A stretch of DNA of 36,019 nt, taken from the NCBI GenBank assembly GCA_945872305.1, contig CAMCAC010000005.1, positions 1 through 36,019 on the forward strand. The letters are read 5' to 3'. The DNA comes from Candidatus Kuenenia stuttgartensis. Lineage in GTDB: Bacteria; Planctomycetota; UBA11346. Positions 1-36,019 of the stretch are shown one piece after another. Position 1 is the stretch's first letter. Each line of letters starts with the position of its first letter. The position numbers and the translations under genes were made by a program. The notes under the pieces are model-generated. The model was not told where the DNA came from. It did not search any database and was given only the letters and a program-made list of their open reading frames with translations.

Positions 1-60
1 GAGCCGGCGGGAGTCGCGGAGGTCGTTGTCACGGGGCTGGAGCAGCATGGCGGGCAGCAT
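1..60 (-). CDS. 5' end of a truncated gene, possibly glycoside hydrolase family 2
   Basis: Only about 20 codons are present; the gene runs off the left edge. On the minus strand an ATG at 60 (or a second at 48) opens a frame with no stop to the window edge, reading MLPAMLLQPRDNDLRDSRRL. The pattern ML-x-P-x-x-N-x-x-R-x-x-x-x-L resembles the start of beta-glucuronidase and beta-galactosidase-like GH2 proteins, which typically continue with a GLW-x-F motif, but that part lies outside the window. It would be the next gene after the Gfo/Idh/MocA oxidoreductase on the same strand, with 54 bases between them. The assignment is a guess from a very short stretch. Confidence 0.3.
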   Translation of the reverse strand, partial: MLPAMLLQPRDNDLRDSRRL

Positions 61-114
61 GCCGCGCCGTCCGGAGCCGCCACCCGGTCCGCGCACTGGG
101 GACGGGGATCCGGC

Positions 115-1116
115 TCACTCCCCCGGATAGCGCAATCCCCAGGGCGCCCGCAGGGCGTCGAGGGTGTCCATGACCGCGATGGTGGTGGCGAGGGGCCGCT
201 TCGGACTTTCCCGCAGGCCGGCGCGGAGGCAGCGGTCCACCTCGAGGATCTCGAACTGGTAGCCGTGGCCGGGGACCGGGTCCTCGACCCGGCGCGGGGG
301 CTGGCCCTCGGCCTCGACGGTGTAGGCGGCGGGGTGGAAGAAATCATCCACGACGATGCGGCCGCGGGTGCCGTGGATACGGGCCTGGTGCGGGACCTTC
401 AGGTCGAAGGCGGACATGAGTTGGGCCTGGCCGCCGCCGGGGAACTCCAGCAGGTAGGCGCTCTGGGCGTCCACGCCCTGGTCGCTGCGGCGCATGAGCG
501 AGAAGCGGGCGATGGGGTCGGCGCGGAAGATGAGCTGGGCGTAGGTGACCGGGTAGATGCCGAGGTCGAGCAGGGCGCCGCCGGCCAGGGCCGGGTTGAC
601 CATGCGCGACGACCGATCCCACTCGTGACGGATGCCGAAATCCGCCTGGAGCAGGCGCACCTCGCCGATGACGCCGGCGGCCAGTTCCCCGAGCAACCGC
701 TCGACGCCGGGAAAGAAGCGCGTCCACATCGCCTCCATCAGGAAGCAGTCCGCCACCGCCGCCGCCGCGGCGAGATCCCGGGCTTGGGCGGCATTCAGGG
801 TGAGGGGCTTCTCGCACAGCACCGCCTTGCCGTGGGCAAGGGCGAGGCGGGTGTTGGCGTGGTGGCGCTCGTGGGTGGTGGCGACGTAGACCGCATCCAC
901 ATCGTCGCGGCGGCACAGGGCTTCGTAATCATCCAGGGCCGCGCCGGCGCCGTGGGCCGCGGCGAAGGTGGCGGCCTTGCCCGGGGTCAGGCTGGCCACG
1001 GCCGCCAGGGATTGGCCGGGGACGAGCCGGAGGTCCTCGGCGAACTGGCGGGCGATGTTGCCGCAGCCGAGGATGCCCCAGCGCAGCGGACGGTCGGCGG
1101 GAATGGCGGTCGGCAT
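115..1116 (-). CDS. Gfo/Idh/MocA family NAD(P)-dependent oxidoreductase
   Basis: A cytoplasmic dehydrogenase of the Gfo/Idh/MocA family, closest in style to the dihydrodiol dehydrogenase-like branch that acts on sugars or cyclic diols. The N-terminus carries the Rossmann motif GILGCGNIA, followed by the family motif CEKPLTLN with the catalytic lysine of EKP, and the EAMWTRFFP segment typical of this branch. The C-terminal half is the substrate-binding beta-sheet domain. The start is set at 1116 (MPTAIPADRPLRWG), two bases downstream of the HAD gene's stop codon (1118-1120); an upstream in-frame start at 1155 would intrude into the HAD gene. At 333 residues it has the normal length. The tight spacing says it is co-transcribed with the HAD phosphatase. 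The precise substrate cannot be read from the sequence. Confidence 0.9.
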   Translation of the reverse strand: MPTAIPADRPLRWGILGCGNIARQFAEDLRLVPGQSLAAVASLTPGKAATFAAAHGAGAALDDYEALCRRDDVDAVYVATTHERHHANTRLALAHGKAVLCEKPLTLNAAQARDLAAAAAVADCFLMEAMWTRFFPGVERLLGELAAGVIGEVRLLQADFGIRHEWDRSSRMVNPALAGGALLDLGIYPVTYAQLIFRADPIARFSLMRRSDQGVDAQSAYLLEFPGGGQAQLMSAFDLKVPHQARIHGTRGRIVVDDFFHPAAYTVEAEGQPPRRVEDPVPGHGYQFEILEVDRCLRAGLRESPKRPLATTIAVMDTLDALRAPWGLRYPGE

Positions 1117-1117
1117 G

Positions 1118-1892
1118 TCAGAGCCCCATGAGTTCGGCGACGCCGGCGGCCACATGCCGCGGGCGGTACGGGAAGCGGCCGATGTCCTCCCGGGCGGTGA
1201 CCCCGGTGAGGACGAGCACGGTGTCGATGTCGGATTCGATGCCGGCGATGATGTCGGTGTCCATGCGGTCGCCGACGATGACCGTCTGCTCCCGGGTCGC
1301 TCCGAGCCGGCGCAGGGCGTTGCGCATCATGAGCGGATTGGGCTTGCCGAGGTAATACGCCTTGCGGCCGGTGGCGACCTCGACCGGGGCGACCAGGGCG
1401 CCGCAGGCGGGGACCAGGCCGCCCTCGGTCGGCCCGGTGGTATCCGGATTGGTACCGATCAGCCGTGCGCCGCCGAGCACCAGGCGGATCGCCTTGGTGA
1501 TCGTGTCGTAGGTGTAGGCCTTGGCCTCGCCGATGACCACGTAGTCGGGATTCACGTCGTTCATGGTGATCCCTGCCTCGTACAGGGCGTTGAGCAGCCC
1601 CGCCTCGCCGATGGCGTACACGCTGCATCCGGGCATCTGCGTCGACAGGAACGCGGCGGTGGCGAGGGCGCTGGTGTAGAAGTGCTCCGGCGGCACCTCG
1701 AGTCCGAGCCGGGCGAGCTTCTGGGCCAGTTCCCGGGGCGAGCGCTCTGGAGTTGGTCAGGAACAGGTAGCGCTTCCCCGCCTGCTGGAGATGGCTCACG
1801 AACTCCTTCACCCCGGGCAGGAGGCGGTTGCCGTGGTAGATGACGCCATCCATGTCGCAGATGAAGGCGTCTTTGCTCAGGATCGGATGCAT
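1118..1892 (-). pseudogene. NagD-like HAD-IIA phosphatase, reading frame broken by a frameshift
   Basis: Two minus-strand frames together encode a complete HAD subclass IIA phosphatase, a family that dephosphorylates small sugar or nucleotide phosphates. The first frame starts at ATG 1892 (MHPILSKDAFICDMDG) and contains the nucleophile motif DMDGVIYHG and motif II FLTNS. It then leaves register near 1748-1751. The second frame resumes with an ERSPRELAQKLARLG-like stretch and carries the motif III lysine in KPNPLMM and motif IV GDRMDTDIIAG. Adding two bases at the break restores an NSSERSPREL junction and a normal length of about 258 residues. Either the gene is newly inactivated or the sequence has an error there; all catalytic motifs are intact on both sides, which favours a sequencing error or a very recent lesion. 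It lies 52 bases after cysC and directly before the oxidoreductase. Confidence 0.85.
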
Positions 1893-1944
1893 GGCGCCCA
1901 GGATCCCGCGCCGGCGGTCCCGGGGCAAGGGGAGGCTGGGGCGG

Positions 1945-2526
1945 CTAGCGGTCGCCGTCCCAGGTGCCGAGCCGGACCAGGGTCGCGTGGATCCGATCGA
2001 CGCAGGCCGCGATCGGATCCCGCGCCGCATCGCACACCAGGTCCGGATCAGGGGATTCCTCGTAGGGATGGTCAAGGCCGGTCAGGTTGCACAGGGTTCC
2101 TGCCCGGGCCCGGGCATACAGGCCCTTGGTATCGCGCTGCTCGCACACCGCGAAAGGCGTGCTGACGAAGACTTCCAGGAAGGTTCCCGGCGGACAGGCT
2201 TCCCGGGCCTGTTGGCGACCGGCCCGGAACGGGGAGATGCAGGACACGATGGCGATCAGGCCGGTCTCGGCCACCATCGCCGCCACGGCGCCGATCCGCC
2301 GCACGTTTTCGTGCCGGGATGCGGCATCGTATCCGAGATCGCGGTTCAGACCGGCACGCAGGCGGTCGCCATCCAGGTGGGTGCACGGTCGACCCTCGGC
2401 CAGCAACCGGTCCATCAGCCCCCGGGCGATGGTCGACTTCCCGGATCCGCTCAGCCCGGTGAGCCAGACCACCCGGCCCCGCTGGCGGAGCAGGGATTCG
2501 AGCCGGGAGCGGGCGGACACGGTCAT
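1945..2526 (-). CDS. cysC: adenylylsulfate (APS) kinase
   Basis: Phosphorylates APS with ATP to give PAPS, the universal sulfate donor. At 193 residues it is a stand-alone APS kinase of usual length. Visible motifs are the P-loop GLSGSGKST, the DGDRLRAGLNRDLG segment, RHENVRRIG, the lid motif CISPFRAGR and the family stretch CEQRDTKGLYARARAG followed by TGLDHPYE. Its ATG at 2526 overlaps the stop of the upstream sulfotransferase gene by four bases (ATGA), so the two are translationally coupled. Because no ATP sulfurylase or sulfite-reduction genes are alongside, the likely role here is feeding PAPS to the neighbouring sulfotransferase rather than assimilation; that is inferred from context. 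Cytoplasmic. Confidence 0.95.
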   Translation of the reverse strand: MTVSARSRLESLLRQRGRVVWLTGLSGSGKSTIARGLMDRLLAEGRPCTHLDGDRLRAGLNRDLGYDAASRHENVRRIGAVAAMVAETGLIAIVSCISPFRAGRQQAREACPPGTFLEVFVSTPFAVCEQRDTKGLYARARAGTLCNLTGLDHPYEESPDPDLVCDAARDPIAACVDRIHATLVRLGTWDGDR

Positions 2527-3749
2527 GATGGGCGGACACCGGGCAGGAACTCCACCACGCAGGGCAGACGGGTGCCGATCGGCACCGCCTCCAGGTACCC
2601 GCCGTCGGCCTTTTTCAGGCGCAACGCGGCGCCGTGGCCCTCGGGGAGGTGCTTGGCGAAGGCGCGGATCCTGGGATGCATCGGCGCCCCAGCCCCGTCC
2701 GCGAAGCGGATGCCGCCGATCCGGGCCACCCCGGTCCAGGCCGACGCCGTGCCATGCCGGGCCATGAGGGTGCGGGCGGAATTCATCTCGCCGACGGTCG
2801 GATCACAGCCCAGAAAGGGCCGTCCACCCAGCTCCGTGCACCGGGCCTCGGCCTCTTCCCAGGTGGCCGGGCCGGGCTCGAAGCGGTAGGCATGGCCGTT
2901 GGCGAGGCGGACCGAGCCATCATCACCGGCCCGGCCCGGCGCCTCGGCCCGCCAGGGCGACCGGTAGTCGATGCCCGTCTCCTCGAACAGGTCCCGGGTC
3001 GCGTCGGCGGTGGCGCTGGTGATGATCTCCACCGCCGTCGGGTCCGGCTCCTCGCTCCACTGGCCCTGGTTCTGGCGTTCCATGCGCTGCGGGCGCAACG
3101 CAGGATCGAGATCGAGCCATTCCAGGAGGCTGGTCAGGGCCGGGGAATCCCCGTCGAGATCCTCGATGGTGAGCACCCGGCAGCGCTCGCGCCCGAAGAG
3201 ACGCCAAGCCCGGCGCAGATCATGGATGTACTGACCGCGTCGGGCATAGGCATGGCGCCAGGTCCACAAGCCGCCCCACCGGGTGCGCCGCGCCTCGGCG
3301 GCGAAGGCCTCCGCCATGGGCAGGGTTTCGCGATCGTTGCGGAACTCCATCCAGTAATGGCTGATCGCCCGCTCGACGGGATGACGGACGACCATGACCA
3401 GGCGCATGTCCGGAGCCACCTCGCGGATCCGCTCCAGCGCGTCCGGGATGCAGATGTAGTTCGGGGTGGATTCCCCGATGACCCGGTGGGCATCGCTGGC
3501 CGCGGCGAAATGGCGCAGGTACCGCGCCACGGACAGGCCCCGCAGCGGGTTGTCGAACTGGTGCAATTCCTTGGGATTCGACATGAGCGCCTGCGGATGC
3601 CTGGCAAGCCAGGCGTGCAGGGTCGAAGTGCCGCACTTCAGACCGCCGACAATCATCAGGTTCGGTGTCCGTTGGGCCGCCTTCCACTGCCGACGACGGC
3701 GAGGGGCCCCGGCCAGCCACAGCCCTCCGAGGAGGTGGTCGACGTTCAT
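2523..3749 (-). CDS. PAPS-dependent sulfotransferase fused to a C-type-lectin-like domain
   Basis: Residues about 30-265 form a sulfotransferase domain of the carbohydrate (heparan-sulfate-like) type: the 5'-phosphosulfate-binding loop GGLKCGTSTL (residues 35-44) and the 3'-phosphate-binding segment VVRHPVERAISHYW (120-133) are clear. Residues about 280-402 look like a C-type-lectin-like domain: YRFEPGPATWEEAEARC, AWTGV, and a final LPCVVEF, with Cys304 and Cys397 placed like the conserved outer disulfide pair; the usual inner cysteine pair is missing. Lectin-like domains normally bind glycans or proteins, so the tail may hold the sulfate acceptor. The ATG at 3749 is preferred; the frame opens upstream to a TTG at 3848 with no recognisable homology. 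It overlaps cysC by four bases, so donor synthesis and transfer are coupled. No signal peptide is obvious. The acceptor is unknown. Confidence 0.85.
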   Translation of the reverse strand: MNVDHLLGGLWLAGAPRRRRQWKAAQRTPNLMIVGGLKCGTSTLHAWLARHPQALMSNPKELHQFDNPLRGLSVARYLRHFAAASDAHRVIGESTPNYICIPDALERIREVAPDMRLVMVVRHPVERAISHYWMEFRNDRETLPMAEAFAAEARRTRWGGLWTWRHAYARRGQYIHDLRRAWRLFGRERCRVLTIEDLDGDSPALTSLLEWLDLDPALRPQRMERQNQGQWSEEPDPTAVEIITSATADATRDLFEETGIDYRSPWRAEAPGRAGDDGSVRLANGHAYRFEPGPATWEEAEARCTELGGRPFLGCDPTVGEMNSARTLMARHGTASAWTGVARIGGIRFADGAGAPMHPRIRAFAKHLPEGHGAALRLKKADGGYLEAVPIGTRLPCVVEFLPGVRPS

Positions 3750-3944
3750 GACCACCCACCACGGGCGTGCCGCATCGCGGGGGGCCGCAATGATCCAGGT
3801 GCCCGAAGGTCCATGCTCCCAGGTTCGCCGCCATCGGGACCAGGACAAGATGGTCCGGCGTCCGCCGGCCCGTGGCCATCACCGCGGGGCGGATATTGAC
3901 GCGGACCGGCGCGGCCGATGGTCCGCCCGCAGGAGGGCTCCGCC

Positions 3945-5042
3945 ATGGGACTGTGGGACAAGATCGCCGGGGAACTGGTCGACATCGTCGAGTGGCTCGA
4001 CCCGGACGACGGCACCGTGGTCCAGCGCTTCGCCCGCCACCAGAACGAGATCAAGCACGGGGCCAGGCTCACGGTACGCGAAGGCCAGATGGCGGTCTTC
4101 GTCAACGAGGGTCGGATCGCCGACGTGTTCGCGCCGGGCATGTACACCCTGGTCACCGCCAACCTGCCGATCCTGTCCACCCTCAAGGGCTGGATGCACG
4201 GCTTCAACAGCCCGTTCAAGGCCGAGGTGTACTTCGTCGCCACCCGGCTGTTCACCGACCGCAAGTGGGGCACCCGCAACCCGCTCATCCTGCGCGATGC
4301 GGAGTTCGGCATGGTCCGCCTGCGCGCCTTCGGCTCCGGCTGCCTGCGGGTGGTGAATGCCGAGACCCTGGTCCAGAAGGTGGTCGGCAGCGACGGGGTG
4401 TGGACCCTGGGCGACTTCGACGAGACCTACCGCAACCTGATCGCCGCCGCGTTCCCCGGGGCGGTGGCCGCCGCCGGCGTACCGCTGCTCGACCTGGCGG
4501 CGCACTACGGGCGGATCGCCGCAGAGATGCACAAGGCCGCCGGGCCGACCTTCGCCGCCTGGGGCCTGGAACTGAGCGAGTTCCGGGTCGAGAACATCTC
4601 CCTGCCGCCGGAGGTCGAGGCCCTCCTCGACAAGCGGACCGGCATGGGCGCCCTGGGGGATCTCAACCGCTTCACCCAGTTCCAGGCCGCCAACGCCATC
4701 CCGATCGCCGCCGCCAACCCCGGCGGCGGGGTCGCCGCCGCCGCCATGGGCGCCGGTCTGGGCTTCGGCATGGGCGCCCAGATGGCCGCCGGCTTCCCGC
4801 CGCCGATGCCGGCCCCCGCGGCCCCGGCCATGCCCCCGCCCCTGCCGGCGGCGCCGGCGTTCCATGTGGCCCTCGACGGCCAGCAGGCAGGACCGTTCGA
4901 CCCGGCCCAGCTCCAGCAGCTCGCCGCCGCCGGGCGGCTGCGCCCGGACACCCTGGTATGGCGGGCGGGCCTGGCGGGCTGGCTGCCGGCGGCCCAGGTG
5001 CCGGACCTGGCCGGACTGATCCCGCCGGCGCTGCCCCGCTGA
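3945..5042 (+). CDS. SPFH-domain (virion core protein/YdjI-like) protein with C-terminal GYF_2 domain
   Basis: The first 230 or so residues (MGLWDKIAGELVDIVEW... onwards) match the SPFH/Band-7-like 'virion core protein' family represented by B. subtilis YdjI, which assembles at the membrane. A low-complexity Ala/Gly/Pro linker follows (about 240-305), and residues 306-357 look like a GYF_2 (DUF4339) domain: GPFDPAQLQQLAAAGRLRPDTLVWRAG in essence, cut by a W-L-P-A motif; such domains bind proline-rich peptides. The start at 3945 is chosen over 3918 because AGGAGG sits at 3931-3936, eight bases upstream. The zinc-ribbon gene starts three bases after its stop, so the pair forms an operon. By analogy with YdjI/YdjG, a role in membrane-stress protection is plausible, but no pspA homologue is present here. 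Confidence 0.85.
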   Translation: MGLWDKIAGELVDIVEWLDPDDGTVVQRFARHQNEIKHGARLTVREGQMAVFVNEGRIADVFAPGMYTLVTANLPILSTLKGWMHGFNSPFKAEVYFVATRLFTDRKWGTRNPLILRDAEFGMVRLRAFGSGCLRVVNAETLVQKVVGSDGVWTLGDFDETYRNLIAAAFPGAVAAAGVPLLDLAAHYGRIAAEMHKAAGPTFAAWGLELSEFRVENISLPPEVEALLDKRTGMGALGDLNRFTQFQAANAIPIAAANPGGGVAAAAMGAGLGFGMGAQMAAGFPPPMPAPAAPAMPPPLPAAPAFHVALDGQQAGPFDPAQLQQLAAAGRLRPDTLVWRAGLAGWLPAAQVPDLAGLIPPALPR

Positions 5043-5045
5043 CCG

Positions 5046-6131
5046 ATGGCCGGAAGGACCTTCCCCTGCGCCTGCTGCGGTGCGGCGCTCGCCTATGGGC
5101 CGGGGACGACGCGCCTCGTCTGCGGCCATTGCGGTACGGAGAACGCCATCCCCGGGGATCCCGCGGCTGTCGCCGAGCGGGATCTGCATGCGGTCATCGC
5201 CGCCCAGGAGCATGCCGCTCCGCCCATCACCCGCCGGAGCCTCGACTGCCCGGGATGCGGTGCCGCCGTGCAGCTCGCCGCGGACCGGACCAGCGCCCCA
5301 TGTCCCTGGTGCGGCGGAGCCCTCGTCGCCACCGATGCACCGACCGCGATCCGCCGGCCCGACGCGGTGCTGCCCTTCGCCATCGCCAGGCCGGCGGCCC
5401 AGGCCGCCCTCGAGTCCTGGGTTCGCTCGCGCTGGTTCGCGCCCGCTGCCTTCACCGCCATCGCCGGCCCCGATCGCCTGCGCTCGGTGTGGCTGCCGGC
5501 ATGGACCGTGGATGCCCGGACGCGCAGCGACTACGAGGGGGAGCGGGGCGACTCCTACCGTGACACCGAGACCCGCCGGGTCCACGAACATGGGAAATGG
5601 GTGACCAAACAGGTGACGGTCACGCGCGTCCGCTGGCGCCACGCCGAGGGCCGGGTCGCCCGGGACTTCGACGACATCCTGGTCCCGGCCCCACGCAGCC
5701 TGCCCGAGGACCGGGCCAGGGAGCTGGAGCCCTGGCCCCTGGACCGGCTGGTGCCGTTCGACGAGGCCTTCCTCGCCGGCAGCGAGACCGAAACCCCGGG
5801 GCTTGCTGCGAGCGACGCCTTCGCCCGCGCCCGGACGGTGATGGACAAGGCCATCCGCGCCGACGTCTGCAACGACATCGGCGGCGACCACCAGCGGATC
5901 CACCGGGTGGACACGGTGGTCAACGATCCCACCACCAAGCAGATCCTCCTCCCCGTATGGGCCGCCGGCTACCGTCATTGCGGCCGCACCTTCACGGTGC
6001 TCGTCAACGCCGTCACCGGCGAAGTCCAGGGCCAGCGGCCATGGTCCGCATGGAAGATCGCCGCCACCCTCGCCGCCGCCCTGGCCGTCGCCGGCACCGG
6101 CATCCTGATCACCACCATGGTCCGCGGCTGA
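5046..6131 (+). CDS. double zinc-ribbon protein with C-terminal membrane anchor (YdjG-like)
   Basis: The N-terminus carries two TFIIB-like zinc ribbons: cysteines at 8, 11, 26 and 29, then at 68, 71, 86 and 89. The middle (about 100-330) is a conserved globular region seen in proteins often mislabelled as 'primosomal protein N-prime' or 'replication factor Y'; none of the PriA helicase motifs is present, so that name should not be used. A single hydrophobic helix at about 338-357 ends the protein, giving a cytoplasmic domain tethered by its C-terminus. It follows the SPFH gene with a three-base gap. In B. subtilis the corresponding partner YdjG recruits the SPFH protein YdjI to the membrane, and the same division of labour is inferred here. 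Confidence 0.8.
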   Translation: MAGRTFPCACCGAALAYGPGTTRLVCGHCGTENAIPGDPAAVAERDLHAVIAAQEHAAPPITRRSLDCPGCGAAVQLAADRTSAPCPWCGGALVATDAPTAIRRPDAVLPFAIARPAAQAALESWVRSRWFAPAAFTAIAGPDRLRSVWLPAWTVDARTRSDYEGERGDSYRDTETRRVHEHGKWVTKQVTVTRVRWRHAEGRVARDFDDILVPAPRSLPEDRARELEPWPLDRLVPFDEAFLAGSETETPGLAASDAFARARTVMDKAIRADVCNDIGGDHQRIHRVDTVVNDPTTKQILLPVWAAGYRHCGRTFTVLVNAVTGEVQGQRPWSAWKIAATLAAALAVAGTGILITTMVRG

Positions 6132-6250
6132 TCGGCTCCGCGGCTGCACGCGCGCTCACACGTTCCTGACCAAGGCCGCGACAGCCCACCCCGCGGACAG
6201 GCGCGAGCCCCATCGATACGCGCACCACGGCGTGGTGCGCTCCGCGTGAC

Positions 6251-6296
6251 GCGCAACGCCGGGGTAGCCCGCGAAGCGGGCAGGGGCGGAGCCCCT
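6251..6296 (+). repeat. mini-hairpin repeat, copy 1
   Basis: A 46-base element made of a GCGCAACGCCGGGGTA leader and two small perfect hairpins with three-base loops: GCCCGC-GAA-GCGGGC and AGGGGC-GGA-GCCCCT. Copy 2 begins exactly 80 bases later and differs at only two positions. Confidence 0.85.
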
Positions 6297-6330
6297 AGAC
6301 AAGCATTGATGCACGTCGGAGACGCGTCAT

Positions 6331-6376
6331 GCGCAACGCCGGGGTAGCCCGCGCAGCGGGCAGGGGCGAAGCCCCT
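6331..6376 (+). repeat. mini-hairpin repeat, copy 2
   Basis: Same 46-base element as at 6251, with loops GCA and GAA instead of GAA and GGA. The changes fall in the loops and leave both stems intact, which suggests that the folded structure is what is maintained. Confidence 0.85.
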
Positions 6377-6444
6377 GGGCACAGCGCCAGCGCGGCCGCC
6401 GAGGGGCGGTGGGCGGATACCATCGGCGAAGCCGATCCGCCCAT

Positions 6445-6469
6445 CGTTCCCCCGCCCGGCGGGGGAACG
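6445..6469. terminator. 10-bp stem-loop between convergent genes, possible bidirectional terminator
   Basis: CGTTCCCCCG and CGGGGGAACG form a perfect 10-base-pair stem around a five-base loop. It lies between two genes transcribed toward each other. There is no T-tract on either side, so a terminator role rests on position and stem strength only. Confidence 0.35.
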
Positions 6470-6483
6470 AAGCCCCGACAAAG

Positions 6484-6523
6484 GCCGGGGTAGTCCGCGA
6501 AGCGGCGTAGGGGCGAAGCCCCT
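6484..6523 (+). repeat. mini-hairpin repeat, diverged copy 3
   Basis: Shorter relative of the elements at 6251 and 6331 (GCCGGGGTA, then CCGC-GAA-GCGG and AGGGGC-GAA-GCCCCT). It ends eight bases before the flgL stop codon, so it probably lies at the end of the flgKL transcript. Confidence 0.75.
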
Positions 6524-6530
6524 GAAGGTT

Positions 6531-7424
6531 TCAGCGCAGGAAGTCGAGCAGCGTCTGCTGGATCACCCGCGCTCCGGACTGCAGCCCCGCCTCCAGGGCG
6601 GTCTGGGTGAGCTGCATCTTGGCGATGACATCGGGGAGGTCGGCGTCCTCGGCGTCGGAAATGAGTTCGCCGACATACAGCCGGCTGTTCTCGAGCTGGT
6701 TGCGGGTCAGCTCCAGACGCTGCAACCGGCCGCCCATGGCGCCGTGCAGATCGTTGATGTGGTTGGCGGCGGTATCGATGGATCCCATCAGGTCGGCCAC
6801 CGTGGCAGGATCATTGTCCGCCAGGGCATCGCGCAGGTCGGTGAGGGTGCGGAAGATGTCGACCTCGCCCTGGAAGAGGGCGAAGCCGTTCTCGTTGACG
6901 GTGGCGGTGGCGGCCTGGGAGACCGACACCTCGAAGGTGTCGAGGTCGCCCTGGTAGGCGACGGCGGAACGGTCCTCGGCCATGATGAACGGCTTGGTCA
7001 GCACCGCGGTGCCCGAGAAGATGTAGCGGCCATCGTGGACGGTGTTGGCGATGTCGACCAGGCGGGTGAGCTGGGAATCCACCGCCGCCGCAAGGGCACG
7101 GCGGCTGGCCGCGTCCTGGGTCCCGTTGGCACCCTGGACGGCGAGGGATTTCACCTCGTCCATGGTCGTGGCCATCTCGCCCAGGGCACTGTCGGTGGCG
7201 TTCTGGAACGAGATCGCCTTGCCGACGTTGTCCAGGTGCTTGGCTGCCTGCTGATCCTCGGCGCGGTAGCGCATGGCGATCTTGGCGGCGACCGGATCGT
7301 CGCTGACCCGGTTGATGCGCTTGCCCGAGGCGAGCTGTTCCTGGTAGTCCGCCATGCGGGCCAGGGTGCGCTGGTTGTTGGCCAGCACGGTGTTCGACAG
7401 GACGACGTTGGTCACCCGTTCCAT
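6531..7424 (-). CDS. flgL: flagellar hook-associated protein 3 (hook-filament junction)
   Basis: Structural protein joining the flagellar hook to the filament, exported by the flagellar type III system. At 297 residues it has typical FlgL length. The N-terminus (RVTNVVLSNTVLANNQRTL, LASGKRINRVSDDP) is the flagellin-like D0/D1 coiled-coil with the conserved SGKRI-x-x-x-SDDP motif; the C-terminal flagellin-like helix (ALEAGLQSGARVIQQTLLDFL) pairs with it. The variable centre corresponds to the exposed domain. It starts four bases after the flgK stop codon, so the two junction proteins are made from one message, as in many bacteria. No flagellin, cap or hook gene is visible nearby. Confidence 0.95.
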   Translation of the reverse strand: MERVTNVVLSNTVLANNQRTLARMADYQEQLASGKRINRVSDDPVAAKIAMRYRAEDQQAAKHLDNVGKAISFQNATDSALGEMATTMDEVKSLAVQGANGTQDAASRRALAAAVDSQLTRLVDIANTVHDGRYIFSGTAVLTKPFIMAEDRSAVAYQGDLDTFEVSVSQAATATVNENGFALFQGEVDIFRTLTDLRDALADNDPATVADLMGSIDTAANHINDLHGAMGGRLQRLELTRNQLENSRLYVGELISDAEDADLPDVIAKMQLTQTALEAGLQSGARVIQQTLLDFLR

Positions 7425-7428
7425 GATC

Positions 7429-9885
7429 TCACCTCAGGATGTCGAGCAGGGTCTGGATGTTCTCGCGCGCGGTGCTCACGACCCGGGCGGCGGCGGCGTA
7501 GGCCTGCTGCTGGAGGATGAGGTTGCCCACCTCCTCATCGATGTTGACCCCGGCCTGGGAGGCCCGCCGGCCTTCCAGGCTCTGGGCCAGGATGGTCTGG
7601 CTCTCCAGGCTGCGCTCCGCCTGCTGGGCCCGGGCGCCGATGCCAGCGACCAGGCCCTGATAGCTGTCCTCGAGGGTGAAGGCGCCGCCGCCGAAGAGCT
7701 TGCTCTCGCGGACGCTGATCATCTCCAGCAGGCGGCTGTTGTCGCCCTGGGCCCGGGTCTGGCCCACCGAAAGCTGGGTCGGATCCGCCGCGACCCGTTC
7801 CGCCAGATCAAGGTCGAGGGCCCGGCTGCCGGAGAACAGGGCATTGACCCCGAGGGCGCCGAGCAGGCCCGCCTGGTCCGGCTGCGCGTCGGGATTGAAT
7901 TCCACCTGGTATCCGGCGGTGGACAGCGGGCCTGGGCCGAACTGGGCATACACGCCGTCGGCGATCTCGATGGGCGTTCCGGCGGGCTTGGTGTTGTCGA
8001 GGAGCACCTGGAGCTTGCGCTGCTCGGGAGCATCCGGGCTGCCGGTCCAGTAGGTGAACTCGACCAGGGGCGGATTGCCGGGCGCCGCGGTGCCGGCAGG
8101 CGCGCCGATGACGCCGGCGGTGACCACCCGGGCCGACCACGGCCGGGCGGGATCGTAGCTGAGCTGGCCGGTGTAGCGGCCCTTGACCGTCACCGAGGCA
8201 TCGGCCGCTCCCCAGCTGGGCGCCACCGACAGGACCGGGGGCGGCGCGCCGGTGCCATCCATGACCACCGTGAAGGTGTCGCCTGGGCGGAGGATGCCCG
8301 CATCGGCCGGAAAGGTGAAATCGATGCCGCCGACCGAGACCAGACCCCCCGCCGCCAGGGGCACGGTCCCGTGCACCGTCTCCGCTCCGGTGAGCGCATC
8401 CCGGGTGAAGACCTGCAGGTCCCCGGCGGTACTGGCACGGATGCCGATCGGCTTGCCGGCAAAGGCCGCATCCGACCCCGAGGTATTGATCGACAGGGCC
8501 GGACCCGTCCATGCGTTGGCGCTCGGCCGCACATCGAGGGCCGGGGAGAAATCGATGGAGCGGCCGGCGGCTGCGGTCAGGCGCAGGCGGAACGCACCGT
8601 CCACGGCCACCGCCTCGGCGGTGACCCCGGGGATCCCCGCCGACGGCGGGACCAGGGCGAAACCGCCCCCGCTGCCGGTGTTGATCGCGTTCACCAGATC
8701 GCGCAGGGACCGGCCGGTGTCGACCGCGGGATCGAAGCGGACCGTATGCTTGGTGGCGATGCCGGTGGTGGTGTCGAGGACGTTGATGGTCAGGTTGCGG
8801 GCGGTGAGCACCCCGTTCGCATCGCGGAACGAGGGCGCAAATGCGGTCGGGATGCCGTCGGCTCCGCTGACATCGGGGGCCAATGCCGGATCATCGAGAT
8901 CCAATCCGATGTCGGAGAGCGGGATGCCCACGGACCCGAGGTGGCTCTGGGCACGGTAGGCATGGCTCGTGGCGGTGGCGTGGAGCTGGTTGAGGGCCTT
9001 GGCCACCGTTGCCGCCAAGTCATCGATGTCCGCCTGGAGATCAGGCACGATCGTGCCCTGGAGCTCCATCAGGGCCGCGACCCGCCCACCCGTCGGGGAC
9101 AGGGAGGTCCCGCCTGGCGTGAGGATCTGCAGCACCCCGGAGGAGGCGACCGTGGCGGTGAGCGGGTTGGCGCCGCCCAGGCCGACCAGCAGGGCCCCAT
9201 CGCTGTCGATGAGCATCGCCCCATCCGGCTGCGGCCGGGTGCGGATGTCGATGCGCTCGGCGAGCTGGCGGATGAGCTCGTCCCGCCGGTCGAGCAGGTC
9301 GTTGGGATTGTTGCCGAGGTTCGTCTCGGCCCGGATCGACTGGTTCAGGCTGCCGATCTCGGTGGTCAGGTCGTTGATCGCATCGACCTCGCTCTCCAGG
9401 GCGCCGCGGTAATCGTCGCGCAGGGTCTGCAGCCGGTCCGCCAGATCGCGCAGGTTGGCGGTCCAGGTCTGCACCGACTGGGCCGCGGTCGAGCGCAGGG
9501 CCGAGGAATCGGAATTGTTCGACAGGTCCTCGAAGGCTGAGAACAGGTCGGCGGTGGCCTTGGCCAGGCCGGCGTCACCAGGCTCGTTGAACGCGAGTTC
9601 GAGGTTCTTGAGGTTGCCGTCCAGGCTGTCGAGCCGGCCGAGCTCGGCGGTGGCGAGGCGCAGCCGGTTGAGCAGGAGGTCGTCCACCGAACGGCGCACC
9701 GCATCGATGCTCACCCCGCGGCCGAGCTGGCCGGGGCGGATCGACTCCGGCAGCTGGGTGGTCAGCTCCAACCGCTGCCGGCTGAAGCCCGGCGTCGTCG
9801 CGTTGGCGATGTTGTGGCTCGTCACCTCCATCGCCCGCTGCTGGGCGGAAAGGCCGCTGAGCGCGATGAGGAGGGAGTCGGGCAT
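7429..9885 (-). CDS. flgK: flagellar hook-associated protein 1
   Basis: First hook-filament junction protein. The start at 9885 (MPDSLLIALSGLSAQQRAM) is chosen because the family begins exactly there, with the rod/hook motif HNIANATTPGFSRQR; the longer upstream frame has no homology and would run into the divergent methyltransferase gene. The C-terminus (SQAGVNIDEEVGNLILQQQAYAAAARV, broken here as two conserved halves VNIDEEVGNL and QQAYAAAARV) is diagnostic. At 818 residues it is about half as long again as the 547-residue enteric protein; the extra sequence is in the middle, the surface-exposed region, and is rich in beta-type segments. It is followed by flgL after four bases. Confidence 0.95.
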   Translation of the reverse strand: MPDSLLIALSGLSAQQRAMEVTSHNIANATTPGFSRQRLELTTQLPESIRPGQLGRGVSIDAVRRSVDDLLLNRLRLATAELGRLDSLDGNLKNLELAFNEPGDAGLAKATADLFSAFEDLSNNSDSSALRSTAAQSVQTWTANLRDLADRLQTLRDDYRGALESEVDAINDLTTEIGSLNQSIRAETNLGNNPNDLLDRRDELIRQLAERIDIRTRPQPDGAMLIDSDGALLVGLGGANPLTATVASSGVLQILTPGGTSLSPTGGRVAALMELQGTIVPDLQADIDDLAATVAKALNQLHATATSHAYRAQSHLGSVGIPLSDIGLDLDDPALAPDVSGADGIPTAFAPSFRDANGVLTARNLTINVLDTTTGIATKHTVRFDPAVDTGRSLRDLVNAINTGSGGGFALVPPSAGIPGVTAEAVAVDGAFRLRLTAAAGRSIDFSPALDVRPSANAWTGPALSINTSGSDAAFAGKPIGIRASTAGDLQVFTRDALTGAETVHGTVPLAAGGLVSVGGIDFTFPADAGILRPGDTFTVVMDGTGAPPPVLSVAPSWGAADASVTVKGRYTGQLSYDPARPWSARVVTAGVIGAPAGTAAPGNPPLVEFTYWTGSPDAPEQRKLQVLLDNTKPAGTPIEIADGVYAQFGPGPLSTAGYQVEFNPDAQPDQAGLLGALGVNALFSGSRALDLDLAERVAADPTQLSVGQTRAQGDNSRLLEMISVRESKLFGGGAFTLEDSYQGLVAGIGARAQQAERSLESQTILAQSLEGRRASQAGVNIDEEVGNLILQQQAYAAAARVVSTARENIQTLLDILR

Positions 9886-9937
9886 GACGCTGATCCGGGA
9901 CGCACGCCCTGTGCCAAGAGCGAGTCCGCACGGCCCC

Positions 9938-11155
9938 ATGGGGGACAAGGGCTTGCATCCCGCCGCCCGGGCATGGGCTGCCGGCGTGATCCGCCTGCGC
10001 CTTGCCGACCGCCGCCGCCACCGTTGCCAGCGTGGCCATCTGTGGGTGTACCGCTCCGACCTGGAGCCGGGCCAGGAGGTGCCGGATGGCGAGCCGGTGG
10101 TGGTCGAGCATCCCCGGGGCGGGGTGGTCGGCACCGGGCTCGCCTCGGCCCGGTCGCAGATCGCGGTCCGGCTGCTCGCCCGGGGCGAGGTGGCGGTGGA
10201 CGAGGGATTCCTGCGCGACCGTCTGTGCGCCGCGATCGCCCGCCGGGCCGGGGGCCGGCCATGCCACCGGCTGGTGTGGTCGGAAGGGGATCTCCTGCCC
10301 GGCCTGATCGTGGACCGCTATCACGACCGCTTGGTGGTCCAGGCCACCACCGCTGGCATGGACCGGCGGCTCGGGCTGCTGATCGATCTGCTGCGGGAGC
10401 TCACCGGCGCCGCCCAGGTGGTCGAGCGCAACGACCTGCCGGTGCGCGCCCACGAGGGGCTGGAGCAGCGGGCCGGAGTCCGCCACGGCCCTGCGGACAC
10501 GGTGCTGGAGGCGACCCTGGGCGCCGCCCGCTGGCGGATCGACCTCCTGGACCCGCATAAGACGGGCACCTACCTCGATCAGCAGGACGCGCACGAACGG
10601 GTGGCCGCCCTGGTCCGGCCCGGGATGCGGGTGGCGGATGTGTTCAGCCACCTGGGCGGCTTCGGCGTCCACGCCGCCCTGCGCGGCGCCCAGGCGGTGT
10701 GCGTGGACCAGGCGGCGGCGAGCGTGGCCGGGGTGCGCGCGGCGGCGGATCTCAACGGTGTCGGCGACCGCATCGAGGCCATCGAGGCGGATGCCTTCGC
10801 CTGGCTGCGCGGCGAGGCCCGGGCCAAGGCCCGCTACGATGTGGTGGTCCTCGATCCGCCCTCGTTCGCCCGCAACCGCGACGCCCTGCCGGCGGCCCTG
10901 CGCGGCTACACCGACCTGCACCGGCACGCCCTGGACCTGCTCGGGACCGGCGGCGTGCTTGCCACCTTCACCTGTTCGCATCACGTCGACGAGACGGCCT
11001 TCCGCGAGGCCATCCTCGACGCCGCCGCCGCCGGCGGCCGCACCCTGCGCCTGGATGGCCGTTTCGACCAGCCCACGGACCATCCGGTGCTCGCGGCGAT
11101 TCCCGAGACCGAGTACCTGCGCGGCCTGCGCTATACGGTCATCGACGGCGGCTGA
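9938..11155 (+). CDS. RlmI-like class I SAM-dependent rRNA methyltransferase with PUA domain
   Basis: Probably methylates a cytosine of 23S rRNA, as RlmI does at position 1962 in E. coli. An N-terminal PUA RNA-binding domain (residues about 17-95, with GHLWVYRSDLE) precedes a central EEHEE region and a Rossmann methyltransferase domain. Signature pieces are DPHKTGTYLDQQDAHERV, the SAM-binding VADVFSHLGGFGVHAA, the DPPSFARN motif at about residue 306, and TCSHHV, whose cysteine is in the position of the m5C catalytic residue. The ATG at 9938 is used; a GTG at 9986 that begins directly at the PUA domain is equally possible, and neither has a strong ribosome-binding site. It diverges from flgK with about 50 bases between starts. 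Confidence 0.85.
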   Translation: MGDKGLHPAARAWAAGVIRLRLADRRRHRCQRGHLWVYRSDLEPGQEVPDGEPVVVEHPRGGVVGTGLASARSQIAVRLLARGEVAVDEGFLRDRLCAAIARRAGGRPCHRLVWSEGDLLPGLIVDRYHDRLVVQATTAGMDRRLGLLIDLLRELTGAAQVVERNDLPVRAHEGLEQRAGVRHGPADTVLEATLGAARWRIDLLDPHKTGTYLDQQDAHERVAALVRPGMRVADVFSHLGGFGVHAALRGAQAVCVDQAAASVAGVRAAADLNGVGDRIEAIEADAFAWLRGEARAKARYDVVVLDPPSFARNRDALPAALRGYTDLHRHALDLLGTGGVLATFTCSHHVDETAFREAILDAAAAGGRTLRLDGRFDQPTDHPVLAAIPETEYLRGLRYTVIDGG

Positions 11156-11161
11156 TCCGGA

Positions 11162-12811
11162 TCACTTCACCTGGGGGTCGGCGGGGAAGGGGCCCTTGTA
11201 GACCTTCGCCTCGCCGCCCCGTTCCCGCCCGGCCAGCCAGGGGACCGGGATCCGGACCAGGGTGCCGGCATTGGGCCCGCGGATCAGATAGCCCTCGAGC
11301 AGGACATATCCGTTCAGGCCACGCCCGCACAATTCGACGGAGTAGGCATCCTTTTCGCCAGTGAAATACCACTGTGGCCAGCCCTTGGTGTTGATGCCGC
11401 CCTTCACCAGCGCGTCGGCGATGACGATGTTCGGCTTGGCCGGGGTCCCGGCATCCACCGCCCCGATGGTGTGGCCGTTGTTGCCCCGGGCGATGCGGAT
11501 GTTCAGGAATCCACCGCGGCCGGCATTGCGGTAGGCGGCCGCCATCAGGTCGGTGGAACGGATGCAGTCCATGTTGCCGGTGGCGCAGGCATCGCGCAGG
11601 GTCAGCACGAGTCCGGTATATTTTCCCTTCTGATAGAGGGCGTTGGTGAAGGCATGGGCCTGGACCAGGACATCCGCCGGTCCGCCCTTGGCCACGGCGA
11701 TGGCATCGAGCGCCGGCTTCTGGAACCGGTCGCCCCACTCCATCCCGGCGAAATTGTCACCCCGCAGCATCAGCACATCCATGAGGTCGGCGGCAGAGGC
11801 CTTGGGCTGGGCCTTGTCCATGCGGGCGAGCACCAGGGCGAGCGCATCGACCTTGTTGACGACCACCGCCCGTCCGAGCTGGGCCGCCAGGTAGCTGCGC
11901 TCGAACGGCAGGGCGGCGCACGCATCCCAGGTCGCCTGGTTGGCCTTGCCCAGGCGGCCGCGAAGGGTGGTGAAGGCGACCCGCACCGCCGGCGGCAGGT
12001 GGGCGGCGGCGCCCTCGGCGGCCGGCGGCAGCGCCGGCCAGGGCCGGAACAGGTCCTCGGCCTGGCGCTCGACCTCCAGATAATGCTGATTGAAGTAGAA
12101 AGACAGGTGCCCGCCGGGAAACCGGCCCAGGTGGGAGTCCGGATTGTACTTGCCGGCGTAGGGCTGGTCCATGAGGGTGAACACCGACTCCCCGCGCTCC
12201 ATGAAGGCGAGCTGGGCGAGGTGGTTGGCGATCAATGCCCCCTGCCAGCGCAGGAGATCGTGGAGGTGGGCGGTGGCGGCGACGAGCTCGCGGCCCGCCG
12301 GGGCCGACTCGGCACCGCCCGCGAGCCAGGCGGCGAGGGCGGCCTCGGGCAGGCTCCGCCCGCTGGGAGCGGTCAGACCCGCCGGGGCGGGTCCCACGGC
12401 GATCTGGGCGGCCCGGGCGGCGGCGCTGGCCGCGCGGGCCAGCAGGGCCGGAACTGGAGCCCCCTCCCGCTCAAGGAATGGCTTCAGGGTGCTCCGGTGC
12501 CAGGCGAGATCCGCCAGCGGCGTCTTGCCCCGCTCGCCGTTGCCGATGTACATGCTGGTCAGGCGGACGCCGAGCCCCGCATCGCGGATCGGCTTGAACA
12601 TCAGGTCCTGGACCTTCTGCACCGCGCCATCCGCGTGGGCATAGCAGTCGGCGACCGACGAGGAGCCGGGTTTCCGCGCCCCCATCAGGACCAGCTTGGA
12701 TTCGGCCACCAGCCCCGGCAGGTCCGCCACCAGGGCCCGGGCGGCCTCGTCCATGGATTCCCCGGCGACCAGGGTCAAGGGCAGGATCAGACAGAGCAGG
12801 AAGCGGCGCAT
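11162..12811 (-). CDS. exported protein of unknown family with transglutaminase-like Cys/His/Asp arrangement
   Basis: Not recognised as a named family. A signal peptide (MRRFLLCLILPLTLVAG, cut near residue 17) points to the periplasm or outside. The rest is 530 residues, largely alpha-helical and alanine-rich up to about 400. Near the C-terminus, Cys416 in a helix reading MDCIRSTDLMAAAYRNAG, His447 in NNGHTIGAVD and Asp466 in IVIADAL follow the order and approximate spacing of the transglutaminase/papain-like triad, where the cysteine starts a helix ending in a small-residue turn and the histidine begins the next strand. This is a pattern match only. The ATG at 12811 is preceded by AGGA. The gene ends six bases from the convergent methyltransferase stop and lies 58 bases after fumB. 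Confidence 0.6.
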   Translation of the reverse strand: MRRFLLCLILPLTLVAGESMDEAARALVADLPGLVAESKLVLMGARKPGSSSVADCYAHADGAVQKVQDLMFKPIRDAGLGVRLTSMYIGNGERGKTPLADLAWHRSTLKPFLEREGAPVPALLARAASAAARAAQIAVGPAPAGLTAPSGRSLPEAALAAWLAGGAESAPAGRELVAATAHLHDLLRWQGALIANHLAQLAFMERGESVFTLMDQPYAGKYNPDSHLGRFPGGHLSFYFNQHYLEVERQAEDLFRPWPALPPAAEGAAAHLPPAVRVAFTTLRGRLGKANQATWDACAALPFERSYLAAQLGRAVVVNKVDALALVLARMDKAQPKASAADLMDVLMLRGDNFAGMEWGDRFQKPALDAIAVAKGGPADVLVQAHAFTNALYQKGKYTGLVLTLRDACATGNMDCIRSTDLMAAAYRNAGRGGFLNIRIARGNNGHTIGAVDAGTPAKPNIVIADALVKGGINTKGWPQWYFTGEKDAYSVELCGRGLNGYVLLEGYLIRGPNAGTLVRIPVPWLAGRERGGEAKVYKGPFPADPQVK

Positions 12812-12869
12812 GGGGGATTCCTAGCCCTTCCTGGCGGGAACGCCTGTGGAATTCCCCATCACCGGGACC

Positions 12870-13442
12870 TTATGCGCGCATCGCCTCGATCGCCTTGGTC
12901 GAGGCGGCCAGGACCTCCTTGTGGAGCGAGCCGCCGTGGCTGTCCATGGTCACGATGCATGGGAAGCGTTCGGCCCACAGGTGCCAGATCGCTTCCGGGG
13001 AGCCGAGGTCCATCCAGTCCACCCCGTCAACCCGGGTGATGCGCTCGGCGCACACCTGGGCGGCGCCGCCGATGGCATGCAGGTACACGCAGCCGTACTT
13101 CTGGCAGCCGTCGAGGGTCTTGGGGCCCATGCCGCCCTTGCCGATCACGCCGCGGATGCCGTGGTCGCGCATGACCTCCCACTGGTAGGGCTCCTCGCGG
13201 GAGCTGGTGGTCGGGCCGGCGGCCCGGCATACCCAGCGGTCACCCTCCTTCACCATCACCGGCCCGCAGTGGTAGATGATCGCGCCGCCCAGATCCACCG
13301 GCGGCTTCTCGCCGTGGTGGAGCCGGTGGTGCGCCGCGTCGCGGCCGGTGTAGAGCCGGCCGGTGATCTCCACCGTGTCGCCGACCTTGAGGGACCGGGC
13401 GACGGCTTCGGTGAGGGGAGTCTGGAGCTGGATGACCGCCAT
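12870..13442 (-). CDS. class I fumarate hydratase, beta (C-terminal) subunit
   Basis: The smaller half of a two-subunit iron-sulfur fumarase (or closely related L(+)-tartrate dehydratase), which interconverts fumarate and malate in the citric acid cycle. Conserved pieces are LKVGDTVEITGRLYTGRDAAH, GGAIIYHCGPV, AAGPTTSSRE, the GVIGKGGMG loop and GCVYLHAIGGAA. At 190 residues the length is normal. It starts seven bases after the alpha-subunit stop codon, with TGAGG of the junction acting as ribosome-binding site, so both halves are made together. Class I fumarase, rather than tartrate dehydratase, is the likelier activity in the absence of tartrate genes, but the two cannot be told apart by motif reading. 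Confidence 0.93.
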   Translation of the reverse strand: MAVIQLQTPLTEAVARSLKVGDTVEITGRLYTGRDAAHHRLHHGEKPPVDLGGAIIYHCGPVMVKEGDRWVCRAAGPTTSSREEPYQWEVMRDHGIRGVIGKGGMGPKTLDGCQKYGCVYLHAIGGAAQVCAERITRVDGVDWMDLGSPEAIWHLWAERFPCIVTMDSHGGSLHKEVLAASTKAIEAMRA

Positions 13443-13449
13443 GGGAGCC

Positions 13450-14328
13450 TCAGTAGAGCCAACGGGTGATGCCGGCGTCGGCGCCGAGCACGACGCCCTG
13501 CCGCCGGAACGCCCAGCACATATAGGAGATGGACACGAAATAGCTGGCCGGGACGCGGTTCAGCTTGCCGACCTTGCAGCCGAGCAGGGTGGTCTTGCCA
13601 CCGAAGCCCATGGGGCCGATGCCGCTCTGGTTGGCCTTGCGGACCACGGTGGCTTCGAGCTCCGCCAGGACCGGATCGATGTTGGTGTCGTCGAGGGCGC
13701 GCAGGAGCTGGCTCTTGGCGCAGGCCATGCCACTGACCCGGTCGCCGCCGATGCCGACGCCGAGGATGCCGGGGCCGCAGCCCTGGCCCTGGGCGTTGAG
13801 CACGCAGTCCAGGATCGCGTTCTCGACCCCCTTCAGGTCGCGGCCGCCGAGCTTGGGGTTGGGCAGGGTGTAGGTGGCGCCGACATTCTCGCAGCCACCG
13901 CCCTTGAGCATGAGCACCACCTCGACCTCGTCGCGGCGCCACTGGTGGAAGTGCATGTCAGGGAAACCGGGGCCGACATTGTCGCCGGTGTTGGCGCCGG
14001 TGATCGAGTCGACGGAGTTCTGACGCAGGTAGCCCTTGGCGGTGGCCTGCTTCACCGCCGCGATGGCGGCCTCCTCGAAGGCGATCTGGTCGTAGCCGAC
14101 CGGGGTGTGGACATAGAACAGGATCGAGCCGGTGTCCTGGCACAGGGGCTGGCTCTTGTCCTTGGCCAGGCCGATGTTGCAGCCGATCACATCCAGGGCG
14201 TAGGCGGCGTTGGTGCCGGATTCCTCGGTGCCCTTGGCGGCCTCGACGGCGCGCACCACGTCGGCGGGCAGGATGGTCGAGGTGCGGCGGATGAGCTCGA
14301 CCAGGGAGGCGATCAGGGTGTCGGACAT
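13450..14328 (-). CDS. class I fumarate hydratase, alpha (N-terminal) subunit
   Basis: Iron-sulfur-cluster half of the two-subunit class I fumarase. The three cluster ligands expected for the family are present with the right spacing: Cys63 in PLCQDTGS, Cys184 in GQGCGPGI and Cys271 in SYMCWAFRR. Other family motifs are GANTGDNVGPG, GGGCENVGA and GFGGKTTLLG. The start at 14328 (MSDTLIASLVELIRR) gives 292 residues, normal for the family; the frame stays open upstream but that part overlaps the ExoD-like gene and lacks homology. It lies 47 bases downstream of that gene and just upstream of the beta subunit. Oxygen-sensitive by family. Confidence 0.94.
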   Translation of the reverse strand: MSDTLIASLVELIRRTSTILPADVVRAVEAAKGTEESGTNAAYALDVIGCNIGLAKDKSQPLCQDTGSILFYVHTPVGYDQIAFEEAAIAAVKQATAKGYLRQNSVDSITGANTGDNVGPGFPDMHFHQWRRDEVEVVLMLKGGGCENVGATYTLPNPKLGGRDLKGVENAILDCVLNAQGQGCGPGILGVGIGGDRVSGMACAKSQLLRALDDTNIDPVLAELEATVVRKANQSGIGPMGFGGKTTLLGCKVGKLNRVPASYFVSISYMCWAFRRQGVVLGADAGITRWLY

Positions 14329-14375
14329 GGCGGTGGACCGTACCGGCGGCTCCGCCGCCGGAAGGGCCGGACCCC

Positions 14376-15083
14376 TCACGGGGCGATCGATGCGGCAGAC
14401 GCGCTGGGGATGAATGCGCCGGTGGCGGTGACCGGTCCGCCCGTCTCGACCGCCGCCCCGGTGGCGGCGGACCAGCCCCAGCTCACCCCCAGCCAGGCGG
14501 CGATGCCGATGGCGGCGAAGAACAGCAGGGTGACCACGAACATCACCCATCCGAGCATGGCCATCAGCCCGTCGCGGCACAGCCAGCCCATGCAGAGGAG
14601 GACGATGCCGTAGGACGGCAGGGAGTTGGTGAAGGGGACGACCATCGGCAGCGCGAGGAGAATCCCCAATGCCGCCATCACCAGCCCGCTGACCACCCGA
14701 ACCGGCCCCGGGGCGACCAGCGCACGATACCGGGGCCGGGTGAGGCGCTCCAACCAGGCCAAGGGCTTGGCGACCCAGGTCAGCAGGCGGCCAAGGACCC
14801 CCGCCGGCAATTCCCGCCGGGCGACGAAACCCGGCAGGCGGGGACGACGATGCCAGGCCGTGTACAGACCGATGGACATCAGGCCGATCCCGAACGGCGT
14901 GCTGATGCCCGGGACCGGCACCGGCGACAGGAACGGCACGGTCATGATGATGGCGAGCAGGAACGGGCCATTGGCCCCCAGCCGCTCGTACAGCTCGCCG
15001 ACCACCACCGGGCGCTCGCGCAGGTCGGCCCCGACCTCGGCGATGCGCTCACTGGGCAGGCGGCGACGGTGCGGCAGTGGCAT
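14376..15083 (-). CDS. ExoD-family membrane protein
   Basis: A polytopic inner-membrane protein of the ExoD family, linked in rhizobia to exopolysaccharide synthesis; its biochemical role is not established. The body begins with MPLPHRRRLPSERIAEV and contains RPVVVGELYERLGANGP, then a proline-rich hydrophobic segment (TVPFLSPVPVPGISTPFG) that is characteristic of the family, an R-x-x-LP-x-F-type loop, and three further hydrophobic helices toward the C-terminus. About 235 residues from the ATG at 15083; an in-frame ATG at 15113 would add ten residues but would then overlap the start codon of the divergent ABC gene. No good ribosome-binding site precedes either. It is the first gene of the minus-strand run leading into the fumarase subunits. 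Confidence 0.8.
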   Translation of the reverse strand: MPLPHRRRLPSERIAEVGADLRERPVVVGELYERLGANGPFLLAIIMTVPFLSPVPVPGISTPFGIGLMSIGLYTAWHRRPRLPGFVARRELPAGVLGRLLTWVAKPLAWLERLTRPRYRALVAPGPVRVVSGLVMAALGILLALPMVVPFTNSLPSYGIVLLCMGWLCRDGLMAMLGWVMFVVTLLFFAAIGIAAWLGVSWGWSAATGAAVETGGPVTATGAFIPSASAASIAP

Positions 15084-15111
15084 GGCGGCGTCAGGGTCGT
15101 AGGACGCAGCC

Positions 15112-16101
15112 ATGGTGGAACCAGTCGTACAGGTCCGTGGGTTGGTCAAGCACTTCCCCATCCGCCGGGGCGTCTTCGGCCGCCAGGTCGGAGCGGTGCG
15201 CGCGGTGGACGGGGTTGATCTCGACCTTGCCCCCGGCGAAGCCCTTGGACTGGTCGGCGAGTCCGGCTGCGGCAAGACGACCCTCGGCCGCTGCCTGCTC
15301 CGGCTGGTCGAGCCGACCTCGGGTTCGATCCGCGTCCTTGGCACCGACCTGATGACCTTGCGCGGCGAGAAGCTGCGCACCTTCCGCCGCCATGCCCAGA
15401 TGATCTTCCAGGATCCGTACGGCAGCCTGAACCCGCGCCTGACCGTGGGCCAGGCGATCACCGAGCCGATGGTGGTCCACGGCCTGTGCGGACGCGACGA
15501 GGCCTGGACCCGGGCCGAGGCCCTGATGGACCGGGTCGGCCTGAAGCGTGAGCAGCTCCAGCAATACCCGCACCAGTTCAGCGGCGGCCAGCGCCAACGC
15601 ATCGGCATCGCCCGGGCCCTGGGCCTGGAGCCGCGCCTGGTGGTGTGCGACGAGCCGGTCAGCGCCCTGGATGTCTCGGTCCAGGCCCAGGTGCTCAACC
15701 TGCTGCGCGGGCTGCAGCGCGACCTGGGGGTGAGCTACCTGTTCATCAGCCACGACCTGTCGGTGGTGAGCTGGCTGTGCGAGCGGGTGGCGGTCATGTA
15801 CCTGGGCGAGATCGTCGAGATCGGGCCGCGGGCGGCGATCTACCGCAACCCCCTCCATCCCTACACCCAGGCCCTGCTCTCGGCGGTTCCGGATGCAGCC
15901 CGCCAGACCGGCCGGCCCCGGGTGATCCTGGAGGGCGACCCGCCGAGCCCCCTGGAGCCGAGCGGGCCCCTGCGCTTCACCGGCCGCTTCCCGCGCTTCG
16001 CCGCCGCCTTCACCGAGGGCGAGATCCGACTGCAGGAGGCTGGTCCCGGCCACTGGGTGCGCTGCGCCCGGCTGGATGTCCTGCGGGACCTGGCCGCATG
16101 A
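15112..16101 (+). CDS. oligopeptide/dipeptide ABC transporter ATP-binding protein (OppF/DppF type)
   Basis: ATPase energising a peptide-type importer. It shows the DppF/OppF opening (LVKHFPIRRGVFGRQVGAVR), Walker A GESGCGKTT, Q-loop MIFQDPYGSLNPRL, signature FSGGQRQRIGIARAL, Walker B LVVCDEPVSALD, H-loop FISHDLSVV, and the C-terminal oligopeptide-transporter extension with NPLHPYTQALL. At 329 residues it is of normal length. Peptide importers usually need two different ATPases; only this one is present, so the OppD-type partner must be elsewhere or this one acts as a homodimer. Its ATG at 15112 is back-to-back with the ExoD-like gene, leaving no room for a separate promoter region. The kinase gene that follows overlaps or abuts its 3' end. 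Confidence 0.93.
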   Translation: MVEPVVQVRGLVKHFPIRRGVFGRQVGAVRAVDGVDLDLAPGEALGLVGESGCGKTTLGRCLLRLVEPTSGSIRVLGTDLMTLRGEKLRTFRRHAQMIFQDPYGSLNPRLTVGQAITEPMVVHGLCGRDEAWTRAEALMDRVGLKREQLQQYPHQFSGGQRQRIGIARALGLEPRLVVCDEPVSALDVSVQAQVLNLLRGLQRDLGVSYLFISHDLSVVSWLCERVAVMYLGEIVEIGPRAAIYRNPLHPYTQALLSAVPDAARQTGRPRVILEGDPPSPLEPSGPLRFTGRFPRFAAAFTEGEIRLQEAGPGHWVRCARLDVLRDLAA

Positions 16102-19100
16102 TCCACCATCCGTCGCAGCCACACCGGTGCTGACCCTGGCCGCCGCCACCCTGGCGGTGCTGCCGGCCATGGCCGTGGCCGCCGCCGTCCGTCAGGCCGT
16201 CCGGGGGCATACCACATCGGCCCTGGCCCTGGTCTGCTGGGCCTTGGCCTTGGCCGCGGTCGCATTCGCCACGATCAGTTACGGCGAGGAGGCGGCCCAG
16301 GACGAGGACCTCCGCCGCCGCGACGCCCTGGTCCGCGCCACCGGCCTCGCCGCCGACCAGTTGCCGGGAGGGGACCTCGCCCTGCTTGCCCGGGACGCCA
16401 GCGACTACACGCATCCGGCCTATCAGCGGATGGTTGGCCATCTGCGCCGGATCCAGGCCCGCTTCCAGGATGCCCGCTTCGTCTACATCCTTGAACGGGC
16501 CCCGGACGGCGGCCTCCGATTCGTCGCCGACGCGACACCGGCGGGGGATCCGGGCCATTCCGCACCCGGGGAGCCCTACGGCGGGAATGGCCTGCCGGAT
16601 TTCCTCGCTGGCGGCGCGGCAGCCGGGGTCGAGGGGCCGTTCACCGACGCCTATGGCCATTTCGTCACCGGGCACGTCCGCCTGGCGGACACGCCCGCGG
16701 ACCGTCCGGCGATGCTTGGCATCGACTACGATGCCGGCGCGTGGATGGCCGCCGTGGACGAGCACCGCCGGGAGCAGCTCCTGCTCGGCCTCGCGTCGCA
16801 ACTCCTCCTTGTCCTGTGCTACCTGCCCCTGCACCGGCAGGCGGCGGCCAATCGCCGCCTGCGCCGCCAGGGGGAGCTGCTCCAGGCCTGCGCCCAGGCC
16901 GCGGAGGCCCTCGCCGGCGGCGACGATCCCGCCATCGCCCTCGCGCCGCATCTCCGGGATCTCGGCCGTGCCCTCGATGCGGACTCCGCCGCCCTGCTCG
17001 CCCTGGAGGAGGGCGAGGAGCCGAGCCTCACCGGGCTGGCCGGGTGGGATGTCAGCGGGAACGACGGCGCGACCGCCCTGGCCGGTCCACTGCTGCCCGC
17101 CCTCGCGCGGTGGCCGGCGGCGTTCCGCACCGGCGCCGAGATCGCCGGCCCGGTCGCCAGCGCACCCCCGATGGAACGCCAGCGGCTCGCCGGCGCAGGG
17201 GTCCGCAGCCTCGCCCTGGTTCCGATCCACGCCGGGGGCCGGGCCTGGGGCTGCCTGGGCTTCACCGACCGCCAACGGGTTCGGTCCTGGGACGCCGGCG
17301 ACCTGCACGCCCTGCGCATCCTCGCCGACGCGGTCGGCGGGGCGATCGCCCGCCGACGGATCACCGCCGAACTGGAAGAGGCCCGGACCCGGGCCGAGGC
17401 CGCCGCCCGGGCCAAGGGCGAATTCCTCGCCAGCATGACCCACGAGATCCGCACGCCGCTCAACGGCATCCTCGGCATGGCCGGCATCCTCGTCGACGCC
17501 CGCCTGCCCGGCGACCTGGGTGAGCATGCGGCGACCATCCGCAGCAGCGGCGAATCCCTGCTCACGATCATCAACGACATCCTCGACCTGGCCAAGGCGG
17601 AATCGGACCACATCGAGCTGGAACGCACCCCGTTCTCGCCGCGCACCGCCATCGAGGACGCCGCCCTGCTGCTCGCCGAAAAGGCCCAGTCCAAGGGTCT
17701 CGAACTGGCGGTGCTGATCGATCCCGGCGTGCCGGACCGCCTGCTCGGTGATCCCGGTCGGCTGCGCCAGATCGCCCTCAATCTGATCGGCAACGCGGTC
17801 AAGTTCACCAACTCGGGCGAGGTGCTGGTGGCCTTCGCGCCGGTGGGCGGCCGCCCGGACTGGTGGGACCTGGTCGTGCGAGACACCGGCATCGGCATGG
17901 ATCCCGAGACGATGGAGCGGTTGTTCCGCCCCTTCAGCCAGGCCGATGCGAGCACCACCCGCCGCTTCGGCGGCACGGGGCTCGGCCTGGCCATCTGCCG
18001 CCGTCTCGCGGACCTGATGGGTGGGACGATCACGGTGGAATCCGCGCCGGGAGCGGGCACCACGATGCGGCTGCGCGTCCCCCTGCCGGTGGTCGATGCG
18101 GAAACCGGACCGCACCGCCGCCGCCGGCGCGGCGCCACCGCCCTCGCGATCGTGCCCCACCGGGCGACCCGCGAAGCCTTGGTGGAGATGCTCGACCGGG
18201 CGGGGGTCGCCACCACCGCCGTGGCCTCGGCCGACGGGATCCCAAGCGGGAGCTTCCCGCTGCTCCTCTGGGACGTCGCAGGCGGGGATGCGGCCGATTG
18301 CCGCGATCTCGCCAGGCGGATCCAGGCCGTCCGAACGCTCTGCCTGGCCCCGATCGCACGACGGATGTCGGCCCAGGATCTGGCCGCGTACGGGGCCGCT
18401 GCGGTCCTGCGCAAACCGCTCCGCCGCCGTCTGCTGCTCGATGCCATCGACGATGACCCCGCGACCGGCGCCCACCCGCGCATCCAGACCGAGACCGCAT
18501 CCCAGTTCGCCGGCCGGCGCATCCTGGTCGTCGACGACAACCCCGCAAACCTGCGCCTGGCATCCATCGTGCTCGAACACCAGGGGTTCCGCGTCGACTG
18601 TGCGGGCAGCGGCGCCGAGGCGGTGGCCGCCCATGCGCGCATGCCCTACGACGCCATCCTCATGGACTGCCTGATGCCGGAGATGGACGGCTGGACCGCC
18701 GCCCGGGCGATCCGCGCCCAGGAGCAGGATGGGCGGCGCATCCCGATCCTGGCGGTGACCGCCAACACCCCGGCGGACGAGCAGGAACGCTGCCGGGCCG
18801 CGGGCATGGACGGCGTGGTCGGCAAGCCCCTGCGCCCGCCGGAACTGCTCTCCCTCCTCGATCGCCTGCTCCGCCCGGCCCGCACCCTGCGCGACGAGAC
18901 CGTCGCCACCCTGGGCGGCGGCGACCTGCGCGCCGGGTTGAACCGGATCCTGGCCATGTGGGACGGTGCCATCGCCCCGCCCCTGGCCCGGATCACCGGC
19001 GGGACCACCGGCGAGGCCCGGCTCGCGGCCCTGCGGGAGCTCAGTTCCCTGGCCGGCACCTTCGGTCTCGACGCCCTGGCCAGCGCCGCATTGAACGCCG

Positions 19101-19201
19101 AAGGCTGCGTCGACGACGAGAACCGCTGGGAGGAGGCCGCGGCGCGGATCGTGGCGACCGCCGAACGCAGCCGGACCCGGGTCGAGCAGCGTCTGGCCTG
19201 A
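16076..19201 (+). CDS. membrane-bound hybrid sensor histidine kinase with GAF and two receiver-like domains
   Basis: Domain order: two membrane helices (about 18-38 and 48-69), an extracytoplasmic sensor region (about 70-230), another helix (about 232-250), a GAF domain (about 265-430), a dimerisation domain with phospho-accepting His456 in SMTHEIRTPLNG, a catalytic ATPase domain (NLIGNAVKF, DTGIGM, GGTGLGLAIC), a degenerate receiver-like domain (about 690-795, LLLWDV with Asp733), a full receiver (VVDDNPANLR, Asp864 in MDCLMPEMDG), and a C-terminal helical bundle resembling an HPt domain. In the last, ELSSLAGTFG aligns with the HPt core but the phosphohistidine position appears to be arginine. 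The ATG at 16076 overlaps the ABC gene by 26 bases; GTG at 16127 is an alternative that begins at the first helix. The signal is unknown; flanking transporter genes suggest a nutrient-sensing role. Confidence 0.9.
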   Translation: MSCGTWPHDPPSVAATPVLTLAAATLAVLPAMAVAAAVRQAVRGHTTSALALVCWALALAAVAFATISYGEEAAQDEDLRRRDALVRATGLAADQLPGGDLALLARDASDYTHPAYQRMVGHLRRIQARFQDARFVYILERAPDGGLRFVADATPAGDPGHSAPGEPYGGNGLPDFLAGGAAAGVEGPFTDAYGHFVTGHVRLADTPADRPAMLGIDYDAGAWMAAVDEHRREQLLLGLASQLLLVLCYLPLHRQAAANRRLRRQGELLQACAQAAEALAGGDDPAIALAPHLRDLGRALDADSAALLALEEGEEPSLTGLAGWDVSGNDGATALAGPLLPALARWPAAFRTGAEIAGPVASAPPMERQRLAGAGVRSLALVPIHAGGRAWGCLGFTDRQRVRSWDAGDLHALRILADAVGGAIARRRITAELEEARTRAEAAARAKGEFLASMTHEIRTPLNGILGMAGILVDARLPGDLGEHAATIRSSGESLLTIINDILDLAKAESDHIELERTPFSPRTAIEDAALLLAEKAQSKGLELAVLIDPGVPDRLLGDPGRLRQIALNLIGNAVKFTNSGEVLVAFAPVGGRPDWWDLVVRDTGIGMDPETMERLFRPFSQADASTTRRFGGTGLGLAICRRLADLMGGTITVESAPGAGTTMRLRVPLPVVDAETGPHRRRRRGATALAIVPHRATREALVEMLDRAGVATTAVASADGIPSGSFPLLLWDVAGGDAADCRDLARRIQAVRTLCLAPIARRMSAQDLAAYGAAAVLRKPLRRRLLLDAIDDDPATGAHPRIQTETASQFAGRRILVVDDNPANLRLASIVLEHQGFRVDCAGSGAEAVAAHARMPYDAILMDCLMPEMDGWTAARAIRAQEQDGRRIPILAVTANTPADEQERCRAAGMDGVVGKPLRPPELLSLLDRLLRPARTLRDETVATLGGGDLRAGLNRILAMWDGAIAPPLARITGGTTGEARLAALRELSSLAGTFGLDALASAALNAEGCVDDENRWEEAAARIVATAERSRTRVEQRLA

Positions 19202-19207
19202 GCGGGC

Positions 19208-20425
19208 TCAGCGGGCCTTGGGATCGAACGCCGCGCGGAGGCCGTTGCCGACCAGATAGAGGGCCGAGACGAGGGCGAACACCGCCAGGCCCGGGGTCCA
19301 GATCAGCCACGACATGTGGATGTTCTCCCGGCCCTGGTTGAGCAGCTGGCCCCAGCTCGGGGCATTGGGATCGCCCAGGCCGATGAACGACAGGCCCGAC
19401 TCGCCGAGCACCGCGCCGGCGATGCCGAACACCGCCCCGATCAGGAGCGGGGTCATGCAGTTGGGCAGGATGTGGCGGAACATGATGCGCACCCGGCCAA
19501 GGCCGAGGGCACGGCCGGCGAGCACATAGTCGCGGCTCGACTGGACCAGCACCTCGCCGCGCACCAGCCGGGCATCGCCCGCCCAGCCGGTCAGGCCCTG
19601 GACAAGGATGATGATGAAGATGTCCCGGCCCAGGGCCGAGACCACGATCAGGATCAGGATGAAGGTCGGGAAGCACATCATGATCTCGACGATGCGCTGA
19701 AGCAGGAGGTCGACCCAGCCGCCGAAATAGCCGCTCACCGCGCCGATGAGGATGCCGATCGCCATGGCGATGCCGGTGGCGACGAAGCCGATGGTCAGGC
19801 TGATCCGCCCGCCGAAGAGCATCCGCGCGAGCACATCCTGGCCCCGGCTGTCGGTGCCGAGGAGGAATGGCCGCCCGGTGGCGGCGTTGACGGTGCCCGG
19901 CTCCTTGAGGACGGCCCCGGCATAGGTCTGGTCCCATTGGTGGCCGATCGGCGTGAACACCGCCCGCACGGTGCCGGGATCCGCAAGATGGGCACTCAGG
20001 CTGCGGCTCTCCGGCGGGTAGCCCCGCCACAGGGACCGCCAGCCGCCGTCATCCCGGGGGATGGGCACCACCATCACCAGCGCCGCCACCAGGGGCACCC
20101 CGGCGATCAGCAGGATCCGCCGCGGCCAGGACCAGGTCCCGCGGAACCACCAGGCGATCGCGAGGGTGAACGGCAGGGTCACCGCGAACAGGTTGAACAC
20201 CAGGTCGTAGGGCTTGGCGTAGGTCTTCCGGTTGAACAGCTCACCGAGCACCGGCGAGGTCCAGCCGCTGCCGTCGTTCCACAGCAGGGCCGCCTCGGAG
20301 GACAGGAACGGGGCATAGACCGCCCCGGCGACCAGCACCGCCAGGATGGCGAGACCGATGCGCACCCCGATGGAGCCGCGGAAGTGGGCCCAGGCGGCCT
20401 GGGACGGGGTCATGACCTCAGGCAT
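19208..20425 (-). CDS. peptide-type ABC transporter permease (OppC/YejE-like)
   Basis: One of two inner-membrane channel subunits. The C-terminal half is a standard binding-protein-dependent permease domain with FLLGTDSRGQDVLARMLFGG at its start and the cytoplasmic EAA-like loop ALGLGRVRIMFRHILPN that docks the ATPase, followed by FIGLGDPNAPSWGQ, typical of OppC/DppC. The N-terminal 190 residues hold a first helix, a long extracytoplasmic loop and two extra helices, as in the microcin C/YejE-like branch. The start at 20425 overlaps the upstream permease by eight bases; ATG 20413, four bases after that stop and preceded by GAGG, is also possible. It converges with the kinase gene with six bases between stops. 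Confidence 0.92.
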   Translation of the reverse strand: MPEVMTPSQAAWAHFRGSIGVRIGLAILAVLVAGAVYAPFLSSEAALLWNDGSGWTSPVLGELFNRKTYAKPYDLVFNLFAVTLPFTLAIAWWFRGTWSWPRRILLIAGVPLVAALVMVVPIPRDDGGWRSLWRGYPPESRSLSAHLADPGTVRAVFTPIGHQWDQTYAGAVLKEPGTVNAATGRPFLLGTDSRGQDVLARMLFGGRISLTIGFVATGIAMAIGILIGAVSGYFGGWVDLLLQRIVEIMMCFPTFILILIVVSALGRDIFIIILVQGLTGWAGDARLVRGEVLVQSSRDYVLAGRALGLGRVRIMFRHILPNCMTPLLIGAVFGIAGAVLGESGLSFIGLGDPNAPSWGQLLNQGRENIHMSWLIWTPGLAVFALVSALYLVGNGLRAAFDPKAR

Positions 20426-21896
20426 AGCGCGCCCGCACCCGCGGATCGACCACGGCATAGAGGATGTCGGCGATCAGGATGCCGATGAGCAGCAGGCCGA
20501 CCGAGATGATCGTCGAGCCCATGACGAGGGGCGCATCGCGCTGGATCGCCGCGTCGAGGAGGAGCTGGCCGAGCCCGGGGATGGAGAAGATCTGCTCGAC
20601 GATCACCGAGCCGCCGAACAGGCTGGCGAGCAGGCCGGAGCCCAGGGTGATCATGGTGATCATGCTGTTGGGCACCGTGTGGCGGTAGACCACGCCATCC
20701 TCGTCCACGCCCTTGGCCCGGGCGGTGCGCGCGTAGTCGGAACCGAGCTGGTCGAGGAGGCTGCCGCGCATGTACCGGCTCAGGCTGGTGAAGCTGCCGT
20801 AGCAGAGCACGATGAGGGGCAGGGTGGCATGCCAGGCGGCGTCCTTCAGCCATTCCCAGGTGGACATCCAGGCATGGTCGGGGCTGAGGATGCCGCGGTT
20901 GGGGAACCACGCCGTGCGGCCGCCGGGATGGTCGGTGCACAGCAGGTGCAGGAACAGGGTGCCGACGAAGAACGAGGGCAGGGACCAGGTGAGGAACAGG
21001 ACCTGGGTGGTGGCCTTGTCCTCGAAGGTGTTCATGCGCCGGGCGGAGCGGATGCCGATCAGAACCGCACCGATCCAGCCGATGGCGATGGCGATGAAGT
21101 TGTAGGTGAAGGAGATCTGCCAGCGTTCGGCGATCAGGTCCCAGACCGGCTGCTTGCGGGTCTCGGAATACAGGGTGCCGGTGAGCAGCTTGGCGAAGAA
21201 GTCGGTGAAGCCGGTCTCGCCGACCAGGGCGGTCCAGCGGCGGGTCGAGCGGTCCCACTCGCCGGGGGTGGCATCGACCAGGACGAGCAGACGCGCGACC
21301 TTGTCCGCCACCTTGGGATCGGTGGTGGCGAAGCCGGTCCCCCGCTCGTTGCGATAGCCGACCCGGAGCCGTTCCAGCTCCTGGATCCGGGTGCGCGCCG
21401 CCTCGACCCAGGCGACCCCCTGCCGCTCCGCCGTCTCCGGCAGGACGATGGGCATCATGGCGTAGGTCAGGGCGGTGGCCGCGGGTCCGTGATAGCGGGC
21501 CTGGGCCGGATCGCGCAGCACGCCGGCCAGGGGCTCGACCAGCAGGGAGCCGCCGGACCACAGCTCGACCTCGGCACGGAAGGCGTCGGAATCCTTGGTG
21601 GTGCCGACCCGCTCCGCCGCCCGCAGACGCTCGACGATGCCCTCGGGCCCGATGAAACCGCGGGTGTTGAGCAGGGCCGGCAGGTCCCGGCCGGTGCGCC
21701 GGAGCTTGACCAGATGGCCCTGGACCTGGGCCGCCATCTGCTTGCCGTCCGCCTGGCGTTCGCCGGCCTCGCCGCCACCCACCAGGGTCTCGGCCAGCGA
21801 CACGTCCTGCATGCGCAGCACGGCGAAATTGATGATCAGGATCCCGAGAAAGGTCGGGACCATCCACAGCATGCGGCGGAGGAGGTAGGCGAGCAC
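20418..21896 (-). CDS. peptide-type ABC transporter permease (OppB/YejB-like)
   Basis: Second channel subunit. It begins with the classic OppB helix (MLAYLLRRMLWMVPTFLGI) and ends with the permease core: LSRYMRGSLLDQLGSDYARTARAKG (cut here at family motif YARTARAKG), the docking loop VVYRHTVPNSM, and FSIPGLGQLLLDAAIQRD. Between the first helix and the core lies an unusually long extracytoplasmic insertion (about residues 30-250), so the total is 492 residues against about 306-364 for OppB and YejB. It lies 12 bases after the binding-protein gene and overlaps the OppC-like gene. Long loops of this kind are expected to contact the binding protein; the substrate cannot be deduced. Confidence 0.92.
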   Translation of the reverse strand: MLAYLLRRMLWMVPTFLGILIINFAVLRMQDVSLAETLVGGGEAGERQADGKQMAAQVQGHLVKLRRTGRDLPALLNTRGFIGPEGIVERLRAAERVGTTKDSDAFRAEVELWSGGSLLVEPLAGVLRDPAQARYHGPAATALTYAMMPIVLPETAERQGVAWVEAARTRIQELERLRVGYRNERGTGFATTDPKVADKVARLLVLVDATPGEWDRSTRRWTALVGETGFTDFFAKLLTGTLYSETRKQPVWDLIAERWQISFTYNFIAIAIGWIGAVLIGIRSARRMNTFEDKATTQVLFLTWSLPSFFVGTLFLHLLCTDHPGGRTAWFPNRGILSPDHAWMSTWEWLKDAAWHATLPLIVLCYGSFTSLSRYMRGSLLDQLGSDYARTARAKGVDEDGVVYRHTVPNSMITMITLGSGLLASLFGGSVIVEQIFSIPGLGQLLLDAAIQRDAPLVMGSTIISVGLLLIGILIADILYAVVDPRVRARYA

Positions 21897-21908
21897 CGGC
21901 GTCCCGGA

Positions 21909-24092
21909 TCAGGGCTGGAGGAGGTACCAGGCGCGGGGATCGCGGCTGAACATCGGGTGGTAGGCATCGAGACCGAGCTCGACTCCACCGAGCCGCTCAC
22001 GGTTCCAGACGAAGATGCCCTCGGTGCAACGCACGAAGAGGTATGGCTGCTCGGCGAAGATCAGCGCCTGGATCTCCTTGGCGATGGCATCCCGGCGGTC
22101 GGCTTCGAAGGTCACCCGCAGGGCCTCAGCCAGCTCGTCGACCCGTGCGTTCTTGAAGCCGCAGTGGTTCGAGCTGCGCGGCTCGTCGGCGGCCTTGCTG
22201 TCCCACAGCTGCTTGAAGTCGAGGTCGAGGCCCATCCGCCAGCCCATCATCACCGCATCGAAATTCACGTCCTCGGTGCGCTGGAGCATGTCCTTCCACT
22301 CCACCGGCAGGGGCACCAGCTCGACGCCGATGGTCTTGAGGTTGTTGCGGTAGATCAGGGACAGGGATTCGCCCTCGGGGCTGTTGGCGCCCAGGAGCAG
22401 TTCGATGGAGAGGGACTTGCGCGCACCGTCGATGACCTTGTCCACCACGCCGTCGCCGTCGCTGTCGGTCCAGCCGGCTTCCGCGAGCAGGGCCTTGGCC
22501 TTGGCCGGGTCGAAGGCGAAATCCCGGAGCTCCCGGTTGAACGACGGATGGTCGGGATGGACCGGGCCGATCTGCGGCCGGCCGAGGCCCATGTACACCT
22601 CGTCGATGATGCGCTTCTTGGGGAAGGCGTGGGCCAGGGCATGGCGCACCCGGCGGTCGGCCAGGATCGGCCGGCGCATGTTCCAACCGATGTACTGGTA
22701 GCTGCTGCTGACCACCTTCTCCCAGGCGAAGGGGCCGGCGCGGCCGGCCTTGGGATTGGCCGGGTCGGCGGCCGGGAAGCGGGGCTCCTTGCGGTCGAGC
22801 ACCTCGGCCTTGAACTGGTTGGGGGTCAGGCCGTGGCTGAGCACCTGGCCGTTCTTGAAGGCGACGAGCTGGGCGTCGGGCTTGCGCACCTCGGCATCCC
22901 ACTCGATCGCCTCGAAGTGGCGCGACACGCCCCAGTAGGCGGGATTGCGTTCGAAGCGCAGCCGGCGGTCCGGGGCGATCTCGGCCACCCGGTAGGCGCC
23001 GACGCCGACGAACTGCAGCTCCGCGTCGAACCAGTGCTTGTTGAACTCGGCGCCGCGGGTGGCGACGGGCAGCTCGCGGCCCTGGCGGTCGCGGCCGTAC
23101 ACATGCCGGGGCAGGGGCGACAGGCCCATGCTGAAGGCGAGCGAGGTGTACACCTTGCGCTTCCAGGTCAGGCGCAGGGTGTGGTCGTCGAGGGCCTCGG
23201 CCTTGGCGAGATCCTCGTAGTAGGCGCGCAGGCTGGGCGCCTCGACGGTCGGATCCATGACCAGGTCGAGATAGAACACGAAGTCGTGGGCGGTGAGCTC
23301 CACGTCCCGGTCGAGCCAGGCGAACTCCGGGCGCTTGGCGATGGCCGGCCGGTGCCACAGCACGCCGCGACGGATGGTGAAGGTGTACACCGTCCAGTCA
23401 TCGCTGATCCGGCAGTCGGTGGCCAGGGACTGGCTCCACAGGTCCGGGGTGGCGGGATGGCGGTCCGCGAGGGTGTCGTTGGCCAGGGTCTCGACATCCT
23501 GGGCGTTGGCGCTGGTGCCGAGGATGGGATTGAAGTTGTTCGGCGTGTCCGAGAAGCCGCGCTGGACACCGCGCAGCCGCTTGGGGTCGAAGCCGGAGCG
23601 GTCGTAGGGCTTGAGGAAGGGGACCCCGAGCCGGGGCACGCCGTCAAGGGTGGCGGCGACCGGGGTGGGTGCGCGCAGGGCGGCGATGCGGGCCTCGAAC
23701 TCCCGCTGCTTGGCGGCCATCTCGGTCTGCAAGGCATCGAGGCGGGCGGCGAGGGCGGCCTGGTCCTGGCGGGACTGGTCGATGCCCGCCTGGGTGCGGG
23801 CCAGGCCCTGGGTGAGCAGTCCGATGCCCGCCTGGGTGGCCGCGGCGTCCTCGGCCGTGGTCTTGACGAGTCCGGAGACGGCGGTCGAGGATTGCTCGAC
23901 CTTCGCCGCCAGTTCCTGCTGGGCCTGGCGGGCACGGATCAGTTCCGCCTCGGTGCGGCCGGTGCCCTCGGCCACCGCGGCGACCTGGTCGCGCAGCTGC
24001 CGCATGGGCTCCGCCTCCCGGTGGCGGTCGATGAGGAAGACGGTGATCAGGAGGGCGACGGCGATGAGCAGGGCGACCTTGAGGCGTTCCAT
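21909..24092 (-). CDS. membrane-tethered extracellular solute-binding protein, family 5, with coiled-coil stalk
   Basis: Substrate-binding component of the adjacent importer. Residues about 150-727 form a family 5 (oligopeptide/dipeptide) binding domain: GVQRGFSDTPNNFNPI, VYTFTIRRGVLWH, ELTAHDFVFYLDLVMDP, GVGAYRVAEIAPDRRLRFERNPAYW and VRHALAHAFPKKRIIDE are familiar pieces. Residues 7-21 form a membrane helix (LLIAVALLITVFLI) with no lipobox cysteine, and residues about 25-145 are Ala/Gln/Glu-rich heptads predicted to be a coiled coil. The protein is therefore probably held on a long stalk rather than free or lipid-anchored. A DSDGDGVVD loop in the binding domain may hold calcium. First gene of the SBP-permease-permease operon. 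Confidence 0.92.
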   Translation of the reverse strand: MERLKVALLIAVALLITVFLIDRHREAEPMRQLRDQVAAVAEGTGRTEAELIRARQAQQELAAKVEQSSTAVSGLVKTTAEDAAATQAGIGLLTQGLARTQAGIDQSRQDQAALAARLDALQTEMAAKQREFEARIAALRAPTPVAATLDGVPRLGVPFLKPYDRSGFDPKRLRGVQRGFSDTPNNFNPILGTSANAQDVETLANDTLADRHPATPDLWSQSLATDCRISDDWTVYTFTIRRGVLWHRPAIAKRPEFAWLDRDVELTAHDFVFYLDLVMDPTVEAPSLRAYYEDLAKAEALDDHTLRLTWKRKVYTSLAFSMGLSPLPRHVYGRDRQGRELPVATRGAEFNKHWFDAELQFVGVGAYRVAEIAPDRRLRFERNPAYWGVSRHFEAIEWDAEVRKPDAQLVAFKNGQVLSHGLTPNQFKAEVLDRKEPRFPAADPANPKAGRAGPFAWEKVVSSSYQYIGWNMRRPILADRRVRHALAHAFPKKRIIDEVYMGLGRPQIGPVHPDHPSFNRELRDFAFDPAKAKALLAEAGWTDSDGDGVVDKVIDGARKSLSIELLLGANSPEGESLSLIYRNNLKTIGVELVPLPVEWKDMLQRTEDVNFDAVMMGWRMGLDLDFKQLWDSKAADEPRSSNHCGFKNARVDELAEALRVTFEADRRDAIAKEIQALIFAEQPYLFVRCTEGIFVWNRERLGGVELGLDAYHPMFSRDPRAWYLLQP

Positions 24093-24161
24093 GGGCCGGA
24101 CCCTAGGCGGACGGCCGCGGCTCCAAGGGGTGCCCCGTGCGGCAGGGCCCGGGTGTGGCCC

Positions 24162-24983
24162 TCAGCGGGTGGCGGATGGCCGCGGCGGCCGCGGGGCGCC
24201 GGGGAGGAAACCGGGCAGACGCGGATCGTCGAGGCCGCGCATGGAGAAATCCAGGCCGCCGCTGATCCCGAGGGCGTTCCCCTCGGGATCGCACGGGAGC
24301 ACGAGCTCCAGGCTCTCGGCGGCGTAGGTCAGGTCGGCGGCGGTCGGCTGGGCCGGATCCACGACCGGGTTGCGGTAGCGGCGCACCGCGGCCCGCTCCC
24401 GGGGCTGGCCGTCCGCCGCCGGCCGGCCAAGCAGACGCAATTCCCGCAGCACCGGGCCGCCGATGGCGCCGTTGATGATCGGCGCCTCGACCAGGACCTC
24501 GACCCGGCGGGCGGTGACCACATGGTGCAGCCAGGTGCCATCGGTTCCGCGGATGTCCGCGGTGAATGCTCCGGGCTCGGTCAGGACCAGCCGCCAACGC
24601 AGGCGGTCGCCATCGCGGCCAACGGCATCGAGCCGGCCGGCCGCCGGAGCCACCCGCAGACGGACCGGGAATCGGGCCAGGTCGGTGGCCGCGGTGTCGA
24701 TGAGCACACCCCCGGCCGGACCCGGCTGGAGATCGAGAAATGACGGGACGGTGCCACGCACCCCGGGCACCTGGACCTGGCCGAATTCGATCCGGTCCGC
24801 GGCGAGCACCAGGTGCTCATAGGCGATGCGCACGCCACCGGCGAAGGCCGAGGTCCCCGATTGCAGGGCGATGCCCCCGCCGTGCCCGGCGCTCAGTTCA
24901 AACAGGGCGGGCTGGAAACCCCCATCATCCGCCGCCGCCAGCCAGGCCGCCGCGAGGAGCGGGGCCAGGAGGGGACGGATCAC
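24162..24983 (-). CDS. exported protein, possibly LptA/OstA-like
   Basis: A short hydrophobic signal peptide (MIRPLLAPLLAAAWLAAA, cleaved near residue 18) directs it to the periplasm. The mature part is a run of short beta-strands with segments such as GGVRIAYEHLVLAADRIEFGQ and DLTYAAESLELVLP that resemble the repeating strand pattern of OstA/LptA and LptC proteins in lipopolysaccharide transport. That resemblance is weak and no family is named with certainty. It starts at a GTG (24983) overlapping the stop of the HU gene by four bases (GTGA), so its translation is coupled to HU. The C-terminus is a proline/arginine-rich tail. The binding-protein gene begins 69 bases downstream. Confidence 0.6.
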   Translation of the reverse strand: MIRPLLAPLLAAAWLAAADDGGFQPALFELSAGHGGGIALQSGTSAFAGGVRIAYEHLVLAADRIEFGQVQVPGVRGTVPSFLDLQPGPAGGVLIDTAATDLARFPVRLRVAPAAGRLDAVGRDGDRLRWRLVLTEPGAFTADIRGTDGTWLHHVVTARRVEVLVEAPIINGAIGGPVLRELRLLGRPAADGQPRERAAVRRYRNPVVDPAQPTAADLTYAAESLELVLPCDPEGNALGISGGLDFSMRGLDDPRLPGFLPGAPRPPRPSATR

Positions 24984-25294
24984 GCCTTGGCGGCCTCGTC
25001 GAGGGGCAGGTCGCTGACCTTCTGCTTGAGCAGGCGGCCGACCTTGAACTTGACCACCCGGCGGGCCTGGACCGGCACCTTTTCCAGGGTCTTGGGATTG
25101 AGGGCGGTGCGGGCCTTGCGCGAGACGGTCATGAACACGCCGAAATCGCGGAATTCCAGGCGGTTGCCCTTGGCCAGCTCATCCGCCATCTCTTCAAGGA
25201 AGGACTGGATCACTTCGAGGGTCTGGTTCTGGATCAGGCCGTGCTTCTCGGCAATGCGGTCGGCGAGGTCGCGCTTGGTGATGGTCTGGTTCAT
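24980..25294 (-). CDS. HU/IHF-family nucleoid DNA-binding protein
   Basis: Small basic dimer that bends DNA. The start at 25294 (MNQTITKRDLADRIAEKHG) is supported by GAGG six bases upstream and by homology; the longer frame to 25372 is not conserved. Typical features are the N-terminal helices, FLEEMADELAKGNRLEFRDFGVF, the DNA-intercalating arm with ALNPKT, and the closing KFKVGRLLKQKV. At 104 residues it is slightly longer than the 90-residue standard because of a short acidic tail (SDLPLDEAAKA). It is transcribed away from the MoxR operon, and its stop overlaps the start of the exported LptA-like gene. An inverted TTGACC pair lies in the upstream region. Confidence 0.92.
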   Translation of the reverse strand: MNQTITKRDLADRIAEKHGLIQNQTLEVIQSFLEEMADELAKGNRLEFRDFGVFMTVSRKARTALNPKTLEKVPVQARRVVKFKVGRLLKQKVSDLPLDEAAKA

Positions 25295-25357
25295 GGGGTC
25301 CTCGGTGGGTGGATTGGAGCTCCCCGGCCGGGGATGCAAGCCCTGGGGCGACAACAT

Positions 25358-25387
25358 CCTTGACCGATGCACCAGGCCGGGTCAAGG
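25358..25387. promoter_or_regulatory. inverted repeat between divergent HU and MoxR genes
   Basis: CCTTGACC (25358-25365) and GGTCAAGG (25380-25387) form a perfect 8-base inverted repeat with a 14-base centre. Each arm contains TTGACC, a good match to a -35 box, pointing outward on its own strand, but no convincing -10 box is seen at 17 bases. It could be a divergent promoter or the binding site of a dimeric regulator. Confidence 0.4.
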
Positions 25388-25471
25388 AATGCGGCTGGCG
25401 GTGAACCGTGACCGCCGCCGGCCGTTGGCATCCCTTGCCGGATGGTCCCCCCGGCCCAGGGTCCGGCTCCC

Positions 25472-26398
25472 ATGTCCACCGATCCCCGCGCCATCGCCGC
25501 CGCCGTCAGCCAGATCTACCGCGGGGGCGAGGTGGTCGCCGGGCTGACCGCCGCGGACCTGGTGGCGGTGGCGGTGCTGGCCGGCGGCCATGTCCTGGTC
25601 GAGGACCTGCCCGGGCTTGGCAAGACCACCCTGGCCAAGGCCCTGGCCGGAGCCCTGGGCGGCACGTTCCGGCGCATCCAGGGCACCCCGGACCTGATGC
25701 CCGCGGACATCACCGGCGTATCGGTGTGGGACGACCGGGCGCGGATGTTCACCTTCCACCCGGGCCCGGTGTTCTGCGATGTGCTCCTGGCGGACGAACT
25801 GAACCGCGCCCCGCCGCGCACCCAGGCGGCGCTGCTCGAAGCCCTCGCCGAGGGCTGCGTGACCGTGGACGGCGAGCCGCGCCCCCTGCCGCCGGGCTTC
25901 CTGTGCATCGCCACCCAGAACCCCCTGGACCACGCCGGCACCTATCCCCTGCCGGACAGCCAGCGCGACCGTTTCCTGCTCGCCTTCCGCCTCGGCTACG
26001 CGGATCCTGACCAGGAACTGCGCATCCTCGCCGCCGGCGGCGCCCAGGCGGCCCTGGCCGAGGTCCGCCCGGTGGCGGATCCCGCCGCGGCCGGGGAGCT
26101 GCGCCGCATCGTCGCCGCGGTGCGGGTCCAGGACGACCTGCGCCGCTACCTCCTCGACCTCGTCCGCGCCACCCGCGGGCACCAGGATCTCATCCAGGGC
26201 GCAAGCACCCGGGCGGCCCTCGGCTGGCAGCGGGCCGCCCAGGCCCTGGCCTGCCTGCGCGGGCGGGACTTCTGCGCCCCGGACGACCTCCAGGCCCTGG
26301 CGGTGCCCGCCCTGGCCCACCGGCTGGTGGCCCGGCCGGGGGTCGAGGCCTCGGCGGTGGTCGAGGACCTCATCGAGACCCTGCCCGTCCCGCGATGA
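25472..26398 (+). CDS. MoxR-family AAA+ ATPase
   Basis: Chaperone-like ATPase of the MoxR branch. Key motifs are Walker A EDLPGLGKTTLAKAL (residues 44-58), the Walker B and arginine region LLADELNRAPPRTQAALLEAL, sensor 1 CIATQNP and the YPLPDSQRDRFL segment. The start at 25472 (MSTDPRAIAAAVS) is preferred to 25442 because the family begins there. It overlaps the DUF58 gene by four bases (ATGA). MoxR, DUF58 and transglutaminase genes commonly travel together; the ATPase is thought to help mature or assemble partners at the envelope, often through von Willebrand domain proteins, none of which is present here. Confidence 0.93.
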   Translation: MSTDPRAIAAAVSQIYRGGEVVAGLTAADLVAVAVLAGGHVLVEDLPGLGKTTLAKALAGALGGTFRRIQGTPDLMPADITGVSVWDDRARMFTFHPGPVFCDVLLADELNRAPPRTQAALLEALAEGCVTVDGEPRPLPPGFLCIATQNPLDHAGTYPLPDSQRDRFLLAFRLGYADPDQELRILAAGGAQAALAEVRPVADPAAAGELRRIVAAVRVQDDLRRYLLDLVRATRGHQDLIQGASTRAALGWQRAAQALACLRGRDFCAPDDLQALAVPALAHRLVARPGVEASAVVEDLIETLPVPR

Positions 26399-27450
26399 CC
26401 CGCGACCTGCGGCCCGGACGCCGGCTGACCCCGGTGGGATGGTGGGCCCTGGCCGCGGGGACCGCCCTCGCCCTCGCCCCGTGGTGGGGCGCCCACGGCG
26501 CCCCGGCGGTGGTCGGCGCCAGCCTGCTCGGGGCCCTGGCGGTGGCCCTGGTCATGGGCCCTCGGCTCGGCCGCGGCGTCACCGCCACCTGGCAGCCCGG
26601 GGATGCGCCCCGGGCCGGCGGCGAAGGCCGGCTGCGCCTGCGCCTGGAGCCCCGGGGTGACGGGGCCCCCTGCGAGGTGTGGTGCCCGGACCCGGGCGGC
26701 GGGGTGCGCCGGGCGGCCCGGCTGGCGGGGATGGAGCGGCCCCGGCCGGTGCCGGTGGCCTTGCATTTCCCGCGCCGGGGCCGCCAGGTGCTCGCGGCAC
26801 CGCTGATCACGACCCGCCAGCCGTTCGGCTTGATCGAGCATGTGGCGGTGGCCGGGGCCCCGGCCGAGATCCTCGTCCTGCCGGCCCCCGGACGGCTGCG
26901 CGGGGATCTCGCCCAACAGCTCGCCAGCCACCTCGCCACCCGGGCCGCCGAGGGCGGCGCCGACGACGAGCCGGACCGGCTGCGCCCGTACCAGCCCGGG
27001 GATCCGCCCCGGTCGGTCCATTGGCGGGCCTCGGCCCGGGCCGGGACGCTGCTCGTCTGCCAGCGCCGGGGCGGCGCCGGGCGCATCTGCCAGGTGCGGG
27101 TCGATGCCACCCCGCCCCCGGGCGGCGATCCCGAAGGCCGCCGCCATGACCGGCTGTGCGCCGCCGCCGCGGCGGTGGTCGAGCATCTCGCCGCCGACGG
27201 CTGGAGCGTGCATCTGGCGGGACCGGGACTGCACCCGTGCAGCGGCGATCCGCGCCGGCTCCTGGCCAGCCTGGCCCTGGCCGAGGCGGTGCCCGGCGAT
27301 GCATTGGTCGGGGCCGGGCCCGGGACCATCCTCCTCGCCCACCGACCGCCGGCGGAGGTACCCCCGGGGATCCTGGCCCTGGCCGGGGAGCCCCTGTTCA
27401 CCGCGGTCAGCTTCGCGCCCCGGGCCGCAGTCCGGCGGGGGCGGCGATGA
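26395..27450 (+). CDS. DUF58 domain-containing membrane protein
   Basis: Second gene of the MoxR operon. Two hydrophobic helices occupy about residues 14-55, followed by a beta-rich region and the DUF58 signature DEPDRLRPYQPGDPPRSVHW at about residues 190-210, then a WRASARAGTLLV stretch. The C-terminal part resembles a reduced von Willebrand A-like fold. The function of the family is not established biochemically. Length of 351 residues is usual. Overlaps of four bases with both the MoxR gene and the transglutaminase gene indicate coupled translation of all three. Confidence 0.9.
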   Translation: MTRDLRPGRRLTPVGWWALAAGTALALAPWWGAHGAPAVVGASLLGALAVALVMGPRLGRGVTATWQPGDAPRAGGEGRLRLRLEPRGDGAPCEVWCPDPGGGVRRAARLAGMERPRPVPVALHFPRRGRQVLAAPLITTRQPFGLIEHVAVAGAPAEILVLPAPGRLRGDLAQQLASHLATRAAEGGADDEPDRLRPYQPGDPPRSVHWRASARAGTLLVCQRRGGAGRICQVRVDATPPPGGDPEGRRHDRLCAAAAAVVEHLAADGWSVHLAGPGLHPCSGDPRRLLASLALAEAVPGDALVGAGPGTILLAHRPPAEVPPGILALAGEPLFTAVSFAPRAAVRRGRR

Positions 27451-29432
27451 GCAGCCCATGGCTGCGAGGGGGAGCGCCGGAGGCGCGGTCCGGGGGCCAA
27501 GCCCCCGGAGGGTCAACGAGCAGCTCCTGGCTGCGAGGGGGAGCGCCGGAGGCGGGATGGGGCGTTGGAAAGTGGACCTTCCCGGCCGCCGGCACCGCGC
27601 TGCTCCTCGGGGCGGCCGGGACCCTGGCCCTGGCCCATCCCGCCGAGACGCCCTGGTTGGTAGGCATGGCCCTGGTGGGCGGCGCCGCCGGGTGGCTGGC
27701 TCCCGCCGGTGGCTGGCGGCTGGTAGCGTTGTTCCTCGGTCTCGGGGCGCCGATCCTGGCGTTCCGTTGGCCCCTGGGCGATGCGGCCCTGCCCTGGCTG
27801 GGCATGGTCCTGGCCCTGGCCATCGCCGTGCCGGTGCGGGCGGGCAGCGTACATTATCTCGCCGCCTGGGCCGCCCTGGTGGCCATCGCGGTGGCCATCC
27901 GGGTGCCCGCGGCGGCCCTCCCGGTGGCGATGACCGCCGCGGTGGTGGCGGTGGCCGCCATGGCTGTGGATGCCCGTCTCGGGGCCGTGCGCGGCGCCCA
28001 GGGCCCGGCCCGGGGCCGCTGGCTGCTCATCGGCCTGACCTTGGCGGCCCTCGCCCCCGGCCTGGTCCCGGCGGCGGCGGGCGCCCCCCTCCTCGGACCG
28101 GCGGAGCCGCGGAACCGCCCGGCCCGGGCGGACCGGCCGCGCTCCGCCACCGCCGCCGGCCTCGATGAGCGTCTGGAGATCGGCCTGGGCGGCGATGTCA
28201 GCCAGGACCCCCAGCCCGCCGCCCGCCTGCAATGGGATCCCGCCCAACCCCCCGCCGACGCCCCGGGCGAGGGCATGCACTACCTGCGGGCCCGGGCATT
28301 TTCGCGTCTGATCATCGACGGCGGGCTGCTCCGCTGGGCATCCCTGCCCGGCAGTACGCCCGTGGTGGTGGATGGCCCCGCGGATGGCCCGTGGAGCGTG
28401 GTCCGGCGGACCGGCGGCGGCGACGTGGTGCTCCTGCCCGACGGCTCCGTGCCCCGGGGTCTCGACGGGCTGCTGCGCGACGGCGACGACGCCTGGTTCC
28501 GGCCCGGGATCGGACGGTCGATCCGCACCTACATGGCCTCGCCGGTGGAACCCCTGCCCGCCTCGCCCGAAGCGGTGGCCGCCGCCCGCCAGCTCCCGCC
28601 GGCGCTGGATGGCCTGCCCTGGTCCACCATCGAGGATCCGGTGTGGTCGACCCGCCGGCCCCGGATCGCGGCGGCGGAGATCGCATTCCGCCTCGCGGAG
28701 CGGGCGGTGTACCGCACCACCGGCCTGCCGGAATCCGACGCCACCCCCGCCGACGGCCTGCGCCGCTTCCTGTTCGGCACCGCGGCGGAGCGCATCGGCC
28801 ATTGCCAGTATTTCGCCACCGCCGCTGCGGTGCTCCTGCGCCGGGCGGGCCACCCGGCCCGGTGCGTGGTCGGCTACGCCAGCGACGAAACGGATCCGGG
28901 CACCGTGGTCTTCCGCGGTTGGCACGCCCACGCCTGGATCGAGGTCGCCGAGGACGGCCGCTGGTGGCGCATGGATCCCACCCCACCGGGCCCCCGCCGG
29001 GACGGCATCGACCGCATCCGCGAGAATCCTGAGGTGGATGAGGACGAGAAACCCCTCACCGAGTCCGCCACCGCCGCCGCATCCGCCACCGGCTGGCCCC
29101 CCGCCCCGGGGACCGTCCTCGCCGCCCTGGCCCTGGCCGCCGGGCTGGCCCTGGCCGCCGGCTGGCTGTGGCGCCGCCGCCCCGTGGACGCCGCGACCAA
29201 GGCCGCCCGCCAGGGCGCCGGCCTGCTCCGTCTCGCCGCGGAAGCCGGCATCCGGGTCCGCGCCGGCACCAGCGTCGACGCCGTCGCCGCGGAACTCGCC
29301 CGCCGCACCGGCCTGGACCTGGACCGCCACCGGGCCGCCCACCTTGCCGCCCGCTTCGGCGCCGGCGCCCCGCCGCCGCCCTGGCCCCTGGGGGAATTGC
29401 GGCGACGGCTGCGGTCCCGGCCGCCGGATTGA
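27447..29432 (+). CDS. TgpA-type membrane transglutaminase-like protein with repeat-derived N-terminus
   Basis: A membrane protein with about six helices in the first 210 residues, an extracytoplasmic transglutaminase-like domain, and a last helix near residue 560 before a cytoplasmic tail. The catalytic triad is Cys453 (GHCQYFATAAA), His495 (WHAHAWIEV) and Asp510 (WRMDPTPP), each in the expected motif. TgpA proteins are periplasmic peptidases or cross-linking enzymes and pair with MoxR and DUF58. The ATG at 27447 overlaps the DUF58 stop. Residues 1-37 are encoded by two copies of a GC-rich repeat (27449-27485 and 27518-27554) and read SSPWLRGGAPEA and SSSWLRGGAPEA; no better start is seen downstream, so this insertion appears to be translated. 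Confidence 0.9.
   Translation: MSSPWLRGGAPEARSGGQAPGGSTSSSWLRGGAPEAGWGVGKWTFPAAGTALLLGAAGTLALAHPAETPWLVGMALVGGAAGWLAPAGGWRLVALFLGLGAPILAFRWPLGDAALPWLGMVLALAIAVPVRAGSVHYLAAWAALVAIAVAIRVPAAALPVAMTAAVVAVAAMAVDARLGAVRGAQGPARGRWLLIGLTLAALAPGLVPAAAGAPLLGPAEPRNRPARADRPRSATAAGLDERLEIGLGGDVSQDPQPAARLQWDPAQPPADAPGEGMHYLRARAFSRLIIDGGLLRWASLPGSTPVVVDGPADGPWSVVRRTGGGDVVLLPDGSVPRGLDGLLRDGDDAWFRPGIGRSIRTYMASPVEPLPASPEAVAAARQLPPALDGLPWSTIEDPVWSTRRPRIAAAEIAFRLAERAVYRTTGLPESDATPADGLRRFLFGTAAERIGHCQYFATAAAVLLRRAGHPARCVVGYASDETDPGTVVFRGWHAHAWIEVAEDGRWWRMDPTPPGPRRDGIDRIRENPEVDEDEKPLTESATAAASATGWPPAPGTVLAALALAAGLALAAGWLWRRRPVDAATKAARQGAGLLRLAAEAGIRVRAGTSVDAVAAELARRTGLDLDRHRAAHLAARFGAGAPPPPWPLGELRRRLRSRPPD
27449..27554 (+). 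repeat. 69-base-period direct repeat with hairpin, inside a coding region
   Basis: Two 37-base copies (27449-27485 and 27518-27554) differ at two positions. Between them lies a perfect hairpin CCGGGGGC-CAA-GCCCCCGG (27490-27508). The period of 69 bases is 23 codons, so the frame is kept. The composition resembles an intergenic palindromic repeat that has entered the start of the transglutaminase gene. Confidence 0.8.
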
Positions 29433-29872
29433 CCGGCCGGTTGGAAACCGGCGGTCCCGGGGGGCATTCACCGGTAACGCATGGGCGACCGACGCCTGGG
29501 ACCGCCGGTTTTCAACCGGCAGGCATGTCCCCCGGCCGATTGGAAACCGGCGGTCCCGGGGGGGCATACACCGGTAACCAGGTGCGATGCGGGCAACGGC
29601 CACCTGGGACCGCCGGTTTTCAACCGGCAAGGCTGCCGTTCGGGCCGGTTGGAAACCGGCGGTCCCGGGGGGCATTCACCGGTGACGCATAGGCGACCTG
29701 CCTGGGACCGCCGGTTTTCAACCGGCAGGCATGTCCCCCGGCCGGTTGGAAACCGGCGGTCCCGGGGGGCATTCACCGGTGATGCATGGGCGACCGGTGC
29801 CTGGGACCGCCGGTTTTCAACCGGCAAGTCGTCCCGTGGGCCGGTTGGAAACCGGCGGTCCCGGGGGACGCC
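29433..29872. repeat. array of nine alternating inverted palindromic elements (BIME/REP-like)
   Basis: Five elements of type A (GCCGGTTGGAAACCGGC followed by GGTCCC) start at 29436, 29535, 29644, 29741 and 29840. Four of type B (GGGACC followed by GCCGGTTTTCAACCGGC) have cores starting at 29504, 29612, 29710 and 29809. A and B are reverse complements apart from the loop, and each can fold alone. The order A-B-A-B-A-B-A-B-A has a period of about 97-109 bases. B and the next A are separated by a 14-15 base variable spacer; A and the next B by about 49-60 bases with a partly conserved CATTCACCGGT segment. The array begins directly at the transglutaminase stop codon and ends about 40 bases before the ABC-F gene. 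Translated frames through it are spurious. Confidence 0.92.
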
Positions 29873-29913
29873 CGCACTGGCGCGGGCTGCGGCGGGTGCA
29901 TCCTCCGCCGCCC

Positions 29914-31689
29914 ATGCCGTTCATCACCGTCGAGGATCTGCACAAGGCGTATGGCGGGCGGGCCGTGCTCGACGGGGCCGAGCTGGTGGTCGAGGCCCGG
30001 GACCGCATCGCGGTGATCGGGCGCAACGGGGCGGGGAAGTCGACCCTGTGCCGGATCATCCTCGGCTTCGAGGAATACGACGCCGGGCGGATCACCTTTG
30101 CCAAGGGGGCACGGATCGGCTTCCTGCGCCAGGACGATCCGTTCCTGGAGGGCGAGACGGGCCTCGGCTACCTGGAGCGGGCCGGGGGCCGGCCGGAGTG
30201 GGACTGCGCGCGCATGGCGGCCCGGTTCCGGGTGTCGAACGAGCAGCTCGCCCAGCCGGCGCTGCTCCTGCCCGGCGGCGTGCAGACCCGCCTGCGCCTG
30301 GCGTCGATGCTGCTCACGGACCCGGACTTCCTGGTGCTGGATGAGCCGACCAACCACCTCGACCTGCGCACCCTCGTCCTGCTCGAACGGTTTTTGCAGG
30401 ATTTCCGCGGGGGCTGGATGGTGGTCAGCCACGACCGGGCGTTCCTGGAGCGGACCTGCACCCAGACGGTGGAGGTCGAGCATGGGCGCTGCGAGCGCTT
30501 CCCCGGCACGGTGTCCGCATCGCTCGCCGCCAAGGCGGAGCGCCGGGAGCAGATCACCCGCACCAACGCCGCGCTGGAAACCAAGCTGCGCGACCTGGAG
30601 GACTTCGTCGCCCGCAACAAGGCCCGGGCGAGCACCGCGAGCCGGGCCCAGTCGAAGCAGAAGGAATTGGACAAACTTGCCGACCAGCGCATCGCCGTGG
30701 CCGCCCCGGAGCCGCCGCCGGTGGTGCGCTTCCCGCGCCTGGACCTCCCGGCCGGATGGGCGATCCGCGCCGAGGGGCTGGCGGTGGGCTACGGGACCAA
30801 GCTGGTGGCCAAGGGTCTCGACCTGGATCTCGACCGGGGCACCCGGCTGGCGGTGGTCGGTGACAACGGTCAGGGAAAGTCCACGCTGCTCAACACCATC
30901 GCCGGAACGCTGGCGCCCCTGGCGGGCGGGGTTCGCTGGTCCGCCAACATGCGCCTGGGCCACTATGCCCAGCACGTGTACCAGGCCCTGCCCGGCCATC
31001 TCACGGTGAAGGGCTGGCTCGACCAGTGCGCCCGCACCAGTCCCGGGCCGACCATCCCGACCCAGGAGATCCTCGACCTCGCCGGGGCCTTCCTGTTCCG
31101 CGGCGACGATGTGGACAAGTCGATCAAGGTCCTGTCCGGCGGCGAGCGCGGCCGCCTGACCCTGGCCGGGCTGATCCTCCAACGGGTGCCGGCGCTGCTC
31201 CTCGACGAGCCGACCAACCACCTGGATGTGGAAAGCGTGGACGCCCTCGCGGATGCCCTGGTGGGCTGGCCGGGCACCGTGGTCTTCGTCACCCACGACC
31301 GCGGCTTCGCCGAGCGCGTCTCGACCCACGTGGTCGAGGTCCGCGACGGGCGCATGGCCCGCTTCCCCGGCTCCTACACCGACTACGTCGCCACCCTGGA
31401 AGGCGAAGCCCGGGAGGCCCAGCCCGCCCCGGAGCCGGCCAAGAAGGGCGGCACGGCGGCGATCGCCAAGCCCACCGGGAATGGGAATGGGGAGCGCCGG
31501 GCCCTGGAACGGGAATGGAAGGCCGCCGAACGGCGGGTGCAGGATCTGGAGCGTGAGCAGGCGGCGCTGATCGCGACCCTGGATGAAGGCTACGACGAAG
31601 CCGCCGCCCAGCGCCTGGCGGATCTCGGCAGCGAACTGGCCGAGGCCGAGGAACGGTGGCTCGATCTGGGGGCCAAGGTCGAGGGCTGA
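29914..31689 (+). CDS. ABC-F family ATPase
   Basis: A soluble twin-ATPase protein without membrane domains; ABC-F proteins act on the ribosome in translation or antibiotic protection. Walker A motifs are GRNGAGKST (36-44) and GDNGQGKST; Walker B motifs LVLDEPTNHLD and LLLDEPTNHLD; signatures LLPGGVQTRL (first, with Pro instead of Ser) and LSGGERGRLTL (second). The linker between the halves (ERREQITRTNAALETKL, FVARNKARASTASRAQSKQKEL in part) is the charged P-site tRNA interaction motif region. A C-terminal coiled coil (about 510-590) is as in Uup-like members. The start at 29914 (MPFITVEDLHKAYGG) is chosen by homology because the upstream frame is repeat DNA. 591 residues. The exact subfamily is uncertain. 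Confidence 0.92.
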   Translation: MPFITVEDLHKAYGGRAVLDGAELVVEARDRIAVIGRNGAGKSTLCRIILGFEEYDAGRITFAKGARIGFLRQDDPFLEGETGLGYLERAGGRPEWDCARMAARFRVSNEQLAQPALLLPGGVQTRLRLASMLLTDPDFLVLDEPTNHLDLRTLVLLERFLQDFRGGWMVVSHDRAFLERTCTQTVEVEHGRCERFPGTVSASLAAKAERREQITRTNAALETKLRDLEDFVARNKARASTASRAQSKQKELDKLADQRIAVAAPEPPPVVRFPRLDLPAGWAIRAEGLAVGYGTKLVAKGLDLDLDRGTRLAVVGDNGQGKSTLLNTIAGTLAPLAGGVRWSANMRLGHYAQHVYQALPGHLTVKGWLDQCARTSPGPTIPTQEILDLAGAFLFRGDDVDKSIKVLSGGERGRLTLAGLILQRVPALLLDEPTNHLDVESVDALADALVGWPGTVVFVTHDRGFAERVSTHVVEVRDGRMARFPGSYTDYVATLEGEAREAQPAPEPAKKGGTAAIAKPTGNGNGERRALEREWKAAERRVQDLEREQAALIATLDEGYDEAAAQRLADLGSELAEAEERWLDLGAKVEG

Positions 31690-31778
31690 TCCGGTCGGTT
31701 GCGTCTCGGTCATTCAGGGATCGCTGGATGACCTATGCGGATCGGGCATGCATGGCGGTGATTCATGCAGTCCAGCGA

Positions 31779-31796
31779 ATAAACGGACCCGTTTAT
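31779..31796. promoter_or_regulatory. AT-rich palindrome ahead of the nuo operon
   Basis: ATAAACGG (31779-31786) and CCGTTTAT (31789-31796) form an 8-base inverted repeat with a two-base centre, 41 bases before nuoA and 90 bases after the ABC-F stop. It stands out against very GC-rich surroundings. It may be an operator or promoter element for nuo, or a weak terminator of the ABC-F transcript; CTTGATT follows. No clear -10/-35 pair is seen. Confidence 0.4.
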
Positions 31797-31837
31797 CTTG
31801 ATTCAACCGGGGGCCATCCAACCGTGGACATCGCCCC

Positions 31838-32272
31838 ATGGATCCCGCGTCCGTCCCCCCATCCGCCGTTCCCGGCCCCGACGCCGCCTGGCTGAGCGTC
31901 GCTGCGGTGCTCGGCCTGGCCGTGCTCGTGGTGGGCGGCGCCCTGCTGACGGTGCGGATCATCACCCGGGTGGTGGACGGCATCGAAGACGGCGCCGCCC
32001 GGCGCAGCGCCTACGAGTGCGGCGAGCCGCCGGTGGGCAGTGCCTGGTTCCGCTTCAACAACCGGTTCATCACCATCGCCCTGACCTTCCTGGTCATGGA
32101 TGTGGAGCTGGCCCTGCTGTGGCCGATCCTGCCCCGCTGCCTCGACTGGGTCGGGCGGGGCGACGGGGGCATGGCCTTCATCGAGATCGCCGCCTTCGCC
32201 GGGGCCCTGGCGGTGGGGCTGGCCTGGGTCGCCCGCCGCGGCGGCTTCCGCTGGGACCGGAGGGTCGAGTGA
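31838..32272 (+). CDS. nuoA: NADH-quinone oxidoreductase subunit A
   Basis: Membrane subunit of complex I next to the quinone site. Three hydrophobic helices and the family motif SAYECGEPPVGSAWFRFNNR (first part YECG) with RFITIALTFLVMDVELALLWP are clear. At 144 residues it is a little long because of an N-terminal Pro-rich extension and an extended last loop. The final A of its TGA stop is the first base of the nuoB start codon. It heads the operon nuoA-B-C-D-H, following a 148-base spacer after the ABC-F gene. Confidence 0.95.
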   Translation: MDPASVPPSAVPGPDAAWLSVAAVLGLAVLVVGGALLTVRIITRVVDGIEDGAARRSAYECGEPPVGSAWFRFNNRFITIALTFLVMDVELALLWPILPRCLDWVGRGDGGMAFIEIAAFAGALAVGLAWVARRGGFRWDRRVE

Positions 32273-32820
32273 TGGGCGGCACCGACCCCGACCTGCCCGA
32301 CGGCGTGCACCTGACCGCGGTCGACGACCTGTTCGCCTGGGGCAAGGAGCACTCGCTCTTCTACCTGCTGTTCGCCACCGCCTGCTGCGGCATCGAGCTC
32401 ATGCAGACCGGCGGTCCCCGCTACGACGTGGACCGCCTGGGCATGATCCCGCGCGCCACCCCGCGCCAGGCCGACCTGATGATCATCGCCGGGACGATCA
32501 CCCACAAGATGGCGAGCCGGGTGCGGACCCTGTGGGAGCAGATGACCGAACCGCGCTGGGTGGTGTCGATGGGGGCGTGCGCCAACAGCGGCGGGCCGTT
32601 CTCCAAGGCGAGCTACTCGGTGCTCAACGGCGTCGACAAGGTGATCCCGGTCGATGTCTACATCCCGGGCTGCCCGCCGCGGCCCGAGGCCCTGATCGAC
32701 GGGGTCATGGTCCTGCGCGAACGGGTCCGCCGTTACCGCACGCTCGGCCTGCGCGACCGCGATCCCCAGGTGATCGCCGGGGCGGACGACGATTTCGGCA
32801 CCCACCCGGGGAAGGCCTGA
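32272..32820 (+). CDS. nuoB: NADH-quinone oxidoreductase subunit B
   Basis: Peripheral subunit that carries cluster N2, the last iron-sulfur centre before quinone. The four ligands are present: tandem Cys38-Cys39 in ATACCGIELM, Cys103 in GACANSGGPF and Cys134 in IPGCPPRPEAL. PRYDVDRLGMIPRATPRQAD and GTITHKMA are other family signatures. The ATG at 32272 shares a base with the nuoA stop (TGATG); the frame remains open upstream through nuoA but without homology. 182 residues, normal. Confidence 0.96.
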   Translation: MGGTDPDLPDGVHLTAVDDLFAWGKEHSLFYLLFATACCGIELMQTGGPRYDVDRLGMIPRATPRQADLMIIAGTITHKMASRVRTLWEQMTEPRWVVSMGACANSGGPFSKASYSVLNGVDKVIPVDVYIPGCPPRPEALIDGVMVLRERVRRYRTLGLRDRDPQVIAGADDDFGTHPGKA

Positions 32821-32821
32821 G

Positions 32822-33361
32822 ATGGACGCCGACGCCCTGCTCGCCGCGGTCCAACGCACGGTGCCCGAGGCGGTGGCGGTGGCCGCCGGCCCTGGTCGAT
32901 ACCTGCTGGTCCCGGCGGCAGCGGTGGACGGGCTGATGCTCCGCCTGCGCGACGAGACGGAGCTCGCCTTCGCCAGCCTGATGGATCTGACCGGCTGGGA
33001 CCTGCTCGGCATGCCCGGGGCGGAGCCGGGCATCGCGGTGGGCTGGTGGCTGGAGAGCCCGCGCCATCGCCATCAGGTGGCGATCCGGGTCCATCTTCCG
33101 CGTGAAGCTCCGGCGGTGGCGAGCGTCGCCGCCCTGTGGCCGGTGGCCGGTTGGTGGGAGCGCGAGGTCTACGATCTGCTCGGCGTTCATTTCAGCGGCC
33201 ACCCGGACCTCCGCCGCCTGCTCCTGCCGGAGGACTGGGAGGGACACCCGCTGCGCAAGGACTACGCCTATCCCGTCGCCTATCGCGGCGTGGCCCATGC
33301 CCGCGACGGCCAGCGTTTCGCTGCGCCGCCGGCGGCGAAGCCCAAGCCGGGGGGAGCATGA
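32822..33361 (+). CDS. nuoC: NADH-quinone oxidoreductase subunit C
   Basis: Peripheral-arm structural subunit (30-kDa subunit homologue). The C-terminal signature is well kept: WEREVYDLLGVHFSGHPDLR, followed by LLPEDWEGHPLRKDY. The N-terminal half is more divergent. It starts one base after the nuoB stop and overlaps nuoD by four bases (ATGA). Here nuoC and nuoD are separate genes, not the fused form of enteric bacteria. 179 residues. Confidence 0.95.
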   Translation: MDADALLAAVQRTVPEAVAVAAGPGRYLLVPAAAVDGLMLRLRDETELAFASLMDLTGWDLLGMPGAEPGIAVGWWLESPRHRHQVAIRVHLPREAPAVASVAALWPVAGWWEREVYDLLGVHFSGHPDLRRLLLPEDWEGHPLRKDYAYPVAYRGVAHARDGQRFAAPPAAKPKPGGA

Positions 33362-34524
33362 GCGGCGAGCGCATGATCCTGAACATGGGGCCGCACCATC
33401 CGGCGACCCACGGGGTGCTCCGCCTGGAGGTCGAGACCGACGGCGAGGTGGTCGCCGCGGTGCGGCCGGACATCGGCTATCTGCACCGGTCGATCGAGAA
33501 GATCGGCGAGCGGGTCGAGTGGGCGCAGTTCGTGCCCTACACCGACCGCGTGGACTACGTCTGCGCGATGAACGCCAACCATGCCTATGTCCTGGCGGTC
33601 GAGGCGCTGCTCGCCCACGATCCCGCCACCCGGCTGGCCATCCCGCGCCGGGCCGAGGCGATCCGCGTCCTGGTCGCCGAGCTGAACCGGATCAGCAGCC
33701 ACCTGATCGCGGTCGGCGCCATGGCCATGGACATCGGCGCCTACACGCCGTTCCTGCACGCCATCGCCCAGCGTGAGGCGGTCAACGACCTGTTCGAGCG
33801 CCTGTGCGGCCAGCGTCTGACCTACAACTACATGACCGTGGGCGGGGTGGCCTTCGACCTGCATGCCGGGGCCGAGGAGCAGATCGCCGCCTTCCTCGGC
33901 GAGCTGGAGCGCGAGATGGTGCGCTTCAACCGCCTGGTGACCGCCAACGCCATCTTCCGCGAACGCTGCGCCGGGGTGGCGGTGGTGGGCGCCGCCGAGG
34001 CGGTGGCCTGGGGCCTGTCGGGACCGAACCTGCGCGGATCCGGGGTGGCGATGGACCTGCGCCGCGACGCCCCCTACGGGATCTACGGCGAACTGGATGT
34101 GCAGGTCCCGGTGGGCGAGGCCTATGCCGGCGCCCGCGGCCGGGTCGGCGACTGCTACGACCGCTATGTGGTGCGCCTGCTGGAGATCCTCGAATCGGTG
34201 CGTCTGATCCGCGCCGTGCTCGGCCTCCTGCCGCCGCCGGCGGCCAAGGCCGACGACCCGGTCGGCGGCTTCCAGGCAGATGCGACCAAGGCCCTGCGCG
34301 CACCGCCGGCCGGCGAGGTCCGGGTGCGCACCGAGGCGCCGCGCGGCGAGATGGCCTACATCCTGGTCAGCACCGGCGGCCGCCAGCCGTGGCGGGTGCG
34401 GGTGCGGACCGGCTCGTTCACCGCCTGCGCCATGCTCGGGCATCTGCTGCCCGGGGTCTTCCTCGCTGACGTGGTCGCGATCATCGGCTCCCTCGACATC
34501 GTCCTGCCCGAGGTGGACCGGTGA
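33358..34524 (+). CDS. nuoD: NADH-quinone oxidoreductase subunit D
   Basis: 49-kDa-type subunit, which with NuoB forms the quinone-binding pocket. It opens with ILNMGPHHPATHGVLRL, whose histidine loop contacts quinone, then GYLHRSIEKIGE, YTDRVDYVCAMNANHAY and ELNRISSHLI, and ends with the family terminus DVVAIIGSLDIVLPEVDR (family: D-x-V-x-IIGS-x-D-x-V-x-x-EVDR). 388 residues is normal. The start at 33358 is fixed by homology. Its stop overlaps the GTG start of nuoH, so nuoE, nuoF and nuoG are not inserted here as they are in many operons. Confidence 0.96.
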   Translation: MSGERMILNMGPHHPATHGVLRLEVETDGEVVAAVRPDIGYLHRSIEKIGERVEWAQFVPYTDRVDYVCAMNANHAYVLAVEALLAHDPATRLAIPRRAEAIRVLVAELNRISSHLIAVGAMAMDIGAYTPFLHAIAQREAVNDLFERLCGQRLTYNYMTVGGVAFDLHAGAEEQIAAFLGELEREMVRFNRLVTANAIFRERCAGVAVVGAAEAVAWGLSGPNLRGSGVAMDLRRDAPYGIYGELDVQVPVGEAYAGARGRVGDCYDRYVVRLLEILESVRLIRAVLGLLPPPAAKADDPVGGFQADATKALRAPPAGEVRVRTEAPRGEMAYILVSTGGRQPWRVRVRTGSFTACAMLGHLLPGVFLADVVAIIGSLDIVLPEVDR

Positions 34525-35861
34525 GCTGGACCGTGTGGCTGGTGTGGCTCGCGCCGCTGTGCGCGATCGTCCTGCCCCTGGCGGCCCTGGGCCAGATCGT
34601 CGAGCGCAAGATCGCGGCGGCGATGCAGCGCCGGCGCGGTCCCGAGGACGCCGGCCTCGATGGCGTGCTGCGCTTCGCGGTGCGGATCGGCCTCGCCTTC
34701 CTGCCCCGGGCGGCCCAGGACCGGGTCGCGGCCGGCCTGGCCGGCCTGCCCGGCGTGCGCCAGCTCCTCCTCCTCGCCCGGCGCAGCGGCCTGGGCCAGC
34801 TCGCCGCCGACGGGGTGAAGATGCTCGGCAAGGAGGACCTGATCCCGTCCAGCGCCGACGCGATGGTCTTCCGCCTCGCCCCGTACGTGGCCCTGTGCGG
34901 CGCCCTGCTGCCGTTCTGCGCCATCCCCTGGGCCCAGCGGGTGGTCGCCCTGCCGGTCCCGGTCGGGGTGCTGTATGTCGTCGCGACCTCGGGGATGGCG
35001 GTGGTCGCCCTGTTCATGGCCGGCTGGGGCTCGGGCTCCAAGTGGTCGATGCTCGGCGGCATGCGCGCGGTGGCCCAGGTGGTCAGCTACGAGATCCCGG
35101 TCGGCATCGCCCTCGCCGGGGTGGTCCTGTGGAGCGGCAGCATGGACCTGCACGCCATCGTCGCCCGCCAGTACGACGGCCACGCGGTCGGGATCCTTGG
35201 CTGGAACCTGTTCCAGAGCCCGTTCCTGGCGGTGCTCGGGGCGATCCTGTTCATCGGCGGGCTGGCCGAGTGCCAGCGCACCCCGTTCGACATGGCGGAG
35301 GCCGAGAGCGAACTGGTCAGCGGCTTCAACACCGAGTACTCGGGCCTGCGCTGGGGCATGTTCGCCATGGCGGAGTACACCGAGATGCTGCTCGTCGGCG
35401 CCCTGTTCGCGACATTGTTCCTGGGCGGCTACCAGTCGCCGGTCGGCGAGGCATGGATCCTCGATCTGCCGGCGCCGGCCGAGACCGCCGTGCATGTCCT
35501 GGTCCTCACCACCAAGATCGTCCTCTGCCTGGTGCTGATGGTGTGGATCCGTTGGACGCTGCCCCGGCTGCGGGTCGACCAGGTGATGCGGGTGTGCTGG
35601 CTGACCCTGGTGCCACTCGCCCTGGTCTGCCTGGTCGGGCTCGCCGCCACCCTGGCCCTGGCGGGCGGCACCGCCCCGGGGCCGGCCTTCGGGATCCTCG
35701 ACCCCCTGGCGCATCCGGATCTCGGGATGCTGGGCCGGGCGCTGGCCTGGCTGATCCCGGCCGCCGCGGGCACCGCCCTGGTGGTCGCCGCCCGCCGCCG
35801 GCACGGCCGCCGCCATGCGGCCATCGACCGCCTGACCGGAGTCCGGCCCAATGGTGTTTAG
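34521..35861 (+). CDS. nuoH: NADH-quinone oxidoreductase subunit H
   Basis: Membrane subunit that connects the quinone site to the proton channels, about eight helices. Motifs: ERKIAAAMQRRRGP, DGVKMLGKEDLIPSSAD, VVSYEIPVGIAL and the quinone-chamber loop CQRTPFDMAEAESELVSGF followed by NTEYSG. Between QRRRGP and DGVKMLGKED there are about 55 residues, where 15-20 are usual, so an extra hydrophobic hairpin seems to be inserted (about residues 45-95). It starts with GTG overlapping nuoD. The last 32 bases and stop lie inside the left arm of the terminal palindrome, so the very C-terminus (LTGVRPNGV) should be treated with care. nuoI and later subunits would be expected next but are beyond the window. 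Confidence 0.93.
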   Translation: MSWTVWLVWLAPLCAIVLPLAALGQIVERKIAAAMQRRRGPEDAGLDGVLRFAVRIGLAFLPRAAQDRVAAGLAGLPGVRQLLLLARRSGLGQLAADGVKMLGKEDLIPSSADAMVFRLAPYVALCGALLPFCAIPWAQRVVALPVPVGVLYVVATSGMAVVALFMAGWGSGSKWSMLGGMRAVAQVVSYEIPVGIALAGVVLWSGSMDLHAIVARQYDGHAVGILGWNLFQSPFLAVLGAILFIGGLAECQRTPFDMAEAESELVSGFNTEYSGLRWGMFAMAEYTEMLLVGALFATLFLGGYQSPVGEAWILDLPAPAETAVHVLVLTTKIVLCLVLMVWIRWTLPRLRVDQVMRVCWLTLVPLALVCLVGLAATLALAGGTAPGPAFGILDPLAHPDLGMLGRALAWLIPAAAGTALVVAARRRHGRRHAAIDRLTGVRPNGV

Positions 35862-36019
35862 CATCAGTCCATATGCGAGGCTCACAGGAGTTCGGGAGCT
35901 CGCGGAGGGCCGCGGAGCATGTCTTCTGGCCCTCCGCGGCCCTCCGCGTGCTCCCGCCCTCCTGTGAGCCTCGCATATGGACTGATGCTAAACACCATTG
36001 GGCCGGACTCCGGTCAGGC
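35830..36019. repeat. large palindrome at the right edge of the window
   Basis: Left arm 35830-35917 and right arm 35932-36019 are inverted copies of 88 bases with three mismatches (two at 35891-35892, one at 35900); the outer 61 bases are identical. The loop 35918-35931 is 14 bases. The left arm includes the last 32 bases of nuoH. The inner 27 bases (CGCGGAGGGCCGCGGAG core) look like an ordinary imperfect hairpin; the perfect outer part may be a fold-back created in sequencing or assembly. Confidence 0.9.

Follow-up and report, generated by a model that had tools for sequence, protein, structure and literature searches.

The window analyzed here spans contig C5 in full (36,019 bases), from a metagenome assembly that comprises 2.9 Mb in 275 contigs and is 78.7% complete, and it encodes a putative PAPS-dependent sulfotransferase with a divergent C-type-lectin-like domain as its C-terminal tail. 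Its gene overlaps cysC, whose product is predicted to supply the enzyme with PAPS. On balance, the pair seems to constitute a two-gene cytoplasmic sulfation module in which CysC provides PAPS and the tail positions or selects either the acceptor or another protein.

The sulfotransferase and cysC genes overlap

Both reading frames described in the initial annotation were confirmed at their place on the minus strand, on which all features of this gene pair lie. The sulfotransferase gene (positions 2523 to 3749) runs from an ATG at 3749 to a stop at 2523 and encodes 408 amino acids; a longer alternative beginning with TTG at 3848 is possible. The cysC gene (positions 1945 to 2526; ATG at 2526, stop at 1945) encodes an adenylyl-sulfate (APS) kinase of 193 residues, as judged from the APS_kinase and TIGR00455 matches and the motifs described below. 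The reported overlap between the sulfotransferase stop and the cysC start was also borne out, the two sharing the 4 bases ATGA (positions 2523 to 2526). On the same strand, 3′ of cysC, lie genes for a HAD-type hydrolase and then a Gfo/Idh/MocA oxidoreductase, and a Band-7/GYF protein and a zinc-ribbon protein are encoded on the opposite strand 5′ of the sulfotransferase gene. No polysaccharide or glycan genes were found next to the sulfotransferase-cysC pair. The HAD-IIA hydrolase gene (positions 1118 to 1896, minus strand) is split by a frameshift near position 1757, through either a sequencing error or a broken gene.

The sulfotransferase core resembles 3-O-sulfotransferases

The sulfotransferase core (residues 28 to 262, positions 2964 to 3668) was recognized from Pfam, an alignment with 35 relatives, a structural model, and Foldseek. 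In Pfam, the protein matched Sulfotransfer_3 (E value of 2e-11) and Sulfotransfer_1 (3e-6), with the matched residues lying within 28 to 214, and its Sulfotransfer_3 score of 44.8 bits against a curated cut-off of 27 places it in that family; no NCBIfam model matched the whole protein. The core was modeled with a pLDDT of mostly 84 to 97 (residues 31 to 260), falling to 77 at residues 221 to 230. By sequence, the nearest solved structures were those of a bacterial sulfotransferase (3rnl, 1e-21) and of heparan-sulfate 3-O-sulfotransferases (3-OSTs), and a Foldseek search with the predicted core returned the same neighbors, 3rnl and 3-OST-1/3.

Motif conservation was assessed in an alignment of 36 sequences, i.e., the 35 relatives and this sulfotransferase. 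The 5′-phosphosulfate-binding loop GGLKCGTSTL (residues 35 to 44, positions 3618 to 3647) contains the nearly invariant G35 and G40, and the 3′-phosphate-binding motif RHPVERAISHY (residues 122 to 132, positions 3354 to 3386) contains the invariant R122 and P124 along with a nearly invariant S130. Within KELHQFD (residues 60 to 66, positions 3552 to 3572), E61 is conserved in at least 90% of the sequences and aligns with the position that we take to be the catalytic glutamate of 3-OSTs; a catalytic role for E61 here is presumed only from that family. The Pfam match, the PAPS motifs, and the 3-OST-like fold support the earlier assignment of this protein as a PAPS-type, carbohydrate-like sulfotransferase.

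CysC as a probable dedicated source of PAPS

CysC matched the Pfam APS_kinase family (1e-56) and TIGR00455 (203.7 bits against a cut-off of 138.7), and its P-loop, DGD, ISPFR, and KGLY motifs are all intact, which identifies it as an APS kinase. APS reductases act on APS directly. The sole PAPS_reduct-family (CysH-type) protein found in the genome is an APS reductase according to TIGR02055 (236.6 bits against a cut-off of 235.3), and it carries the paired CC and CxxC motifs. CysC should therefore be dispensable for sulfate assimilation and cysteine synthesis and, since PAPS would not be needed for cysteine, the gene overlap is best explained by a dedicated supply of PAPS. The search of the genome yielded a single true CysC and a single sulfotransferase, which are neighbors. 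The proposal that CysC is devoted to making the co-substrate of the adjacent enzyme is thereby strengthened, and the PAPS that CysC makes most likely goes to the sulfotransferase.

No ATP sulfurylase (Sat or CysD) that would make APS was found in the 78.7% complete genome. The presence of an APS reductase with no ATP sulfurylase found may stem from the incompleteness of the assembly or from an unusual sulfur pathway. Paired CysC domains were also observed in several genomes, at L101, L102, L103, and L104, as a separate CysC beside a longer frame ending in CysC; at L104 (genome G202), both CysC domains are in long frames.

The tail is a divergent C-type-lectin-like domain

The tail (residues 280 to 408, positions 2526 to 2912) had no match in Pfam, even at an E value of 10, and its weak matches in the PDB were the lectin domains of rhodocetin and aggrecan (E value of about 0.9). 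When the tail was searched against 294 genomes of the phylum, every match was singly at noise level, and the search is informative only when crossed with a Lectin_C search. Six of about 150 listed tail-match places (G003:C7, G076:C3, G195:C17, G226:C24, G280:C25, and G281:C181) coincide with independent Lectin_C matches, against about 0.01 coincidences expected by chance from rough arithmetic on genome sizes. The register is the same in all six, with the same tail residue (±1) opposite Lectin_C position 2. A hidden Markov model (HMM) of 28 C-type lectin domains from the phylum gave the tail 15.6 bits, whereas none of 5000 shuffled sequences scored above 4.4, and it delineated the N-terminal lectin-domain signature ANGHAYRFEPGPATWEEAEARCTELGGR (residues 283 to 310, positions 2820 to 2903). 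Aligned by hhalign with a lectin profile that recovers DC-SIGN, the mannose receptor, and aggrecan in the PDB, the tail gave a probability of 95% and an E value of 5e-8 as a single comparison. Using phmmer, it was also compared with the lectin domains of the G003 kinase singly, the third giving the best match (2.9e-6 as a single comparison, residues 295 to 377). That kinase (G003:C7, L144 positions 3086 to 6772, plus strand) is a Ser/Thr kinase of 1,229 residues from the same taxonomic family; it has a probable transmembrane segment and ends in three C-type-lectin-like domains.

A tail model built with lectin-domain relatives reached a pLDDT of 79 and a pTM of 0.73, and its listed Foldseek matches were all C-type lectin domains; as its alignment contained C-type lectin domains, this model is consistent with the other results rather than independent of them. 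The model obtained with those relatives left out of the alignment was of low confidence, and the alignment is poor over the second half of the tail, which is strongly diverged. The case is thus cumulative: taken together, the profile comparisons, the in-register weak matches, and the predicted fold identify the tail as a divergent C-type-lectin-like domain and not a chance resemblance, as far as sequence and modeling can tell. The lectin fold first proposed for this region is accordingly upheld, with structure prediction against C-type lectin folds in agreement even though its alignment leaned that way.

The tail lacks the hallmarks of calcium-dependent sugar binding

The tail contains cysteines at residues 304, 315, and 397. 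In the alignment, C304 falls on the first cysteine that C-type lectin domains conserve. C397, in contrast, precedes the terminal glutamate by three residues (LPCVVE) and is displaced by two from the canonical cysteine, which precedes that glutamate by one (xxxCE). Of the outer pair 304/397 that was said to be kept, both cysteines are present and C304 is canonical, but the displacement of C397 leaves the pair only partly conserved; the inner pair is missing, as had been noted. The tail therefore does not show the conserved disulfide pairs of C-type lectin domains. It does not show the features of calcium-dependent sugar binding either, the EPN/QPD and WND calcium/sugar motifs being absent from the aligned tail. 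No signal or membrane segment was found in the sulfotransferase protein, and no strongly hydrophobic segment was seen. As PAPS, too, is cytosolic, the cytosol is the most likely place of action of the tail, and no disulfide is expected there. Given the absent motifs, the displaced C397, and this probable cellular site, “lectin” is here the name of a fold and not of an activity. The initial annotation had also suggested that the tail recognizes a specific glycan or glycoprotein; the present results do not support glycan recognition, given the missing calcium/sugar motifs, the disulfide that is not expected to form, and the lack of nearby polysaccharide genes.

The fusion is restricted to one lineage

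When 22 genomes from the same family were searched at an E value of 0.001, no relative of the sulfotransferase was found; four of these genomes encode other Sulfotransfer_3 proteins, none with a lectin domain. Among 79 sulfotransferase frames (69 loci, some frames overlapping), this is the only one with a lectin domain. A search with degenerate peptides across collections of genome contigs and viral contigs did not detect the fusion, and a tblastn search of plasmids and phages matched the whole protein over its core only and gave nothing credible for the tail. In the part of the literature covered, we found no C-type lectin domain joined to a sulfotransferase. These results agree with the rarity initially ascribed to the combination. 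It had also been proposed that the fusion would be called into question if every close relative lacked it. None of the 22 family members has the fusion, but this absence shows its lineage restriction and does not make it unreal. The single observation of the fusion comes from a metagenome assembly that is incomplete.

A sulfotransferase gene directly followed by cysC occurs once more among the relatives examined, in G058, where the pair adjoins methyltransferase-, glycosyltransferase-, and aminotransferase-like genes. A separate stretch (G011:C236, L097 positions 3634 to 9526) brings together genes for a TPR-sulfotransferase, CysC, CysQ, and a sulfatase-like protein; its GC content is 0.44, compared with 0.72 for the window and 0.66 to 0.68 for two other stretches from the family. 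An origin from a diversity-generating retroelement (DGR) was considered; positions 1 to 6200 of the window showed no suitable repeat.

Proposed mechanism and alternative explanations

In the mechanism that we propose, CysC would phosphorylate APS to PAPS, and the sulfotransferase, which we infer to be made from the same message by translational coupling, would transfer the sulfuryl group from PAPS to a cytosolic acceptor. This acceptor would most likely be carbohydrate-like, such as an envelope precursor that contains sugar, and the divergent C-type-lectin-fold tail would most likely act independently of calcium in helping to position or select the acceptor or else another protein. The role so proposed resembles that of the lectin tail in animal polypeptide GalNAc-transferases, which guides the catalytic domain of those enzymes. 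A narrower version, comparable in logic to these transferases, is that a cytosolic sulfotransferase reads its acceptor through a fused calcium-independent C-type-lectin-fold domain and has its own PAPS kinase from the same message; we put forward such lectin-guided sulfation only tentatively.

The tail might instead serve protein-protein contact only, by dimerization or by keeping CysC or some other partner bound, and play no part in acceptor choice. C-type lectin folds often bind proteins, a related domain occurs in the G003 membrane kinase from the same family, and a tail that lacks the canonical calcium/sugar motifs would fit such a role; no partner is known, however, and we regard this explanation as possible but rather doubtful. 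It seems improbable that the fusion is an accident in which stop read-through or an assembly error added unrelated or decaying sequence as a functionless tail. Its occurrence in a single metagenome assembly, the frameshift-split HAD hydrolase gene alongside, and the strong divergence in the second half of the tail could be seen in that light, but the frame is open with a coding-like third-position GC content (0.88 in the tail), core positions of the lectin domain are kept, and the cysC overlap is exact. Moreover, no signal peptide precedes the tail, unlike in the separate lectin-domain proteins of the family. As for CysC, six family members have this enzyme with no sulfotransferase like the present one, as would be expected if its role lay in sulfur assimilation generally and the overlap of the two genes were incidental. 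We consider this highly improbable, since the APS reductase of the assembly has no need of PAPS and the association recurs, with a sulfotransferase beside CysC in G058 and a TPR-sulfotransferase near CysC-CysQ in G011.

Comparison with known systems

To our knowledge, acceptor choice in the bacterial sulfotransferases described so far is made by the catalytic domain itself. If the tail is truly a separate recognition part, it would be a natural tool for engineering sulfated glycans, and the list of bacterial enzymes equipped with C-type lectin domains would extend beyond kinases; if it is inert or structural, the fusion would be a minor curiosity.

The pairing of a sulfotransferase with a PAPS gene is already known, and the lectin-fold tail is the new part. 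The presence of sulfotransferase and PAPS genes together is a stated hallmark of sulfated polysaccharide clusters, as in the capsule cluster of Vibrio sp. KMM 8419, where sulfotransferases are encoded with PAPS-making genes (PMC11641403), and the capsule cluster of Cobetia marina likewise includes PAPS genes (PMC11766843). The present sulfotransferase is similarly encoded with a PAPS-making gene. However, those are large polysaccharide clusters with cysD and cysN, whereas the present locus consists of two genes with a 4-base overlap, a lectin-fold tail, and no glycan genes nearby. The enzyme shares its core fold, PAPS motifs, and conserved glutamate with 3-OST-type bacterial sulfotransferases (3rnl) and 3-OST-1/3 but has about 130 additional C-terminal residues. 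In cyanobacteria, C-terminal C-type lectin domains are grafted to kinases as DGR targets (PMC7517822). Like those kinases and that of G003, the protein described here carries a lectin-fold module at the C terminus of an enzyme, but the enzyme is a sulfotransferase, and no diversity-generating repeat was seen in positions 1 to 6200 of the window.
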